NCBI RefSeq assembly: GCF_013201725.1
Contig: NZ_CP053835.1
Coordinates: 372,001 to 436,000 of the forward strand
Reading direction: 5' to 3'
DNA length: 64,000 nt
Source of the DNA: Arcobacter defluvii
GTDB lineage: Bacteria > Campylobacterota > Campylobacteria > Campylobacterales > Arcobacteraceae
Made by a program: the position numbers and the translations under genes. Below, one piece after another: positions 1 to 64,000 of the stretch; positions within the stretch are counted from its first letter, which is position 1; every line of letters starts with the position of its first letter. The notes beneath the pieces are model-generated. The model saw only the letters and a list, made by a program, of their open reading frames with translations, was not told where the DNA came from and did not search any database.

Positions 1-341
1 TCAAATTCTAAATCATAATTCATAAAATCACCGATTTCTAAATCTGGGTCGATTTCTTTTGCTTCTTCTAAAGTGATGAAATTTTCATAGTTTACAGGTA
101 AACCTTGTTTATTAATTGCATTTGCAAGTAATCTTTCATCATCTTCATCCACAACTTCAATTTTTTGAAATAATTCAAGTCTCTTGTTTGCTCTATCAAT
201 ATTTGCATCAAAAACTAAAGTAGCATCTACCATTTTTTGTGCAGTTTTAATTAAAGCTTCTTTTAGTGCATTTTCAACATCATCAATTTTGAGACCTTTC
301 TCATATGCGATTGAATCTAAAATATCTATTATTTTATCCAT
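1..341 (-). CDS. nusA: Transcription termination/antitermination factor NusA, N-terminal part (partial)
   Basis: NusA binds RNA polymerase and modulates pausing, termination and antitermination. I translated this stretch directly: it opens with an ATG at 341-339 preceded by a GAGG ribosome-binding site, and runs open to the window edge (113 codons). It starts MDKIIDILDSIAYEKG and continues with an ALKEALIKTA segment and a late DPDLEIGDF segment, which match the NusA N-terminal domain layout (helical start, then the strand region ending in a 'xxGD' turn). The S1 and KH domains would lie outside the window. It is divergent from the HP0268-type gene. Identification rests on the N-terminal pattern only. 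Confidence 0.85.
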   Translation of the reverse strand, partial: MDKIIDILDSIAYEKGLKIDDVENALKEALIKTAQKMVDATLVFDANIDRANKRLELFQKIEVVDEDDERLLANAINKQGLPVNYENFITLEEAKEIDPDLEIGDFMNYDLEF

Positions 342-492
342 TAAATAACCTCTTGTTTGTTGACATTGAAATGATTAGGATGATTTTCAATGTAGTATAG
401 ATGTATAGTATATCTAAAATAGCCTTTTATAGAAATTAAAGTAATTTTGAGCTAAAATGTACAATTAATAAACAAAGAAAAAGGCTTAATAA

Positions 493-735
493 ATGGAATT
501 ATTATTTGCAAGAAATGAGTTAAATGAAAAACCAAAAAAAGTGCAATTAGATAAAATAAAAGAAGAGTTGAACAAAGATGGACAAAAAATATTTTATTTT
601 GATAGAGATAACTCACATAAAGATATGATGGCATTAGTAGATGCTTTAGAAGCTGATGGAAATAACGTGTATTTTAGAGAAGTAAAATATGGTTTAGCGG
701 ATGATGAATATATGTATGAGGTTCATGCACTTTAA
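493..735 (+). CDS. HP0268-family small protein
   Basis: This 80-residue acidic protein resembles the Helicobacter pylori HP0268 family in length and in its middle and end: a FYFDRDNSHKDMMALVDAL segment followed by a C-terminal strand ending YEVHAL. HP0268 itself has been described as a small nuclease; whether that activity holds here is not visible. A GAAAAAGGC ribosome-binding region sits just before the ATG. It is followed by miaB after a 24-base gap, so the two probably share a transcript. Family assignment comes from recalled similarity, not a search. Confidence 0.7.
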   Translation: MELLFARNELNEKPKKVQLDKIKEELNKDGQKIFYFDRDNSHKDMMALVDALEADGNNVYFREVKYGLADDEYMYEVHAL

Positions 736-759
736 TCTATTAATAGTGTTATAAAAATT

Positions 760-2070
760 ATGAGTTCAAACAAAAAATTATTTATACAAACTCTAGGGTG
801 TCAAATGAATGACACTGATAGTCAACATATTCAAGCTGAACTAGAGAAACACAAAGGTTATATACCAACACAAAATATTGAAGATGCTGATTTAATTATT
901 ATAAATACTTGTTCAGTTAGAGAAAAACCTGTTCAAAAACTTTTTTCAGAAATAGGTCAATTTAATAAAAAGAAAAAAGATGGTGCAAAAATTGGTGTTT
1001 GTGGATGTACAGCATCACATTTAGGGCATGATATTATAAAAAGAGCACCTTATGTAGATTTTGTTGTTGGGGCAAGAAATATATCAAAAATAAAAGATGT
1101 AGTTGATGTAAAAGGTGCAGTTGAAGTAGCAATTGACAATGATGAATCAACTTATGAATTTTCAACAGCTAAAACAAATAAATACAGAGCAAGTGTAAAT
1201 ATTTCTATTGGTTGTGATAAAAAATGTACTTATTGCATTGTTCCTAGTACTCGTGGTGAAGAAATTTCTATTCCACCTGAAATGATTGTTGAGCAGGTGC
1301 GAAAATCAGTTGAACTAGGTGCAGTTGAAGTTATGCTTCTTGGACAAAATGTTAACTCTTATGGTAGAAGATTTAGTGATAAAAGAGAAAAATATACATT
1401 TACAAAACTTTTACAAGATATTTCTAAAGTTGAGGGATTAAAAAGAATTAGATTTACTTCTCCTCATCCTTTGCATATGGATGATGATTTTATTGAAGAA
1501 TTTGCAAGAAATGAGAAAATTTCAAAGTGTATTCATATGCCTTTACAAAGCGGTTCAACTGAAGTTTTAAAAGCTATGAAAAGAGGATATACAAAAGAGT
1601 GGTTTTTAAATAGAGCAGCAAAAATGAGAGAATTAATTCCTAATTTAAGAATTACAACAGATATAATTGTTGCATTTCCAGGAGAAAGACAAGAAGATTT
1701 TGAAGATACATTAGATGTTGTAAATCAAGTTAAATTTGATCAAATTTTTAACTTTAAATATTCTCCAAGACCCGGAACAGAAGCATTAAATTTGGCTGAT
1801 AAAGAGATTCCAGATGAAATTGGAAGCGCAAGATTAATTGAATTAATTGAACTTCATAAAAGACATCTTGAAGACACAATGCCTACTTATGTTGGAAAAA
1901 CTTTAAATGTATTGGTTGAGAGTTTAAAACCAAATGGTGAAGTTTGTGGATTTACAGATAGTTATTTACAAGTGTTTACAAAAGGTAGTGATGAATTACT
2001 AGGTAAATTTGTAGATGTAAAAATTGTTGAAGCAACAAGAACATCTTTAAAGGGTGAAATAATAAGCTAA
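760..2070 (+). CDS. miaB: tRNA-2-methylthio-N6-dimethylallyladenosine synthase MiaB
   Basis: MiaB adds the methylthio group to isopentenyl-adenosine at tRNA position 37, using two iron-sulfur clusters. The 436-residue protein has all three regions. The N-terminal MTTase domain carries C14 (TLGCQMND), C51 (NTCSVRE) and C81/C83 (GVCGC). The radical SAM core has CxxxCxxC at C152, C156 and C159 (GCDKKCTYC) and the LGQNVNSYG segment. The C-terminal TRAM domain ends in TRTSLKGEI. Its stop codon overlaps the next start by one base (TAATG), so translation is probably coupled. Length and motifs fit MiaB better than RimO or MtaB. Confidence 0.97.
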   Translation: MSSNKKLFIQTLGCQMNDTDSQHIQAELEKHKGYIPTQNIEDADLIIINTCSVREKPVQKLFSEIGQFNKKKKDGAKIGVCGCTASHLGHDIIKRAPYVDFVVGARNISKIKDVVDVKGAVEVAIDNDESTYEFSTAKTNKYRASVNISIGCDKKCTYCIVPSTRGEEISIPPEMIVEQVRKSVELGAVEVMLLGQNVNSYGRRFSDKREKYTFTKLLQDISKVEGLKRIRFTSPHPLHMDDDFIEEFARNEKISKCIHMPLQSGSTEVLKAMKRGYTKEWFLNRAAKMRELIPNLRITTDIIVAFPGERQEDFEDTLDVVNQVKFDQIFNFKYSPRPGTEALNLADKEIPDEIGSARLIELIELHKRHLEDTMPTYVGKTLNVLVESLKPNGEVCGFTDSYLQVFTKGSDELLGKFVDVKIVEATRTSLKGEIIS

Positions 2071-2681
2071 TGTTAAAATATTTTAAATTAAATATACTTC
2101 CTTATTTGTTGTATTATTTAGTTAAAATGATATATGCAACAAATAAAAAAGTTTATCATCATCCAAAAGATGATGGAAAACCAATTATTATATGTATGTG
2201 GCATGGAGATTTGATATCTCAAATATACAACTATTTTGGATTTAGAAAAAATGGAATTGTAAAAGCAATGATAAGTCACAATAAAGATGGAGAAATCATA
2301 ACAAAATTAGCTTCAAATTTTAAAATTGGAGCAGTTCGTGGATCTTCATCAAAAGGTGCAGCAAAAGTTTTAATAAGTGCAATAAAAGAGTTAAAATTAG
2401 GAAATGATTTGGCTATTACACCTGATGGTCCAAGAGGTCCACGATACTCAATTGCAGATGGAGTAATAGCTTTAGCTCAAAAGAGTGAATCTAAAATTGT
2501 ATGTTTTAATACTATACCAACAAAATATTGGCAATTTAACTCATGGGATAAATTTGTTTTACCAAAACCTTTTGGTAGAATAGATTTTTATATCAGTGAA
2601 CCATTTGATATTAAAAATATGGAATTTGAGCAAGCAAGGGAATTTATCAAAGAAAAAATGTTGATACACTCAATGCCTTGA
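2070..2681 (+). CDS. DUF374 / lysophospholipid acyltransferase-like protein
   Basis: This 203-residue protein has an N-terminal hydrophobic segment, then CMWHGD (the H-x3-D-like acyltransferase motif I in the shortened DUF374 form), a VRGSSSKGAAK stretch (motif II region) and TPDGPRGPRY (motif III). This pattern belongs to DUF374 proteins related to glycerolipid or lipid A acyltransferases at the inner face of the membrane. The acyl acceptor cannot be read from sequence. It is translationally coupled to miaB by a one-base overlap, and the next gene follows after 20 bases. Confidence 0.85.
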   Translation: MLKYFKLNILPYLLYYLVKMIYATNKKVYHHPKDDGKPIIICMWHGDLISQIYNYFGFRKNGIVKAMISHNKDGEIITKLASNFKIGAVRGSSSKGAAKVLISAIKELKLGNDLAITPDGPRGPRYSIADGVIALAQKSESKIVCFNTIPTKYWQFNSWDKFVLPKPFGRIDFYISEPFDIKNMEFEQAREFIKEKMLIHSMP

Positions 2682-2701
2682 AATTAAGTAAGTAGGGATA
2701 A

Positions 2702-4267
2702 ATGTTTACTAAAGAATCTTTATATATCAATGCAATTAAATATGATACTCAATTAAAGCTTGATTTCAAAAAACTCAATAATGAAGAGATAATCGATGCG
2801 AATAATTCAGTTTTTCTAGTAGATGATGAAATTTTACCTTTAGATATTGCGCAAAAAATAAATACTTCACAAGAAGAGATAGATTTTACATATATCTCAA
2901 CTCTTCTAATAAGTGATACTACTAAACTTGTTCCTAAGTCATTATCATCAAAATTAAAAGATTGTGAGATTGGAAAGTTTAATGATGAATTTGATATTGC
3001 TGTATTAAAAACAACTCTTTTTGAAACAAAGAATTATTTTGTTAAAACAGGGATAGATTATATTTATTCAGCTTTTCATATAATGAGTTTACATATAGAA
3101 AAAAATGTTTGTAGAAATGAACTCTTACTTCTTTTATATAATAATAAAGCATTTATTTTAATACTTAATCAATCTGGAATTATTGTATATCATGAAACAG
3201 TAGATTTACCAACATTTGAATCAGTTAAAAAAACTCATTTTTATGAAGATGATTTAGAGGGGCAAAAACTTTTTGATGAAATTTATTATTTAGAATTAAA
3301 TGAAATTATACATAATACTTTGAATGATTTTTATAGTAAAAAGAATGGGGTTTTTGTAGAAAAAATTACAATTCTTTATGTATTGAAACAATTAAGCTCT
3401 GAAGAGATAGAACAACTTTCTCAAGAACTAATGCTAAAAGTTGACTATCATCCAATAAATATTGATGAAGAAGTTTTTGAATTGTCAAGAGATAAACATT
3501 TAAAAAAAAGTTTTATAAAGCCTAGAAAGAAGAAAAAGAAAAGAGATTTTAAATATCTTTATTTGATTTTATTATTAGCTGTTTTATCTTTAGGGTTATA
3601 TAAAATATATACGATGATAGATTTTGAAAAACTTTTCAAGAAAGAAAGAATTGAAAAAGTTAAGATAGAAGAAAAATTAACAACATTACCTAATCATATT
3701 AATTTAAATGATAAAATTGAACAAAGAATAAGAGTTATTTTTAATACAATACCAGTAGGTGTTATGATTAAAGAAATGAAAATCGTTCCAAATAATTTAG
3801 AATTAAAAGTATTTTCTTTAAAAGAAGAAAATTTAGTATTATTAAAACCTGCTTTAGACAAATTGTATAAAAATACTCAGTTTGAACTTGTTGATCCAGA
3901 GAAAAAAATAGATTTTGATACAACAATTATAGCAAAAGATGAAAATGAATTAAATATTAGTTATAAAAATTTCGATAAAGCATATATAACAGATGAAACA
4001 ATGTCTGTTGAAAGAGTTACTGAACAATTAAAGATTTTAATGCCTGAAAATGCAATAATAAAATATATATCGACAATAAATCAAGGAATAAATAAATTTG
4101 ATTATACAATTAATATTTTAGTAAAAGAACCAAAAGAATTTTTTGATTTAATATCAACTCTAAATAGTGAGTTATATTCTATAAATATTTCATATCCAAT
4201 AAGTATGATAAAAATGGAAGCGGGAATAGAAATAGAGTTTAATTTAGAATTTAATCAATTAAAATAA
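2702..4267 (+). CDS. Bitopic membrane protein with GspL/PilM-like layout (hypothetical)
   Basis: I do not recognise a named family. The 521-residue protein has a cytoplasmic part of about 275 residues, a basic stretch (RKKKKKRDFK), one membrane segment at about residues 284-303 (YLYLILLLAVLSLGLYKIY), then a periplasmic part of about 215 residues. The cytoplasmic part contains LNEIIHNTLNDFYSKK followed by an ITILYVL strand, reminiscent of the 'EI.RSL.YY' helix of actin-like PilM/GspL proteins. The outer part has repeated alternating strands like PilN/PilO ferredoxin-like domains. This suggests a platform protein of a secretion or pilus-like machine; that is inference. A terminator hairpin follows at once. 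Confidence 0.6.
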   Translation: MFTKESLYINAIKYDTQLKLDFKKLNNEEIIDANNSVFLVDDEILPLDIAQKINTSQEEIDFTYISTLLISDTTKLVPKSLSSKLKDCEIGKFNDEFDIAVLKTTLFETKNYFVKTGIDYIYSAFHIMSLHIEKNVCRNELLLLLYNNKAFILILNQSGIIVYHETVDLPTFESVKKTHFYEDDLEGQKLFDEIYYLELNEIIHNTLNDFYSKKNGVFVEKITILYVLKQLSSEEIEQLSQELMLKVDYHPINIDEEVFELSRDKHLKKSFIKPRKKKKKRDFKYLYLILLLAVLSLGLYKIYTMIDFEKLFKKERIEKVKIEEKLTTLPNHINLNDKIEQRIRVIFNTIPVGVMIKEMKIVPNNLELKVFSLKEENLVLLKPALDKLYKNTQFELVDPEKKIDFDTTIIAKDENELNISYKNFDKAYITDETMSVERVTEQLKILMPENAIIKYISTINQGINKFDYTINILVKEPKEFFDLISTLNSELYSINISYPISMIKMEAGIEIEFNLEFNQLK

Positions 4268-4297
4268 CTAAAAACTTGTTTTACCAAGTTTTTAGTT
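4266..4297. terminator. Bidirectional terminator hairpin
   Basis: A 13-bp perfect stem (4266-4278 with 4285-4297) closes a six-base loop between two convergent genes. Its arms are AT-rich at the outside, giving T-rich tails in both directions. The right arm includes the last codons and stop of mqnE. Confidence 0.75.
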
Positions 4298-5342
4298 CGT
4301 TATAAACAGAATCTCTTTCAACTGGAATAAATCCAGAATTTTTTATCAAATCAACAAATTCCATTTGAGCAATACCATTTGCACTTCCAGCACCTGCAGC
4401 ACTTTGGATAGATTCTTTTTCAATTGTTCCATCAACATCATTTGCACCAAATTCTTGAGCAATTAATGCTAATTTTACAGTTGAAGTTGCCCAATAAGCT
4501 TTTATATTTGGAATATTATCAAGTAAAATTCTTGCAATTGCGTAAGTTTTTAATATCTCTTGCCCAGTTAATGCTTCTTTTACTTTTAAATAATTGTTTT
4601 CAGTTTGATAAACTAAAGGAATAAATGCATTAAATCCACCAGTTTCATCTTGTAATTTTCTCAATCTTAACATATGATCAATTCTATGATTCCTATCTTC
4701 GACGTGACCGAAAAGCATAGTTGCATTACTTTTTCTTCCTTTTTGATGCCAAAGTTTATGAATTTCTAACCATTGGACAGAACTAACTTTCCCTCCACAG
4801 ATTCTTTTTCTAACAGTTTCATCAAAAATCTCTGCTCCACCACCTGGCATTGAATCAATTCCATGTGCAATCATCATATTTATAATTTCTTCGTATGATA
4901 GATTATATTCTGTACTTAAAAAATGAATTTCTGCAGCTGTTAAAGCTTTTACATGAATTGATGGGAAATTCTCTTTAATCTTTTTAAATACATCCATATA
5001 CCATTGTAATCCAGTATGTGGATTATGAGCTGAAACAATATGAACTTCTTTAATATTGTTTTTCGAAGAGTTTTTTACAATTTCTAATATCTCTTCATGG
5101 CTCATTGTATATTGGTGAGGATTTTTTCTACTTGCGCTATAGGCACAAAACTGACAAACATCTTTACAAATATTTGTTGGATTTATATGTCTATTTATAT
5201 TAAAATATGTCTTTTTAGCATGTCTTTCAGTTCTAATTTTATTTGCAAATGAAGCTAATGTAAACAAATCTAAATCATATAATTTAATTGCATCTTCATA
5301 TTCTAATCTTTCATTTTTTTCTAATTTTTCAATAATACTCAT
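4281..5342 (-). CDS. mqnE: Aminofutalosine synthase MqnE (radical SAM)
   Basis: This enzyme makes aminofutalosine from chorismate-derived enolpyruvyl-benzoate and SAM in the futalosine route to menaquinone. The 353-residue protein has the radical SAM CxxxCxxC at C59, C63 and C66 (NICKDVCQFCAY), then HIVSAHNPHTGLQWY, VKALTAAEI, MPGGGAEIFDETVRKRIC and ATMLFGHVEDRNHR. These fit the CofH/MqnC/MqnE family; the WLEIHKLWHQKG and DETGGFNAFIPL stretches favour MqnE over MqnC. It is the last gene of a minus-strand cluster after a small membrane protein and carbonic anhydrase. The MqnE versus MqnC choice is the main uncertainty. Confidence 0.85.
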   Translation of the reverse strand: MSIIEKLEKNERLEYEDAIKLYDLDLFTLASFANKIRTERHAKKTYFNINRHINPTNICKDVCQFCAYSASRKNPHQYTMSHEEILEIVKNSSKNNIKEVHIVSAHNPHTGLQWYMDVFKKIKENFPSIHVKALTAAEIHFLSTEYNLSYEEIINMMIAHGIDSMPGGGAEIFDETVRKRICGGKVSSVQWLEIHKLWHQKGRKSNATMLFGHVEDRNHRIDHMLRLRKLQDETGGFNAFIPLVYQTENNYLKVKEALTGQEILKTYAIARILLDNIPNIKAYWATSTVKLALIAQEFGANDVDGTIEKESIQSAAGAGSANGIAQMEFVDLIKNSGFIPVERDSVYNELKTW

Positions 5343-5348
5343 TTTTCC

Positions 5349-5669
5349 CTACTTACAATCAATATCTTTTGTATAGTGCGCATCTTTTTCTCTATGAATA
5401 AAACCTATACAAGTTTGTTTTAAATTATTGTCATAAAACATAACTTTATAAACAGTACTTTTATATCTTGTTTGAGTGTCTTCTACACTCATTTTATTTA
5501 TAACTTTTAAATCTTTTATATTTTCATGACCAATTGTATTAAGAACTTCTGTAAGTTTTTGTTCTTTTAAACTTTTTAGAAATAAAAAGAAAGCAAGACC
5601 AATTACAATTAATAATCCTATTATAAAAATAGTTTTCTTCGGTAATCTTCTTATTTCATTATTGTTCAT
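5349..5669 (-). CDS. Small single-pass membrane protein, unknown
   Basis: A 106-residue protein with a short basic N-terminus, one membrane segment (IFIIGLLIVIGLAFFLFL, about residues 15-32) and an extracytoplasmic domain ending in ...IDCK with a second cysteine in TCIGFIH, so a disulfide is possible. I chose the ATG at 5669, which has a GAGA ribosome-binding element; a TTG four codons upstream is also in frame. The start overlaps the end of the carbonic anhydrase gene by 11 bases, and mqnE begins 6 bases downstream, so the three genes are probably one operon. I recognise no family. Confidence 0.75.
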   Translation of the reverse strand: MNNNEIRRLPKKTIFIIGLLIVIGLAFFLFLKSLKEQKLTEVLNTIGHENIKDLKVINKMSVEDTQTRYKSTVYKVMFYDNNLKQTCIGFIHREKDAHYTKDIDCK

Positions 5670-6312
5670 TTGTATTCTCAATTAGTGGTTTAAAAGAACA
5701 TTCATTTCCATCATAATACTCAATTGTTCCATCTTCAATTTTGTAATACCAACCATGAATTTGGATTTCACCATTTTTTATTTTTTTCTCAATGTAAGGA
5801 AAAGTCAAAAGATTTTCCATTTGATGGACAATAGAAATTTTTTCTGTAGTTCTATAAATATTCTCTTTATCAGTTTTATCTTGAATTGCCAATAGTGTAT
5901 ATTCTTTTGCTTTTTTACCTAAATCTAACCATTTTTTAATATTAATTAAATCAGGAGAATTTCCAAAGTCTTGGTATAAGCTTTTACAAGCCCCACAGTG
6001 TGAATGTCCACAAACAATGATATGTTTTACTCCCAGAATATTTACAGCATACTCAATAACAGCTGAACTTCCGTGGTAATCATTATCTGGATTATATGGT
6101 GGAACAAAATTTCCTACATTTCTTAAAATAAACATATCACCTGGTTTTGTATCTAGCATTAAATCAGGAGTTACCCTACTATCACTACACCCAATAAATA
6201 GTACTTCAGGTCTTTGCCCTGTTTCAACTAATTGTTTTAAATCAGCTTCATATTTAGAAAAACTTGCTTCTCTAAATTTTTTATTACCTTTAATTAAATC
6301 ATTTATTAGCAT
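5659..6312 (-). CDS. can: Beta-class carbonic anhydrase
   Basis: Carbonic anhydrase interconverts CO2 and bicarbonate in the cytoplasm. The 217-residue protein carries the beta-class zinc site: C42 with D44 and R46 (GCSDSR), and H103 with C106 (CGHSHCGAC). The GDMFILRNVGNFVPP and SSAVIEYAV segments are family hallmarks. It overlaps the upstream bioF-like gene by 7 bases and the downstream small membrane protein by 11 bases, which suggests co-translation. Capnophilic Campylobacterota depend on such enzymes to supply bicarbonate for carboxylations. Confidence 0.95.
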   Translation of the reverse strand: MLINDLIKGNKKFREASFSKYEADLKQLVETGQRPEVLFIGCSDSRVTPDLMLDTKPGDMFILRNVGNFVPPYNPDNDYHGSSAVIEYAVNILGVKHIIVCGHSHCGACKSLYQDFGNSPDLINIKKWLDLGKKAKEYTLLAIQDKTDKENIYRTTEKISIVHQMENLLTFPYIEKKIKNGEIQIHGWYYKIEDGTIEYYDGNECSFKPLIENTNEQ

Positions 6313-7403
6313 TTCAAATCCTTTAATAAATTACAGACACTAATTAAATCGTTAGTATTTATATCAATTTTTGCAATTAATCTAATAATTGCACTTTTTA
6401 CGGTTGGTTGTCTAATTGCTCCAACTATAAAACCATTTTGTTTTAAAATTTCTTGAATTTTTTTCACTTTTTTATTATCACCAATTTCAATTGGAATAAT
6501 TAAACTTTGAGATTTTATTTTTAAAATCTCGTAAATAATATTTAAATTTGTATTTATTTTTTCCTTTAAATCTTTTTTATTATTTATAATATAATTTAAA
6601 GATTCAAGTGCAAGGGCGGTATCAAATAATGAAGGAGCAGTAGAATAAATAATAGGTTTTGCTCTATTTGTTAAAAAATCTATAATCTCTTTAGAAGCTA
6701 AAATATAAGCTCCATAAGAACCATAAGCTTTTCCTAATGTTCCCATTTTTATATGATATTTATTTGGTTTTATTTTATAATAGTCAAAAATACCTAAAAG
6801 ATTTTCTCCAATTACTCCAGAACTATGAGCTTCATCTACAATAAGAAGAGTTTTATATGTTTCAGCTAAATTAAATATTTCAATTGGTGCAATATCTCCA
6901 CCCATTGAATAAACACCTTCAATAGCTATAATATTTCTTCCAACTCTTTTATTTTCTAAAATTTTTTTTTCTAAATCTTTATAATCATTATGTTTAAAAA
7001 CAATTACTTGTTCAGGTTTTAATAACTTTGTAGCAAGTATTCCACTTGCGTGATACTCTTCATCAATAAATAATGTATCATTTTTTCTAACAAGTGCTTC
7101 AATCATTGAGATATTTGCTAAGAAACCAGAACCAACAGTGATTCCTGCTTCAAATTTATTTACCTCACACAATTTATCTTCAAAATCTTTATGGATTTTA
7201 TTGTAGCCATTTACTAACATTGAAGCACGAGGAGAGTGGAAATTTTGATTTAAAACGTTTTCGTAAGCTTTTTGAAAAAGATTTTTATTTGTAGAAAGAC
7301 CTAAATAATCGTTTGAGGCAAGATCAATAAGATTATCATCGAATATATCTCTTGTTCTAAAACGGTTAGACTTTTTAATAGATTCAAGTTCTTTTGAGTA
7401 CAA
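6306..7403 (-). CDS. bioF: 8-amino-7-oxononanoate synthase (BioF) / alpha-oxoamine synthase family
   Basis: PLP enzyme of the BioF/KBL family; BioF condenses pimeloyl-ACP or -CoA with alanine in biotin synthesis. Recognisable features are LASNDYLGLSTN near the start, the GSGFLAN cofactor loop, the DEAHSSGVIG aspartate motif and MGTLGKAYGSYG with the PLP lysine. I start it at a TTG (7403-7401), giving 365 residues, because a GGAG element lies six bases before it and the first residues then match the family start. A further in-frame TTG at 7475 lacks a clear ribosome-binding site. No other biotin gene is nearby, so a KBL-like role cannot be excluded. It overlaps the carbonic anhydrase gene by 7 bases. 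Confidence 0.85.
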   Translation of the reverse strand: MYSKELESIKKSNRFRTRDIFDDNLIDLASNDYLGLSTNKNLFQKAYENVLNQNFHSPRASMLVNGYNKIHKDFEDKLCEVNKFEAGITVGSGFLANISMIEALVRKNDTLFIDEEYHASGILATKLLKPEQVIVFKHNDYKDLEKKILENKRVGRNIIAIEGVYSMGGDIAPIEIFNLAETYKTLLIVDEAHSSGVIGENLLGIFDYYKIKPNKYHIKMGTLGKAYGSYGAYILASKEIIDFLTNRAKPIIYSTAPSLFDTALALESLNYIINNKKDLKEKINTNLNIIYEILKIKSQSLIIPIEIGDNKKVKKIQEILKQNGFIVGAIRQPTVKSAIIRLIAKIDINTNDLISVCNLLKDLKC

Positions 7404-7548
7404 AAAATTCTCCGTAAGTATTTTTGAATAGTATCTAATAATTTCTAAGAAAAAGTTAAATTTTACAATTATCAACTTTTGCTAGTTTATTGCTACTTTG
7501 AATTGTTATAATTCTTTTCTACTAATTTTAGATACAGTTTAGAACAGT

Positions 7549-7577
7549 AAGGGGTGTTTTTGCGACCTTCACCCCTT
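7549..7577. terminator. Hairpin after yraN
   Basis: An 8-bp GC-rich stem (AAGGGGTG at 7549-7556, CACCCCTT at 7570-7577) with a 13-base loop lies directly beyond the yraN stop and before the bioF-like gene. It lacks a strong U-tract, so it may be an attenuator or a weak terminator rather than a full intrinsic terminator. Confidence 0.5.
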
Positions 7578-7583
7578 GCTTAA

Positions 7584-7916
7584 TCATATAGTTATATTTT
7601 CAATTAATTCAATATTTTCATCTGTGATTATAATAGCATCAACTGAATAAGAAATATCCAATTTTTTTATTTGTAAATAGTAATTTATACTTCTTTTTAT
7701 TTTTGAAAGTTTAGAAGGGGTTATATTATTAATAGCAGTTTCATAATCAGGTGCAGATTTTACTTCACAAAAGTGATAAATATTTTCTTTCTTAGCAATA
7801 ATATCTATTTCACCAAGTTTTTTAGCATAAAAATTTTTTTCAATGATTTTAAAATTTAAATCTTCTAAAAAAGAGATTGCTTTTTTTTCAGCAAATTCTC
7901 CTTTTTCTCTACTCAT
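7584..7916 (-). CDS. YraN / UPF0102 endonuclease-like protein
   Basis: The protein begins MSREKGEFAEKKAISFLE and has the KLGEIDIIAKK...FCEVKS core, the E-x-D...E-x-K pattern of the restriction-endonuclease-like UPF0102 (YraN) family. Its function is not settled; it is often placed near replication or Holliday-junction genes. I chose the ATG at 7916 (110 residues), preceded by a GGTGG element that is also the end of thiS. A longer reading from 7991 would overlap thiS by 70 bases and lacks support. A hairpin follows the stop. Confidence 0.85.
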   Translation of the reverse strand: MSREKGEFAEKKAISFLEDLNFKIIEKNFYAKKLGEIDIIAKKENIYHFCEVKSAPDYETAINNITPSKLSKIKRSINYYLQIKKLDISYSVDAIIITDENIELIENITI

Positions 7917-7920
7917 AAAA

Positions 7921-8121
7921 TCAACCACCACCAACAAATTGAAGTAATTCGATTTTATCATTTTCTTTTGGAATAAAATTCTTCCAATCATCTTTTTTTA
8001 CAATATTCATATTAATAGCAGCTGCCATTACTTTGTTTTCAATTTGTAAATTTGTTATTATGTCTTGAAGTGTTAATGAGTTATCAAACTCTTTTGTTTC
8101 ACCATTTATAATTAGTATCAT
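7921..8121 (-). CDS. thiS: Sulfur carrier protein ThiS
   Basis: ThiS carries sulfur as a C-terminal thiocarboxylate to the thiazole synthase in thiamine synthesis. The 66-residue beta-grasp protein starts MILIINGETKEFDNSLTL, as ThiS does, and ends in FVGGG, with the essential C-terminal GG. No other thi gene is in the window. Its stop lies 4 bases before the chosen yraN start, so the pair is probably co-translated. A related beta-grasp carrier such as MoaD is less likely given the NG-x5 start pattern. Confidence 0.85.
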   Translation of the reverse strand: MILIINGETKEFDNSLTLQDIITNLQIENKVMAAAINMNIVKKDDWKNFIPKENDKIELLQFVGGG

Positions 8122-8173
8122 AATTTAAACCTTTTTATATTTTTTATAAAGTTTGATTATACAAACACTTAAC

Positions 8174-9196
8174 TTATTTTCTTATATTCAAGGTTTTAAA
8201 TCTATCACCCATTCCAGTTGGCTCTAGTAAAACTTTTATTTTTTGAGTCTCTTTTAAATAAGTGTTTTCATTTACATTTGCTTTTAAAATTTCTAATAAT
8301 TCTAAAATACCAAATTCAACTAAAGATTTTAATTGAGTATTAAAAACTATATCTTTTATTCCATTTTCTTTGAAACAATCACTTAAATAATTAAAGTGAA
8401 CATCATAGGTAATATCAGAATTTTTAAAGAGTTTTTCTAAATTTAGATTTTCTTCAAAAATTGGATAAACTGCATGTTTTTCATAAACTCTTGTACTAAA
8501 ATCATTTCTTGGAAATTTATCTCCATAATCAAAAGTTAGAAATTCAAAATGAGTTATATTTTTACAAATCGTATTTACAAAATCTTTGTAAGACAATGCA
8601 ACTTCACCTTTTGTGATACTGTATTTTTTACAATGATTTAAAATTTTTTCATCAATACAATCAATAAACTCTATTTTATGATTTTCTACCATTGCAATTT
8701 GTAAAATATTTTTATCATTTGTATAAACTAAATCACAAGAAAAAGCATCAAAAATCTCATTTGCAATAATATAGGCATTTTCAAGTTTAACCTCTGAAAT
8801 ATCATTAAAATGTTTTAGTTTGATAATATTTCCAAAAGATTCTTGTAAATATTTTTTTTGTTGATTTTGAAGATTTTCAAATCTTTCAACTATTGCAAAA
8901 TTTAAAGTATCAAGAAGTTTGGGTTTTAATGTATATATAAATTGGATTATATCTGCAAGTAAATATCCATGATGAGCACCAATTTCTAAAATTGTTGTAT
9001 TGTTTGGTAGAAATCCATCTTCAATCGAGCTAATAATTTTTTTTGCAATTGTGCCACCAAAAAAAGAAGAAGTAGAAACTGAAGTGAAAAAATCACCATC
9101 TTTTCCTATTTCTTTGTAGTTTGAATAATATCCATTTTTACCATAAAGCCAATCATTAAAATATGTACTAAATTTAATCATATACGATTGTATCAA
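8174..9196 (-). CDS. DUF185 / MidA-type SAM-dependent methyltransferase
   Basis: A 340-residue protein with the pattern of the MidA/NDUFAF7 family: an N-terminal DGDFFTSVSTSSFFGGTIA segment, then the SAM-binding ILEIGAHHGYLLADI and a later IIANEIFDAF motif. Mitochondrial NDUFAF7 methylates an arginine of a complex I subunit; the bacterial substrate is not known from sequence. It stands alone between thiS and the OmpA lipoprotein, with 52 and 28 base gaps. Confidence 0.8.
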   Translation of the reverse strand: MIQSYMIKFSTYFNDWLYGKNGYYSNYKEIGKDGDFFTSVSTSSFFGGTIAKKIISSIEDGFLPNNTTILEIGAHHGYLLADIIQFIYTLKPKLLDTLNFAIVERFENLQNQQKKYLQESFGNIIKLKHFNDISEVKLENAYIIANEIFDAFSCDLVYTNDKNILQIAMVENHKIEFIDCIDEKILNHCKKYSITKGEVALSYKDFVNTICKNITHFEFLTFDYGDKFPRNDFSTRVYEKHAVYPIFEENLNLEKLFKNSDITYDVHFNYLSDCFKENGIKDIVFNTQLKSLVEFGILELLEILKANVNENTYLKETQKIKVLLEPTGMGDRFKTLNIRK

Positions 9197-9224
9197 AAAA
9201 GCTGTAAATAAAAGGTTTTACCTT

Positions 9225-9950
9225 TTATTTACAAACATCTATAACAGATTGTTGATTTGGATATAAATAAACTTCAACTCTTCTATTTAGAGCCATATTT
9301 GCATCACTATTATTTAATGCAACTGGTTTGTCAAAAGAACAACCTCTTGAAAAAATTTGATTTGAAACACCAGAATTATATATAATATTTCCTACATTTG
9401 AAGCTCTTTGTTCAGATAGAGTTTGATTATAAGCATGAGTTCCACGGCTATCTGTGTGACCTACAACTTGAACTAATGTATTTGGATATTTTTGTAAAAC
9501 AGAGTTTATTTTAGATATTTTTGTTTGGGCACTATATGTTGGATTTGCAGAATTAGTTTCAAACATCATGTCATCTCTGAACATAACTTTTACGTAGTTA
9601 TCAGTATTTGAAACGATTAAATCTTGATTTGGGTCTAAAACGGCATTTGGATTATTATTTACATTTGTATTTAAACTTTGAGCAACTTCTTGAGCTTGTT
9701 TATCCATACTATAACCAATTGCTCCACCAATTGCTGCACCTGCAACTGCACCAATTACTTTATTTCGTCCTTTGTTCCCACCACCAATATTATTTCCTAA
9801 AACAATACCTGCAATTGCTCCAAGAGTTGTTCCAATAATTGCATTTTGATTATTGTCATAAGTTTCGTTTCCGGTTCTTTGAGCACAACCAGTTAATAAA
9901 CTTGCAATTACGGTAGTCGATAATAAAAATTTAAAATTTAGATATTTCAT
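9225..9950 (-). CDS. OmpA-family lipoprotein with glycine-zipper domain
   Basis: A 241-residue outer-membrane lipoprotein. The signal peptide ends in a lipobox with C22 (SLLTGC). Next comes a glycine-zipper region at about residues 38-85 (GTTLGAIAGIVLGNNIGGG...GAVAGAAIGGAIG). The C-terminal OmpA-like domain (about 125-235) has VVGHTDSRGTHAYNQTLSEQ and the NRRVEVYL end, which bind peptidoglycan. It probably tethers the envelope layers; the YiaD-type combination of zipper and OmpA domain is common. It is monocistronic and divergent from pyk. The ATG follows a GAGGTTATT ribosome-binding element. Confidence 0.93.
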   Translation of the reverse strand: MKYLNFKFLLSTTVIASLLTGCAQRTGNETYDNNQNAIIGTTLGAIAGIVLGNNIGGGNKGRNKVIGAVAGAAIGGAIGYSMDKQAQEVAQSLNTNVNNNPNAVLDPNQDLIVSNTDNYVKVMFRDDMMFETNSANPTYSAQTKISKINSVLQKYPNTLVQVVGHTDSRGTHAYNQTLSEQRASNVGNIIYNSGVSNQIFSRGCSFDKPVALNNSDANMALNRRVEVYLYPNQQSVIDVCK

Positions 9951-10042
9951 AATAACCTCTTTTTATATGTAATAAGCGATTTTAACATAAAAATTATGTA
10001 AGAATAGTGAAACAATATAGTTACTCTATTGTAACAATATTA

Positions 10043-10072
10043 TGTTATAATAAAAATAACTTTTTGAAGGAG
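10043..10072 (+). promoter_or_regulatory. Extended -10 promoter and ribosome-binding site of pyk
   Basis: An extended -10 element, TG-T-TATAAT, lies at 10043-10051. AAGGAG at 10067-10072 is five bases before the pyk ATG. The short distance implies a leader of about 20 bases. Confidence 0.65.
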
Positions 10073-10077
10073 AATCT

Positions 10078-11544
10078 ATGGAAAAAAGAACAAAAATATT
10101 AGCAACTTTAGGCCCAGCAAGCCATAGTTTAGAAATGATTGAAGGATTGATTAAAGCTGGTGCAAACATGTTTAGATTAAACTTTTCGCATGGAAGCCAT
10201 GAATATCATTTAGAAACATTAAATAATATTAGAACAGCTATGAAAAATACAGGGAAAACGGTTGGAATTTTACAAGATATTTCAGGTCCAAAAGTAAGAA
10301 TTGGAGATTTAAAAGAGCCTTTTTCACTTTATAGAGATGATGTAATTACTTTTTTAAAAGATGAAATGGTTGGATATAAAAAAGCAGATAAAGAGTATGT
10401 TGTATCTATTAATTATCCAGATATTTTAGATAAAGTAAAAATTGATGAATATATTTATTTATATGATGGAACAATTAGAGCAAAAGTTATTGAAACAGGA
10501 AAAGAAGTAAAAGCTAGAATTGAAAATCATGGAACTTTATCTTCACGAAAAGGTGTAAATTTCCCAAATACTGTGATTGATATTGATGTAATTACAAAAA
10601 AAGATGAAAAAGATATAGCTTGGGGTGTTGAGCATGAAGTTGATTATTTTGCAATTTCATTTGTTCAAAATGCAAGAGATATGCGAAAAGCTAGAAATCT
10701 TTTAAATGGATATAAAGGTAAATTAATAGCAAAAATTGAAAAATTTGATGCAGTTGAAAATATTGATGAAATTATAGAAGCTAGTGATGGATTGATGGTT
10801 GCAAGGGGAGATTTAGGAATAGAAGTTCCTTATTATGATGTTCCAACTATTCAAAAAATGCTTATTAAAAAAGCAAATTTAAAAGGAATCCCAGTAATCA
10901 CTGCAACTCAAATGCTTTTATCAATGACTCAAAATGAAAGAGCAACAAGAGCTGAAATTTCTGACGTTGCAAATGCAGTTTTAGATGGAACAGATGTTGT
11001 TATGCTTAGTGAAGAGAGTGCAGTTGGAGAAGATCCAATAAATGTAGTTGATACAATGCATAATATCATTGCAAAAACTGAAGGTATTTATAATTATGAA
11101 AAACAATATAAGTTCCCTTATTTGGATGAATTTGATGTTATTCAAGCAACAGTAACAAAACTTGCAGATGATTTAAAAGCAGATGGTATTTTAGCACTTA
11201 CAAGTTCTGGAAAATCAGCAACAAAAATGTCAAGATATAGACCAAAAACTCCTATTTATACTTTTACACATAAGAAAAAAATATTAAATTCTCTAACAGC
11301 TGTTTGGGGAGTTGAACCAGTTGGAATTATCAAAGAAGCTCAAGCTTCAAAAATGTTTCAAAAAATGTTGAAATCTTTAGATGAAAAAGGTTTATTAAAT
11401 AAAAAAGGTTTATATGTAGCAACAGTAGGTTATCCAGTTGGAATGCCAGGAAGTACAAATACAATAAAAATCTTAACTCCATCAGAAATGGAATATTACT
11501 TAAATTATAAAGAAAGTAAAGAAAAAGATAAAAAATCTAAATAA
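10078..11544 (+). CDS. pyk: Pyruvate kinase
   Basis: Pyruvate kinase converts phosphoenolpyruvate and ADP to pyruvate and ATP. The 488-residue protein shows the full pattern: KILATLGPAS at the start, MFRLNFSHGSHEYH, the IAKIEKFDAVENIDEI active-site lysine motif, and MVARGDLGIEVP followed by PVITATQML and the TRAEISDVANAV segment. The C-terminal third has the allosteric-domain pattern with ILALTSSGKSATKMSRYRP. A lysine-rich tail ends the protein. It is a single-gene unit with its own promoter and a hairpin after the stop. Confidence 0.97.
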   Translation: MEKRTKILATLGPASHSLEMIEGLIKAGANMFRLNFSHGSHEYHLETLNNIRTAMKNTGKTVGILQDISGPKVRIGDLKEPFSLYRDDVITFLKDEMVGYKKADKEYVVSINYPDILDKVKIDEYIYLYDGTIRAKVIETGKEVKARIENHGTLSSRKGVNFPNTVIDIDVITKKDEKDIAWGVEHEVDYFAISFVQNARDMRKARNLLNGYKGKLIAKIEKFDAVENIDEIIEASDGLMVARGDLGIEVPYYDVPTIQKMLIKKANLKGIPVITATQMLLSMTQNERATRAEISDVANAVLDGTDVVMLSEESAVGEDPINVVDTMHNIIAKTEGIYNYEKQYKFPYLDEFDVIQATVTKLADDLKADGILALTSSGKSATKMSRYRPKTPIYTFTHKKKILNSLTAVWGVEPVGIIKEAQASKMFQKMLKSLDEKGLLNKKGLYVATVGYPVGMPGSTNTIKILTPSEMEYYLNYKESKEKDKKSK

Positions 11545-11550
11545 TATATT

Positions 11551-11585
11551 TGTATGCAAAAACTTCTAATGAAGTTTTGCATACA
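11551..11585. terminator. Hairpin between convergent pyk and the TolC-family gene
   Basis: A stem of about 15 bp (TGTATGCAAAAACTTC and GAAGTTTTGCATACA, one bulged A) closes a four-base TAAT loop. It spans the end of the minus-strand TolC-family gene (stop at 11566-11568). It lacks an evident long U-tract, so factor-dependent help is possible. Confidence 0.6.
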
Positions 11586-12768
11586 GTTCTAAAAGTTCTA
11601 GTTGTTTTTCAACTTCAAATATTTTTAAATCTAAAGATTTGATTTTCTGTGAGTTTTGTAAAGTATCAACATCACTTTGTGTTTTAATTTGTGCTTGTTT
11701 TTCTTCATTTATGATCTTTAAAATAGAGTCATAAACTTCTAAATCTTCTCTTGTTATTTGTAGTCTCTCATCAAGCATAGATATTTTTTCAAGTTTTGTT
11801 TTGAAAAAAGTTTTTTCATCATCTTCACTATTTTCTAAATTTAATTTTGATTTTAAGTAATCGATTTTTGTACTTTGAATATCATTGAATGTTCTACTAT
11901 CAAATGGTATGTTTAAAGTCAATCCAAATGTTTGGTCATTTTCTTTTGTATATTTTATACTATTATCTGTATCATGATATTTTGAGTAAGTATAATAAGC
12001 ATTTACACTTGGTAAATATTTTGCCATAGTCATATAAGAATAATTACCTTTTTTTTCAATATCAGCTTGAGCTTTTTTTAGTTCGATATTATTTTCTAAA
12101 AACTCTTTTTGGCTAAATATTTTAAATATAGGAAGTTCAAATTTTGTGTAATCTTGTGATGAAATATTATTGAAACTATTGATTAAATCTTGTTTTTGAT
12201 ACTTTAAATCAACTAAATTATGTTTTGAACTATTTAGTGTAAGAAGTGCATCATCTAAATAAGAAGTATCTAAAAAACCATTTAGAACTTGTTCTTTTTT
12301 TCTATTTACATCTATTTTTGCATTTTCTAAAGTATATTTTGCTTTTTGAATATTTAAATTTGTTTTTTCAATATTATAAAGATATTGTAAAGCTTGTTTT
12401 ACAAGGTCTTTTTGTTGTTGGTCCAATTCAAGTGCTGCATAATCATAAGTTGAATCTGCATATTTTATGGCTTTATAAATTCCACCACTTTGAAAAATTG
12501 GCTGATTTATAGAAATAAGTGAACGCTCAGTTTTTTCATCTTCACCTAAATTTTTAGTATATTGATAAGTTATTGGATTTATCCAATCTTTTCTTAGTTT
12601 AGAGCTGTCTTCTTTTATTTGTTCTTTTGATAACTCAATATTTTTTAATCTTTTTTCTGAAATTATTTTTGTATCAAAAGCATCTTTTGTATCATCTGAT
12701 GCAAAAAGACTTAAAGAGATTAAACTACAAAATAGTAGTTTAACCTTGCTTGATTTTATCAAGTGCAT
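11566..12768 (-). CDS. TolC-family outer membrane efflux protein
   Basis: A 400-residue protein with a signal peptide (VKLLFCSLISLSLFAS) and long amphipathic helices with heptads, in the two-repeat layout of TolC-type channel proteins: YTKNLGEDEKTERSLISINQPIF, then later LTLNIPFDSRTFNDIQ, the paired strand regions. I chose the ATG at 12768, which has an AAGG element before it; the start lies inside the 3' end of argD (29-base overlap). No membrane-fusion or inner-membrane pump gene is adjacent, so its partner pump must be encoded elsewhere. It is slightly short for the family (about 420-480). Confidence 0.8.
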   Translation of the reverse strand: MHLIKSSKVKLLFCSLISLSLFASDDTKDAFDTKIISEKRLKNIELSKEQIKEDSSKLRKDWINPITYQYTKNLGEDEKTERSLISINQPIFQSGGIYKAIKYADSTYDYAALELDQQQKDLVKQALQYLYNIEKTNLNIQKAKYTLENAKIDVNRKKEQVLNGFLDTSYLDDALLTLNSSKHNLVDLKYQKQDLINSFNNISSQDYTKFELPIFKIFSQKEFLENNIELKKAQADIEKKGNYSYMTMAKYLPSVNAYYTYSKYHDTDNSIKYTKENDQTFGLTLNIPFDSRTFNDIQSTKIDYLKSKLNLENSEDDEKTFFKTKLEKISMLDERLQITREDLEVYDSILKIINEEKQAQIKTQSDVDTLQNSQKIKSLDLKIFEVEKQLELLELYAKLH

Positions 12769-13939
12769 TTTGCAGCCTTTTGAAACCTTCATCAATTTCT
12801 GCTTTTGAGATTGTAAGTGCTGGAAGAAGTCTTAGAGTATTTTTTCCTGCTTTTAAAACTAAAACTCCACATTCAAAAGCTGTTTTAATCACAAGTGCCA
12901 AAGTTTCCGCATCTTTAACTCTTAATCCTCTCATAAGTCCAAGACCTACATTTTCAGTAAATATTTCTCTATTGTTTTCAAAAAATTCATTTAATTTAGA
13001 ATTATAATAAATGATAGTTTCATCTAATGTTCCAGTATCTTTTAACTCTTCTAAAATATCTAAAACTTCTAAAGCAGCAGTTGTAACTAAATAATTTCCT
13101 CCAAAAGTTGAACCATGATCACCTGGAGAAAAAATATCTTTATGTTTTGTTAAAACAGCCCCAATAGGAACTCCACCACCAAGACCTTTTGCAAGAGTGA
13201 TAATATCAGGTTCAATTTCATAAAGATTAGAAGCTAAAAATTCACCTGTTCTAAAAACACCTGTTTGAACTTCATCTATGATTAATAAAATATTATTCTC
13301 TTTTAAAAATTTTGCTAATTCTTGAATATCTTTTTTATTAAAAGGTTGAACTCCACCTTCTCCTTGTACAAGTTCTATCATAACAGCAACTGTCTCATTA
13401 TCAATTGCATTATAAATATCATCTATTTTATTATGATATGAAAATCCTTCTGGATAAGGAGCAAAATTTGGTGTATGCATAGATTCTTGACCAGTTGCTT
13501 TTACAGTTGTAATTGTTCTTCCATGGAAAGAGTGTTCTAATGTGATAACTTTATATCTTTTATTTTCAAATTTTGTTTCACCATATTTTCTAGCAATTTT
13601 TATAGCACCTTCATTTGCTTCAGCACCACTATTTGAGAAAAATGTTCTTATATCATAACCACTTAATTCTCTTATTTTTTTTGCAAGTTTTGCTTGTGGT
13701 TCAATTGCATATAAGTTTGAAATATGAGTTATATTTGATATTTGTTGATATATTTTATCTGCAACTCTTTTATTTCCATGTCCAACACTAACTACAGCTA
13801 TTCCAGATGTAAAGTCTATATAATCTTTATCATTTTCATCAAATAGCGTGGCATTGATACCTTTTTTGAAATTTACATAATTTCTTGCATAAGTATGAAG
13901 TACATACTCTTTGTCCATTTGTTCTAATTGTTCATTCAT
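12740..13939 (-). CDS. argD: Acetylornithine aminotransferase
   Basis: ArgD transfers an amino group from glutamate to N-acetylglutamate semialdehyde in arginine synthesis, and often also serves the diaminopimelate route. The 399-residue class III aminotransferase shows FTSGIAVVSVGHGN, FFSNSGAEANEGAIK, FHGRTITTVKATGQ, IDEVQTGVFRTGEF and TLAKGLGGGVPIGAVL with the PLP lysine. Its length and the HTYARNYVNFKKG start are typical of ArgD. It overlaps the start of the TolC-family gene by 29 bases. Confidence 0.93.
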   Translation of the reverse strand: MNEQLEQMDKEYVLHTYARNYVNFKKGINATLFDENDKDYIDFTSGIAVVSVGHGNKRVADKIYQQISNITHISNLYAIEPQAKLAKKIRELSGYDIRTFFSNSGAEANEGAIKIARKYGETKFENKRYKVITLEHSFHGRTITTVKATGQESMHTPNFAPYPEGFSYHNKIDDIYNAIDNETVAVMIELVQGEGGVQPFNKKDIQELAKFLKENNILLIIDEVQTGVFRTGEFLASNLYEIEPDIITLAKGLGGGVPIGAVLTKHKDIFSPGDHGSTFGGNYLVTTAALEVLDILEELKDTGTLDETIIYYNSKLNEFFENNREIFTENVGLGLMRGLRVKDAETLALVIKTAFECGVLVLKAGKNTLRLLPALTISKAEIDEGFKRLQNALDKIKQG

Positions 13940-14000
13940 TTCTTTTCCTAAAAAAATTTAGATATATTTTGGCAAGATTATATCCAAAATATATTTATAC

Positions 14001-16331
14001 TTATTGATTAATTGCTTTACTATAATATCGATTTAAATCAAATAATCCATATTGTAAAGAATCTTGTTTTTTAAACTCATTATTAAACCAATCAAAATTT
14101 TCCCAAAAATTTGAATCTGCCCGATTTATAACAAATTTAGATATTCTTTTATCATCATTTGGAGTATCTTTATAGTTTTGTAAAAGATTGAAAAATTCAT
14201 TTAAATCATTTTGATTTACAACTACAAAAAGATTTGGATAAGAACCTATAAATCCTTTTACAAAATTTATTCTATCTTTTGATGGCTCTAACCTTGATTC
14301 TTCATCAAAAAGTAAAGCAACATTTTTATGCCATCTATTTATAACTAAAGTATATACAAAATTCTCTCCTGAGTTCATTTTGATTCTAATATAAGCTAAA
14401 TTTGATTCTCCATCTGTAAAATGTTTTATAATTTTTGAACTATTAGGTAAAGTTAAAGTTTTAAATGTCTTTTCAATTTCTTCTTTAGTATTATAAACTT
14501 TTTTAATTTCATTTTGTTTATAACCATCTTCTATAAAATTTATAGAATCTCTTTTGGTATTTGTATAGTCTAAAACTTTATTTGCAAACTCTTTTTTGAA
14601 ATCTTTAGTTTGATATTTTATATCAACATTGTTATCTGAAGGAATATAAACAGATAAATATTGAGCTAACCAACCTTCATACCAAGAATTAAAATATTCT
14701 TGTCTTGACTCTTTTGGTAAAAATTCTAAGAAATTACTCTCTCCTTCAATTCTAAGTCTATCCATATGAGTTCGTACTAATAATTGGTGTGCTGTATTTC
14801 CAAATACATCGAAACCTGCAACTAAAGAGTAGTAAATACGTTCTAATAAAGGAAAATCAATAACCCATAAAGTTTTAGGAATATCTCCAAAAGCACCTTT
14901 ATGAACAGAAGCAGAATTAAAATGTCTATAAATAGTTAATATTGAATCATTTTCTTGAGTTTGATTTCCTTTCCAAATTGCATTAAAATTTAACCCATTT
15001 GGATAATATTGTTTATATACAGAAGCTTTATTTGTTTCATATTTTTTTGCTAATTCATAATTATCTAAAGCTTTGAATGTTTTAAATAAGCTAGGATCTT
15101 CTCCATACTCATTTGGTATAGATAAATTTGGAATATTATCATGTAAAAAATATTTATCTTGTAGACTTAAATCGTATTTTGGATCCATAAACATTACCCA
15201 AAAATGGTCATTTATTACATTTAAGGCAATTTGCCCTTTACAAACAGGACCTCTAATAAATGTCATAATAATATAATGAATATCATCAAGTAAAAATTGA
15301 TATCTACTACTTGCTGGAATTTGTTCGAAAATTTTTAAAGCATTTGCAGAAATTTTACTATCATAAGGTGGTAAATATGGTTTTTGTTCCCAAGTTGGTT
15401 TTATAAAAAGTTCATTATATCTTTCAAGTTTTTTATCATTTAATTCATAAACCATATGTGTTTTATGAACAATAGTTGATTCAATTTTTCTAAATCTATA
15501 ATAAAATGGTTCTTTTACTTCGTCATAAGGAAATCTTGTAGCAATAATTTTTGGTTTAAAACCAGTTGGCGTAGTTGAACGTATTAATTCAAAAAAATTG
15601 CCACTTTTTTCATCAAAACTTATATGAGCTAAAAATAGATGTTCATAAATATATCTTGAAGTTACTTGATATTTTGTCTCTTTATTATTTAAAAACGCTT
15701 CAAACTTTTTGATTTGTTCTTTTTCAAAATTATTAATATCATCTTTTTTTGTATCATCAATTGCACCATCTTTTAACCAAGTCATTAGAAGATTGTATTC
15801 TTCTTTTTTAAGTGCTGGAAATCCATAAGGCATTCCTTTATGTGGGTTATCTTCAAAAAATAAAGCTAATTCATCTTTATCTTTTGTACAACTAAGTTCA
15901 TCTTCTTCTGGAGAATAATTTCCTAAATTTAAAGGATTTTTATCTTTTTGAAAAAGATATTGCATCATTATTGATTCATTAGAGTTTTCTAAATAATCAA
16001 CAACAGAAAAAAAGCCTTTCCCTCTCCATTCTTTTTGATTTATAGCATCAATAAATAATCTTGTTGGACTATCTGCATTCATTCTATTTGCATAAACATC
16101 AGCTTTAGAACCACCTCTTTCAAGTCCTTCATAAGAAGAGAGTTTTAATTGACAAGGAGAGTTGTAACATGAGTGACAAGATACACATCTATTATCTAAA
16201 ATGGGTTTAATATCATTTGTGAAAGATATTTCTTTATTTACAGTTTCAAAACTTACAGGCTCAAGAGGTTTTACTGAACACGCTGTAAATAAAAGAGTAA
16301 ATAAAGAAATAATTATTAATTGTAATTTCAT
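14001..16331 (-). CDS. cti: Fatty acid cis/trans isomerase (Cti)
   Basis: Cti is a periplasmic haem protein that turns cis-unsaturated membrane acyl chains into trans, which stiffens the membrane under solvent or heat stress. The 776-residue protein has a signal with a lipobox-like LLFTACS (C18) and a c-type haem site CVSCH at residues 49-53. It also has the family's long soluble region with YSPEEDELSC, HKGMPYGFPAL and IFGNTAHQLL-type motifs (here DVFGNTAHQLLVRTHMDRLR). Length agrees with Pseudomonas and Vibrio Cti. It has its own promoter region and is divergent from pyrB. Confidence 0.9.
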   Translation of the reverse strand: MKLQLIIISLFTLLFTACSVKPLEPVSFETVNKEISFTNDIKPILDNRCVSCHSCYNSPCQLKLSSYEGLERGGSKADVYANRMNADSPTRLFIDAINQKEWRGKGFFSVVDYLENSNESIMMQYLFQKDKNPLNLGNYSPEEDELSCTKDKDELALFFEDNPHKGMPYGFPALKKEEYNLLMTWLKDGAIDDTKKDDINNFEKEQIKKFEAFLNNKETKYQVTSRYIYEHLFLAHISFDEKSGNFFELIRSTTPTGFKPKIIATRFPYDEVKEPFYYRFRKIESTIVHKTHMVYELNDKKLERYNELFIKPTWEQKPYLPPYDSKISANALKIFEQIPASSRYQFLLDDIHYIIMTFIRGPVCKGQIALNVINDHFWVMFMDPKYDLSLQDKYFLHDNIPNLSIPNEYGEDPSLFKTFKALDNYELAKKYETNKASVYKQYYPNGLNFNAIWKGNQTQENDSILTIYRHFNSASVHKGAFGDIPKTLWVIDFPLLERIYYSLVAGFDVFGNTAHQLLVRTHMDRLRIEGESNFLEFLPKESRQEYFNSWYEGWLAQYLSVYIPSDNNVDIKYQTKDFKKEFANKVLDYTNTKRDSINFIEDGYKQNEIKKVYNTKEEIEKTFKTLTLPNSSKIIKHFTDGESNLAYIRIKMNSGENFVYTLVINRWHKNVALLFDEESRLEPSKDRINFVKGFIGSYPNLFVVVNQNDLNEFFNLLQNYKDTPNDDKRISKFVINRADSNFWENFDWFNNEFKKQDSLQYGLFDLNRYYSKAINQ

Positions 16332-16427
16332 AAAAATGTCCTAAAAAATAAAGTTTTGTATTATACAAAAAGTTTTATTTTTTAAACTCCTTTTTGCTAA
16401 AATCCAAACTAAAATTAAAGGAAAAAA

Positions 16428-17306
16428 ATGCAGCATTTGATTAGAACTTCGGATTTTTCAAAAGAAGAGATAATGGGCATCTTTGATGATGCAAGAGAGT
16501 TTTTAAAATTTGAACCAAATGAAATTTTAAAAGGTAAAATTATAGTTACTTTGTTTTTTGAAAATTCTACAAGGACTAGAAGTTCATTTGAAATTGCAGC
16601 TAAGAGATTAGGAGCTGAGGTTGTATCACTTGATGTAGGAACATCTTCTACAAATAAAGGTGAAACAATTTTTGATACAGTTGCAAATATAAATGCTATG
16701 AAACCAGATGCAATTATTATTAGACATAGTGAATGTGGATTACCAGAAAGTTTAACAGGTTTTGTAGATTGTCCTATAATAAATGCAGGTGATGGAAAAC
16801 ATTCACATCCAACTCAAGCTCTTTTAGATTTATTTACAATTTATGAGCATTTTGAAGGAAAAACTGAAGGTAAAAAAATAGCAATAGTTGGAGATGTAAA
16901 AAGTTCAAGAGTTGCAGGTTCAAATAGAAGGTTACTACCAAGATTTGGAATTGATGTAAATTTAGTTGCTCCTGATTGTTTTAAATATGAAGGAGATGAA
17001 TTTAAACAATATAATAATATCAATGAAATAATAGATGAACTTGATATTATTATGAGTTTAAGAACACAACTTGAAAGACACAATCAAATATATTTTGAAT
17101 CTTTACAAGAATATGCAAAAGATTATTGTATTACAAATGAAGTTGTAGGAGATAGAGATATTATCCTTTTACACCCAGGACCAGTTAATAGAAATGTTGA
17201 TATTAGCGATGAAATGTTAAAAGATCCAAGATCAAAAGTTTTAAAACAAGTAACTCATGGTGTTGCTATAAGAGCTGCTGTTCTTAAAAAACTTATTTTA
17301 AAGTAA
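16428..17306 (+). CDS. pyrB: Aspartate carbamoyltransferase catalytic subunit
   Basis: PyrB joins carbamoyl phosphate and aspartate in pyrimidine synthesis. The 292-residue protein contains FFENSTRTRSSFEIAAKRLG and DGKHSHPTQALLDLFTI, both carbamoyl-phosphate binding, and LHPGPVNRNVDI near the C-terminus. An AAAGGA element precedes the ATG. It is followed after 3 bases by a TTG-started pabB, so pyrimidine and folate precursors are made from one transcript. No pyrI regulatory subunit gene follows. Confidence 0.96.
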   Translation: MQHLIRTSDFSKEEIMGIFDDAREFLKFEPNEILKGKIIVTLFFENSTRTRSSFEIAAKRLGAEVVSLDVGTSSTNKGETIFDTVANINAMKPDAIIIRHSECGLPESLTGFVDCPIINAGDGKHSHPTQALLDLFTIYEHFEGKTEGKKIAIVGDVKSSRVAGSNRRLLPRFGIDVNLVAPDCFKYEGDEFKQYNNINEIIDELDIIMSLRTQLERHNQIYFESLQEYAKDYCITNEVVGDRDIILLHPGPVNRNVDISDEMLKDPRSKVLKQVTHGVAIRAAVLKKLILK

Positions 17307-17309
17307 AAA

Positions 17310-18278
17310 TTGAATAAAAAACTAATAAAAGATAAATTAAATAAATTTGGTTCTTTAAAAGAACCATTTTTATTTGTAATATCATACGATTTTACTAAAT
17401 CTTACATAGAAAAATTATCAAATCTTCCTGCATCTATCAAATTCCAATTAAATCAAAAAGAAGATTTTTCTAAAAGAACTCTTAAAACAAAACTAGAAAA
17501 ATTTCCTATCTCATTTGAAGAGTATAAAAAGAAGTTTGAAATAATACAAGAAGAGATAAAAAAAGGGAATAGTTATCTTTTGAATTTAACTGCAAAAACT
17601 AAAATAGATACAACTTTCTCTTTAGATGAAATTTATGAAAATACTAAAAGTAAATATAAATTAAGATTTAAAAATAAAAAAGAAGATTTTGTATGTTTTT
17701 CACCTGAAAAATTTGTGGAAATTAAAGAAAATAGAATCTTTACATATCCTATGAAAGGAACAATTGATTCAAAAGTTCAAAATGCAAAAGAGAAGATTTT
17801 AGCAAATCAAAAAGAGATGGCAGAACATACAATGGTTGTTGATTTACTTAGGAATGATTTGGGAATGGTTGGCTTAAATGTAAAAGTTGAAGAGTTTAGA
17901 TATATTGAAACAATAAATGCAGGAGATAAAGAGTTATTACAAGTAAGTTCAAAAATTTCTGCAACTTTGCAAGAAAATTGGTACGAAAATATTGGAGATA
18001 TCATAACTTCTATATTACCAGCAGGTTCAATAACAGGAACACCAAAGAAAAAAACAGTTGAAATACTAAAAAAAGTTGAAGATTATGATAGAGATTTTTA
18101 TACAGGAATTTTTGGAATATTTGATGGAAAAAGTTTTGATTCTTTTGTTTTAATAAGATTTATTGAAGCTGATGAAAAAGGAAATTTATTTTATAAAAGT
18201 GGTGGAGGGATTACTTGTGATAGTGATGTTTTAGCTGAATATGAAGAACTTATAGACAAAATTTATTTAGCTTTTTAA
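17310..18278 (+). CDS. pabB: Aminodeoxychorismate synthase component I
   Basis: PabB makes 4-amino-4-deoxychorismate, the precursor of p-aminobenzoate and folate. The 322-residue protein is a short chorismate-binding enzyme with KGNSYLLNLTAKT, YPMKGTID, the HTMVVDLLRNDLG signature, a PAGSITGTPKKKT segment and the final YTGIFGIFDG...SGGGITCDS region. The TTG start lies 3 bases after the pyrB stop. It lacks the N-terminal subdomain of longer PabB/TrpE proteins. The glutaminase partner PabA is not encoded here. Confidence 0.92.
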   Translation: MNKKLIKDKLNKFGSLKEPFLFVISYDFTKSYIEKLSNLPASIKFQLNQKEDFSKRTLKTKLEKFPISFEEYKKKFEIIQEEIKKGNSYLLNLTAKTKIDTTFSLDEIYENTKSKYKLRFKNKKEDFVCFSPEKFVEIKENRIFTYPMKGTIDSKVQNAKEKILANQKEMAEHTMVVDLLRNDLGMVGLNVKVEEFRYIETINAGDKELLQVSSKISATLQENWYENIGDIITSILPAGSITGTPKKKTVEILKKVEDYDRDFYTGIFGIFDGKSFDSFVLIRFIEADEKGNLFYKSGGGITCDSDVLAEYEELIDKIYLAF

Positions 18279-18289
18279 AAAGGAAAAAT

Positions 18290-18862
18290 GTGGAAACAAT
18301 AAAATATTTTGAAACAATTAAATGTGAAGATTTTGAAATCTTTAATTTAGAATATCATAATAAAAGAATATCAAATACAATAGGATTAAATATAAATTTG
18401 CAAGAGTATATTTATCCAATATCTGATGAACTTTTAAGATGTAAAGTTGTTTATGATAAAGATGAAATAATTGATGTTTTATATTTCCCGTATAAAAAAA
18501 GAGAGATAAAAAGCTTTAAGATAATTATTGATGATGAGATAGATTATTCAAAAAAATATTTAGACAGAACTAAGCTAGATAAGTTGTTTGAAAAAAGAAA
18601 TGGTTGTGATGAAATTATTATTGTAAAAAATGATATTGTAACTGATACTACTATTGCAAATGTTGCAATCTTTTATGATGGCTGTTGGATAACTTCAAAA
18701 AATTGTTTATTAATAGGAACAACTAGAACTAGATTACTCGAAGAAAAAAAGTTAATAGAAAAAGATATTACATTAGATATGTTATATAATGCATCAAAAA
18801 TTGCACTAATGAATGCAATGATAGATTTTAATATTATTGAAAATTATTCTTTTAAATTATAA
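18290..18862 (+). CDS. pabC: Class IV aminotransferase, probable aminodeoxychorismate lyase
   Basis: The 190-residue protein is a shortened class IV PLP-lyase. K95 in YLDRTKLDKLF fits the PLP lysine, and a GCDEIIIVKN...VTDTTIANVAIF segment followed by GTTRTRLLEE matches the family's cofactor-phosphate region. Its place after pabB supports p-aminobenzoate formation. The start is a GTG at 18290 after AGGA: an ATG two bases earlier is out of frame and stops after four codons. It is clearly shorter than E. coli PabC (about 270). The 3' end overlaps the convergent lapG-like gene by 19 bases. Confidence 0.82.
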   Translation: METIKYFETIKCEDFEIFNLEYHNKRISNTIGLNINLQEYIYPISDELLRCKVVYDKDEIIDVLYFPYKKREIKSFKIIIDDEIDYSKKYLDRTKLDKLFEKRNGCDEIIIVKNDIVTDTTIANVAIFYDGCWITSKNCLLIGTTRTRLLEEKKLIEKDITLDMLYNASKIALMNAMIDFNIIENYSFKL

Positions 18863-19485
18863 ACTCGATTAAGAAGTTTTTCCCATTTATTATCTTTCCC
18901 CCAATTTATTGTTGCTTTTTTTGTAAATCCTGTTGGGGTAAATACATAAGAATCTATTTCATTAAAAGCCACTTTTGGAATTAATTTAGGTCTTTTTGTA
19001 AATGGAATCACTTTAAAACTAAGATTATCTAAAACTAATGGAGAGGAATTTTTGTCTTCTATATATAGTAAAACCATATGAGCATCTTTTTGACCTTTTA
19101 TATTTACAATTGCAAAATATAATTTTTCTTTTGGAATACCTATTTCTAAAAGTGTAAAATATTTTGCAATAACATAATCTTCACAATCCCCATGACCTTG
19201 AAGTAAAAATTCTTTTGGTGTTGCCCAATAATCAATAGATGAAGCAGTTGAAATATCACGAGCTGGAAGTATTTTATTTATAAAAGAATTAACATAAGAG
19301 AGCTTTTTTATAAGCTCATAATCTTTTACTTTTTCTTTTAATGTTTGATATTTTTCAATTCGATTTAATATAAATGATTTTTTAGGAGATTTATTTATAT
19401 AATCAATATCATTTTTGTTTAATTTAAATTCATAAGCCCACAAAGGTGATGTGATTAGAAAGATAAGGAAAATTAGTTGTTTCAT
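18844..19485 (-). CDS. LapG-like periplasmic transglutaminase-type cysteine protease
   Basis: A 213-residue protein with a signal peptide (first 17 residues, ending PLWA) and a bacterial transglutaminase-like cysteine protease domain. The catalytic triad is C101 (GHGDCEDYVIAKY), H136 (DAHMVLL) and D153 (VLDN). In Pseudomonas, LapG cuts the N-terminus of the adhesin LapA to release biofilm cells, under control of the c-di-GMP receptor LapD. Neither an adhesin nor LapD lies in this window, so the substrate is unknown. It ends inside the convergent pabC. Confidence 0.88.
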   Translation of the reverse strand: MKQLIFLIFLITSPLWAYEFKLNKNDIDYINKSPKKSFILNRIEKYQTLKEKVKDYELIKKLSYVNSFINKILPARDISTASSIDYWATPKEFLLQGHGDCEDYVIAKYFTLLEIGIPKEKLYFAIVNIKGQKDAHMVLLYIEDKNSSPLVLDNLSFKVIPFTKRPKLIPKVAFNEIDSYVFTPTGFTKKATINWGKDNKWEKLLNRVYNLKE

Positions 19486-19525
19486 AAGTTATAATAACAT
19501 CAAATTTTTAAAATAGGAATTAATT

Positions 19526-19960
19526 ATGATTCAAAATATAATAGAAAGTGAAGATTATAAAAATTTAGTCGAAAAACAAATATGTGAGAATATTCTTTTT
19601 TTATTAGAAAAAAATCAGGAATTTTCAATAACAGCAAATATAGAACCAATTACTTTCACTCCCGAATTACCAAAAGTTATAAAAGAGCAAATGCATAAAT
19701 TTTCATTATTTATTTTGAGTAATTATACTTATAGTACAATTCAGGTTGATGATGAATTCTTGAGTTTTGAAGCAGGATTTGGAAATGAAAATTTTGGAAG
19801 TGTGGTGAAAATACCTCTTCATGCAGTTTTTCAAATAATTGTAGATGAATCAATTTTATATTTAAATTCAGTTGCGACAGTTGAAAAATTTAATAAGAAT
19901 TTGAAAAAAAATTCATTTGATGTATTTAAAAATAATCCAAATAATAAAAAATTTAACTAA
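19526..19960 (+). CDS. Hypothetical protein, possible SspB-like fold
   Basis: I do not firmly recognise this 144-residue acidic protein. Its middle has a strand pattern resembling the ClpXP adaptor SspB: a VDDEFLSFEAGFGNENFGSVV segment compares with the 'LSFxARFGG...V' core of SspB, followed by IPLHAVFQIIVD where SspB has 'VPxxAVLAIY'. The C-terminal tail (about residues 120-144) is lysine and asparagine-rich and looks unstructured, as in SspB, which uses its tail to bind ClpX. It is followed 12 bases later by azlC. The functional proposal is inference from pattern only. Confidence 0.55.
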   Translation: MIQNIIESEDYKNLVEKQICENILFLLEKNQEFSITANIEPITFTPELPKVIKEQMHKFSLFILSNYTYSTIQVDDEFLSFEAGFGNENFGSVVKIPLHAVFQIIVDESILYLNSVATVEKFNKNLKKNSFDVFKNNPNNKKFN

Positions 19961-19972
19961 AGATAAAAAATA

Positions 19973-20659
19973 TTGAAATATAAAAATGAATTAAAAAAAG
20001 CATTTCATATTTCAATCCCAATTATGATGGGATATATTGTTTTAGGTTTTGCTTTTGGCTTATTGTTAGTCTCTTTTGATTACTCTTGGTATTTGGCTCC
20101 AATTATGTCTTTTTTTATTTATACAGGTGCACTACAATTTGTTGCTATAAATTTTTTTAATATAAAAGCAGGATATGTTGATATAGCAATTGCTTCTTGG
20201 TTTATAAATATAAGACAAGCTTTTTATGGATTGTCTTTAATAAAAAGATTTAATAAAACAGGTAAATTAAAACCTTATTTGATTTTTGCATTGACTGATG
20301 AAACTTATGCACTTTTAACTTCAATTAAAGATGATGAAAATCTAAATAAAAAATGGTATTACTTTTTTTTACTCTTTTTTAGTCAATCTTATTGGTTATT
20401 AGGTTCAACATTGGGAGCAATTTTTGGAAGTAATATTAAGTTTAATACACAAGGTTTAGAGTTTTCATTAACTGCATTATTTGTTGTTCTTTGTATTGAA
20501 CAATATAAAAGTCTTAAAAATATTTTTCCATTTTTTATTGGTTTTATTTCATCAATTTTTTCTTTGATTTTTATTCCTAGTGATAAAATGTTGCTTGTAT
20601 CAATTGTTTTTGCTTTGATTTTATTATTTACATTTGAAAGAAAAATTGAAAATGAATAA
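19973..20659 (+). CDS. azlC: AzlC-family branched-chain amino acid exporter, large subunit
   Basis: AzlC works with AzlD to export branched-chain amino acids. The 228-residue membrane protein has about seven hydrophobic segments and the AzlC pattern: an N-terminal FHISIPIMMGYIVLGFAFG, then YTGALQFVAI, INIRQAFYGLSL and FALTDETYALL. The start is a TTG (19973); no ATG fits the family start as well. The gene overlaps azlD by 8 bases. Confidence 0.93.
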   Translation: MKYKNELKKAFHISIPIMMGYIVLGFAFGLLLVSFDYSWYLAPIMSFFIYTGALQFVAINFFNIKAGYVDIAIASWFINIRQAFYGLSLIKRFNKTGKLKPYLIFALTDETYALLTSIKDDENLNKKWYYFFLLFFSQSYWLLGSTLGAIFGSNIKFNTQGLEFSLTALFVVLCIEQYKSLKNIFPFFIGFISSIFSLIFIPSDKMLLVSIVFALILLFTFERKIENE

Positions 20660-20975
20660 TTCTGAAATATTTATAGCAATAGCAATTATGTCAATAATTA
20701 GTTATTTTACAAGAGCTTTACCATTTATTTTTTTTAGGAATAAAGAAGAATTACCTCATTATTTCTTATTTATTGGTAAGTATTTTCCTTCAATTATTAT
20801 AACTATATTGATTGTATTCACTTTAAAAGATGTTGATTTTTCTATAGTACCTTATGGTTTAAAAGAAATAGTTGGAGTTTTTGTAACAGCAATTTTACAT
20901 TTATTATTTAAAAATTATTTAATTTCAATTTTTTTAGGGACAGTCTTTTATATGAGTTTAGTTCAGTTGATATAA
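20652..20975 (+). CDS. azlD: AzlD-family small subunit
   Basis: A 107-residue membrane protein with three or four hydrophobic segments and the AzlD signature SYFTRALPFIFF. I start it at the ATG at 20652, which lies inside the last codons of azlC. An in-frame TTG six codons upstream (20634) is possible but would place a charged extension before the first membrane helix. A bidirectional terminator follows. Confidence 0.9.
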   Translation: MNNSEIFIAIAIMSIISYFTRALPFIFFRNKEELPHYFLFIGKYFPSIIITILIVFTLKDVDFSIVPYGLKEIVGVFVTAILHLLFKNYLISIFLGTVFYMSLVQLI

Positions 20976-20997
20976 AATAGGTTAAAACCTATTTTAT
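20972..20997. terminator. Bidirectional terminator between azlD and fabH
   Basis: An 11-bp stem (20972-20982 with 20987-20997) around a TAAA loop sits between convergent genes. Its ends are T-rich on both strands, and it overlaps both stop regions. Confidence 0.75.
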
Positions 20998-21992
20998 TTT
21001 TTAGGAGCAAATTTAAATAGAGCAGAACCCCAAGTTAATCCACCACCAAAGGCATCAAAAAGTACTGTATCACCAGCTTTTATTCTACCTTCTTCATATG
21101 CATAGTTCATTGCCATAGGAATAGAAGCAGCAGAAGTATTACCATATTTATCAACAGTAACTACAGTTTGCTCTTCACTTAATCCTAAAGCTTCACCTAC
21201 AGCTTTTATAATTCTATAATTTGCTTGATGAGGAATAAAGTGAGTTATATCCTCATTTGAAAGATTATGTTTTTCCATCATGATTTTTACATCTGAAGTT
21301 AATGTTTTTACAGCAAGTTTGAAAGTTTCGTTTCCTTTCATTTTTATACAAGCCATTTTATTTTCTAAAACTTCTTGTGAGCAAGGATGTTTGCTTCCTC
21401 CACCAGGAGTTTTGATTAAATCTTCATAATTCCCATCACTTGAACAATTTATATCGATAATTGCTTCATCTTTATTTGTTGTTGCACTAATAATAGCAGC
21501 TCCTGCTCCATCACCAAAGATAAAACAAGTTCCTCTATCAGTATAATCTAATATTGAGCTATAAGTTTCTGCACCAATAATAAGTACATTCTTTTTCATT
21601 CCTGATTCAACAAAAGCTTTAGCTATACTAAGTGCATATACAAAACCAGTACATGCTGCACTTACATCAAAAGCCATAACAGGAGGAAGATTTAATTTTG
21701 AAGCAATTAAGCATGCAGTTGATGGCATACATAAATAATCAGGTGTAACAGTTGCACAAATAACTAAGTCAATTTCATCTTTTGAAATTCCAGCTCTTTG
21801 AATTGCAACTTCAGCTGCACGTGAACCTAAATCAGATGAAGCTTCACCAACTTCAGAAATTCTTCTTTCCTTAATACCAGTTCTTTTTGTAATCCATTCG
21901 TCACTAGTATCAATAATTTTTTCAAAATCTGCATTTGTCATAATCTTAGGAGGAATATAAGCTCCTATAGATCTAAAAGCTGCATATGTCAT
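20994..21992 (-). CDS. fabH: Beta-ketoacyl-ACP synthase III
   Basis: FabH condenses acetyl-CoA with malonyl-ACP to start fatty acid synthesis. The 332-residue protein has the catalytic cysteine in DVSAACTGFVYAL, the histidine in HFIPHQANYRII and the asparagine in YGNTSAASIPMA, plus the DEWITKRTGIKERR start. It is the last gene of the ndk-yceD-rpmF-plsX-fabH operon, 27 bases after plsX, a common arrangement that links phospholipid and fatty acid synthesis. Confidence 0.97.
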   Translation of the reverse strand: MTYAAFRSIGAYIPPKIMTNADFEKIIDTSDEWITKRTGIKERRISEVGEASSDLGSRAAEVAIQRAGISKDEIDLVICATVTPDYLCMPSTACLIASKLNLPPVMAFDVSAACTGFVYALSIAKAFVESGMKKNVLIIGAETYSSILDYTDRGTCFIFGDGAGAAIISATTNKDEAIIDINCSSDGNYEDLIKTPGGGSKHPCSQEVLENKMACIKMKGNETFKLAVKTLTSDVKIMMEKHNLSNEDITHFIPHQANYRIIKAVGEALGLSEEQTVVTVDKYGNTSAASIPMAMNYAYEEGRIKAGDTVLFDAFGGGLTWGSALFKFAPKK

Positions 21993-22019
21993 TTACATAT
22001 CCTTAAATTTATATAGTAG

Positions 22020-23024
22020 TTAGTTTTCTTGAGTACTACCATATTTTGCTAATCTTTGTTCAATTATATTATCTAAATTTGAACTTGCGGCATTAATTGC
22101 TTGAAATATTGCATTTTGAATTGCTTTTGGATTTGATTTTCCATGAGCAATAATGACAGGTGCTTTTACCCCAAGAAGTGGTGCACCACCATATTCTGCA
22201 TAATCAACTCTTACTTTTAAGTTTTTAAATACTTTTCTCATAAGAACTGCACCCGCAATAGAAATTAGCGATCTTTTTAAATTCTTTTTAATTATTTTTC
22301 CAATTGTGTCTGCAACACCTTCGGCTGTTTTAAGTAATATATTACCAACAAAACCATCACAAACAACAACATCAACTGTACCTTTGAAAATATCACTACC
22401 TTCAACGTTACCTGCAAAATTAGGAATTTTAGATATAAGTTTATAAGCTTCTTTAGTTACTTCATTTCCTTTACTATCTTCTTCTCCATTACTTAATAAT
22501 CCAACAATAGGTTCATCAAGTCTTAATGCATATTGTGCATAGACTTGTCCCATTACTGCAAATTCAAATAAATTTTTTGCATCACTATCTACATTTGCTC
22601 CAACATCTAATACTAAAGTATTTTGATTTTCACTCGTTGGCATTAATGTTGCAATTGCTGGTCTACTTACACCTTTTATTCTTCCTATTCTCAAAGTTGC
22701 AAGAGACATAGTAGCGCCAGAATGTCCAGCAGAAACTACTGCATCTGCATTTCCTTCACGTACAAGTTCTATGGCTTTAAAAATTGTTGAATCTTTTCTT
22801 TTTAGTGCATCAGTTGCAGAATCACTCATACTAATTACATCATTTGTATCTAATATTTCGACTCTTGATAAAAAGTTTTGTGGGATAAGTTGTAAAAGTT
22901 GTGTTTTATTTCCAACCGCAATTGCTGAAAAGTTGTTGTTTTTTTTAAGAGCCGTTATCAAGCCCTCTATAATAGGTTCAGGACCGAAGTCCCCACCCAT
23001 AGCATCTATTGCAATTCTTAGCAT
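22020..23024 (-). CDS. plsX: Phosphate acyltransferase PlsX
   Basis: PlsX makes acyl-phosphate from acyl-ACP for the first acylation of glycerol-3-phosphate. The 334-residue protein begins [18 protein letters not shown], the PlsX hallmark. It also contains [24 protein letters not shown] and [14 protein letters not shown]. Its ATG shares one base with the rpmF stop (TAATG), so it is translationally coupled to ribosomal protein synthesis. Confidence 0.97.
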
Positions 23025-23176
23025 TAGTTTTTATATTCACCAGTATTTGGATTAACCATATGAGGCATTTTCCAAGAACCATCACTATCTTTAACTGGTT
23101 TTTTTAACGTTATTTTGTAGTGAGTTCTTCTTTTTGCTGATCTAGTATGAGATACTCTTCTCTTAGGTACTGCCAT
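23024..23176 (-). CDS. rpmF: 50S ribosomal protein L32
   Basis: I translated this short gene by hand. It encodes 50 residues starting [20 protein letters not shown] and ending in PNTGEYKN, the characteristic L32 sequence. It lacks the zinc-binding cysteines that many L32 proteins have, so it is the Cys-minus form. It has a good GGAG ribosome-binding site. The order yceD-rpmF-plsX-fabH is classic, and the one-base overlap with plsX implies coupling. Confidence 0.96.
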
Positions 23177-23187
23177 TTTAATTCTCC

Positions 23188-23565
23188 TTAAAATTCTTTT
23201 TCAAAATTATCACCATATTTTATACATTCTTTACAAATATGGTAGTCACTTTTTATACTGTTTAATTCACTATTAATAATTTCATCAAAGTCAATCAAAC
23301 TGTTTTCTACTTCAATTACTAAATATTCCTCTTCATTACCTTTATAGATACCATCACTTAACAGTAAATTAAGTTCTTCATCAACTTCTTTAATTTCTGT
23401 TATTCCGCATCTACAACAATCAATTTCAGTAGTACCTTTTAGTACTGCTTCAACTTTCACTAATGATGGCGATATTTTACAAAAAGTACCTTCAATTTTA
23501 ACTGAATTAAATTCAACAACCAATTCCTTGGTAGTTTGAGGTACTTTTTTAAATTCAATTTTCAT
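23188..23565 (-). CDS. DUF177 / YceD-family protein
   Basis: A 125-residue acidic protein directly upstream of rpmF, as the YceD (DUF177) family is in most bacteria; in plants and bacteria the family is linked to 23S rRNA accumulation. It carries a CCRCG pair cluster at about residues 72-76 and a later CKEC, which together could bind zinc and match the C-x2-C pattern of some family members. The 11-base gap to rpmF indicates one operon. Confidence 0.85.
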
Positions 23566-23591
23566 TATAAAATCAATAAATTAATAGATAA

Positions 23592-24005
23592 TTAACAAAT
23601 TTCTTTTTGTGCAAAGAAGAAAGCTATTTCATTTTTTGCATTTTCTAATGAATCAGAACCATGAACTGCATTTGCATCAATTGATTCTGCAAAATCTGCT
23701 CTAATTGTTCCAGCAGCAGCTTCTTTAGGATTTGTTGCACCCATTAATTCTCTATTTTTTGCCATTGCATTTTCACCTTCTAAAACTGAAACTACTACTG
23801 GACCTGAAATCATAAATTCAACTAAATCTTTAAAGAAAGGTCTTGCTGAATGTACTGCATAAAAAGCTTCAGCATCTGCTTTACTTAATTGCATTTTTTT
23901 TGTTGCTGCAATTTTTAATCCAGCTGATTCAAATCTATCTAAGATTTTTCCAACTACATTTTTAGCTACAGCATCTGGTTTAATGATTGATAATGTTTGT
24001 TCCAT
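23592..24005 (-). CDS. ndk: Nucleoside diphosphate kinase
   Basis: Ndk balances nucleoside triphosphates through a phosphohistidine. The 137-residue protein has [13 protein letters not shown] at the start, the [13 protein letters not shown] segment and the active-site H115 in [12 protein letters not shown]. It is the first gene of the ndk-yceD-rpmF-plsX-fabH operon, with a -10 element about 35 bases upstream. Confidence 0.97.
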
Positions 24006-24038
24006 TGCTTATATTCCTCGATTTTTTTTAAGTCGCGG

Positions 24039-24044
24039 ATTATA
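24039..24044 (-). promoter_or_regulatory. -10 element of the ndk-fabH operon
   Basis: On the minus strand TATAAT occurs at 24044-24039, about 34 bases before the ndk ATG, with a GAGGAA ribosome-binding element between. A T-rich stretch lies upstream in place of a clear -35, as is usual in Campylobacterota. Confidence 0.55.
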
Positions 24045-24056
24045 TCTAAAAAAACA

Positions 24057-24090
24057 AAAAAAGGCAAGTAGTAAAACTACTTGCCTTTTT
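24057..24090 (-). terminator. Terminator of the ferredoxin gene
   Basis: A 9-bp GC-containing stem (GGCAAGTAG at 24063-24071, CTACTTGCC at 24077-24085) with A/T-extended ends. Read on the minus strand it is followed by a long T-run, so it is a good intrinsic terminator for the upstream ferredoxin gene. It lies just before the ndk promoter. Confidence 0.85.
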
Positions 24091-24117
24091 AATATATGTT
24101 AAATTTAATAAAATTTA

Positions 24118-24390
24118 TTATTCAACTACAGGAGTACCCGGAGTTCCTCTATCTTCTTTTTCAATTGAACCAGAACCAGCTTCATCCCATACAATACATC
24201 CTTCAGTTGGACATGCATCAGCACATGCAGGGCTATCATTATGACCTACACATTCAACACATTTATCAGCATATACGTAATATGTATCTTCACCTGTTGG
24301 ATTTTCGTCATTATCTACGATTGCTTCTACTGGACACTCATCTAAACAAGCATCACAACTAATACAGATATCAGTAATTTTTACTGCCAT
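24118..24390 (-). CDS. Ferredoxin with two [4Fe-4S] clusters
   Basis: A 90-residue ferredoxin. The first cluster ligands are C9, C12, C15 and C19 (CISCDACLDECP). The second set is C44, C47, C56 and C60, with an eight-residue insertion between the second and third cysteines, followed by a C-terminal extension. This matches the Allochromatium-type (YfhL-like) low-potential ferredoxins of Campylobacterota. It is likely the electron carrier for pyruvate or 2-oxoglutarate:ferredoxin oxidoreductases. It is monocistronic with a good terminator. Confidence 0.93.
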   Translation of the reverse strand: MAVKITDICISCDACLDECPVEAIVDNDENPTGEDTYYVYADKCVECVGHNDSPACADACPTEGCIVWDEAGSGSIEKEDRGTPGTPVVE

Positions 24391-24519
24391 TGTATATCTC
24401 CTTATTAAATTTTAACAAACTTTAACACAGTAAATATAAAATTATCTTTAAAATATTTGATTTATGATTAAGTGATTAATATAATTGTAACAGAAATATA
24501 AATATATAGTAGAAAGGAT

Positions 24520-24543
24520 AAATATTATCATAAAATAATATTT
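24520..24543. promoter_or_regulatory. Inverted repeat in the ferredoxin-peroxiredoxin gap
   Basis: AAATATTAT at 24520-24528 is mirrored exactly by ATAATATTT at 24535-24543 with a six-base spacer, inside the 250-base gap between the divergent ferredoxin and peroxiredoxin genes. It could be an operator for a Fur/PerR-type repressor. In such AT-rich DNA a chance origin is possible. The rest of this gap holds only a probable -10 (TATAAT at 24599-24604) for the peroxiredoxin gene. Confidence 0.4.
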
Positions 24544-24640
24544 CTTATAAATTTAGAAATTTAAGCTTATTTACAGTTTGTTTTACAAAATATTGTTATA
24601 TAATTCTATCACATTAAAAAATATTTAAAGGATATAAAAT

Positions 24641-25237
24641 ATGTTAGTAACAAAAAAAGCTCCAGATTTTACAGCAAAAGCTGTACTTGCAGATGGTCAA
24701 ATAGTAGAAAATTTCAACTTATATGAAAACATTGGTGAAAAAGGTGCAGTATTATTCTTTTACCCACTAGATTTTACATTTGTATGTCCATCAGAAATTA
24801 TTGCTTTCTCAAAAAGAATTGACGAATTTTCTTCAAGAGGAATTTCTGTAATTGGTTGTTCAGTTGATTCTCAATTCTCTCACTTCGCATGGAGAGAAAC
24901 ACCAGTTGAAAATGGTGGAATTGGTAGAGTTAAATTTCCATTAGTAGCAGATTTATCTAAATCAATTTCTAGAGATTATGATGTATTATTTGGTGAGTCA
25001 GTGGCATTAAGAGGTTCATTTTTAATTGATGCTGATGGAACAGTAAGACATGCAGTAATTAATGATTTACCATTAGGAAGAAATATTGATGAAATGATAA
25101 GAATGGTAGATGCAATGTTATTTACAAATGAGCATGGTGAAGTTTGTCCTGCTGGTTGGGCAAAAGGTGATGAAGGTATGAAAGCTAACACTGCTGGTGT
25201 TGCTGAATATTTAGCTAAAAATGAAGGTAAATTATAA
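24641..25237 (+). CDS. Typical 2-Cys peroxiredoxin (AhpC/TsaA type)
   Basis: This thiol peroxidase removes H2O2, organic peroxides and peroxynitrite in the cytoplasm. The 198-residue protein has the peroxidatic C49 in DFTFVCPSEI and the resolving C169 in GEVCPAGW. GGIG (in ENGGIGRVKF) and a C-terminal YL (AEYLAKN) are both present; these are the features of peroxiredoxins sensitive to overoxidation. The reductant is probably the thioredoxin system, since no AhpF gene follows. The gene stands alone with a strong terminator. Confidence 0.95.
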   Translation: MLVTKKAPDFTAKAVLADGQIVENFNLYENIGEKGAVLFFYPLDFTFVCPSEIIAFSKRIDEFSSRGISVIGCSVDSQFSHFAWRETPVENGGIGRVKFPLVADLSKSISRDYDVLFGESVALRGSFLIDADGTVRHAVINDLPLGRNIDEMIRMVDAMLFTNEHGEVCPAGWAKGDEGMKANTAGVAEYLAKNEGKL

Positions 25238-25264
25238 TATATAAATTTAATTTATATTTATAAT

Positions 25265-25294
25265 AAAAAGGTATCAATTAAGATACCTTTTTTT
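25265..25294 (+). terminator. Intrinsic terminator of the peroxiredoxin gene
   Basis: An A-rich left arm with GGTATC (25270-25275), a six-base loop AATTAA, then GATACC (25282-25287) and a run of seven T. Confidence 0.85.
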
Positions 25295-25311
25295 ATGTAT
25301 TTTATAATTTA

Positions 25312-25340
25312 TTGACAATTTTTGAAATAAACACTACAAT
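25312..25340 (+). promoter_or_regulatory. Sigma-70-type promoter of rho
   Basis: A consensus -35 TTGACA at 25312-25317 is followed after exactly 17 bases by TACAAT at 25335-25340. The leader to the rho ATG would be about 68 bases and contains four CTACA repeats (25334, 25360, 25370, 25375). Confidence 0.7.
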
Positions 25341-25414
25341 AACAAAAATACTTTAAAAACTACAAAAAACTACACTACATACTTAATTATGTAAAATCAA
25401 AGGCAAACATACTC

Positions 25415-26743
25415 ATGGAAGAGTCTAAAGAAGAAACGAAAGTAAAAACAACAAATTCAAAAAAAACAAGAACTCATATCCCTGTTGAAGGTTATAAAAT
25501 AGAACAACTAAGGGAACTTCCTTTAGAAGAATTAATTAATATAGCAAATGAACTAGATGTTGAAAATCCTCAAGAATTAAAACGACAAGATTTAATGTTT
25601 ACGATTTTAAAATCTCAAATAGATGCAGGCGGATTTATTTTATTTACAGGTATCTTAGAGATTAAAGAGGGCGGATTTGGTTTTTTAAGAGCAATTGATG
25701 GAAATTTTTCAGATACTTCAAATGATTCTTATGTAAGTGCAACTCAAATTAGAAAATTTGCATTAAGAACTGGAGATATCGTCTCAGGGCAAGTTAGACC
25801 TCCAAATAAGGAGAGTGAAAAATATAATGCTTTATTAAAAATAGAAGCTATAAATTACTTACCCGTAAAAGAGTCTAAAAATAGACCTTTATTTGATAAC
25901 TTAACTCCACTTTATTCTACATCACGATTTAATTTTGAATATGATTCACAAAAAATGACAGGAAGAATGCTTGACCTTTTTGCACCAATGGGAAAAGGAC
26001 AAAGAGGACTTATTGTAGCTCCTCCAAAAACAGGTAAAACTGAACTTTTAAAAGAATTAGCACATGCAATAAGTAGAAATCATCCAGAAGTTACTTTGAT
26101 GGTTCTTTTAATTGATGAAAGACCTGAAGAAGTTACTGATATGCAAAGAAGTGTAAGAGGTGAAGTTTATTCTTCAACTTTTGATTTACCTGCTCAAAAT
26201 CATGTAAGAGTTGCAGAAATTGTTATTGAAAAAGCAAAAAGACTTGTTGAAATGAAAAAGGATGTTGTAATTTTACTTGATTCTATTACTCGACTTGCTC
26301 GTGCTTATAATACTGTAACACCAAGTTCTGGGAAAGTTCTTTCTGGTGGAGTTGATGCTAATGCTTTACATAAACCAAAAAGATTTTTTGGAGCTGCAAG
26401 AAATATAGAAGAGGGTGGTAGTTTAACTATTATTTCTACTGCACTTATTGAAACAGGTTCAAAAATGGATGAAGTTATTTTTGAAGAGTTTAAAGGTACA
26501 GGAAATAGTGAAGTTGTTCTTAGTAGAAATGCTGCAAATAAAAGAGTTTATCCTGCTCTTGATATTATTAAATCTGGAACAAGAAAAGAAGAACTGCTTT
26601 TAAGTCCAGATGTTTTACAAAAAACTTGGATTTTAAGAAATGCGATTTCTCAAATGGATGAAGTTGAAGCACTTAAATTTTTATATTCAAAAATGCTGAA
26701 AACAAAAAATAATGAAGAGTTTTTTAACTCAATGAATGAATAA
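25415..26743 (+). CDS. rho: Transcription termination factor Rho
   Basis: Rho is the hexameric RNA-dependent ATPase that ends transcription of untranslated RNA. The 442-residue protein has the N-terminal helical domain ([15 protein letters not shown]) and the RNA-binding cold-shock region ([15 protein letters not shown]). It has Walker A in [12 protein letters not shown] and the [34 protein letters not shown] (Q/R loop region) segments. Its leader has YC-rich repeats suited to autoregulation. The AAAGG element is rather distant (about 11 bases) from the ATG. Confidence 0.97.
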
Positions 26744-26765
26744 AAAAGATTTTTCTTTTTTATTC
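26738..26765. terminator. Terminator between convergent rho and the glycosylase gene
   Basis: A 12-bp stem GAATAAAAAAGA (26738-26749) with TCTTTTTTATTC (26754-26765) and a TTTT loop. It includes the rho stop codon, and the other arm includes the last codons of the minus-strand gene. Confidence 0.65.
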
Positions 26766-27425
26766 AAAATTTCTAAATACTTTTTTATACTGCTCAACTC
26801 TAAAATCAAAAGTTGTATATTTGTCATCTTTCTCTTTTTTTTGTTTATAATGATTATTTGAACCTATGCTTTTATTGGCGCTATTGGATGGAGAAGTTAA
26901 AGATATAGTTGTAAAAGATCTATTATCAAAAGTGAATTTATTAATTTTTGGTGTATCTTTATCTATAATTTCTATTTTTATATTATTTTGTTTTAAAATT
27001 TTCCTGAAAAAATACTCTGGGCTATTTTTTGAATTTCCGCCCGTAAATATGATTTTATATATATTTTTATAATTTTTTAAATAATATAATATATCTCTCA
27101 GTACAATATCTTGCATAGTTAAATCACTTGCATCATATTTAATTCTTTTACAATTTTCTACAATATCACAAATTCCAATTTTATTTTTTATTAAAAAGTT
27201 TTTTCTTTGATTTATTGCCTCTAATGAATTATTATATATAAGATTTAGTTTAAAAATTTTATCAAGAATTTGCCAAAAAAGATTGTCTTTTGAGCCATAT
27301 GGGAAATCTACATCTTTTATCTTTAATTCTTTAGAGCAAAATCTTGGAGGAGGAAGAGTACCAATAATTAATATTTTTGTATCATCATTTAAAATTGGTA
27401 AATATGGATGATAGTGAAAAATCAT
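26760..27425 (-). CDS. Uracil-DNA glycosylase superfamily protein (Mug/hypoxanthine-glycosylase-like)
   Basis: A 221-residue protein with the pattern of the COG3663-type branch of the UDG fold: ILIIGTLPPPRF near the start (motif A), then FPYGSKDNLFWQIL, a GICDIVENCKR segment and the late SLTSPSNSANKSIG (motif 2 region, 'SPS-x-AN'). Relatives remove deaminated bases such as uracil or hypoxanthine from DNA. The exact base specificity is not readable. The gene is monocistronic and ends in the shared terminator with rho. Confidence 0.78.
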   Translation of the reverse strand: MIFHYHPYLPILNDDTKILIIGTLPPPRFCSKELKIKDVDFPYGSKDNLFWQILDKIFKLNLIYNNSLEAINQRKNFLIKNKIGICDIVENCKRIKYDASDLTMQDIVLRDILYYLKNYKNIYKIIFTGGNSKNSPEYFFRKILKQNNIKIEIIDKDTPKINKFTFDNRSFTTISLTSPSNSANKSIGSNNHYKQKKEKDDKYTTFDFRVEQYKKVFRNFE

Positions 27426-27530
27426 AAAAATCCTTTAACGTATATAGAATAATTTTTATATATATGATTAAAATTTATAGATATTGTATAAAATATAATC
27501 ATTTTTTGATAAAATATTTTTTCAATTTAG

Positions 27531-28898
<1,368 letters not shown>

Positions 28899-28906
28899 TT
28901 CTTTTT

Positions 28907-28942
28907 TAACAATACTCTAATAAAGAGTATTGTTACTTCTTA
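28907..28942 (+). terminator. Terminator of gdhA
   Basis: A 12-bp perfect stem (28907-28918 with 28924-28935) around a five-base loop, followed by a CTTCTTATTTCTTTC pyrimidine tract. Confidence 0.8.
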
Positions 28943-29010
28943 TTTCTTTCTAATAATTTTATTTAAAAACTTATGTTAAAATAATCGCTTATTACTAATA
29001 AAGGTATAAC

Positions 29011-29799
29011 TTGAAAGTTGGTGTATTTGATTCTGGGCTTGGAGGATTAACAGTTCTAAAAGCTATTTTAAAAGTTTTTAGAAATGCAGAGATTTTCTAT
29101 ATTGCTGATACAGCGTATGCTCCTTATGGAGAAAAAAGTTCGCAAGAGATTTTAGATAGATGTGATAAAATCACAACTTATTTACTTGAAAATTATGGAA
29201 TAGAAGCTTTAATTGTTGCATGTAACACTGCAACAAGTGCTGCAATTAAACACTTAAGAGAAAAATATCCTTTTCTTATAGTAATTGGAACAGAACCAGG
29301 AATTAAGCCAGCTATTTTAAATACAAAAACATCAAATATAGGAATTCTTGCAACAAAAGCTACATTAAAAGGTGATAAATATCAACTCTTAGTAGATAAA
29401 CTATCTTCTATAAAAGAGGTAAAACTTTATGAACAAGCTTGTGTTGGTTTGGTTGAACAGATAGAAAAAGGTGAAATAAATAGTTTAAAAACTTATGATA
29501 TGTTAGAAAATTGGTTAAAACCAATGAAACATAACAATGTAGATACAATAGTTCTTGGATGTACTCATTATCCTTTAGTTGATAAACTAATAAAAGAAAT
29601 TATGGGTGAAGATGTTACTTTAATTGAAACAGGTGATGCAATTGCGAAAAGACTTTTATGTTTAAGTGATGAAAAAGCTCATCATATAAATCAAGGTGAT
29701 TTAAAAATTTTGATTTTACATACAGGAAATATAAATATAAATATGATACAAATTGTTTTAGAAAATAAAAATATTGAAATTAGGAAATGTGAAATATGA
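29011..29799 (+). CDS. murI: Glutamate racemase
   Basis: MurI supplies D-glutamate for peptidoglycan. The 262-residue protein shows VGVFDSGLGGLTVLK, the first catalytic cysteine C71 in VACNTATSAA and the second, C184, in LGCTHYPL. It starts with TTG (29011) with AAAGG nearby. The stop overlaps the dnaX start in an ATGA arrangement (4 bases), so the two are coupled. Confidence 0.96.
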   Translation: MKVGVFDSGLGGLTVLKAILKVFRNAEIFYIADTAYAPYGEKSSQEILDRCDKITTYLLENYGIEALIVACNTATSAAIKHLREKYPFLIVIGTEPGIKPAILNTKTSNIGILATKATLKGDKYQLLVDKLSSIKEVKLYEQACVGLVEQIEKGEINSLKTYDMLENWLKPMKHNNVDTIVLGCTHYPLVDKLIKEIMGEDVTLIETGDAIAKRLLCLSDEKAHHINQGDLKILILHTGNININMIQIVLENKNIEIRKCEI

Positions 29800-31802
29800 A
29801 TAATGAAAACTTAGAAGATAAAGTTTTAGCTTTAAAATATAGACCTCGAAGATTTGAGGATTTAGTTGGACAAAGTACAGTTTCGCAAACTTTATCTTTA
29901 GCATTAGATTTGAATAGATTATCACATGCTTACCTTTTTTCAGGTTTAAGAGGAAGTGGTAAAACAAGTACTGCAAGAATTATGGCAAAAGCTTTATTAT
30001 GTTCAAATGGTCCTACTTCAAAACCTTGTGAAGTTTGTCCTAATTGTATTAGTGCAAATTCAAATAGACATCTTGATATTATTGAAATGGATGCTGCAAG
30101 TAATCGCGGAATTGATGATATTAAAGATTTAATTGAACATACAAAATATAAACCAAGTAGTGCTAGATTTAAAGTATTTATCATCGATGAAGTTCATATG
30201 CTTACAACTCAAGCTTTTAATGCTTTATTAAAAACTTTAGAAGAACCTCCTGGATTTGTAAAATTTATTTTAGCAACAACAGATCCACTAAAACTTCCTG
30301 CAACAATTCTTTCTAGAACTCAACATTTTAGATTTAATAAAATAGCACAAAGTGATGTTATTCATCATTTATCACATATCTTAAATGAAGAAAATATTGA
30401 TTTTGAAAAAGATGCATTAGAAATACTTGCAAGAAGTGGACAAGGAAGTTTAAGAGATACATTAACACTTCTTGACCAAGCTATAATTTTTTCAAAAGGA
30501 AAAGTAAATACAACAAGTGTTGTTGATATGTTAGGACTTATTGATCCAAAACTAATGGATAATATTTTTTCAATCATTTTAAATAAAGGTGATGTAAATG
30601 AAATTATCAAAGAGTTAGAAATATATGAAGTTTCTCAAATTTGTGATGAAATGACAATTTATCTAAAAGATAAAATGATTTCAAAAGATAGAAGATTTGA
30701 TTTACTTTTATTTGATAGATTCTTTAGAATTTTAAGTGATGCTAAACATTTATTAGCAATAAATAGTGATGGAACTTTTGTATTAATTTTAACATTTATG
30801 AAAATGATGGAAGCTACGAATTTAAAATCTATTGATGATATTATCAATCAAGTAGAAAAAATAGAAGCAAAAAAAGATTTAATTGTAGAAAAACCAATTA
30901 TTGAAAAAATAGTGGAAAAACCAATTTTAGAAAAAATTGGAATAGTTGAAGAGATAAAAGTTGAAGAAAAAACATTAGTTATTGAAGAAGAGACAAAAAT
31001 AGAGGAAGTTACTCCTTTTGATGAGGTTATGATAGAAACTAATAATATTATAGATTTAGGTATTATGGATTCTATTGAGACTGTAGATTATTCAACTCCT
31101 TTTGATGAATTACCTATTCAAAAACCTGAAGAAATTGAAATAAAGAATAAACAAATAGAAGAAATAAAAGAGATAGAAATAGAAGAAATTCCTTTTGAAA
31201 AAGAGGTTTCTGTTAATGTAATGCAAGAGATTGAAGTAGTTCCCTTTGAAGATGAAGTTGAAGAAGAAATTTCTTTAAAAAATGAGTTATATGAACAGTT
31301 AACATCAAAAGTTTATGATAGAGATTATGCTTTAGGAGAATGTTTTGAAAAGAATTTTATTTTCAATGGATTTGAAAATAATAAACTTTTTATAATCTCT
31401 TATGCACAAGATGAAGATAGAAAGCTTTTATATAAACATTTTGGGATTATAAAAACTTTTGCTCAAGATATTTTTGGAAATGATGTTGAACTAGATTTTA
31501 AAAAGGAAGAACCCTCCGTACTAGAAACAAAAGAAGAAATTAATTTAGTTAAAGAAGAAACTGAAAAGAATAAAGAAAATTTTGATGAAGATGAAACGAA
31601 TCAAACAGCTACAGAAGAAACAAGTTCTATGTTAGAAGCTATTGAGATGGGTGCAGGTTGTGTAGCAGATATGACTAAAAGTTCTGTTGTAACACCTTCT
31701 CAAAAAGAGTTAGAATTAAATGATATTTTAAATTCTAAAATGCTTGATAAAGCAAAAGAATTATTTGATATCAGAAAAATTACAGTAAAAGCAAGAAGTT
31801 AG
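29796..31802 (+). CDS. dnaX: DNA polymerase III subunits gamma/tau
   Basis: DnaX is the clamp-loader ATPase. The 668-residue protein has KYRPRRFEDLVGQ, Walker A SGLRGSGKTSTARI, four zinc cysteines (about residues 69-84, CSNG...CEVCPNC), the IIDEVHMLT Walker B and a LATTDPLKLPATILSRTQ sensor region. Residues from about 360 on form a long acidic linker with repeated EK and PF-acidic motifs, then a small C-terminal folded part (about 490-570) and a further acidic stretch. A run of seven A at codons 358-360 marks the end of the clamp-loader core. The gene overlaps murI by 4 bases. Confidence 0.96.
   Translation: MNNENLEDKVLALKYRPRRFEDLVGQSTVSQTLSLALDLNRLSHAYLFSGLRGSGKTSTARIMAKALLCSNGPTSKPCEVCPNCISANSNRHLDIIEMDAASNRGIDDIKDLIEHTKYKPSSARFKVFIIDEVHMLTTQAFNALLKTLEEPPGFVKFILATTDPLKLPATILSRTQHFRFNKIAQSDVIHHLSHILNEENIDFEKDALEILARSGQGSLRDTLTLLDQAIIFSKGKVNTTSVVDMLGLIDPKLMDNIFSIILNKGDVNEIIKELEIYEVSQICDEMTIYLKDKMISKDRRFDLLLFDRFFRILSDAKHLLAINSDGTFVLILTFMKMMEATNLKSIDDIINQVEKIEAKKDLIVEKPIIEKIVEKPILEKIGIVEEIKVEEKTLVIEEETKIEEVTPFDEVMIETNNIIDLGIMDSIETVDYSTPFDELPIQKPEEIEIKNKQIEEIKEIEIEEIPFEKEVSVNVMQEIEVVPFEDEVEEEISLKNELYEQLTSKVYDRDYALGECFEKNFIFNGFENNKLFIISYAQDEDRKLLYKHFGIIKTFAQDIFGNDVELDFKKEEPSVLETKEEINLVKEETEKNKENFDEDETNQTATEETSSMLEAIEMGAGCVADMTKSSVVTPSQKELELNDILNSKMLDKAKELFDIRKITVKARS
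30869..30875 (+). other. Candidate slippery A7 heptamer in dnaX
   Basis: Codons 358-360 read GCA AAA AAA, so the A AAA AAA heptamer is in the phase needed for -1 slippage. After slippage the reading frame would stop at 30902-30904, giving a protein of about 369 residues that equals the clamp-loader core. E. coli makes gamma by a similar event. No strong stimulatory hairpin lies at the usual distance. Confidence 0.35.
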
Positions 31803-31868
31803 AATATTAACTTTTTATTAATGTAAAAAAGATAGACTAATCCCTAATTTTTAAAAAGGAAAAATTAT

Positions 31869-32708
31869 ATGAATAAGCTTTCAAAGATATTATCGTTAAG
31901 TGTGCTATTATCAGCAACTTTATATGCAAATAGTGGTGATGATGTTGTTGTAAATTTTGAAAAAACAAGAGTAGCTCAAAATCCAAATGTAAAAGTAAAT
32001 GATGTAAAAGTAAACACAAAAAAAGAGTTACCTCTTAGTGGATGGAATGGATATATTTTGGATGTTCAAGCAAATGTTCAAGGTAAAGAAATTAATGTAA
32101 AAGATATTTTATTCAGTGATGGTAAATATATCGCTTTAGATTTAATTGATTCTAAAACAGGAAAATCATTGAAAGATGTAGTTACTCCGAATTTAACAGC
32201 TAAATATTATGATAAATCAAAATTAATAGCAGGAAATCACAATGCAAAAGACAAAATTGTAATTTTTTCTGACCCACTTTGTCCATTTTGTATAGATTAT
32301 GTTCCTGATGTTATAAATTATGTAAATAAAAATAGTGATAATGTAGCTTTATATTATTATCATTTCCCATTAATTGGATTACATCCAGCAGCTGCACCTC
32401 TAGCAAAAATAATAGAAGTTGCAAAAAGTAAAGGTTTAAAAGATGTTGAGTTAAAAACATATCAAATAAATTGGGAACCATATTTTACAGCAAAATCAAC
32501 TGATGAGAAAAAAATCTTAGAAGCATTTAATAAAGAGTTTAAAACAGATATTAAACTTGAAGAGATTAATACAAAAGAAGTAAATGAAAATCTTCAAAAA
32601 GATATGTCAATGGGCGAAGAAGTTATGGTTCAAGGAACACCAACTATATTTGTAAATGGAGTAAAAGATTCTTCAAGACAAAAATATGAAACTTTAGGGA
32701 AAAAATAA
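31869..32708 (+). CDS. Periplasmic DsbC/DsbG-like thiol-disulfide protein
   Basis: A 279-residue exported protein: signal peptide of about 20 residues (ending in LYA), an N-terminal domain of about 100 residues, and a thioredoxin-fold domain with the active site C138-P-F-C141 (SDPLCPFCIDY) and the cis-proline loop GTPTIFVNG. This is the layout of DsbC/DsbG-type isomerases or of SuhB-like DsbA variants found in Campylobacterota. The active site CPFC differs from CGYC of E. coli DsbC. It lies between dnaX and hemC, with gaps of 66 and 18 bases. Confidence 0.85.
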   Translation: MNKLSKILSLSVLLSATLYANSGDDVVVNFEKTRVAQNPNVKVNDVKVNTKKELPLSGWNGYILDVQANVQGKEINVKDILFSDGKYIALDLIDSKTGKSLKDVVTPNLTAKYYDKSKLIAGNHNAKDKIVIFSDPLCPFCIDYVPDVINYVNKNSDNVALYYYHFPLIGLHPAAAPLAKIIEVAKSKGLKDVELKTYQINWEPYFTAKSTDEKKILEAFNKEFKTDIKLEEINTKEVNENLQKDMSMGEEVMVQGTPTIFVNGVKDSSRQKYETLGKK

Positions 32709-32726
32709 ATTTTATAAGAAGGTAAT

Positions 32727-33665
32727 ATGGAAAAATTAGTAATAGCAACAAGAAGAAGTCAATTAGCTCTTTGGCAAAGTGAATATGTAAAATCACTACT
32801 TTTAGAACACTATCCTGATATGCAAATAGAATTACAAGAATTTGTAACAAAGGGTGATAAAATATTAGATGTTCCTCTAGCTAAAATAGGTGGAAAAGGG
32901 CTTTTTACAAAAGAACTTGAAGTTGCAATGTTAGAAGGAAGTGCACATCTTGCAGTTCATTCATTAAAAGATGTACCAACTCAATTTGAAGATGGATTAA
33001 CTCTTGCTGCTGTTACTAAAAGATTTGACCCAAGAGATGCAATTTTAAGTAATAAATATAGTTCTATTGAAGAATTACCTCAAGGTGCAGTTGTAGGAAC
33101 TACAAGTTTAAGAAGAAGAATGGCTTTAAAAATTTTAAGACCAGATATTGTACTTAAAGATTTAAGAGGTAATATAAATACTAGAATTGCTAAATTAAAT
33201 GCAGGTGAATATGATGCAATTATACTTGCAGCTACTGGTATTCAAAAACTAAAAATTGAAAATGAAGTTAAATACTTCAATCCAATTTCAACTGATGTTA
33301 TGATTCCATCAATGGGACAAGCTACACTTGGAATTGAAACTACAAATAATCCAGAAGTATTAGAAATAGTAAAAGTATTAAATGATGAAAATGCTCATAT
33401 CGAATCAACAATTGAGCGAAGTTTTGTAGATACATTACAAGGTGGTTGTCAAGTTCCAATAGGTGTAAAAGCAACAATTATTGATAAAAATTCTATAAGA
33501 GTTCAAGCAATTGTAGGAATGCCAGATGGCAGTGAATATCTAAGTGAAGATATAACTGCTGATATTAAAGATTATGAAAAAATTGGACAAAATTTAGCTC
33601 AAACTTTTATAGACCAAGGTGCAAAAGATTTATTAGAAAGAGCAGAAAAAACAGCTTTTAAATAA
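32727..33665 (+). CDS. hemC: Hydroxymethylbilane synthase (porphobilinogen deaminase)
   Basis: HemC links four porphobilinogen units on a dipyrromethane cofactor in haem synthesis. The 312-residue protein contains IATRRSQLALWQSE, GGKGLFTKELE, AVHSLKDVPT, GTTSLRRRM, and the cofactor cysteine C241 in QGGCQVPIG. AGAAGG precedes the ATG. It may be transcribed with the DsbC-like gene 18 bases upstream. Confidence 0.97.
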   Translation: MEKLVIATRRSQLALWQSEYVKSLLLEHYPDMQIELQEFVTKGDKILDVPLAKIGGKGLFTKELEVAMLEGSAHLAVHSLKDVPTQFEDGLTLAAVTKRFDPRDAILSNKYSSIEELPQGAVVGTTSLRRRMALKILRPDIVLKDLRGNINTRIAKLNAGEYDAIILAATGIQKLKIENEVKYFNPISTDVMIPSMGQATLGIETTNNPEVLEIVKVLNDENAHIESTIERSFVDTLQGGCQVPIGVKATIIDKNSIRVQAIVGMPDGSEYLSEDITADIKDYEKIGQNLAQTFIDQGAKDLLERAEKTAFK

Positions 33666-33707
33666 AAGAATTGTAAAATATTTTTTACCATTTTAAGGAG
33701 AGAGAAA

Positions 33708-34250
33708 ATGAGAATAAATATTGATGATGCACTTTTTTGTTTGGTTGATGTTCAAGAAAAATTATTTCCACACATTGCAAATAAAGAAGAACTAGAAAAG
33801 AATTTATTGATTTTAGTAAAAGGTTTGAAAGTTTTAAATGTTCCATTTATTGTAAATGAACAATATAAAAAAGGAATAGGTGAAACAATTCCTTCTTTAA
33901 AAGAATTAGTTGATACTTACCCATCATTTGAAAAAACTACTTTTTCATGTTGTCAAAATAAACCAACAATGGATGCGATTAAAGCTACTAATAAAAAAGT
34001 AGTTATTGTTGCAGGAATTGAAACACATGTTTGTGTTTTACAAACTTGTATTGATTTAATAGAAGCTGGATTCGAAGTTGTTTTAGTAACTGATTGTTGT
34101 AGCTCTAGAAAACAAAAAGATACTGATATTGCTTTACAAAGATTGATTCAATCAGGAGTTATTCCAACTACTTATGAATCTTTATTATTTGAATTAACTT
34201 TAAATGCAAAAAACCCTTGTTTTAAAGAAATCTCAAGCTTAGTAAAATAG
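33708..34250 (+). CDS. Isochorismatase-fold cysteine hydrolase (YcaC-like)
   Basis: A 180-residue hydrolase of the isochorismatase superfamily with the triad D14 (CLVDVQEKL), K76 (SFEKTTFSC) and C109 (GIETHVCVLQT). The arrangement resembles YcaC-type hydrolases more than nicotinamidases, because the metal-site histidines expected near residues 50-60 are not evident. The substrate is unknown. It has its own strong AAGGAGAG ribosome-binding site and ends in a shared terminator. Confidence 0.85.
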   Translation: MRINIDDALFCLVDVQEKLFPHIANKEELEKNLLILVKGLKVLNVPFIVNEQYKKGIGETIPSLKELVDTYPSFEKTTFSCCQNKPTMDAIKATNKKVVIVAGIETHVCVLQTCIDLIEAGFEVVLVTDCCSSRKQKDTDIALQRLIQSGVIPTTYESLLFELTLNAKNPCFKEISSLVK

Positions 34251-34266
34251 AATTTTCTATTTTACT
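34241..34266. terminator. Bidirectional terminator hairpin
   Basis: A 12-bp palindromic stem (34241-34252 with 34255-34266) overlaps the stops of the convergent hydrolase and GGDEF genes. T-rich ends in both directions support bidirectional termination. Confidence 0.6.
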
Positions 34267-35261
34267 ATAGAATTTTTTCCCTCTTTTTTTGCTTTATACA
34301 TTTTTTTATCTGCAAGATTTAATATTTCGTCATATGAATTAAAATCTTTATTAAATTCAACTAATCCAATACTTAGCGTAATCTTACCAAATTTTGTTGT
34401 TAAGAATTTTCTTGATGTTAGATTCATAATTCTTTCCATATATTCATAAGCATAATTTAATGGTGTATTTAAACTAATAATACAAAATTCTTCTCCACCA
34501 AGCCTAAAAATATAGTCTATTCCTTTTCTTGATTCTTCTTTCAAAATATCTGCAAAATATTTTAATACAAAATCTCCACCATCATGACCAAATTTATCAT
34601 TTATACTTTTAAAATTATCTATATCTATGTAAGCTAAAGTTGCTTGTGTAGATGCTCTTTTTACTTGAGCAAAAATATCTGAGCAAATTTTTACAAAATA
34701 TCTTCTATTGTATAAAGTTGTTAATGTATCAGTAATTGTCAACTCTTCTAATTGTTTTCTTATAAGAAGATTTTCTTTTTCTAAAGCAATTCTTCTTGTT
34801 TCTCTTTCAATTTTTCTTGAATAAATTAATGCAATATCATTTAATTCTTCAGGTAAATCTCTTACTTTTTTTGAATAAATTGCGATATGTCCTATACAAT
34901 TATTTTTACCATCGGTTATTGGAATACCATAAAAACTTTCATATTTTTCATTTATTACATCCAGAAAGTTGTATTGTACATGCTCTTTTATTTTTATAAT
35001 TTTATTGTCAAAAACAAATTTACCAGGAACACCATTTAGGTCTATTATTTTAGGAATTTTTGTATTTGTAGAGTAAATAACTTCAACTTTTGTAGTTGGT
35101 GAATAATCAATAGCTTTTGTAATATAAACTAAATCAGCTTGAAATAATTTTTTTATTTCAATTGCAGTTTTAGCTATAAATTCATCACCTGTATGATAAG
35201 ATGTTATTTCTAAGATCGATTTTAAAGCTTCATATGGATTGAATTTGAATTTATTATCCAA
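34257..35261 (-). CDS. GAF-GGDEF diguanylate cyclase
   Basis: A 334-residue signalling protein. Residues about 10-150 look like a GAF-type sensor domain, a helical linker follows (ERETRRIALEKENLLIRKQL), and residues about 172-333 form a GGDEF domain with DTLTTLYNRRYF, FKSINDKFGHDGGD and the active-site RLGGEEF. The intact GGEEF motif suggests active c-di-GMP synthesis. No membrane segment is seen, so it is cytoplasmic. An RxxD inhibitory site is not obvious. It stands alone. Confidence 0.92.
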   Translation of the reverse strand: MDNKFKFNPYEALKSILEITSYHTGDEFIAKTAIEIKKLFQADLVYITKAIDYSPTTKVEVIYSTNTKIPKIIDLNGVPGKFVFDNKIIKIKEHVQYNFLDVINEKYESFYGIPITDGKNNCIGHIAIYSKKVRDLPEELNDIALIYSRKIERETRRIALEKENLLIRKQLEELTITDTLTTLYNRRYFVKICSDIFAQVKRASTQATLAYIDIDNFKSINDKFGHDGGDFVLKYFADILKEESRKGIDYIFRLGGEEFCIISLNTPLNYAYEYMERIMNLTSRKFLTTKFGKITLSIGLVEFNKDFNSYDEILNLADKKMYKAKKEGKNSIVK

Positions 35262-35319
35262 AATTTTTGCTCCATTAAATTTTTGGATTATATTAGCATA
35301 AAATTTTTAATTAGAAATA

Positions 35320-35352
35320 AAAAAAGGTCTAGATATAACCTAGACCTTTTTT
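35320..35352 (-). terminator. Terminator of the prp operon
   Basis: A 13-bp stem (35320-35332 with 35340-35352) around a seven-base loop lies just beyond prpF. Read on the minus strand it ends in a T-run. Confidence 0.85.
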
Positions 35353-35370
35353 CAAATAAGGAAATTAGAA

Positions 35371-36549
35371 TTATTCCATTGTACCAGCTGGAACGAATAC
35401 ATTTCCTTCCATAATTATTCTAGCACTTCTACTCATAGTTGCTTTATCAACAACATATTTTCCATTTTCTTGTTTGATAACTGCACCAACTTTTAAAGTT
35501 CCAGATGGGTGACCAAATTCAACAGCAGTTTTTTCTCCACCACCAGCAGCTAAGTTAACTAAAGTTCCAGGAATACAAGCAGCAACACCAATAGCAACCG
35601 AAGCAGTTCCCATCATAGCGTGGTGTAATTTTTGCATAGATAACGCACGTACATGTAAATCAATTTCATCTGCTTTAACCTCTTTACCACTAGAAGTTGT
35701 AAAATCAGATTTAGGTGCAACAAATGCAATTTTTGGAGTATGTTGTCTTGTTTCTGCTTCTTTTAAATCAGAGATTAATCCCATTTTTAAAGCAGCATAA
35801 GATCTGATTACTTCAAATCTTGCAAGTGCTTCGGCATCATTGTTTATATCAACTTGTAATTCAGTTCCTTTATATCCAATATCAGCTGCATTAACAAAAC
35901 AAGTAGGAATACCAGCAGTAATCATAGTTGCTTTAAATGTACCAATTCCTGGAACTTCTAAATCATCAACTAAATTTCCAGTAGGGAATAACTCTTCAGA
36001 AGGGTCAACAGGTTCAGCAAATTCTAAAACGATTTCTTCTGCTGGGAAGGCAACACCATCAATGTAGTAATCACCCATTTCTTTAACCATACCATCAACC
36101 ATAGTTACATAACACAAAATAGTTTTTTTGATATTTGCTTGCCAAATTCTTACACAACAAACACCATTTTCAGGTACATTATCAACTAATCCTTCTTTAA
36201 TAGCAAATGGACCAACTGCACTTGATAAGTTCCCACAGTTTCCACTCATGTCTACAAAATCTTTATCAATTGCAACTTGACAGAAATAGTAATCTACATC
36301 ATGATTTGGAACAGTTGATCTACCTACTAAAATTGCTTTTGAAGTAGAAGAAGTAGCTCCTCCCATACCATCCATTTGTTGTTTATAAACATCAGGACTT
36401 CCTACAATTCTTTGAAGTAGTCTATCTCTTTTTTTTGGGTCTTCTTGAGCTTCTTTTGGTAAGTCTGCAATATTGAAGAAAGTACCTTTTGATGTACCAC
36501 CTCTCATATATGTAGCTTTAACTTTAAATTGTGGTTTATAATTACTCAT
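35371..36549 (-). CDS. prpF: 2-methylaconitate isomerase PrpF
   Basis: PrpF isomerises the trans-2-methylaconitate product of AcnD so that it can be hydrated to 2-methylisocitrate. The 392-residue protein begins with the family hallmark ATYMRGGTSKGTFF and has MDGMGGATSSTSK, DMSGNCGNLSSAVGPFA and a late HPSGTLKVGAV segment, the paired halves of the diaminopimelate-epimerase-like fold. It is the last gene of prpB-prpC-acnD-prpF, separated from acnD by two hairpins. Confidence 0.95.
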   Translation of the reverse strand: MSNYKPQFKVKATYMRGGTSKGTFFNIADLPKEAQEDPKKRDRLLQRIVGSPDVYKQQMDGMGGATSSTSKAILVGRSTVPNHDVDYYFCQVAIDKDFVDMSGNCGNLSSAVGPFAIKEGLVDNVPENGVCCVRIWQANIKKTILCYVTMVDGMVKEMGDYYIDGVAFPAEEIVLEFAEPVDPSEELFPTGNLVDDLEVPGIGTFKATMITAGIPTCFVNAADIGYKGTELQVDINNDAEALARFEVIRSYAALKMGLISDLKEAETRQHTPKIAFVAPKSDFTTSSGKEVKADEIDLHVRALSMQKLHHAMMGTASVAIGVAACIPGTLVNLAAGGGEKTAVEFGHPSGTLKVGAVIKQENGKYVVDKATMSRSARIIMEGNVFVPAGTME

Positions 36550-36584
36550 ATTTTAGTTCCTTAAAAATTAGTTTTTTGATTTTA

Positions 36585-36626
36585 AAAACTGTTAAAAAAA
36601 ATCTTTTGATTTCTTTTAACAGTTTT
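36585..36626 (-). other. Intercistronic hairpin 2 between acnD and prpF
   Basis: A perfect 13-bp stem (AAAACTGTTAAAA at 36585-36597, TTTTAACAGTTTT at 36614-36626) with a 16-base loop, within an operon. Confidence 0.6.
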
Positions 36627-36631
36627 ATATT

Positions 36632-36658
36632 CTAAAAAGCATCAATGATGCTTTTTAG
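36632..36658 (-). other. Intercistronic hairpin 1 just after acnD
   Basis: CTAAAAAGCATCA (36632-36644) is mirrored by TGATGCTTTTTAG (36646-36658). It starts nine bases past the acnD stop. It may be an RNA-stabilising 3' end or a leaky terminator. Confidence 0.65.
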
Positions 36659-36666
36659 ATATTTAA

Positions 36667-39276
36667 TTATTTTGAAGATGCAATAACATCTTTAGCGAAT
36701 TTTTGTAAAATACCACCATTTTTGTAAACTTCAACTTCAGCAGAAGTATCTAATCTACATAAAACTTTGAATTTAACAACTTCACCATTTGCTCTTGTCA
36801 TTACAACAGTTAAATCACATCTTGGAGTAATCTCACCTTCAATATCAAATGTTTCAGAACCATCAATATTATAAGTATGTCTTGTTTCTCCATCTTTGAA
36901 TTGTAATGGTAATACACCCATTCCAACTAAATTAGTTCTGTGAATTCTTTCAATTGATTCAGCAATTAATACTTCAACACCTGCAAGTCTTACACCTTTA
37001 GCTGCCCAGTCTCTTGATGAACCTTGTCCATAGTTAGTTCCAGCAATAATAATTAAAGGTTGTTTTCTATTTGTGTAAGTTTCAATTGCTTCCCACATTC
37101 TAGATTCTTTACCTTCTGGCATAATCATTGTTAATGAACCTTGTTTAACTGTTCCATCTGGATTTTTAACCATTTCGTTAAAAAGTTTTGGATTTGCTAA
37201 TGTAGCTCTTGATGCTGTATGATGATCTCCTCTATGCGTAGCGTAAGAGTTTAAGTCTTCAACAGGTAATCCCATTTTTAAACAATATTCACCAGATGCT
37301 GATGTTGGTAAAATTGCATTTGATGGAGATAAGTGATCCGTTGTAATATTATCTGGGAATACACCTAATGGTCTCATACCTTTTAGTGCTGGCATTTGCA
37401 TATATTCATCTTCCCAATAAGGAGGTTTATTTATATATGTAGATTTTGTATTCCATTTATAGAATGGATCAACTTTAATACCTGCTAATCCATTTCTTGC
37501 GAACATTGGATCATAAATTTTTGCAAACATTTCTGGTTTTACAGCAGAATTAACAACTGCATCAACTTCAGCATCAGTTGGCCATAAATCTTTTAGTTTA
37601 ATATCATTTCCATTTTTATCTTTACCTAAAACACCATTTTCAATATCAAATCTAATAGTTCCTGCTAATGCATATGCAATAACAAGTGCAGGAGATGCTA
37701 AAAATGCTTCTTTTACATAAGGGTGAATTCTTCCATCAAAGTTTCTATTTCCTGATAATACAGCTGTTGTATAAATATTGTTATCAACTGCCTCTTTTTG
37801 GATTTTAGGATCTAATGCACCTGACATACCATTACAAGTAGTACATGCAAATCCAACAATACCAAATCCTAATTTTTCTAATTCAGGTAATAATCCAGCC
37901 TCTTTTAAATAAAGTTCTGCAACTTTTGAACCTGGTGCTAAAGAAGATTTAACCCATGGTTTTCTAGTTAATCCAAGCTCATTTGCTTTTTTTGCAAGTA
38001 AACCAGCAGCAACAACATTTCTAGGATTTGAAGTATTTGTACAAGATGTAATTGCAGCAATTAAAATAGCACCATCTGGCATTTTATCACCATCAATTTT
38101 GAAATCTTTGATAATTCCTTCAGCTTTTAATGTTGAAGTTGGAACTAATTTATGTGGTTTAGAAGGACCAGCTAAACTTCTTGTAACAGATGTTAAATCA
38201 AATTTTAAAGTTCTTGCATATGTAGCTTGCTCAAATGCATCTGCCCATAAACCATTTGCTTTAGCATAAGTTTCAACTAATTTAATTTGTTCAGGACTTC
38301 TACCAGTTACTCTTAAGTAATCAATAGTTTGTTCATCAATTGCAAACATTCCCGCACTAGCACCGTATTCAGGAGTCATATTAGCAATAGTAGCTCTATC
38401 ACCTAAATTAAGGTATTTAATACCAGGTCCAAAGAATTCTAAGTAAGCAGAAATTACGTTGTTTTCTCTTAAAAAAGAAGTTAAAGATAATGCAATATCT
38501 GTTGCTGTAATACCTTCAGCTCTTGTTCCAACAATTTCAACACCGATAATTTCAGGAACTCTCATATAAGAAGGATTTCCTAACATTACATTTTCAGCTT
38601 CTAATCCACCAACACCAACAGCGATAACTCCAAGTGCATCAACGTGAGGAGTATGTGAATCTGTTCCTACTAATGTATCTGGACTTGCTATACCATTAAT
38701 GTTGTGAATAACTGGAGACATTTTTTCAAGGTTGATTTGGTGCATAATTCCATTACCTGGAGGAATAACGTCAACATTATTAAATGCTTCTTTAGTCCAG
38801 TTAATAAAGTGGAATCTATCTGCATTTCTTCTATCTTCAATATCTCTATTTTTTTGGAATGCATCTGGATCATATCCACCACACTCAACTGCTAATGAGT
38901 GGTCAACAATTAATTGAGTAGGAACAACAGGATTAACTTTATCAGGATTTCCACCTTTTGATGCTACTGCTTCTCTAAGACCTGCTAAGTCAACAAATGC
39001 TGTTAATCCTAGAATATCATGACAGATTACTCTTGATGGATACCAAGGGAAATCTTTATCAGTTCTTTTTTCAATTAATTGAATAAGTGAATCTTTTAAA
39101 TCTTCACTTGGACATTTTCTTATTAAGTTTTCAGCTAAAACTCTTGATGTATAGTTAAGTTTTGCAAAAGAACCTGGAGTAATGTCTTCAACAGCACTTT
39201 TTACATCATAATATTTAACATCTAAACCATCTAGTTGTTTAAGATATTTTTCGTTTGTCATTGTTTTTATATCCAT
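36667..39276 (-). CDS. acnD: 2-methylcitrate dehydratase, Fe-S dependent (AcnD)
   Basis: AcnD is the aconitase-like enzyme that dehydrates 2-methylcitrate in the cofactor-requiring version of the cycle. The 869-residue protein shows aconitase motifs: GTDSHTPHVDALGVI, AAITSCTNTSNPRN with the first cluster cysteine, GFACTTCNGMSG with the other two, and GTNYGQGSSRDWAAKG. Placement between prpC and prpF distinguishes it from general aconitases AcnA/AcnB. It has its own GAGAA-type ribosome-binding region. Confidence 0.95.
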   Translation of the reverse strand: MDIKTMTNEKYLKQLDGLDVKYYDVKSAVEDITPGSFAKLNYTSRVLAENLIRKCPSEDLKDSLIQLIEKRTDKDFPWYPSRVICHDILGLTAFVDLAGLREAVASKGGNPDKVNPVVPTQLIVDHSLAVECGGYDPDAFQKNRDIEDRRNADRFHFINWTKEAFNNVDVIPPGNGIMHQINLEKMSPVIHNINGIASPDTLVGTDSHTPHVDALGVIAVGVGGLEAENVMLGNPSYMRVPEIIGVEIVGTRAEGITATDIALSLTSFLRENNVISAYLEFFGPGIKYLNLGDRATIANMTPEYGASAGMFAIDEQTIDYLRVTGRSPEQIKLVETYAKANGLWADAFEQATYARTLKFDLTSVTRSLAGPSKPHKLVPTSTLKAEGIIKDFKIDGDKMPDGAILIAAITSCTNTSNPRNVVAAGLLAKKANELGLTRKPWVKSSLAPGSKVAELYLKEAGLLPELEKLGFGIVGFACTTCNGMSGALDPKIQKEAVDNNIYTTAVLSGNRNFDGRIHPYVKEAFLASPALVIAYALAGTIRFDIENGVLGKDKNGNDIKLKDLWPTDAEVDAVVNSAVKPEMFAKIYDPMFARNGLAGIKVDPFYKWNTKSTYINKPPYWEDEYMQMPALKGMRPLGVFPDNITTDHLSPSNAILPTSASGEYCLKMGLPVEDLNSYATHRGDHHTASRATLANPKLFNEMVKNPDGTVKQGSLTMIMPEGKESRMWEAIETYTNRKQPLIIIAGTNYGQGSSRDWAAKGVRLAGVEVLIAESIERIHRTNLVGMGVLPLQFKDGETRHTYNIDGSETFDIEGEITPRCDLTVVMTRANGEVVKFKVLCRLDTSAEVEVYKNGGILQKFAKDVIASSK

Positions 39277-39326
39277 ATTTTGAAGTTTATTATTGAGAAT
39301 TTGGAATATTTAATATTCACCAGTTT

Positions 39327-39353
39327 TTTAAGTTAGCAAAAAGCTAACTTAAA
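39327..39353 (-). other. Intercistronic hairpin between prpC and acnD
   Basis: An 11-bp stem TTTAAGTTAGC (39327-39337) with GCTAACTTAAA (39343-39353) and a loop of five A lies in the 90-base gap. Confidence 0.6.
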
Positions 39354-39366
39354 TTTGAAAATAAAA

Positions 39367-40476
39367 TTATTTTCTATCTTCTAAAGAAACAAATGCTCTT
39401 GGCTCAGGTCCAGTATATTCAGAACTTGGTCTGATAATTCTGTTATTTGCTCTTTGTTCAAATGCATGAGCTGCCCATCCAGCTGCTCTTGACATAATGA
39501 ATAAAGGTGTATAGTATAATCTTTCGATTTCCATATAGTGGTAAATTAATCCACCAAAGAAGTCGATATTATCTGGTAAACCTTTATCAGCTTTTACTTT
39601 GTCTCTAATTGCTTTTGCAATATCAAATAGTTTTGGATCAGAAGTTTCTAATTCTCTTAATTCTGAAGCTAATTCAAAACCTACTGGAGATCTTGGGTCT
39701 AAGTTTCTATAAACTCTATGTCCAAATCCCATGATTTTTTCTTTTTTTGCAAATAATTCATCAACTGATTTTAATGCGTGTTCAACATTATCAAATTGTA
39801 ATACAAATTTGATAGCAACTTCGTTAGCTCCACCATGTAAGTGACCTTTTAAAGTTCCAATTCCAGTTGTCATACAAGAATAAATATCTGATAATGTAGA
39901 AGCTGTAATTCTATTTGCAAATGTAGAAGCATTAAATTCATGCTCTGCATATAAAGTTAACATTGCATTCATAGCTTTAACTTCAACTGCTTTTGGTTTA
40001 GTTTCTTTTAATCTTTCTAAGATATAACCAGCAATTGTAGTTTCTTCAGAAATTAAATCAATTTCTTTACCATGTTTATGCCAGTGATGCCAGTAAACTA
40101 AAAATGATGGGAATGCACCTAATAATCTAATGATTTTTGCCATTTGATCAGAAAAATCTTCTGCTTCTGGTTCAACACAACCTAAAGCAGAAGTTGCAGT
40201 TTTCATAACATCCATTGGATGAGAAGAAGCTGGAATTGATTTTAATACGTTTTTAACGCTAATTGGTAATTCTCTTCCTGCAATAATTTTTCTTCTGAAG
40301 TCTTTTAATTGTGCTTTATTTGGTAATTCACCAACTAATAATAAGTATGCAACTTCTTCAAAATCTGCTTTTAAAGCTAAATCTGCAATATCATATCCTC
40401 TATAATTAAGTCCATTTCCTAATCCACAAGTACAAATTGCTGAAGTTCCAGCTGTAACACCTGCTAATCCACCCAT
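39367..40476 (-). CDS. prpC: 2-methylcitrate synthase
   Basis: PrpC condenses propionyl-CoA with oxaloacetate. The 369-residue citrate synthase-fold protein shows NYRGYDIADLA, the active-site histidine in LKGHLHGGANEVA, the second in MGFGHRVYRNLDPRS, and PDNIDFFGGLIYH with the aspartate region nearby. Its short form and position between prpB and acnD support methylcitrate rather than citrate synthase. GGAG is 5 bases upstream of the ATG. Confidence 0.94.
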   Translation of the reverse strand: MGGLAGVTAGTSAICTCGLGNGLNYRGYDIADLALKADFEEVAYLLLVGELPNKAQLKDFRRKIIAGRELPISVKNVLKSIPASSHPMDVMKTATSALGCVEPEAEDFSDQMAKIIRLLGAFPSFLVYWHHWHKHGKEIDLISEETTIAGYILERLKETKPKAVEVKAMNAMLTLYAEHEFNASTFANRITASTLSDIYSCMTTGIGTLKGHLHGGANEVAIKFVLQFDNVEHALKSVDELFAKKEKIMGFGHRVYRNLDPRSPVGFELASELRELETSDPKLFDIAKAIRDKVKADKGLPDNIDFFGGLIYHYMEIERLYYTPLFIMSRAAGWAAHAFEQRANNRIIRPSSEYTGPEPRAFVSLEDRK

Positions 40477-40515
40477 ATTTTCTCCTTAGTTTTATTTATT
40501 CAAATTTTATTTTAA

Positions 40516-40539
40516 GTAAAGCTAATTATTTAGCTTTAC
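40516..40539 (-). other. Hairpin at the prpB-prpC junction
   Basis: A 9-bp stem GTAAAGCTA (40516-40524) with TAGCTTTAC (40531-40539) contains the prpB stop codon in its loop region. Confidence 0.45.
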
Positions 40540-41410
40540 CTTTTGAAAATAATTCATCCATTTTTTGCTCATAAGCATGGTAATTTAACATATCGTATAA
40601 TTCCATTCTTGTTTGCATTGTTCCTAGAACACCTTCTTGTGTACCTTTTTCTTTTAATTCTTGATATACAGTTAAAGCAGCTTTATTCATCGCTCTGAAT
40701 GCTGATAATGGATATAGAACCATTGAAATACCAACTGAAGCTAATTCTTCTGTTGTAAACATTGGAGTTGCACCAAATTCAGTAATATTTGCTAATACTG
40801 GAACTTTGATTACATCTGTAAATTCTTTATATTCTTTTAAAGTGTGAATTGCTTCAGCAAAAATCATATCTGCACCAGCTTCAACATAAGCTTTTGCTCT
40901 ATCAATTGCAGCTTGTTGACCTTCACTTGCGTGAGCATCTGTTCTAGCAATAATTACAAACTCAGGGTCAAGTTGCATTTTAGCATCTACAGCAGCTCTA
41001 ATTCTATCGCACATTTCTTCTGTTGAAACTAATTCTTTATTTGGTCTGTGACCACATCTTTTAGCAGCAACTTGATCTTCAATATGAAGTCCAGCAGCAC
41101 CATATCTGATGAATTCTTTAACAGTTCTTGCAATATTAAATGCATGTCCCCAACCAGTATCAGCATCCACGATTAATGGTGTATCACAAATAGAAGTAAT
41201 TCTTCTAATATCAATACATACATCTTCTAACATTGTCATACCTAAGTCTGGTAAACCATAAGAAGCGTTTGCAATACCTCCACCTGATAAATAGATAGCT
41301 TTGTGTCCAGCTCTTGTAGCTTGTAATGCTTGATAAGCATTAATTGTTCCTACGATTTGTAAAGGAGACTCTTCTTTTAAGGCTTCTCTAAATTTTTTTC
41401 CTGCGCTCAT
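40526..41410 (-). CDS. prpB: 2-methylisocitrate lyase
   Basis: PrpB splits 2-methylisocitrate into pyruvate and succinate, the last step of the cycle. The 294-residue protein of the isocitrate lyase superfamily has [43 protein letters not shown] with the catalytic cysteine, and [13 protein letters not shown] start it at the ATG at 41410 (MSAGKKFRE), because AAAGGA lies five bases before it; an ATG two codons upstream overlaps that element. It is the first gene of the operon, divergent from an HTH regulator. Confidence 0.96.
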
Positions 41411-41439
41411 ACACATCCTTTAAATTTAAGTTGACTGTC

Positions 41440-41445
41440 ATTATA
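41440..41445 (-). promoter_or_regulatory. -10 element of the prpBC-acnD-prpF operon
   Basis: On the minus strand TATAAT at 41445-41440 lies about 30 bases before the prpB start. A TTGAAT element further upstream is too close (12 bases) for a standard -35, so activation by a regulator is plausible. Confidence 0.5.
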
Positions 41446-41528
41446 CATAATTTAGACATTCAAGTAGTGTATTATTTTTGAAACAGAAAATACAATTTCT
41501 TTTAAAAATATAGTCAAATGTACAAAAG

Positions 41529-41556
41529 TTGCTTTTTTTATAAAAAATGGTACAAT
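41529..41556 (+). promoter_or_regulatory. Probable promoter of the divergent regulator gene
   Basis: TTGCTT (41529-41534) and TACAAT (41551-41556) are spaced by 16 bases, about 28 bases before the regulator ATG. TACAA words recur at 41491, 41521 and 41551, exactly 30 bases apart, and may be regulator contacts. Confidence 0.45.
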
Positions 41557-41584
41557 AATACAAATATTAAATATAAGGTTTACT

Positions 41585-42562
41585 ATGAATTATAAAAATT
41601 CAATTGAAAAATTTATAGAAATTTTTAAAAGATCAAACTTAAGTATTTCTAAATTTGCTTCTATGATAAATAAAGATAGAAGGACTGTAACATCGTGGAT
41701 TGATAATGTTACAGATATAGAACCAAATAAAGATATAAAAGAAAAAATTTGTCAAATTTTTAGGTATCCTGATTATATTTGGGAAGAGGGGTGTAATGGT
41801 GAAGAGTTCTTAAAATCAATTACACAAATACCACAAAAAGAAGTAAGAATTATAGATGAAGATTATTATGGAAGATTAAAATACATTATGGAAATGGAAA
41901 AAAATAGAAGATTTGTTATTCAAGCACAATTTCCAGGACCAATGTACAGAGATTCTGCTGTACAAAAAGTGTACAAATCAACAACTAGCACAGAGATTGA
42001 AGAGTTAAAACAAGCAAGAATTGATCAAATGTTAAGATATGATTATGACACAACTGAATGGTATTCTATTAAATCAATATTATCTTTTTGTTTTGCAATT
42101 ATTGGAAATTTTTATACTAAAGAAGAAAAGATAAAAATTTTAGAATTGATTTATGAACTTTTTAATAATAACTATAATAAAAAACTTTTTTTATTTGATT
42201 CTTACTCAAGAAAAATTTATGGAATGGAAACAACATATATTTCAATAAATGTAAAACAAAAAGTATTATTCTTTAAATCACCAATTGAATCAGTTTTTAT
42301 TGAAATTAGAAATAAATCTTTAGTTGAAAGAATGCATAAGTATTATAGTTCTCCTATTGAGGCTCCTTCTCACGTAAATTTTTTAGAATCAGTTAAAATT
42401 ATAAAAATATTACAAGATGCTTTGAAATATGGTAATGACATAAAACAAGCATATGAAACAATAAATCGTGAAACAAATTATGGTGAACTTTTTTATAATA
42501 ATCTTAGTGTTGATTTACAAAAAGAAGTAACTCCACCAAAAGCAGGTCAAAGAAGAAATTAA
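41585..42562 (+). CDS. HTH regulator divergent from the methylcitrate operon
   Basis: I do not recognise a named family. The 325-residue protein starts with a helix-turn-helix of the lambda-repressor type (SISKFASMINKDRRTVTSWI, about residues 19-38), followed by a region of about 270 residues with no motif I know: an aromatic and charged core including VIQAQFPGPMYRDSAVQKVY and a FFKSPIESVFIEIRN segment that looks like a ligand-binding strand pair. It is not the sigma-54 activator PrpR, since no AAA+ motif is present. Its divergent position suggests control of the prp operon. It is followed after 9 bases by a 2-hydroxyacid dehydrogenase. Confidence 0.7.
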   Translation: MNYKNSIEKFIEIFKRSNLSISKFASMINKDRRTVTSWIDNVTDIEPNKDIKEKICQIFRYPDYIWEEGCNGEEFLKSITQIPQKEVRIIDEDYYGRLKYIMEMEKNRRFVIQAQFPGPMYRDSAVQKVYKSTTSTEIEELKQARIDQMLRYDYDTTEWYSIKSILSFCFAIIGNFYTKEEKIKILELIYELFNNNYNKKLFLFDSYSRKIYGMETTYISINVKQKVLFFKSPIESVFIEIRNKSLVERMHKYYSSPIEAPSHVNFLESVKIIKILQDALKYGNDIKQAYETINRETNYGELFYNNLSVDLQKEVTPPKAGQRRN

Positions 42563-42571
42563 AGGATAAAT

Positions 42572-43498
42572 ATGAAAATAGTAATTTTAGATAGAGCAAC
42601 TTTAGGATTTGATATTGATGTATCAATTTTTGAAAAATATGGAGAAGTTACTTCTTATGATGTAACAAAAAACGAAAAAACGAAAGAAAGAATAAAAGAT
42701 GCAGATATTGTTCTTACTAATAAAGTTGTTATTGGTAAAGATGAAATGGATGATTCAAATGTAAAACTTATTTGTATAACTGCAACAGGAACAAATAATG
42801 TAGATTTAGTTTATGCAAAAGAAAAAGGAATAGAAGTGAAAAATGTGGCTGGATATTCAACTTCAAGTGTTGTTCAAGTTGCTTTTTCTATGATTTTTTA
42901 TTTTGTTCAAAAATTAAATTATTACAAAACTTATGTAGATGAGGGAAAATGGCAAAAATCAAAAATTTTTACTCATATAGATAAACCATTTTATGAACTT
43001 GATAAAAAAAGAGTTGGAGTTATAGGACTTGGTGAAATAGGACGAAATTTAGCAAAAAAATCACGAGCTTTTGATTGTGAAGTAGTTTATTATTCAACAA
43101 GTGGAAAAAACGCTAATAGTGAATATAAACAAGTAAGTCTTGATGAGTTACTAAAAACAAGTGATATTATCTCTATTCATGCACCATTAAATGAAAATAC
43201 AAAAGATTTATTAAATTATGAAAATATGAAAAATATGAAAAAAGGTGCAATTTTACTAAATCTTGGTCGTGGTGGAATTATCAATGAAAATGATTTGGCA
43301 AAACTTATAGATGAAAAAGAGATTTATTGTGGGATTGATGTTGTAAATAAAGAACCAATTGAAGAGTCAAATCCACTTTTAAAAGTTAAAAATAAAGATA
43401 GACTTTTATTAACTCCACATATTGGTTGGGCAAGTATTGAAGCTAGAACAAGACTTGTAGAAATGGTTGCTCAAAATATAGAAGAGTTTATTTTCTAA
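42572..43498 (+). CDS. D-2-hydroxyacid dehydrogenase (NAD-dependent)
   Basis: A 308-residue dehydrogenase of the D-isomer-specific family. The Rossmann fold has GVIGLGEIGRNLAKK. Catalytic residues fall in NLGRGGIINEND (arginine), KEPIEESNPLL (glutamate) and TPHIGWASIEAR (histidine). Substrates could be hydroxypyruvate, glycerate or lactate-like acids; sequence alone does not decide. The 9-base spacing after the HTH regulator suggests co-transcription. Its 3' end overlaps a minus-strand small gene by 11 bases. Confidence 0.88.
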   Translation: MKIVILDRATLGFDIDVSIFEKYGEVTSYDVTKNEKTKERIKDADIVLTNKVVIGKDEMDDSNVKLICITATGTNNVDLVYAKEKGIEVKNVAGYSTSSVVQVAFSMIFYFVQKLNYYKTYVDEGKWQKSKIFTHIDKPFYELDKKRVGVIGLGEIGRNLAKKSRAFDCEVVYYSTSGKNANSEYKQVSLDELLKTSDIISIHAPLNENTKDLLNYENMKNMKKGAILLNLGRGGIINENDLAKLIDEKEIYCGIDVVNKEPIEESNPLLKVKNKDRLLLTPHIGWASIEARTRLVEMVAQNIEEFIF

Positions 43499-43619
43499 AG
43501 AAAAATCTGAAAAGTTTTTGAAAAAAAGATAATCTCTTTTTTTCAATCTTTTCTTTTACTTCTTTTGATAACTCTTCTAAATTTCTTGGTTCATAAAGGT
43601 GTTTTTTTGATATTTCCAT
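43488..43619 (-). CDS. Small basic protein coupled to the motor pair (43 residues)
   Basis: This gene was found by reading the minus strand. The ATG at 43619-43617 shares its first base with the stop of the MotB-like gene (TAATG), so it is probably translationally coupled. It encodes 43 residues starting MEISKKHLYEPRNLEEL and ending in a lysine-rich amphipathic or membrane-associated tail with five phenylalanines (SFFQKLFRFFFRK). The stop lies 11 bases inside the convergent dehydrogenase gene. I recognise no family. The charged front and Phe-rich basic end suggest a peripheral membrane or regulatory partner of the motor proteins. Confidence 0.6.
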   Translation of the reverse strand: MEISKKHLYEPRNLEELSKEVKEKIEKKRLSFFQKLFRFFFRK

Positions 43620-44650
43620 TATTTCTTCTCACCTAAATAGTTTTGAATTTCTCTTATAGCTTCTTCATTTTTTATTGTAAATTTAATCTCTATTCTTCTT
43701 GAGGCATCTTTATCTTCAACACCATTTTTATCTAAAATTAAATCAGATGATGAACGCCCACTAGAATTTACATAAGTTGATAAAAGATTTTTATCTATGA
43801 TATTAGAATCATATAAAAACTGCATAACTGCATGTGCTCTTTGTTGAGATAATGAAAGATTTGAAAGATATGTTCCATCACTATTAGTATGTCCTTCAAT
43901 AGTGATACTTTCAATATATTTTTTCATCTCTTTATCACCAAGTAAAGTATTCAAATATTTTTTCAAAGTATTACTTAACTCTTTTTTTGCATTTTCTTTT
44001 AAAATATAAGAGTTTTGGTCAAATAAAATATTTGAAGAGAATTTTATAGCTCCACTTTTTTCATCAATATTTATTGATTTTCCTAGTTTCTCTTTTAGTT
44101 TTGCAATAACTGTTAATTTTATACCTGTTAAGTTTTTGATTTTTAATTTTGCTATATCAAACTCTTCAACCATTTTTTGATGAATTTGTGTTTGAACTAA
44201 TAACTTATCAGCAAGCATAGTTAATTCTTCATCTTTTAAACTTATCATATTTGTTTTTTCAGTTAATTCTGCTGATAATTTTTCATTTTTATCTTTTTCA
44301 TCTTTTACATTTAATTCATACTCTAAAAGTAAAGCTTTTAATTTTTCTATTTCTGCAAGATTTAAAGAGATTTTATTATCTTTATCTTTTAGTTCAGATG
44401 CTGCTTTATCTAAATCACTTTTTGTTGTTTCATATAGATTTTTTGCTTTTGCCAATTCATAAAAAAGTTTAGATTTTGCCTCTTCACTTGAGTTTAAAGC
44501 TGCTTTTTCTTTTTCTAAATTACTTTGTGTATAAACATATTTTATTACAATAGCTCCAATTACTAAGATGAATACAAAAAGTAATCCAGCCATCAAATCA
44601 GCATAAGATATCCAAAAGTTTTCATCATTTTTTTGCTCTTTATTGTACAT
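43619..44650 (-). CDS. MotB/OmpA-like motor stator protein
   Basis: A 343-residue inner-membrane protein with the layout of MotB/ZorB/TolR-type partners of rotary stators. The N-terminal membrane segment has the proton-carrying aspartate D18 in WISYADLMAGLLFVFILV. A coiled coil of about 100-120 residues follows (lysine and glutamate heptads, about 45-165). The C-terminal OmpA-like domain (about 205-335) shows IEGHTNSDGTYLSNLSLSQQRA and DASRRIEIKF for peptidoglycan binding. The long coil between membrane and OmpA domain is larger than in flagellar MotB. The MotA-like gene lies 6 bases upstream, and a 43-residue gene is coupled downstream. Confidence 0.88.
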   Translation of the reverse strand: MYNKEQKNDENFWISYADLMAGLLFVFILVIGAIVIKYVYTQSNLEKEKAALNSSEEAKSKLFYELAKAKNLYETTKSDLDKAASELKDKDNKISLNLAEIEKLKALLLEYELNVKDEKDKNEKLSAELTEKTNMISLKDEELTMLADKLLVQTQIHQKMVEEFDIAKLKIKNLTGIKLTVIAKLKEKLGKSINIDEKSGAIKFSSNILFDQNSYILKENAKKELSNTLKKYLNTLLGDKEMKKYIESITIEGHTNSDGTYLSNLSLSQQRAHAVMQFLYDSNIIDKNLLSTYVNSSGRSSSDLILDKNGVEDKDASRRIEIKFTIKNEEAIREIQNYLGEKK

Positions 44651-44656
44651 TTTTTA

Positions 44657-45883
44657 CTACTTTGATATTTCTTTAAATTCTTTAAAATCTTTTATGATTT
44701 TTGTAGTTTCTTCATCAATCAATTCAAGAGAGTTTTTTAATCTATTTTCAATATTTTCATCATACTCTTCTAAACCTTTTTTGAATTTCCATTCAACTTT
44801 TTCCATATCAGCTTTCATAGTTTCAATACTTTTTACAATATTTGTATAGATTGCTTTTAGATTATCAGAACTTAAATTACCCATATGAGAATTTAGTTTT
44901 TCTATATTTGCATTTAATAATTCTGCATTTAAAGCATATAAATCTTTTTGTTTTTCAAAACTTTTTATTGTTGTTTGCATATTTAAAGTCATATCTTTTA
45001 ACATAATTGATAATTTCTCATTATTATCAATATTTTCTGCAATTTTAGAAGATAAAATCAACTCTTTTTTCAAAATTTCTTCTAAAACTTCAAATCTGTG
45101 TTCAATTGAAGAATTAATATTATCTAAAATATCACTTGATGTTAATTGATTAAATACTTCACTCATTTTTGTAAAATTATCTAAATTACTTTTTATATGG
45201 ATTGATTCGATATCAACTTTTGTCCAGAAAAAATGTTTAGTATTTTCTTTAATTACAAATGTATCATGATCAAATCTACTCATCCCAATTTTTTCAAAGA
45301 ATATCCACCAAATTGATAAAAAAATACCATAAATAGAAACATAAAATGCAGTACCAACTCCACCTAAAAGCTTTGAAATTTCACCTTCTAATGCACTTGT
45401 TGTTCCAGATGTAAAATCAGGCATACTAAGAGCAATAGAGATAAAAGTTCCTAAAATCCCTAATGTTGGGAAAATTCCTGATGCAATTGAAGAAAAGTTT
45501 GTATTTCTTATGTTACTTGTGTAATCTTTTAAAAAGTCATCTACACTTCCATTTGCTTTTGTTGTTTCACCAATAGTTAATAAATTTTTATTGATATACT
45601 CTTTTAAATTAAAAGCTAACTCATAATATTGTGTTCTAAACTTACAAGAAACATAATATGCATTATGTTTTACAAAAAATAGATAAATAAAAAATATAAA
45701 ACCAATTAAAACAACACTATGAATCTCTACTTTCAAAGGAAAATATCCCAAAAAACACAATAAAATAATTGCAAATAAAGCAGCAGGCACAGTAAGTAGT
45801 GTAAAAATCCTAGATTGAGGTTTACAAGTCGTGTAAAATTTTGAATTTAGTTCAATAAAATCATCATCTGTGAACATGAACAT
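44657..45883 (-). CDS. MotA/TolQ/ExbB-family proton channel with long coiled-coil tail
   Basis: A 408-residue membrane protein. It has four membrane segments (about 28-48, 53-72, 133-155 and 175-198), with the conserved channel motif in SIASGIFPTLGILGTFISIAL and LLGGVGTAFYVSIYGIFLSI. After the last segment comes a cytoplasmic helical tail of about 200 residues rich in E, K, I and N. MotA-type proteins form pentamers around two MotB-type subunits and use ion flow to rotate. Flagellar MotA has no such tail, while Zorya-type ZorA does. Flagellar genes and ZorC/D/E partners are absent here. Confidence 0.85.
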   Translation of the reverse strand: MFMFTDDDFIELNSKFYTTCKPQSRIFTLLTVPAALFAIILLCFLGYFPLKVEIHSVVLIGFIFFIYLFFVKHNAYYVSCKFRTQYYELAFNLKEYINKNLLTIGETTKANGSVDDFLKDYTSNIRNTNFSSIASGIFPTLGILGTFISIALSMPDFTSGTTSALEGEISKLLGGVGTAFYVSIYGIFLSIWWIFFEKIGMSRFDHDTFVIKENTKHFFWTKVDIESIHIKSNLDNFTKMSEVFNQLTSSDILDNINSSIEHRFEVLEEILKKELILSSKIAENIDNNEKLSIMLKDMTLNMQTTIKSFEKQKDLYALNAELLNANIEKLNSHMGNLSSDNLKAIYTNIVKSIETMKADMEKVEWKFKKGLEEYDENIENRLKNSLELIDEETTKIIKDFKEFKEISK

Positions 45884-46036
45884 TCCTTATAATGTTAATT
45901 AATATAAAACTGGAAGTTTAGCATATTATTATATTAAAAGGTAAATTTTTTATAACTAAAAATAACATTATAAATAAATTTACAACAATTAAAAGGTAAA
46001 ATACTAAAAAACAAAGAAAGAATAAAAAGTAATATT

Positions 46037-47314
46037 ATGCTAAAAAATATTTTAACTCTATTATTTATCACATCATATATTTATGCTTCAGAAGAAAAAT
46101 ATACTATTTCAGTTTGTGTAACTTCTAATCTTGAAAATGCACTTGTATGTAAAAAAAGAATTTTTGACAAAATGCAAGGAGATGTTTTTATCGTAAAAGA
46201 TAAAAAAGAAAAATTTCATACATATTTAAATATTTATAATAATAAAGAAGAAGCACTTATTGCTATTAAATCAACTTCATCTTATGTAAAAAAACAAAAA
46301 CCTTATGTGAAATTATTAGAAAATGAAGTTTTGTTTTCTAAATCAAAAAACAAAATATTTATTGATTTAAATAATCCAATTAAACCTATTGTTGAAACAA
46401 TTGTTGTAAAAAAAGAGAATATTGCTGATATAAAAGAAGAAAAAAAAGAAGAGAAAAAATTTAAAGAAGAATTTCCCTTAGTTTCAGTTGTTCCAAATAT
46501 GGAAGAGTTAAAACTTGTAGGTTCTTATCCTTTTCCTGAAGGAAAAAAATTTGTAGATGATGATGTGATTATAGAAGAAAAACCTGAGATAAAAGAAGAA
46601 CCAATTCAAAAAGAAGTTGTTTTAGAAGAAAAAAATGATGTTTCAGATGAAACACCATATGAAGAAGAAATAAGACAAATTAGTATGGATGAATTTGATA
46701 AAGCTTATGAAGAGGAAGAAAATAAAGTTCAAAAAATAACAAAAAGTTATGAGAAAATAAAACCAGTAAAAAAAGAGATAAAAAAAGTTAGTTTACCAAA
46801 AGAGAAAAAAGAAAAGGTAGATTATAGTTCAAATGTTTTAGATTATCAACAGCTGATAATTGAGGTTGATTCTGTAACAAATTATATGACAGTAAAAGCT
46901 CAAATAAATGACCATTTACAAAAAATAAAAACATATAGAGTTTCAACTGGGAAAAAAGATGTAAAAAAACCATTTGGGGTTGGAAAAATTTCTCAGATTT
47001 CTTTAAATCCAGTTTGGTATCCAACCGCTGATACAATAAAAAGTTTTAGAAAAAGAGGAATTTATCTTCCTTCTGTTGTACCTCCTGGAGATAAATACAA
47101 CTATATGGGAGCTGCAAAAATAAATCTTACACATATTGTTGATGGGAAAAATACTTTTAGAATACATGGTACTTTAAATGAAAAAACAATAGGAACTAAT
47201 GAATCAGCAGGATGTATAAGAATGAAAAATAGTGATGTTTTACAACTTGCAAATTTAATAAATGATTTTGCAAGTATGAAAAGTATGGATAAAGTAAAAG
47301 TTGTTTTGAAGTGA
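46037..47314 (+). CDS. L,D-transpeptidase with N-terminal SPOR-like region
   Basis: A 425-residue exported protein. A signal peptide (LTLLFITSYIYASE) is followed by a SPOR-like fold of about 80 residues (YTISVCVTSNLENALVCKK...). Next is a charged, low-complexity linker (about 115-265) full of E and K, then a YkuD domain (about 275-425) with HGTLNEKTIGTNESAGCIRM: the catalytic C393 with upstream histidine. YkuD enzymes form 3-3 cross-links or attach lipoproteins to peptidoglycan. SPOR regions bind denuded glycan, so septal targeting is plausible. It is divergent from the motor genes. Confidence 0.88.
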   Translation: MLKNILTLLFITSYIYASEEKYTISVCVTSNLENALVCKKRIFDKMQGDVFIVKDKKEKFHTYLNIYNNKEEALIAIKSTSSYVKKQKPYVKLLENEVLFSKSKNKIFIDLNNPIKPIVETIVVKKENIADIKEEKKEEKKFKEEFPLVSVVPNMEELKLVGSYPFPEGKKFVDDDVIIEEKPEIKEEPIQKEVVLEEKNDVSDETPYEEEIRQISMDEFDKAYEEEENKVQKITKSYEKIKPVKKEIKKVSLPKEKKEKVDYSSNVLDYQQLIIEVDSVTNYMTVKAQINDHLQKIKTYRVSTGKKDVKKPFGVGKISQISLNPVWYPTADTIKSFRKRGIYLPSVVPPGDKYNYMGAAKINLTHIVDGKNTFRIHGTLNEKTIGTNESAGCIRMKNSDVLQLANLINDFASMKSMDKVKVVLK

Positions 47315-47383
47315 TAATTTGAGTTATGAAGATTATATTAAATAAAGAGTAGAATCAAATATCAAAATATAAAGGATAAGATT

Positions 47384-47986
47384 ATGCAAAATATGTCAAA
47401 AATGATTAGATTAGGTTTAGTAGTTGCTGGTACTTTATCAGTTATAACAAGTAGTGTTATTGCCGAAGATTTACCAAATCGAGGTCCAATAGAATTTTCA
47501 ACTTATGATATAAATAACGATGGATTTGTAAGTGAAAAAGAGTTTAATGAAATAAGAGAAAAAAGAATGGAGCAAAAAGCATCAGCTGGAATGCCTATGA
47601 AAAATGCAATCAATGCTCCTGATTTTACTTCTTTAGATACAAATAAAGATGGAAAATTAACTGAACTTGAGTTATTAAAAGGTCAAAATAAACAAATGCA
47701 ACTTAACCAAGGAAATAGGGGAATGGGGCAAGGAATAAATGGTAAAGGTATGGGAAAAGGTTACAATATGCCAGCATTTGAAAGTTTTGATTTAAATAAT
47801 GATGGAAAAATCAGTGAAAAAGAGATGGAAGAAGTTAGAGAAAAAAGAATGGAACAAAAAGCATCTGAAGGAAAAATGATGAGAAATATTGGTAATCAAC
47901 CAATGTTTTCAGACATAGATACAAATAATGATGGAAATATAACTAAAGAAGAGTTCTTAAATCATCAAATGAAACAAAGACAATAA
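47384..47986 (+). CDS. Periplasmic protein with four EF-hands
   Basis: A 200-residue protein with a signal peptide (cleavage after about residue 28, VIAEDL) and four EF-hand calcium loops at residues 42-53, 85-96, 136-147 and 179-190 (for example DINNDGFVSEKE and DTNNDGNITKEE). The two halves are near copies: each has a DxNNDG loop, then EKRMEQKAS, then a second loop. A Gly/Met-rich linker (about 108-130) joins them. It probably binds calcium in the periplasm. It is followed by a terminator. Confidence 0.88.
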   Translation: MQNMSKMIRLGLVVAGTLSVITSSVIAEDLPNRGPIEFSTYDINNDGFVSEKEFNEIREKRMEQKASAGMPMKNAINAPDFTSLDTNKDGKLTELELLKGQNKQMQLNQGNRGMGQGINGKGMGKGYNMPAFESFDLNNDGKISEKEMEEVREKRMEQKASEGKMMRNIGNQPMFSDIDTNNDGNITKEEFLNHQMKQRQ

Positions 47987-47990
47987 TTTT

Positions 47991-48028
47991 ATATTGAGGG
48001 TGTTTTTTTATGCCCTCAATATTTTTTA
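47991..48028 (+). terminator. Terminator of the EF-hand gene
   Basis: A 10-bp stem ATATTGAGGG (47991-48000) with CCCTCAATAT (48013-48022), followed by TTTTTTA. Confidence 0.85.
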
Positions 48029-48103
48029 TTCTTATATAAATACTAACTCAACCTATGCTAATATCCCAACCAAAATTATAAACTCAAATATAAAAAAGAA
48101 TAT

Positions 48104-48895
48104 ATGAAAAAAATAACAGAAGAATTTATAGCAAAACATCAGCCTTATTTATATAATTTGGCTTTACGATTAGTTTATTATAAAGAAGATGCTTTAGATT
48201 TAACAAACGATGTTTGGATTAAAATTATTGAAAGTATTGATACTTTTGAAGAAAAATCTGAGTTTAAAACTTGGGCTTATCGTATTATGATTAATTGCTT
48301 TTTAAATCAAAAAAGAAAATATAGAGACCTTACTTTTGAGAATTTTGCTAATACAATGGATAATTTAAAAAACTCTATGTTATCAGATGAATATGATGAA
48401 CCTTTCAAACAACTTTTGATTGAAGAGGCAAAAATTGGATGTATGAGAGGAATGCTTTTGTGTTTAAATCCTGAACAAAGAGCAATTCTAATTATTGGAG
48501 ATATTTTTGAAATAAATAGTGATATTTCAAGTGAAATATTTTCTATTTCTAAAGAAAATTTTAGAAAAAAATTATCTCGTGCAAGAAGTGATTTGTATAA
48601 TTTTATGAACAATCATTGCTCACTTATAAATAAACAAAATTCTTGTAAATGTGAACAAAAAACAAAAGCATTGATTGAAAAAGGTTATGTAAATCCTAAG
48701 AACATAGAGTTTTTTGCAAGTTTCCAAAATACAATTAAAAATACTATAAAAACAAAATCAAATAATCTTGATTTAACTATGGAAAAACTATATAAAGATT
48801 TATATCAAGAACATCCTTTTTACGAAAGTGATATAAAAATATTTGCAATAAATATACTAAAAAATGAAGAAATTAAAGAAATATTTGAATTATAG
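48104..48895 (+). CDS. ECF-type RNA polymerase sigma factor with cysteine-containing extension
   Basis: A 263-residue sigma factor. Region 2 (about 10-75) shows HQPYLYNLALRLVYYKEDALDL and EEKSEFKTWAYRIMINCFLN. Region 4 (about 110-170) has LCLNPEQRAILIIGDIFEI and a helix-turn-helix ISKENFRKKLSRARSDLY. Beyond that is an extension of about 90 residues with a cysteine cluster (HCSLINKQNSCKCEQKTKALIEKG), known in one ECF group and possibly metal or redox-sensing. No anti-sigma gene is adjacent. Downstream genes are an ABM-like protein and an AraC regulator. Confidence 0.87.
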   Translation: MKKITEEFIAKHQPYLYNLALRLVYYKEDALDLTNDVWIKIIESIDTFEEKSEFKTWAYRIMINCFLNQKRKYRDLTFENFANTMDNLKNSMLSDEYDEPFKQLLIEEAKIGCMRGMLLCLNPEQRAILIIGDIFEINSDISSEIFSISKENFRKKLSRARSDLYNFMNNHCSLINKQNSCKCEQKTKALIEKGYVNPKNIEFFASFQNTIKNTIKTKSNNLDLTMEKLYKDLYQEHPFYESDIKIFAINILKNEEIKEIFEL

Positions 48896-48969
48896 TGTCA
48901 CACAATATTTTTTAATGTGTCTAAATATAAAGAGATAGAAATATCTTAATATATTAAAAGGAGTCACTT

Positions 48970-49290
48970 ATGACACAATTAAAAAACATTAGTAATTTTG
49001 TAGGAATGGAGTTTGCTACATTCAAACTAAAAGAGGGAATTACAGAAGAAACTATGCTTCAAATAATAAACGAAGTTGATAAAAATTTTTTACAAAAAGA
49101 AGAAGGTTTTCTAGGTCATTGCACATTAAAAGGAAATGATGGTGTTTATGCAGATGTTGCTTTTGCAACGACACAAGAAAAAGCACAAGAAATTTGTGCT
49201 AAATGGATGGAAAATGACTTGGCTTTGAAATATATAGAACTTATTGATGAATCAAGTGTAAATATGACATTTTGGAATAGAATTAAGTAA
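48970..49290 (+). CDS. ABM-like dimeric alpha/beta-barrel protein (hypothetical)
   Basis: A 106-residue protein with the ferredoxin-like pattern of antibiotic-biosynthesis-monooxygenase and stress-response dimeric barrels: a strand (GMEFATFKLKEG), helix (ETMLQIINEVDKNF), a GFLGHCTLKGNDGVYADVAFAT strand pair, then a helix with ALKYIELIDE. Its substrate is unknown; relatives cover oxygenases, haem-degrading enzymes and unknown stress proteins. It lies 74 bases after the sigma factor and has AAAAGGAG before its ATG, so it could be a sigma target. Confidence 0.65.
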   Translation: MTQLKNISNFVGMEFATFKLKEGITEETMLQIINEVDKNFLQKEEGFLGHCTLKGNDGVYADVAFATTQEKAQEICAKWMENDLALKYIELIDESSVNMTFWNRIK

Positions 49291-49375
49291 TACTATATAA
49301 TATAGCAATAGTGGAGTAGTTTTAATTTTTAAATCTTAATACAATTTCTATACAAAAGAGTTTGAAAGAGAGCAT

Positions 49376-50203
49376 ATGAGTAAGATGGTAAAAGATGATT
49401 ATATTCAAAGTGTGTGTAGAGTCATTTTGTATATTGAGCAAAATTATAATAGTGCTTTAAATCTTGAGGAATTATCGAAGGTTGCTAGTTTTTCTAAATA
49501 CCATTTTCATAGAATTTTTAAATCAGTTGTAGGTGAAAGTATAGGTAATTATATTAGAAGAGTTAGGTTATCAAATAGTACTTTACAGTTTAAAACAAAT
49601 CAAAAAATTACTCAAATTGCAATGAACTGTGGATATGAAACCAATGCTTCTTTTTCAAAAGCTTTTAAAAAGCATTTTGGAATAACTCCTAAAGTATTTG
49701 CCAAAAATGCAAAATTAAAAAGAGGAAATAAAATGTTAGAGCCAAAAATAGTAAAGCTAGAAGATATAGAGATTTTGTATGTAAGAAAAACAGGTGAATA
49801 TACAAAATGTAGTATTAAAGCATGGGAAACTCTTATAAATTTTGTGAGCAAAGAATATTTTATAAGAGATGATGTCATGATGTTTGGAATAGGGCATGAT
49901 AATCCACATGTTACTGATGCAGATAAACTAAGATATGATGCTTGTGTTTCTTGGGTTGATAAAACAATTCAAACAAAAGGTGAAATTCAAAGTAAAATAA
50001 TAGATGGTGGCAAATATGCTGTATTCTTACATAAGGGCGATTATATAAAGTTGATTAATACATATGATGGTGTATCAAATTGGATTGTTGAAAGTGGAGT
50101 TAGATTAAGAGATTTGCCTATTTTTGAAAAATATTTGAATAAGAATCCAATTACTTGTAATAAAGATGATTTAAGAACGGAGATTTATATTCCAATTATT
50201 TGA
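49376..50203 (+). CDS. AraC-family regulator with GyrI-like effector domain
   Basis: A 275-residue regulator. Residues about 8-105 are the AraC DNA-binding domain with two helix-turn-helices (LNLEELSKVASFSKYHFHRIF and KITQIAMNCGYETNASFSKAF, ending FGITPKVF). Residues about 120-275 form a GyrI/SOUL-like ligand domain (VRKTGEYTKCSIKAWETL, then a late GGKYAVFLHKGDY). Rob, SoxS-like and BmrR-like proteins share this layout and respond to small, often aromatic, ligands. The last codons form one arm of a 17-bp inverted repeat. Confidence 0.92.
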   Translation: MSKMVKDDYIQSVCRVILYIEQNYNSALNLEELSKVASFSKYHFHRIFKSVVGESIGNYIRRVRLSNSTLQFKTNQKITQIAMNCGYETNASFSKAFKKHFGITPKVFAKNAKLKRGNKMLEPKIVKLEDIEILYVRKTGEYTKCSIKAWETLINFVSKEYFIRDDVMMFGIGHDNPHVTDADKLRYDACVSWVDKTIQTKGEIQSKIIDGGKYAVFLHKGDYIKLINTYDGVSNWIVESGVRLRDLPIFEKYLNKNPITCNKDDLRTEIYIPII

Positions 50204-50220
50204 TAATTGGAATATAAATC
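50182..50220. terminator. 17-bp perfect inverted repeat at the end of the AraC-type gene
   Basis: A 17-bp stem (50182-50198 with 50204-50220) and a five-base loop containing the stop codon. It is AT-rich and lacks a distinct T-tract. The rest of the gap to recQ (50221-50364) holds a probable recQ promoter and a short open stretch on the minus strand. Confidence 0.55.
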
Positions 50221-50364
50221 ACTTTATCCTAATATTCTGAAAAGCATCTTTTTAGAAGTATTTATATTAGATTTTATATCAAAACCATTTAATATATAAG
50301 CTCTAATTTTTTTAATATTGATGACTGTGATATACCCTTAATTCAAACTATGTTACCATCCTAA

Positions 50365-52464
50365 ATGAATAAAAAATACCAAATACTAAAAGATATTTTC
50401 GGACACGAGCAGTTTAGAAGCTTTCAAGAAGAGGTTGTTGATTGCATTATTAACAAACAAGATGTTTTGACGATTTTACCAACTGGTGGTGGAAAATCAC
50501 TTTGTTATCAACTTCCTACACTTCTTATGGATGGAACTACTGTTGTAATTTCTCCTCTTATTGCACTTATGCAAGACCAGATAAAAGCTTTGAATGATTT
50601 GAATATTAGTGCCGAAATGATAAGTTCAGCAACTTCAAATGATGAAAATAGTTTCACTCTTCAAAAGCTTTTAAATGGCGAGTTAAAATTTATTTATGTG
50701 GCACCTGAAAGGTTCACTTCAAATGAGTTTGTAGCAGTTTTACAGCGAATAAATATAAACTATTTTGTAATAGATGAAGCCCATTGTGTTTCTGCTTGGG
50801 GTCATGAGTTTAGGGCTGAGTATAGAAATCTCGATAGATTAAAAAGATTTTTTCCAAATACTGCAATTTGCGCATTTACTGCAACTGCTACAAAAAAAGT
50901 TGAAGCTGATATTGCTTCCTCTTTGAACTTGCAAAATCCTAGACATTTTAGAGCAAAAACTGTAAGAGATAATCTTGATATAAAAGTAGAACCACGAATT
51001 GCAAATGGGAAAACTCAAATATTAAATTTCCTAAAAACCCACAAAGGTTTATGTGGGATTATTTATACTTTCACAAGAAAAGAAGCTGAATCAACAGCTG
51101 AGTTTTTAAGTGAAAGTGGATATAGCGCAAAAGCTTATCATGCAGGACTTAGTAATGATAGAAAAAATGAAGTTTTTAATGATTTTGTATATGAAAAAAT
51201 AGATATTGTGGTAGCAACAATCGCTTTTGGTATGGGAATTGATAAATCAAATATCCGTTTTGTAATACATACTTCATTGCCTAAAACCCTTGAAAATTAT
51301 TATCAAGAAATAGGAAGAGCTGGTCGTGATGGTGAAATGTCTTATGTTTATATGCTTTATTCAAAATCTGATGAGGTAAAAAGAAAAATCCAAATTGAAG
51401 AAGCTATAGATAATGCTTACAAACAAACTGGACTTGATAAGTTAGAGTTTATGTATAGATATTGTGTGAGTAATAATTGCCGTCATAAGATGATTGCAGG
51501 TTATTTTGAAGATGAGATAGAAGCTTGTAAAACTCTATGTGATAACTGCACAAAAGGTGAAGTGGATCAGGTTGATGTGAGTGTGGATGCTCAAAAACTT
51601 CTAAGTGCCATTTATAGAAGTGAACAAAGATTTGGATTAAATCATATTATTGATATTTTACGTGGTTCAAAAAATCAAAAGTTATTAGATTTTGGACATG
51701 ATAAACTAAGCGTTTATAATCTAGGAATTGATAAAAGCAAAAATGAGTGGATAGCAATTGCAGATAAATTAATAGATATTCAAGCACTTACTTTAGGGGA
51801 ATTTCGAGCCTTGAAAATAAGTTCTTTAGGTTTAGAGATTTTAAAAGGTAAAGAAAAACTTTTTATTGATAGTGATAAACTAGGAATTGCTTCAAAAATC
51901 CAAGAAGAAGAGACTGAGTTAAGTTTTGATGAGCTAATTTATGAAAGATTCAGAACCTTACGAAGAGAGATAGCATTAGAACATGAAATTCCAGCTTATG
52001 TGATATTTGGAGATAAAACTTTAAAAGAGTTTGCCCTAAAGTTGCCAATTACAAAAGATGAAATGTTAAATATAAATGGCGTTGGTCTTGTAAAATATGA
52101 AAAATATGGAGAGACTTTTTTAAATTTATGCAAAGAGATAAAAGATGAATTTAAAGAAAAACTTGAACAAAAAGAGCCTTTAAAGAAACTAACAAAAACA
52201 TATCTTGAAACTTATGAACTTTTAAATGAAGGAAAAAGTGTAGAAGAGATAGCCCAAATTAGAGATTTAGGATTAACTTCTGTTCTAGGTCATATTTCAG
52301 TTTTGACTGAACATGAAAAAATCTCAAAAGAGAAAAAAGAAGAGTTATTAAAACCCCTTGAAATTCCTTTAAATATAAAAGCTTGGATAGAAGAGGGAAC
52401 AAAACTTGAAAGTTTAAAAGAGTTAAGACAATATTTGTATTTGTATGAATATTTATCAAAATAA
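50365..52464 (+). CDS. recQ: ATP-dependent DNA helicase RecQ
   Basis: RecQ unwinds DNA 3' to 5' and acts in recombination repair. The 699-residue protein has Walker A LPTGGGKSLCYQLP, the DEAH box in VIDEAHCVSAWGHEFR, the SAT motif FTATATKKVE, and helicase motif VI HTSLPKTLENYYQEIGRAGR. The RQC zinc site is built from cysteines in RYCVSNNCRH and ACKTLCDNC, and an HRDC domain at about 520-600 (IALEHEIPAYVIFGD) follows. A C-terminal helix-turn-helix-like region (about 610-690) completes it. It has its own promoter region. Confidence 0.96.
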   Translation: MNKKYQILKDIFGHEQFRSFQEEVVDCIINKQDVLTILPTGGGKSLCYQLPTLLMDGTTVVISPLIALMQDQIKALNDLNISAEMISSATSNDENSFTLQKLLNGELKFIYVAPERFTSNEFVAVLQRININYFVIDEAHCVSAWGHEFRAEYRNLDRLKRFFPNTAICAFTATATKKVEADIASSLNLQNPRHFRAKTVRDNLDIKVEPRIANGKTQILNFLKTHKGLCGIIYTFTRKEAESTAEFLSESGYSAKAYHAGLSNDRKNEVFNDFVYEKIDIVVATIAFGMGIDKSNIRFVIHTSLPKTLENYYQEIGRAGRDGEMSYVYMLYSKSDEVKRKIQIEEAIDNAYKQTGLDKLEFMYRYCVSNNCRHKMIAGYFEDEIEACKTLCDNCTKGEVDQVDVSVDAQKLLSAIYRSEQRFGLNHIIDILRGSKNQKLLDFGHDKLSVYNLGIDKSKNEWIAIADKLIDIQALTLGEFRALKISSLGLEILKGKEKLFIDSDKLGIASKIQEEETELSFDELIYERFRTLRREIALEHEIPAYVIFGDKTLKEFALKLPITKDEMLNINGVGLVKYEKYGETFLNLCKEIKDEFKEKLEQKEPLKKLTKTYLETYELLNEGKSVEEIAQIRDLGLTSVLGHISVLTEHEKISKEKKEELLKPLEIPLNIKAWIEEGTKLESLKELRQYLYLYEYLSK

Positions 52465-52478
52465 TTCATAAATTAGAC

Positions 52479-52520
52479 TTGACAATAAATATATCATATG
52501 ATAATATCTTCATATGATAA
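52479..52520 (+). promoter_or_regulatory. Promoter with palindromic operator of the copZ-arsR-copA operon
   Basis: A consensus -35 TTGACA (52479-52484) and TAATAT (52502-52507) are spaced by 17 bases. The spacer holds a perfect 12-bp palindrome, TATCATATGATA at 52492-52503, and the core CATATGATA recurs 16 bases later at 52511-52519. The palindrome lies where an ArsR-type repressor would block RNA polymerase. Confidence 0.7.
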
Positions 52521-52545
52521 AATTAACATATAAAATGGAGTAATT

Positions 52546-52752
52546 ATGAAAAAAACATTTAAAGCAAAAAATATCTCTTGCATGAAATGTGCAAACTTGA
52601 TAAAAGGTTCTTTAGAAGATGATTTTGGAGCAATTGAAGTTAACTTAGAATCAAGTCCAAAAGAAGTTACTGTTAATATAGAAAATGAAGAACAAGAAGC
52701 AAATTTTAAAGCAGAAATGAGTTCAATCGGATTTGAAATTATAGAAGAGTAA
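52546..52752 (+). CDS. copZ: Copper chaperone, HMA domain (CopZ-like)
   Basis: A 68-residue heavy-metal-associated protein with the CxxC site C12-M-K-C15 (ISCMKCANLI) and the betaalphabeta pattern of HMA domains. It would hand Cu(I) to the ATPase CopA two genes downstream. It is the first gene of a tight operon (1-base gap to the ArsR gene). The missing canonical methionine before the site (GMTCxxC) is replaced by NISCMKC. Confidence 0.88.
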   Translation: MKKTFKAKNISCMKCANLIKGSLEDDFGAIEVNLESSPKEVTVNIENEEQEANFKAEMSSIGFEIIEE

Positions 52753-52753
52753 T

Positions 52754-53110
52754 ATGAGTAATTCGAAACAACTTATTCGTTCTTGTTGTGAAGATGTAAG
52801 TTATATTTGTGATATAGAAAAAAAATTACCAAATGAGGGTGAACTTACCCAATTAAGCAATATTTTTAAAGCACTAAACGATCCCATTCGTGTAAAAATT
52901 TTATTTGCTCTTTTAGAATATGAAATTTGTGTGGGAGAGATGGTGAATTTATTGCAAATCCCTCAATCTCATGTTTCCCATCAACTCAGAATTTTAAGAA
53001 AATATGGAATTGTTGAGTTTACAAAAGATAAAAAAATGTCTTTTTATTATATAAAAAATGAGTATATAAAAACATTATTGATACTTGCGCAAAAGGGCAT
53101 AAAGGAATAA
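52754..53110 (+). CDS. ArsR-family metal-responsive repressor
   Basis: A 118-residue winged-helix repressor: FKALNDPIRVKILFALL (helices 2-3), ICVGEMVNLLQIPQSHVSHQLRILRKYGIVEF (recognition helix and start of the wing) and MSFYYIK (wing end). Cysteines C11, C12 and C19 at the N-terminus and C59 near the ELCVCD position of the CadC/SmtB family could bind Cu(I), Cd or Zn. It sits between copZ and copA and probably represses the operon through the palindrome upstream. Confidence 0.88.
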   Translation: MSNSKQLIRSCCEDVSYICDIEKKLPNEGELTQLSNIFKALNDPIRVKILFALLEYEICVGEMVNLLQIPQSHVSHQLRILRKYGIVEFTKDKKMSFYYIKNEYIKTLLILAQKGIKE

Positions 53111-53112
53111 AA

Positions 53113-55293
53113 ATGTCTAAAGAAAAAATCAATCTAAATATTTCAGGAATGACTTGTGTAAACTGTTCAAATGGAATAGAGAAGGTTGTTGGAAAAATGA
53201 AAGGTTTAGAGTCTTCAAAAGTGAGTTTCGCTTCAAATGAGGGTGAGTTTTATATAAATACAGAATTTTTAGATAAACAAAGCCTAATCAATAAAATAGA
53301 AAAGTTAGGTTATGGAGTTGAAGAAAATTTAGAAGCTTTAGAAAAAAGTAAACTAAAAGCATACAATGAACTAAAAAGAGTATTTATACTTAGTGCTAGT
53401 ATTGCTGTGATTATGTTTTATTTTATGTTTTTCCCACTTGAAAATGTGCAAGTAAATCAATATGTAATGTTTGCACTAGCTACAGTTGTGCAGTTTTATG
53501 CGGGAGCTAGATTTTATAATTTGGCGTTTAAGGCTTTGAAAAACAAAAATTACGATATGAATGTTTTAGTTGCTCTTGGGACAAGTGCTGCTTATTTTTA
53601 TTCTGTTTTTGTAGTTTTATTTCCCTCTTTATTTCCTGAACATTTAAGATTTATCTATTTTGATGGAGCGGTTGTAATTATCACTTTTATACTTTTAGGG
53701 CGATTACTTGAAGAGCGTTCAAAAGCAAAAGCAACAGATTTTCTGAAAAAACTTATGGATTTAGCTCCTTTAAATGCAACTTTGATTTGTGAAGATGGAA
53801 GTTATAAAACTATTTTAGCAACACAATTAAAAGTGGGAGATAAAGTTCTTATAAAATCAGGAGAAAAAATATCAACAGATGCAATAATAAAAAAAGGAAG
53901 TGCAGATATTGATACTTCGATGCTTACTGGTGAATCAATGCCTGTATATAAAACAATAGGTGATGAGGTAATAGCAGGAACTTTAAATACCTCAGGTGTT
54001 ATTGAAGTTGAAGTTTTAAAAGAGTCAAAAGATACAACCCTTTCTAAAATTGTTGCTCTTTTAAGTACAGCTCAAAGTAAAAAACTTCCTATTAGTAGAT
54101 TTGCAGATAAGGTTGCAAATATTTTTGTACCAACTGTTATAGTTATTTCAATTGCTACTTTTTTGATTTGGTTTTTTATCATAGGCGATGCAATGGACGC
54201 AATATTAGCTTCTATTTCTGTTTTGATTATCTCTTGTCCTTGTGCTTTAGGTTTAGCAACTCCAATTGCAATAGTTAGTTCAGTTGGAAAAGGTGCACGT
54301 GAGGGAATTTTGATAAAAAATCCAGAAATACTTGAACTTATAAAAGATATAAAATATGCAGTTTTTGATAAAACAGGAACTTTAACAACAGGAATTATAA
54401 GTGTTAAAGATGCTTTGTATGAAGAGTCATTTTTAGATATCTTAGCTTCACTTGAAACACAAAGTGAACATCCTATTTCAAAAGCTGTGGTAAATTTTGC
54501 TAAGGCAAAAAATCTAGCTTGTGACAAAATATTTACAGATATTCAAATCATCGCAGGACAAGGAATAAGTGCAAATTTTGAAGATAAAAAAGTATTGATT
54601 GGAAATCTTGATTTTTTAGAAAAAAATGAAGTTTTATTAGAAAATAAATATTTAGAGTTTTACAATAAATCACTAGAGGAAGGAAGTGGAGTTATTCTAG
54701 CTTCATTTGATAAAAAATGCGTTGCAGTTTTTGCCTTGGCAGATACGATAAAAGAGGGTGCTAAAGAGTTAATAGAAAATTTAAAAGCAAAAGATATAAC
54801 ACCTATTTTATTAACAGGTGATAATAAAACTACAGCAAATAGTGTAGCTCAAAAATTAGGAATAGAAAAAGTATATGCACAAGTCCTTCCTGATGAAAAA
54901 TATAAAGTAATCATGGAACTTCAAAAAGAAGCAAAAGTTATGTTTGTAGGTGATGGAATAAATGATTCCCCTTCAATCAAACAAGCAGATATTGGAATCA
55001 CACTAAATTCAGGTTCTGATATAACTAAAGATGCAGGAGATATAATACTTATTAACAATGAGTTAAGTGCTGTTTTAAAAAGTATAAATTTATCAATTGA
55101 GTCAATGAAAATCATAAAACAAAACCTATTTTGGGCATTTATTTATAATGCTGCTGGTATTCCCTTAGCAGCTGGATTATTTTATCCCATACTTGGTGTA
55201 ATGCTAAGTCCAATGTATGCTGGAATTGCTATGAGTTTTTCTTCTGTAACAGTTGTATTAAACTCTTTGAGATTAAAATTTAAAAAGATTTAA
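53113..55293 (+). CDS. copA: Copper-exporting P1B-type ATPase
   Basis: CopA pumps Cu(I) out of the cytoplasm. The 726-residue protein has one N-terminal HMA domain (GMTCVNCSN, C15/C18), eight membrane segments, the TGESMPVYK actuator loop, the CPCALGLATP ion motif in helix 6, the phosphorylation site DKTGTLTTG, SEHPISKA with the nucleotide-binding histidine, and the GDGINDSPS hinge. The motif CPC with YN and MSSV-type residues in the last helices fits Cu(I) selectivity. It ends in a shared hairpin with the HPP gene. Confidence 0.94.
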   Translation: MSKEKINLNISGMTCVNCSNGIEKVVGKMKGLESSKVSFASNEGEFYINTEFLDKQSLINKIEKLGYGVEENLEALEKSKLKAYNELKRVFILSASIAVIMFYFMFFPLENVQVNQYVMFALATVVQFYAGARFYNLAFKALKNKNYDMNVLVALGTSAAYFYSVFVVLFPSLFPEHLRFIYFDGAVVIITFILLGRLLEERSKAKATDFLKKLMDLAPLNATLICEDGSYKTILATQLKVGDKVLIKSGEKISTDAIIKKGSADIDTSMLTGESMPVYKTIGDEVIAGTLNTSGVIEVEVLKESKDTTLSKIVALLSTAQSKKLPISRFADKVANIFVPTVIVISIATFLIWFFIIGDAMDAILASISVLIISCPCALGLATPIAIVSSVGKGAREGILIKNPEILELIKDIKYAVFDKTGTLTTGIISVKDALYEESFLDILASLETQSEHPISKAVVNFAKAKNLACDKIFTDIQIIAGQGISANFEDKKVLIGNLDFLEKNEVLLENKYLEFYNKSLEEGSGVILASFDKKCVAVFALADTIKEGAKELIENLKAKDITPILLTGDNKTTANSVAQKLGIEKVYAQVLPDEKYKVIMELQKEAKVMFVGDGINDSPSIKQADIGITLNSGSDITKDAGDIILINNELSAVLKSINLSIESMKIIKQNLFWAFIYNAAGIPLAAGLFYPILGVMLSPMYAGIAMSFSSVTVVLNSLRLKFKKI

Positions 55294-55309
55294 AGATAAA
55301 TTTTAATCT
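55270..55309. terminator. Hairpin between convergent copA and HPP genes
   Basis: A 13-bp stem (55270-55282 with 55297-55309) around a 14-base loop covers both stop regions. Confidence 0.5.
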
Positions 55310-55866
55310 TCACTAAACCATTTTTTACTAAAGTCTTTTAAAGATTCAGGATAATATCTATGTTTTGGGATATTGTTTACAACAAGAGCAATAATTAATA
55401 AAAGAAATGCTCCTGTTGTAACAGGATATAAAACATATAAAAATCCTAAACTATGAATCTTCTCACTTCCAATAACTGCAATTAAAGCAGTTGCACCTCC
55501 TGGTGGATGTAAAGTTAGAGTTAATTGCATAATCAAAATAGAAGTTGCAACAGCAAATGCAGAAGCTAATAGTAGATTTTGAGAAAAAAGTTTAAATGAT
55601 ATTACTCCAATAATTGCTGATAAAATATGTCCACCTATTAAATTCCTTGGTTGTGCTAAAGGTGAATTAACAGCTCCATAAACTAAAACAGCACTTGCTC
55701 CAAAAGAGCCAATAACTAAACTTAAATCTTTATCATCTAAAACGTCACGATGAAAAAAAGAGATAGCTAAAATCCCAATAAATGAACCAATCCATGACCA
55801 AATAAGGTTTGATTTTTCCATAGGTTCTGAGTTTATTTTTTTGAATTGTTTAAAAAATTTTTGCAT
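55303..55866 (-). CDS. HPP-family membrane protein
   Basis: A 187-residue protein with four or five hydrophobic segments and the family hallmark LHPPGGATALIAVIGS, plus an SFGASAVLVYGAVNSPLAQPRN segment. HPP proteins in plants and cyanobacteria transport nitrite into plastids or cells; the bacterial role is not certain. The gene is convergent with copA and ends in a shared hairpin. Confidence 0.88.
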   Translation of the reverse strand: MQKFFKQFKKINSEPMEKSNLIWSWIGSFIGILAISFFHRDVLDDKDLSLVIGSFGASAVLVYGAVNSPLAQPRNLIGGHILSAIIGVISFKLFSQNLLLASAFAVATSILIMQLTLTLHPPGGATALIAVIGSEKIHSLGFLYVLYPVTTGAFLLLIIALVVNNIPKHRYYPESLKDFSKKWFSED

Positions 55867-55943
55867 TTACAAACTTTATAAATAAAATAAAAGTGATGTT
55901 ATCAAAAAGTTTAAAGTATATAAATGATTTGAATCAAGATAGA

Positions 55944-55970
55944 TTTATAAGAAGAAAATCTTCTTATAAA
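55944..55970 (-). terminator. Hairpin at the end of the glycosyltransferase gene
   Basis: A 12-bp stem TTTATAAGAAGA (55944-55955) with TCTTCTTATAAA (55959-55970) and a three-base loop. It includes the stop codon. The T-tract is weak. Confidence 0.55.
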
Positions 55971-57076
55971 ATATTTAATTGGTGGGCTAAATCAGCTGCA
56001 ATTCTTTCATAATTTCTAACTGATAAAAGGCGATTTTGTCCATTTTGACCTACTTTGGCAACTTCGTCTTTTGATAAATTTATGATTTGTTCAAGTTTTT
56101 TTCTAATTGAATCTTCATCAAAATTTGTGAACCAAGCACTTATGTTGTCTTCAAAAATTGAAGTATTATTTTCATTATTACTCATAATACAAGGAATTGC
56201 ACTTGAATAATAATCTAAAACTTTCATTGGTGTTGAAGAGTTAAATAAAGCAATATCAGGTAATGTTGCTATCCCAACATCAGCTTTTGCAATCAGTTCA
56301 AGAAGTTCATCTCTATTTGTTGCATTATAAACTTCAATATTATTAGATAAATTTTCAAAATCTTCTAGTAATTTTTCTAAATATTCAGGGTCTTTTGTCG
56401 AAATCATAAGTTTATAATTTGAACTATTTATATTGCTAAACGCTTCTAAAATAATTTCAAATTCTCTTAATTTATCCAAAGTTCCTGCATAAAAAAATCT
56501 TTTTTCACTACTTTCATGCTGAATATTTTCGTGTAAATTATCAGGATCAATTGCTGATGGAATTACAAAACTTCTTGTTTTTACATCTTTAAAATAGTCA
56601 TCTTTCATTTGAAATGATGTTGGTAAAAATATATCACATTTATTAATCAAACTTATTTCTGTAAATGTTTTGATTTTATTGCTTATTACATCAAATAGTG
56701 TTTTTTTATTGTTAGCTTCATCTGTTTGCAGTTTTGCTATTCGTTTTGGAAAAGAGAGTCTAAATCCAACTTTGAAGTTGTAGTTTTGTTTTTTATCCAA
56801 AACTTCTTTTAGTAAATCTGTATTGTTTCTTATGACAACAAATTCAAACTTTTCAAGATTTATTCCAGCTTTTTGTAACTCTTCTAAAATATTATTTTGG
56901 AATTTTTTAGGAATAATTATTCTTCCATTTTCTTCAAATTCAATATTTTCTTTTGTATTTGAAAAAAAAGTTGTATTTATATCAAAATGTTTTGTTAAAT
57001 ATTTTTGAAATAAAGGACCAATAAAACTATGATCAGAGTATTCATCTTGATCCGTAATGTATAAAAAATTGCTCAT
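55964..57076 (-). CDS. Glycosyltransferase, GT-B fold (group 1-like)
   Basis: A 370-residue protein with two halves as in GT-B enzymes. The second half has FYAGTLDKLREFEIILEAF, then IEVYNATNRDELLELIAKADVGIATL and STPMKVLDYYSSAIPCIMSN, the group 1 pattern for nucleotide-sugar binding (the STPMKVLDYYSSAIP loop). The N-terminal half has no clear family signature. Substrate and acceptor are unknown, and no other polysaccharide genes are adjacent. Confidence 0.8.
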   Translation of the reverse strand: MSNFLYITDQDEYSDHSFIGPLFQKYLTKHFDINTTFFSNTKENIEFEENGRIIIPKKFQNNILEELQKAGINLEKFEFVVIRNNTDLLKEVLDKKQNYNFKVGFRLSFPKRIAKLQTDEANNKKTLFDVISNKIKTFTEISLINKCDIFLPTSFQMKDDYFKDVKTRSFVIPSAIDPDNLHENIQHESSEKRFFYAGTLDKLREFEIILEAFSNINSSNYKLMISTKDPEYLEKLLEDFENLSNNIEVYNATNRDELLELIAKADVGIATLPDIALFNSSTPMKVLDYYSSAIPCIMSNNENNTSIFEDNISAWFTNFDEDSIRKKLEQIINLSKDEVAKVGQNGQNRLLSVRNYERIAADLAHQLNIL

Positions 57077-57135
57077 TTTAACTCCTTTAAATTTTCATAA
57101 AATTTTAGCAGTTAAAAATCGCAAGAAAAAAGCAT

Positions 57136-57627
57136 TTAATAAATTTTTCCAAATAAATCAATATGAGTTAAATAAACTCTTAGATCAAATTCAACTTGAT
57201 GATAAGAAGGCATGACAAATGTACAAAGATTATAAAAAGCTTTATCATGCTCTCTTTCTTTAAAGTGTGCAAGTTCATGTACAACTATCATTTCTAAAAA
57301 CTCTTCAGGCATATTTTTAAAAATAGTTGCAACTCTTATCTCATTTTTTGATTTTAGTTTTGAACCTTGGACTCTTGAAACTATTGAGTGCATGCCTAGT
57401 GCATTATTTATAACATTTATTTTTCCATCATACATTACTTTTGAAACTTGATATTTTTTGAAATAATCATTTTTGAAATTCATTACATAATCATATAAAG
57501 CTTTATCGTTTGTATAAGTGTGAGTATTTGGATATTTTGTTTTTATATAAGAAGTAAGTTTATCTTTTTCTATTAAAGTTTGTACTTGTTCTTGTAAGTG
57601 TTTTGGATAATGATTTAAATATTTCAT
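57136..57627 (-). CDS. YgjP-type (DUF45) metal-dependent hydrolase
   Basis: A 163-residue protein with the zinc motif VVHELAHFKEREHDKAFYNL, HExxH followed by a third histidine as in the SprT/M48-like YgjP family (E. coli YgjP). The N-terminal part holds a KVMYDGKINVINNALGMHSIVSRV strand region. Substrate is not known. It stands alone with 60- and 36-base gaps to its neighbours. Confidence 0.85.
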   Translation of the reverse strand: MKYLNHYPKHLQEQVQTLIEKDKLTSYIKTKYPNTHTYTNDKALYDYVMNFKNDYFKKYQVSKVMYDGKINVINNALGMHSIVSRVQGSKLKSKNEIRVATIFKNMPEEFLEMIVVHELAHFKEREHDKAFYNLCTFVMPSYHQVEFDLRVYLTHIDLFGKIY

Positions 57628-57662
57628 AAAGGATTATACCAAAGAGAAACAAATAAAGAGGA

Positions 57663-59687
57663 TTAAATTCCCTCTTTAATATTTTCTAAATCTTTGATTT
57701 TATCTAGATATTGCTCTTTTTTTGATGTTACAAATTTGATTCTATCTTCATTTATTTCAAGATATTGTTCTTTAGAATATTTGATAATTTTAAATAAATA
57801 GTTTCTTTTTGAAGTTAAAAAGTCTTCAATTTTTTCAAATCCAAAATTCGCTTTTAATTTTGCCACAATTTCATCTTCTCTTGGATGTGAAATTGCAAAT
57901 CTTGAAGGTTCTTTTTTATATAACTCCTCTGATTCAAATATTTGTTGTTCAAAGTGAGCGATAGTTGCTTGAGTTGTTTGAATGTAAGAATAAGATAAAG
58001 CACCATTAAAGTATGCGAATTTTTTTCTTAAAGCTGAAATATTTTCTAAAATTGCAGTATGATATGCTCTTAACACATTTTCATAAACTTTAGCTGCAAA
58101 GTGTCTTGTATTTGAGAACTCAAAATCAGAAGCAATTTCTCTATGTTTTCTTATTAATTCATAAGGTTCTTGCCATTTTGAAACTTCATTTTTTATGATA
58201 TTGTAACCTTCTCTAAATGCATCATCTGTATTTAATTCTATGTTTTTAAGAAGTTTTATTGATCTTTTGAACATTTTATCTACAGTTTGGTCATCATAAA
58301 ATAGTGATTTATAAACAGCATCTGAATCAATCCAAAAAGTTTCATAAGAGAATTTTTCTATTTTTTCACCTAAAAAACCTTTTGATTCTTCAAATCTAAA
58401 AGCTTTTCTACGTTTGATATTTTTATATGTTTCGTGGGCAATTTTTTCCATAATTGATTCTAAAGAATTATAAATATTAAATAATTCTTTAGAGTATCTT
58501 TTATGAATATTTTCAAAGTGTTCAATTACTTTTGGTTCACAAGATTTTAACACTTCAAGTAGAGCATCATAAACTTTTGTAATTGTTTCATACTCTTTTA
58601 CTAAAATTTCACAAATACCTTTTAAATCTTTTTTAATAGCAAACTCTTTAGCTTCTGCTGCTTGTGGTCTAATAGTGTTATTTATAAATTCTAATACATC
58701 TTGAATATTTGAATCTTCTAAAAGTTTTGTATTTGTTGTTGCATCTGAGTTTTGAATTGAGTGAATTTTATTTTTATAATCTTTAAAACTATTTTCAAAA
58801 AAATCTAAATCATCAACATTTTTTTCAAGTAAATCTTTTTTGAATTGAGTAACTATTTTTGTATATTCATCTTCAATCAAAATATCTTTTTGTTGAGCTC
58901 TTGATTCAAGTGCCATCCTTGCAGAAATTGGTACAACTTTCGCAAAGAATTTTGAAAACTTATCACTTACATATTTTGTTGTAGTTTCAACTTGTTCAGG
59001 AGTTAATTTATCTTTTTGATTTAAAACACATAAAGATTTATTTTTGAAGTGTTGCATATACTCTTCTAAAACTTCAGCTTCTGATAGTTTTCCTGCATTA
59101 TCAATAAGTGTTAACCAAATAATTCCACCAACATCTCTTAAAACTTTTCTAGTTGTTTCTGTATCACTTTGAGATTGAGAGTTTAATCCTGGCGTATCAA
59201 CAAATGAAATATCTTTTAAAATATCCATAGGAGCATAAAGAGTTAGATATTTTATGTCTTTCATCTCATGTTGTCTTTGATCTGTAAAATCAGCAATACT
59301 TTCAATTGGTGCAAATTCTTGAGCACCTGAATAATAAGTGATTTTTAGTTTATACTCTTCGCCATAGTTTATAAAGTTTACTTTTGAAGTTACAGGTGTA
59401 ATTCCTGTCGGTAAGATATTTCTTGAAAGTAGGGCATTTAAAAATGTTGATTTACCAGCACTAAATTGCCCAGTAATTGCAACTTCCATAGGATAACGTG
59501 CACGTCTAATTTGTTTATTTAAAATATTTTTCAGCTGATTTGATGGGAAAAACTTTTCATCAAGAAGTTTATTTTGAACCTTTTTTATATCACCAACTAA
59601 ACCTTCTTCATAAATAACTTCTTCAATAGAATAAGTTTCTTTATATTCGTTAATAAAACTTTTTAGGATATTTAAATTTGCACTCAT
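57663..59687 (-). CDS. Dynamin-like GTPase, DLP2-type
   Basis: A 674-residue large GTPase. G1 is GQFSAGKSTFLNALL, the switch region PTGITPVTSK (G2), G3 is DTPGLNSQSQS and G4 NQKDKL. Long helical regions after about residue 300 form the stalk and neck, with a hydrophobic/basic stretch near the middle for membrane contact. In Campylobacter jejuni the adjacent DLP1 and DLP2 assemble as a heterotetramer that tethers membranes, and the same pair is seen here. The start shares one base with the DLP1 stop (TAATG). Confidence 0.9.
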   Translation of the reverse strand: MSANLNILKSFINEYKETYSIEEVIYEEGLVGDIKKVQNKLLDEKFFPSNQLKNILNKQIRRARYPMEVAITGQFSAGKSTFLNALLSRNILPTGITPVTSKVNFINYGEEYKLKITYYSGAQEFAPIESIADFTDQRQHEMKDIKYLTLYAPMDILKDISFVDTPGLNSQSQSDTETTRKVLRDVGGIIWLTLIDNAGKLSEAEVLEEYMQHFKNKSLCVLNQKDKLTPEQVETTTKYVSDKFSKFFAKVVPISARMALESRAQQKDILIEDEYTKIVTQFKKDLLEKNVDDLDFFENSFKDYKNKIHSIQNSDATTNTKLLEDSNIQDVLEFINNTIRPQAAEAKEFAIKKDLKGICEILVKEYETITKVYDALLEVLKSCEPKVIEHFENIHKRYSKELFNIYNSLESIMEKIAHETYKNIKRRKAFRFEESKGFLGEKIEKFSYETFWIDSDAVYKSLFYDDQTVDKMFKRSIKLLKNIELNTDDAFREGYNIIKNEVSKWQEPYELIRKHREIASDFEFSNTRHFAAKVYENVLRAYHTAILENISALRKKFAYFNGALSYSYIQTTQATIAHFEQQIFESEELYKKEPSRFAISHPREDEIVAKLKANFGFEKIEDFLTSKRNYLFKIIKYSKEQYLEINEDRIKFVTSKKEQYLDKIKDLENIKEGI

Positions 59688-62038
59688 TAGTATAATCCTT
59701 TTATAGTTGTTGAAATATTTTCAAGTTTTTTAATATTTTTATGTATATCAATTGATAATTGAGCTCTATTTTTATCATTTTCTTCAAATGAATTAATTTG
59801 ATTTTGAAGTGTTTCTTCATCATTTTTTAGTTTTTGTTCAAATGATTTTAATGGAGCATTTAAAGTAGTAAAAAATGATTCAATTAATAAATTACTTACT
59901 TTTTTTGCCTTAGCTTTTATATCTTGGTCTATTGATGAAAATTGATTTGATATTAATACTTCGATTTCTCTATCAAGTTCATTTATTTTTGATTCTTTTG
60001 ATTTTGAAACAGCTTCAGTTATTTGAGAAACTAGAATTTCATTATTTGAAGTTAAAAATCCTGATTTAAAATCATCTTGGAAAAAACCTCTTGCATCAAA
60101 ATTTTCATTTTTATGTCCTATTGTAAATCCCATATCATGGTATTTTTGTTCACATTGTTCTCCAATAGTTTGAGATTTTTTGATAAATTTATACCTATAA
60201 TCTCTAATCACATCAATAATTCCATCTTTAATAGCAGTTTCAACAATAACTTTGATTCTACTATTTTCAGGTCTTTTTTTCGTTTTTTCAAATGAGTATC
60301 TAACATCACTTACAACTCTTTGTTTTATAACTGTTTGTAAGTCAATTAGCTCACTTTGTAAAAATGTTTCAAGTGAATCAATATATGATTTTGCATCGTT
60401 TTTATAAAAATTAATATCTTCACTCATTGCTTGGAAAATTCTAGTATTTACAGCTTTTTTCTTATTAAATTCTTCTAATTCTTTTTCTAATTCATCTTTT
60501 GATTTTGATAAAAGTTTTAATTCATAGTTATAAAATGATGTTTGTTTTTCAACAATTTTTTGTAATTGATTTTTGCAAGATTGAATTACAAGTTCACCTT
60601 TTTGTGAGTTTGTTCCAAAAAGTGTTTCTGTTAGATATTTTTCAATCTCTAAAATACCAGTATCTTCAAGTCTAAATCCAGCATCTAATGCTTCTTGAGC
60701 TCGTCCTGTTCTATGTAATAAAGCCATTCTTCCAGAAATAGGAATAAATTTGATAGTTTTTAAAATATAATCAAGTTGAGAGTCTTTATTTTGTGCTTTT
60801 AATTGTCGCTCAATTGAAGATTTTGTATATTTTATAACTTCATTAAGTTGGTCTTTTGTAACTGTATCAGCTCTTGTTATTACTATTAAAAGTTTAGAAA
60901 TATTTTGATATAAAACAGCATCAATAATAAAATCAACATCTTTCAACGTAGCACTTTGAGAAACGTTCATAAGATGTAACATCATATCACAAGCAGATAT
61001 ATACTCTTTTGTAATTTCTTCCCTTTGAATAACAGGGTCATCAAGTCCTGGTGTATCAACTATTTCTATACCATCACTTAAAAAATCAAGTTTTGAACCT
61101 AATTCTACATATTTTACAAGATTACATTTTTTCCCACTTGCTTCTGCTGATGTATAAGAAGATAAATCTTTTATATCAATTTCATCAAATCTTGAAACAG
61201 GTCTTATATAGTTTTTTAGATTATCTCCAAATATTTTATTTGTTTCATCAACAAAATCTTTCATAGATTCAAGTTGAGAAGCTGATTTTATTATTCTTTC
61301 CCATTCTTGTTCATTCCAATAATAAACTTTTGCAGTATCAGTTGGATTATGCTTTACAATAGTTAAGTTTGCAGTTTCAGGAACAACAGCACTTCCTAGA
61401 ATCTCTTTTCCCATTAGTGCATTTAGCATTGTAGATTTACCTGCATTCATAACGCCAGTAATTCCTATAGAGAATTTTTGATTATCTAAATAGTTTTTTG
61501 TATTTTCTACTTCTTTTAATATTTCTTCATTTGATATGTTATTTTTAAGTTCAGCAATTAAACTTTCTAAAGTTATTTTTAAATCTTTAAATGAAGATTT
61601 GTTTTCTTCATCTATCTCTTCTAATAAATTATGAATTGGATCTTCAGTAATATTAAACTCTTTATCTTCAAATAAAGATAATAATTTATTATAGTGTTCA
61701 TTATTTATAATATTTTCATTTTTTAAGTATTCAAATGATGAATGTAAAACAGATATATTTTGTTTAGATCTATTTTTTGCAATAGTTTCAATTACATTAT
61801 GTTGCAAATGATTTAATTCATTAATATTTGAAGGACTTTTTACTTTTATTTGCTGACATAATGTTTTAAAAGATGTAAGTGGTAAAAATTTATCATAATT
61901 TTTTCTTGTAGCACTTATAATTAAAGCAAAAATTGTGAATGTTTCATCATTTATTGTTGTTTCAATTGGTTCAACATCTAAATTCTGCTCAAAAGTTATA
62001 CCGTGATATAATAAAAAGTAGTCATTTACTAAACTCAT
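59687..62038 (-). CDS. Dynamin-like GTPase, DLP1-type
   Basis: A 783-residue large GTPase. It has an N-terminal region of about 170 residues ahead of the GTPase domain, then G1 GVMNAGKSTMLNALMG, switch-like PETANLT, G3 DTPGLDDPVI and G4 TRADTV. The C-terminal half is helical. Together with the coupled DLP2 gene it most likely forms a membrane-remodelling or tethering heteromer. The pair is read from a single transcript; a strong hairpin separates it from the frd genes upstream. Confidence 0.9.
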   Translation of the reverse strand: MSLVNDYFLLYHGITFEQNLDVEPIETTINDETFTIFALIISATRKNYDKFLPLTSFKTLCQQIKVKSPSNINELNHLQHNVIETIAKNRSKQNISVLHSSFEYLKNENIINNEHYNKLLSLFEDKEFNITEDPIHNLLEEIDEENKSSFKDLKITLESLIAELKNNISNEEILKEVENTKNYLDNQKFSIGITGVMNAGKSTMLNALMGKEILGSAVVPETANLTIVKHNPTDTAKVYYWNEQEWERIIKSASQLESMKDFVDETNKIFGDNLKNYIRPVSRFDEIDIKDLSSYTSAEASGKKCNLVKYVELGSKLDFLSDGIEIVDTPGLDDPVIQREEITKEYISACDMMLHLMNVSQSATLKDVDFIIDAVLYQNISKLLIVITRADTVTKDQLNEVIKYTKSSIERQLKAQNKDSQLDYILKTIKFIPISGRMALLHRTGRAQEALDAGFRLEDTGILEIEKYLTETLFGTNSQKGELVIQSCKNQLQKIVEKQTSFYNYELKLLSKSKDELEKELEEFNKKKAVNTRIFQAMSEDINFYKNDAKSYIDSLETFLQSELIDLQTVIKQRVVSDVRYSFEKTKKRPENSRIKVIVETAIKDGIIDVIRDYRYKFIKKSQTIGEQCEQKYHDMGFTIGHKNENFDARGFFQDDFKSGFLTSNNEILVSQITEAVSKSKESKINELDREIEVLISNQFSSIDQDIKAKAKKVSNLLIESFFTTLNAPLKSFEQKLKNDEETLQNQINSFEENDKNRAQLSIDIHKNIKKLENISTTIKGLY

Positions 62039-62052
62039 TTTAAATCCCCCAA

Positions 62053-62100
62053 AAATATAAAAAGTTAAATATCACTAATGATATTTAACTTTTTATATTT
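62053..62100 (-). terminator. Terminator of the frd operon
   Basis: A perfect 22-bp stem (62053-62074 with 62079-62100) with a four-base loop, AT-rich at both ends. Read on the minus strand it has a T-rich tail. It lies between frdB and the dynamin pair. Confidence 0.8.
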
Positions 62101-62109
62101 TCTTATTTA

Positions 62110-62128
62110 CGAAGGAGTAAATCCTTCG
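62110..62128 (-). terminator. Short GC-rich hairpin just after frdB
   Basis: A 7-bp stem CGAAGGA (62110-62116) with TCCTTCG (62122-62128) and a five-base loop, just beyond the frdB stop. No T-tract follows directly; it precedes the longer terminator in the minus direction. Confidence 0.5.
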
Positions 62129-62134
62129 CAATAA

Positions 62135-62866
62135 TTATCTAAGTGCTACTAATTTTCTTCTTAAGTAAGCGATTTTGTTTTGTAATGGTAAGTGTTTTGG
62201 ACAATGGTCTTCACAAGCCATTAAAGACATACAACCAAAAATTCCATCATCATCACCGATTAATTCATAGAAATCTTCCGCTGTTCTTTTATCATGTGGG
62301 TCAACTTCAAATCTTGCAACTCTGTTTAATCCAACAGGTCCAACAAAGTTTGGTCTCATAAGCATTGTTCCACAAGAAGCAACACAAATACCACACTCAA
62401 TACATCTATCTAATTCGAATGTTTCATTTGCAACATCTGGATCAATTCTATCTTCTAATTTAGAAATATCTACTTCGTGGTCATTATGAATCCATGACTC
62501 AACTCTTTTAGACATTCCATCCATCCATTTACCTGTGTTTACAGATAAATCTTTAATTAATTCAAATGCAGGCATAGGCATTAATTGTAGTTTTCCAGTT
62601 GGATAATTTGCAATTAATGTTCTACAAGCTAATGATGGTTTTCCATTTACAACCATACCACAAGAACCACAAATACCTGCTCTACAAACGAAGTCAAAAG
62701 ATAAATCTGGATCCATTGTTTCTCTAATTTTCATTAAAGCAATGAAAAGAGTCATACCTGGAGTTTCTTCTAATTTATATTCAACAAAGTGAGGTTTTGA
62801 AACCTTACTTCTTGGATTAAATTTAAGAACTGATATAGTTATTTCTCTACCTTTTTCGATACTCAT
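62135..62866 (-). CDS. frdB: Fumarate reductase / succinate dehydrogenase iron-sulfur subunit
   Basis: This 243-residue subunit carries electrons between the flavin subunit and the membrane quinone. A [2Fe-2S] site is in [21 protein letters not shown], the [4Fe-4S] site in [12 protein letters not shown], and the [3Fe-4S] site in [17 protein letters not shown]. The pattern is that of the Wolinella/Campylobacter-type FrdB. The ATG shares one base with the frdA stop, giving TAATG coupling. The direction of the reaction in vivo is not certain from sequence. Confidence 0.95.
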
Positions 62867-64000
62867 TATAAATCTCCTGCTCTTTCGTTTTTCTCTTTAT
62901 AATTCATTGGTAAGTCAAATGGCATCAATGCATGTTGAATTTCATGTCTATCTTTACCTTCTGCTTGCATTTTTTCAGTAACTTCATCAACTTCTGCTTG
63001 TCTTTTTGCAGATAATTCATTTTCAATAATCATACCTTTTGCACCATAACCTCTAAATGCAGGTGGTAATTCCATTGACATAATATCTAATGGTTCGTAT
63101 GAAATAGTTGGAAGAGTTTGATTTTCATCAGGCCAAGAAGTTAATGTTCTGTTTAACCAGTTAGCATCATCTCTTTTTAAATAATCTTCTCTATAGTGTG
63201 CACCTCTAGATTCAGTTCTTTCTAATGCACCTTTAGCAACACAAAGAGCAACTTTTAACATTCTTGGTACTCTATATGCTTCTTCTAATTCTGGATTTCC
63301 AACTCTTTCTTTAGATTTAACATTAATATGTTTTGTTTTTTTCAATAAATCTTCAAGCTCATTAACAGCTTCTTCTAAGTGTGGACCATCTCTAAAGATA
63401 CCAACTTTTTCATCCATTAAGTTTTGCATTCTATTTTTGATTTTGAAAATATCTTCATTTCCATTATAAGATAAAATTTCATCAATGTATTTATTTTGTT
63501 TATCTAAGAATTTTTGAACCGTTGCTGTTGGAATATTAACATCATTAGATAAACAATAATCAGCAAAATAGTTACCAATAATCATACCTGCAACAACTGT
63601 TTCAGAAACAGAGTTCCCTCCAAGTCTATTAAATCCATGCATATCCCAACAAGAAGCTTCACCACAAGCAAATAATCCTGCTAATTTTTGTGATTCACCA
63701 GTTGGTTTAGTTCTAATTCCACCCATTGAGTAGTGTTGCATAGGAAGAACTGGTGCCCATCCTTTTTTACCTTCATCAGCTGGATCTATACCGTTGAAAA
63801 TCATACAAATTTCTTGTACGTCTCTTAAATTTTTCTCAATATGCTCTCTTCCTAGAATAGAAATATCTAACCATACGTGGTATCCATAAGGAGAAGGAAC
63901 ACCTTTTCCATTTCTAATATGCTCAATCATTCTTCTTGAAACAACGTCTCTTGAAGCTAGTTCTTTTTTCTCTGGTTCATAATCTGGCATAAATCTGTGA
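62866..64000 (-). CDS. frdA: Fumarate reductase / succinate dehydrogenase flavoprotein subunit, C-terminal part (partial)
   Basis: The open frame runs off the end of the window: codons before the ATG at 63990 read H-R-F and continue in frame, matching the FrdA 'RFMPDYEP' motif, so this is an internal methionine. Visible parts include [39 protein letters not shown] (FAD and substrate region), [18 protein letters not shown], and the C-terminal helical and dicarboxylate-binding [16 protein letters not shown]. The C-terminus ends in RAGDL. It is the Wolinella/Campylobacter-type enzyme, about 650 residues when complete; frdC would be upstream. Confidence 0.95.

What the first reader, a model, noticed from the sequence alone, without database searches (positions are those of the whole stretch)
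43488..45883. Orphan MotA/MotB-like motor with a long cytoplasmic tail and a tiny third gene
A MotA/TolQ-type channel (408 residues) with a helical cytoplasmic tail of about 200 residues is followed by a MotB-like partner with a large coiled coil before its OmpA domain. No flagellar, Tol-Pal, ExbD or Zorya ZorC/D/E genes are nearby. The tail recalls ZorA, where the tail transmits a signal, so this may be an uncharacterised rotary signalling or defence-like motor. The sequence shows the domains directly; the role is inference.
Basis: partly seen in the sequence, partly recalled or inferred. Interest (0 to 1): 0.6.

Follow-up and report, generated by a model that had tools for sequence, protein, structure and literature searches.

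The report
Core Zorya-like motor of Campylobacter relatives
Bacteria related to Campylobacter carry, apparently as an ordinary inherited gene pair, an ion-driven membrane motor whose nearest known relative is the motor of the Zorya anti-virus defence system, but without Zorya's other genes and, in many of them, with a small conserved third gene beside it.

Summary
Three minus-strand genes: A (44657-45883, MotA/ExbB type, ~190-residue helical tail), B (43619-44650, long helix, then OmpA domain) and C (43488-43619, 43 residues). By sequence and fold A is nearest ZorA and B nearest ZorB; a tree sets A apart from the ExbB/TolQ/MotA rows. It is not a Zorya system: ZorC occurs in 1 of 100 relatives, at another locus. 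The A family is in 71 of 150 genomes of the phylum, one copy each: all 55 of one family (taken as Campylobacteraceae; C. jejuni has it, probably Cj0598-Cj0599), none of 47 of another. That is a core-gene pattern. Seven of nine genomes without flagellin keep it, so it is hardly a flagellar stator. C is real: behind B in all 30 congeneric genomes that have B, and in other genera. New: the stretch from B's membrane Asp to its OmpA domain spans 159 to 345 residues, yet 105 of 114 lengths are 7n+2, so B looks like a heptad-registered rod. Best reading: a housekeeping ZorAB-like rotary complex that monitors or works on the cell wall and signals inward through A's tail. The role is inferred; no function was tested.

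The parts
44657..45883 (-). gene A: ZorA-like channel subunit (408 aa; likelier start 45877, 406 aa): four helices read as membrane helices, core F138-F147 largely invariant with T146 and T178 invariant, helical cytoplasmic tail from about residue 219 with a conserved tip (about residues 381-397)
   Evidence: PF01618; ZorA best by sequence and by fold; alignments A1 and A4; model; tip
43619..44650 (-). gene B: ZorB-like anchor subunit (343 aa): membrane helix with invariant D18 (FWISYADLM), long helix to about residue 189, OmpA peptidoglycan-type domain about 201-326
   Evidence: OmpA; ZorB best by sequence and fold; model; heptad spacing
43488..43619 (-). gene C: 43-aa basic protein (13 K+R, 7 D+E), motif LYxPxxLxxLS then a hydrophobic, basic C-terminal stretch; start overlaps the stop of B (TAATG)
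   Evidence: behind B in 30 of 30 congeneric genomes with B and in 33 of 73 named-collection loci; dN/dS 0.11-0.58
46037..47314 (+). divergent neighbour: L,D-transpeptidase (YkuD); same neighbour in 19 of 20 loci of the genus examined, 0 of 21 outside; not claimed to be part of the complex
   Evidence: PF03734 1.1e-16; neighbourhood clusters (my count)

Best explanation
A and B form an inner-membrane, ion-driven rotary complex of the ZorAB kind (most likely A5B2), inherited as a core gene pair in several families of Campylobacterota and serving the cell's own envelope, not phage defence. Two B helices sit in a ring of five A; ions pass B's D18 and A's ring threonines and turn A against B. B's two coils make one rigid rod of free length but fixed heptad register, which carries the OmpA domains to the peptidoglycan layer. 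The state of the wall (load, gaps, distance) gates the motor; the five A tails form a rod whose conserved tip passes the result to a cytoplasmic partner. Where present, C binds this complex on the cytoplasmic side, as adaptor or regulator. Shown here: homology, operon, conservation, distribution, kept ion-path residues, heptad-spaced lengths. Inferred from published Zorya and Mot structures: stoichiometry, rotation, wall binding. Inferred only: sensing as the purpose, C's side and binding site.
For: Nearest solved relatives are ZorA and ZorB by sequence and by fold: B 8vvi E 5.8e-11; A 8qyd E 1.1e-5, ZorA chains Z 10.2-11.0 against 9.2 for the best TolQ/ExbB and 7.2 for C. jejuni MotAB, a middling margin for a helical protein. 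In a tree of the A core, A family plus ZorA are split from the ExbB/TolQ/MotA rows at 95/93, and the A family is one group at 85/87. D18 invariant in 52 of 52 rows, T146 and T178 in 55 of 55. PMC11890865 (section 6 read) shows for Zorya a 5:2 complex and need for the ZorB Asp, wall binding and the ZorA tail. Core-gene pattern: 71 of 150 phylum genomes, one copy each (G099 a fragment); 55 of 55 in family f10, 0 of 47 in f13. Rod: 105 of 114 lengths are 7n+2, 18 of 26 distinct lengths (p 2e-9), no other modulus from 4 to 11 stands out; 20 of 26 independent pairs differ by multiples of 7, the other six by 3 or 4 modulo 7. Tail tip (mean share of the commonest residue 0.52) is better conserved than residues 250-334 (0.36) and 340-375 (0.43), though not than the first tail helix 222-247 (0.59). 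C beside B.
Against: No experiment shows a function. Outside the genus the neighbours seen are unrelated housekeeping genes and give no pathway. C was not found in Campylobacter or in part of Sulfurospirillum, so it cannot be essential to the core machine, and several Campylobacter species, C. jejuni among them, have also lost the tail-tip motif. The Asp of the Pal/ZorB wall-binding motif GHTD is Asn in the window's B (GHTN), although R271 and R318/R319 are kept. About half of the sampled genomes (79 of 150) lack the pair. Heptad spacing is expected of any long coiled coil (PMC13269768, passage), so it argues for a rod, not for rotation or sensing. The tree of B is disturbed by long branches: a type I ZorB falls inside the family and another beside MotB. 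B's best PADLOC model is a ZorB model with a strong score.
Confidence: 0.58

Rival explanations
1. A force transducer like Tol-Pal or Ton: the motor uses ion flow to pull or turn the long B rod and so moves or tethers wall and outer membrane; the A tail only stabilises the ring.
For: B's stretch from membrane Asp to OmpA domain is 159-345 residues against 61-88 in ZorB references by two looser counts; constant presence in 55 of 55 genomes of one family suggests envelope upkeep; L,D-transpeptidase next door in 19 of 20 genus loci examined.
Against: The genome already has TolQR with a TolA-like gene and four ExbBD systems; no TolA- or TonB-like gene was seen beside the pair in the neighbours read; the tail has a conserved tip, which a pure force transducer would not need; A's core does not group with ExbB/TolQ.
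Confidence: 0.22
2. A minimal, unrecognised Zorya type: A and B sense phage puncture of the wall and C replaces ZorC/D, ZorE or ZorF/G as regulator or effector.
For: Best PADLOC models are ZorB1 (E 7.6e-60) and ZorA1 (E 8.9e-14); Zorya III shows that other partners can replace ZorC/D/E (PMC8565338, passages); C is conserved behind B.
Against: Presence in 55 of 55 sampled species of one family and 30 of 31 genus genomes, unlike a defence system; no match of A in 50,697 phage and 72,556 plasmid records and none confirmed in viral contigs; no Zorya partner model among 10 window neighbours (the only hits were to an ordinary RecQ) or among 10 neighbours from other loci (two hit unrelated defence models); C matched no effector domain; NCBIfam scores far below the Zorya cut-offs.
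Confidence: 0.1
3. A second or auxiliary flagellar stator.
For: Same superfamily; the sampled genomes are mostly flagellated (141 of 150).
Against: 7 of the 9 genomes without a flagellin match keep the family, 64 of 141 with flagellin have it (Fisher p 0.085, not corrected for kinship); two flagellar-type MotAB pairs exist elsewhere in the genome; the core does not group with the one MotA in the tree.
Confidence: 0.03

Closest known systems
Zorya type I ZorAB (8qyd, 8vvn)
   Same: Channel core, A with tail, FWISYADLM membrane motif of B, OmpA wall domain, A-B gene order
   Different: No ZorC/ZorD; tail ~190 residues against ~460 in Shewanella ZorA (PMC11890865); B rod about two to five times longer; small third gene; core-gene distribution
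Zorya type II ZorAB (8vvi)
   Same: Core fold and OmpA domain; best Foldseek match of B and highest Z for A
   Different: Type II ZorA begins almost at the core (tail from residue 100, PMC11890865); no ZorE here
TolQR and ExbBD
   Same: Channel fold
   Different: B ends in an OmpA domain, not a TolR/ExbD domain; no TolA/TonB gene seen beside it
Flagellar MotAB/PomAB
   Same: Channel core, MotB-like OmpA anchor
   Different: Long tail in A, no grouping with MotA, kept in 7 of 9 genomes without flagellin
'Generic ion transporters' of PMC12505986 (outline and sections 6 and 14 read)
   Same: Non-flagellar AB pairs, often with extra domains of unknown function
   Different: That class is said to lack an OmpA-homologous domain in B; this family has one. 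ZorAB was excluded from that paper's tree

Membership tests
Zorya defence system | ZorA-like channel with helical tail plus ZorB-like subunit with OmpA-type domain | tested here: met
Zorya defence system | Partner genes ZorC+ZorD, ZorE, or ZorF+ZorG in the operon | tested here: not met
   41 loci compared by neighbour cluster, neighbours of 20 of them read by eye, 10 window neighbours and 10 neighbours from other loci put to PADLOC without a Zorya partner; PF15611 (ZorC) in 1 of 100 relatives, in another ZorAB locus. Neighbours of the other loci were not run against models
Zorya defence system | Scores above the curated NCBIfam cut-offs | tested here: not met
   A 34.8 bits against 250; B 83.1 against 400
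Zorya defence system | Patchy, mobile distribution | tested here: not met
   55 of 55 in f10, 30 of 31 genus genomes, one copy each in 71 of 71; no phage or plasmid match of A. Absence from f13 (0 of 47) is clade-wise, not patchy
Zorya defence system | Protects against phages | not testable with these tools
   needs plating assays
Flagellar stator (MotAB) | A core groups with flagellar MotA | tested here: not met
   only one own-genome MotA entered the tree (the other lacked the motif used for cutting), on a long branch
Flagellar stator (MotAB) | Occurs with flagella | tested here: not met
   7 of 9 genomes without a flagellin match have it
TolQR/ExbBD | Second subunit with TolR/ExbD-type domain and TolA/TonB partner | tested here: not met
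   OmpA domain instead; no such neighbour seen in those read
5:2 ion-driven rotary motors in general | Membrane Asp in B and ring Thr in A | tested here: met
   D18 in 52 of 52, T146 and T178 in 55 of 55 rows; that these are the ring residues is taken from alignment to ZorA and from recall
5:2 ion-driven rotary motors in general | A5B2 stoichiometry and rotation | not testable with these tools
   no complex prediction or cryo-EM here

The most novel reading that the evidence does not exclude
The trio is the housekeeping counterpart of Zorya: a wall-monitoring rotary signaller in which a heptad-locked B rod reports the peptidoglycan layer, the A tail carries the signal inward and C is a small cytoplasmic output or control subunit. 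Zorya would then be such a machine refitted with nuclease partners, and Campylobacter jejuni would carry a stripped version without C.
Probability: 0.28. Interest if true: 0.82.

Novelty: new variant of a known kind. Interest (0 to 1): 0.6.

Why it matters
Zorya is known as a defence system. A close relative that looks like a core gene, kept by every sampled genome of a family that seems to be Campylobacteraceae, whether flagellated or not, would show what such motors do without phages and make the origin of Zorya testable. It also gives a probable function class to two C. jejuni genes (probably Cj0598 and Cj0599; cj0598 is listed as of unknown function in PMC5841378, passage). The heptad rule gives a direct experiment: change the rod by 7 residues or by 4 and compare.

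Tried and rejected
Chance ORF for C: rejected. The whole-genome search holds 12 genus genomes with B that gave no row; all 12 have C behind B. dN/dS of C is noisy (0.11-0.58, 40-49 codons, six pairs), weaker than A and B (0.01-0.25).

C needs the tail tip: the 37 loci that I marked as having C (33 by score, four added by eye) all carry some form of the tip motif, but the Sulfurospirillum cavolei group has the tip without C, so the link is one-way at best.

Heptad rule for A's tail: tested, not found (89 of 120 tails measured). ZorB spacing: two counts with looser motifs gave 72-88 (5 proteins) and 61-81 (15 proteins); the second may start at another strand. A first count for B used too narrow a motif (21 rows) and was redone.

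Context as a guide to role: the L,D-transpeptidase is beside A only in this genus. Flagellar link: no. Viral contigs: 41 pattern matches, none confirmed as a relative. Promoter and terminator scan: 11 promoter-like sites where shuffles give 20.3, no terminator; uninformative.

Tree of B: not used for type I ZorB, whose two rows fall inside the family and beside MotB; a Pal-like row also joins loosely. The second-look fold list puts TolQ/ExbB within two Z units of ZorA; families missing there are not excluded. A hit for 'ZorAB' in PMC11332940 was an author's name. PMC10077673 (TraDIS) does not name the genes in its main text.

Literature: searches, 97 of the open-licence library showed no paper on this family in their listings; supplements and subscription papers were not searched. 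Cj0598/Cj0599 rests on gene order: cj0596 is the PPIase and cj0597 the aldolase (PMC2782263, PMC3229698, passages), and in two C. jejuni loci A and B follow such a pair (family confirmed for one).
Full report
What is there. A matches PF01618 (30.2 bits, cut-off 22.9); B matches OmpA (E 1.3e-13) and, under the cut-off, the MotB plug; C has no credible match. A probably starts at the second ATG, 45877.

Nearest kin. By sequence the best solved relatives of both proteins are ZorA and ZorB; the best PADLOC models are ZorA1 and ZorB1, but NCBIfam scores are far below the Zorya cut-offs. By fold, B is nearest ZorB (8vvi, E 5.8e-11) and A nearest ZorA (8qyd, E 1.1e-5; Z 10.2-11.0 against 9.2 for TolQ/ExbB and 7.2 for MotAB of C. 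jejuni). A tree of 45 core segments splits A family plus ZorA from the ExbB, TolQ and MotA rows (95/93) and holds the 18 A-family rows together (85/87), with several long branches. In the tree of B 14 of 16 ZorB rows, with two other OmpA rows, form a separate clade (99/96); the two type I rows are misplaced or unresolved, one inside the family, one beside MotB. The genome also has two MotAB pairs, TolQR with a TolA-like gene, and four ExbBD systems elsewhere, so this is the eighth PF01618 channel there.

Not Zorya. PF15611 (ZorC) was found in 1 of 100 relatives, G082, next to that genome's own ZorAB and a ZorD-like helicase; that ZorA is a weak match of the A profile. In 41 loci compared by neighbour cluster, 20 of them also read by eye, no ZorC/D/E-like neighbour was seen; 10 window neighbours and 10 neighbours from other loci gave no Zorya partner in PADLOC. 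[quoted passage not shown]

A core-gene pattern. With a profile of A, 71 of 150 genomes of the phylum have one copy at E<=4e-67; the next 18 are weak matches at 2e-13 to 4e-4, most of them in genomes that also match ZorA2 well. By family code: f10 55 of 55, f20 5 of 5, f6 4 of 5, f1 5 of 8, f16 1 of 11, f7 1 of 1, f13 0 of 47, and 0 of 18 in five further families. Two f10 loci share the peb4-fba-A-B order with C. jejuni, so f10 is taken as Campylobacteraceae. The named collection gave 270 relatives; the 80 shown include Aliarcobacter, Arcobacter, Poseidonibacter, Sulfurospirillum, Sulfurimonas, Sulfuricurvum and Campylobacter jejuni, coli, showae and bilis. A had no confirmed match in viral contigs, phages or plasmids; B matched 38 plasmid records at under 60% identity, 17 of the 30 listed annotated as Zorya ZorB. 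In a joint A+B tree of 75 rows the 13 Arcobacteraceae are one group (98); the other family labels need extra changes, for which bins and old names may be to blame but transfer is not excluded.

Hardly a flagellar stator. Flagellin was found in 141 of 150 genomes; of the nine without it seven have the A family.

The third gene. A C profile over the whole genomes of 100 relatives gave 33 strong single hits: the 30 genus genomes that have B (G005, 87% complete, lacks both) and three other genera, each directly behind B; 21 of the 33 had given rows to the profile, 12 had not. Of three weak hits one (G099) is also directly behind B, one lies inside a long ORF, and one is on a contig where B cannot be checked. 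In the named loci C follows B in 33 of 73, in Arcobacteraceae and in bins labelled Sulfurimonas, Sulfuricurvum and Sulfurospirillum; it was not found in Campylobacter or the S. cavolei group. The conserved parts are LYxPxxLxxLS and a hydrophobic, basic C-terminal stretch, which is mildly amphipathic (shuffles reach its moment in 4.7%).

The rod. The number of residues from B's membrane Asp to the first strand motif of the OmpA domain was counted without alignment in 114 of 117 loci: 159 to 345. Of these 105 leave remainder 2 on division by 7 (18 of 26 distinct lengths, p 2e-9), and no other divisor from 4 to 11 stands out; the OmpA domain itself varies only between 104 and 108. Some loci come from the same strains, so the fairer test is on a tree of 90 rows: of 26 independent pairs that differ in length, 20 differ by a multiple of 7 (p 1.2e-12), and the six others by 3 or 4 modulo 7, the size of one stutter. 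In ZorB references the stretch is 61-88 residues by looser counts. Length is thus free and register nearly not: the mark of a continuous coiled coil. The same rule is reported as expected for a signalling coiled coil in histidine kinases (PMC13269768, passage). A's tail shows no such rule. Its tip (about residues 381-397, KLxxSLxxIDxETxxII) is better conserved than residues 250-375, though less than the first tail helix 222-247, and some form of it is present in all 37 loci marked as having C.

How it most likely works. From Zorya (PMC11890865: section 6 and passages read) I take a 5:2 complex, ion flow past the B Asp, wall binding by B, and a pentameric A tail proposed to pass a signal. Residues expected to matter are kept: D18, T146, T178, R271, R318/R319, although the GHTD Asp is Asn in the window. 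The longer, rigid rod would hold the wall domain at a set distance and angle from the motor. I infer a housekeeping monitor of the wall (confidence 0.58), with a Tol-like force transducer as the main rival (0.22). C as cytoplasmic adaptor is a guess from its composition and position.

Novelty. A widely conserved, apparently non-defence branch of ZorAB-like motors with a small third gene and a heptad-spaced rod: a new variant of a known kind. The listings of the searches showed no study of it; PMC5841378 lists cj0598 as of unknown function (passage) and PMC2672935 names Cj0599 'major outer membrane protein' in a list of proteins found by mass spectrometry (passage).

Noticed in passing
window 45877: Second in-frame ATG of A has the better ribosome-site spacing; the 408-aa start is probably two codons too long.
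   Followed up: partly
window 46037-47314: L,D-transpeptidase divergent from A, with a long N-terminal part without a Pfam match; same neighbour in 19 of 20 genus loci examined.
   Followed up: partly
window 35371-41416: PrpF, aconitase, citrate synthase and PEP mutase/isocitrate lyase family genes in a row: a methylcitrate-type cluster by recall.
   Followed up: no
window 47384-48895: EF-hand protein followed by a sigma-70 region 2 protein, possibly a regulator and its neighbour.
   Followed up: no
window 50365-52464: RecQ-type helicase (RQC, HRDC) that scores E 7e-195 against a PADLOC DpdF model: a likely false defence call.
   Followed up: no
L166 3185-10437: A type I Zorya locus in relative G082: ZorA 645 aa, ZorB 239, ZorC 451 (PF15611) and a 1073-aa ZorD-like helicase (334 bits, under the cut-off of 1500).
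   Followed up: partly
L147, L148, L151-L158, B genes: Two or three D/E-x-N-x-S/T sequons in B of these ten Campylobacter loci, as expected (recalled) for periplasmic N-glycosylation.
   Followed up: no
L151, L153, L154, L156-L158, A genes: In C. jejuni, C. coli and near kin A's tail ends in an acidic stretch in place of the conserved tip, and C was not found.
   Followed up: partly
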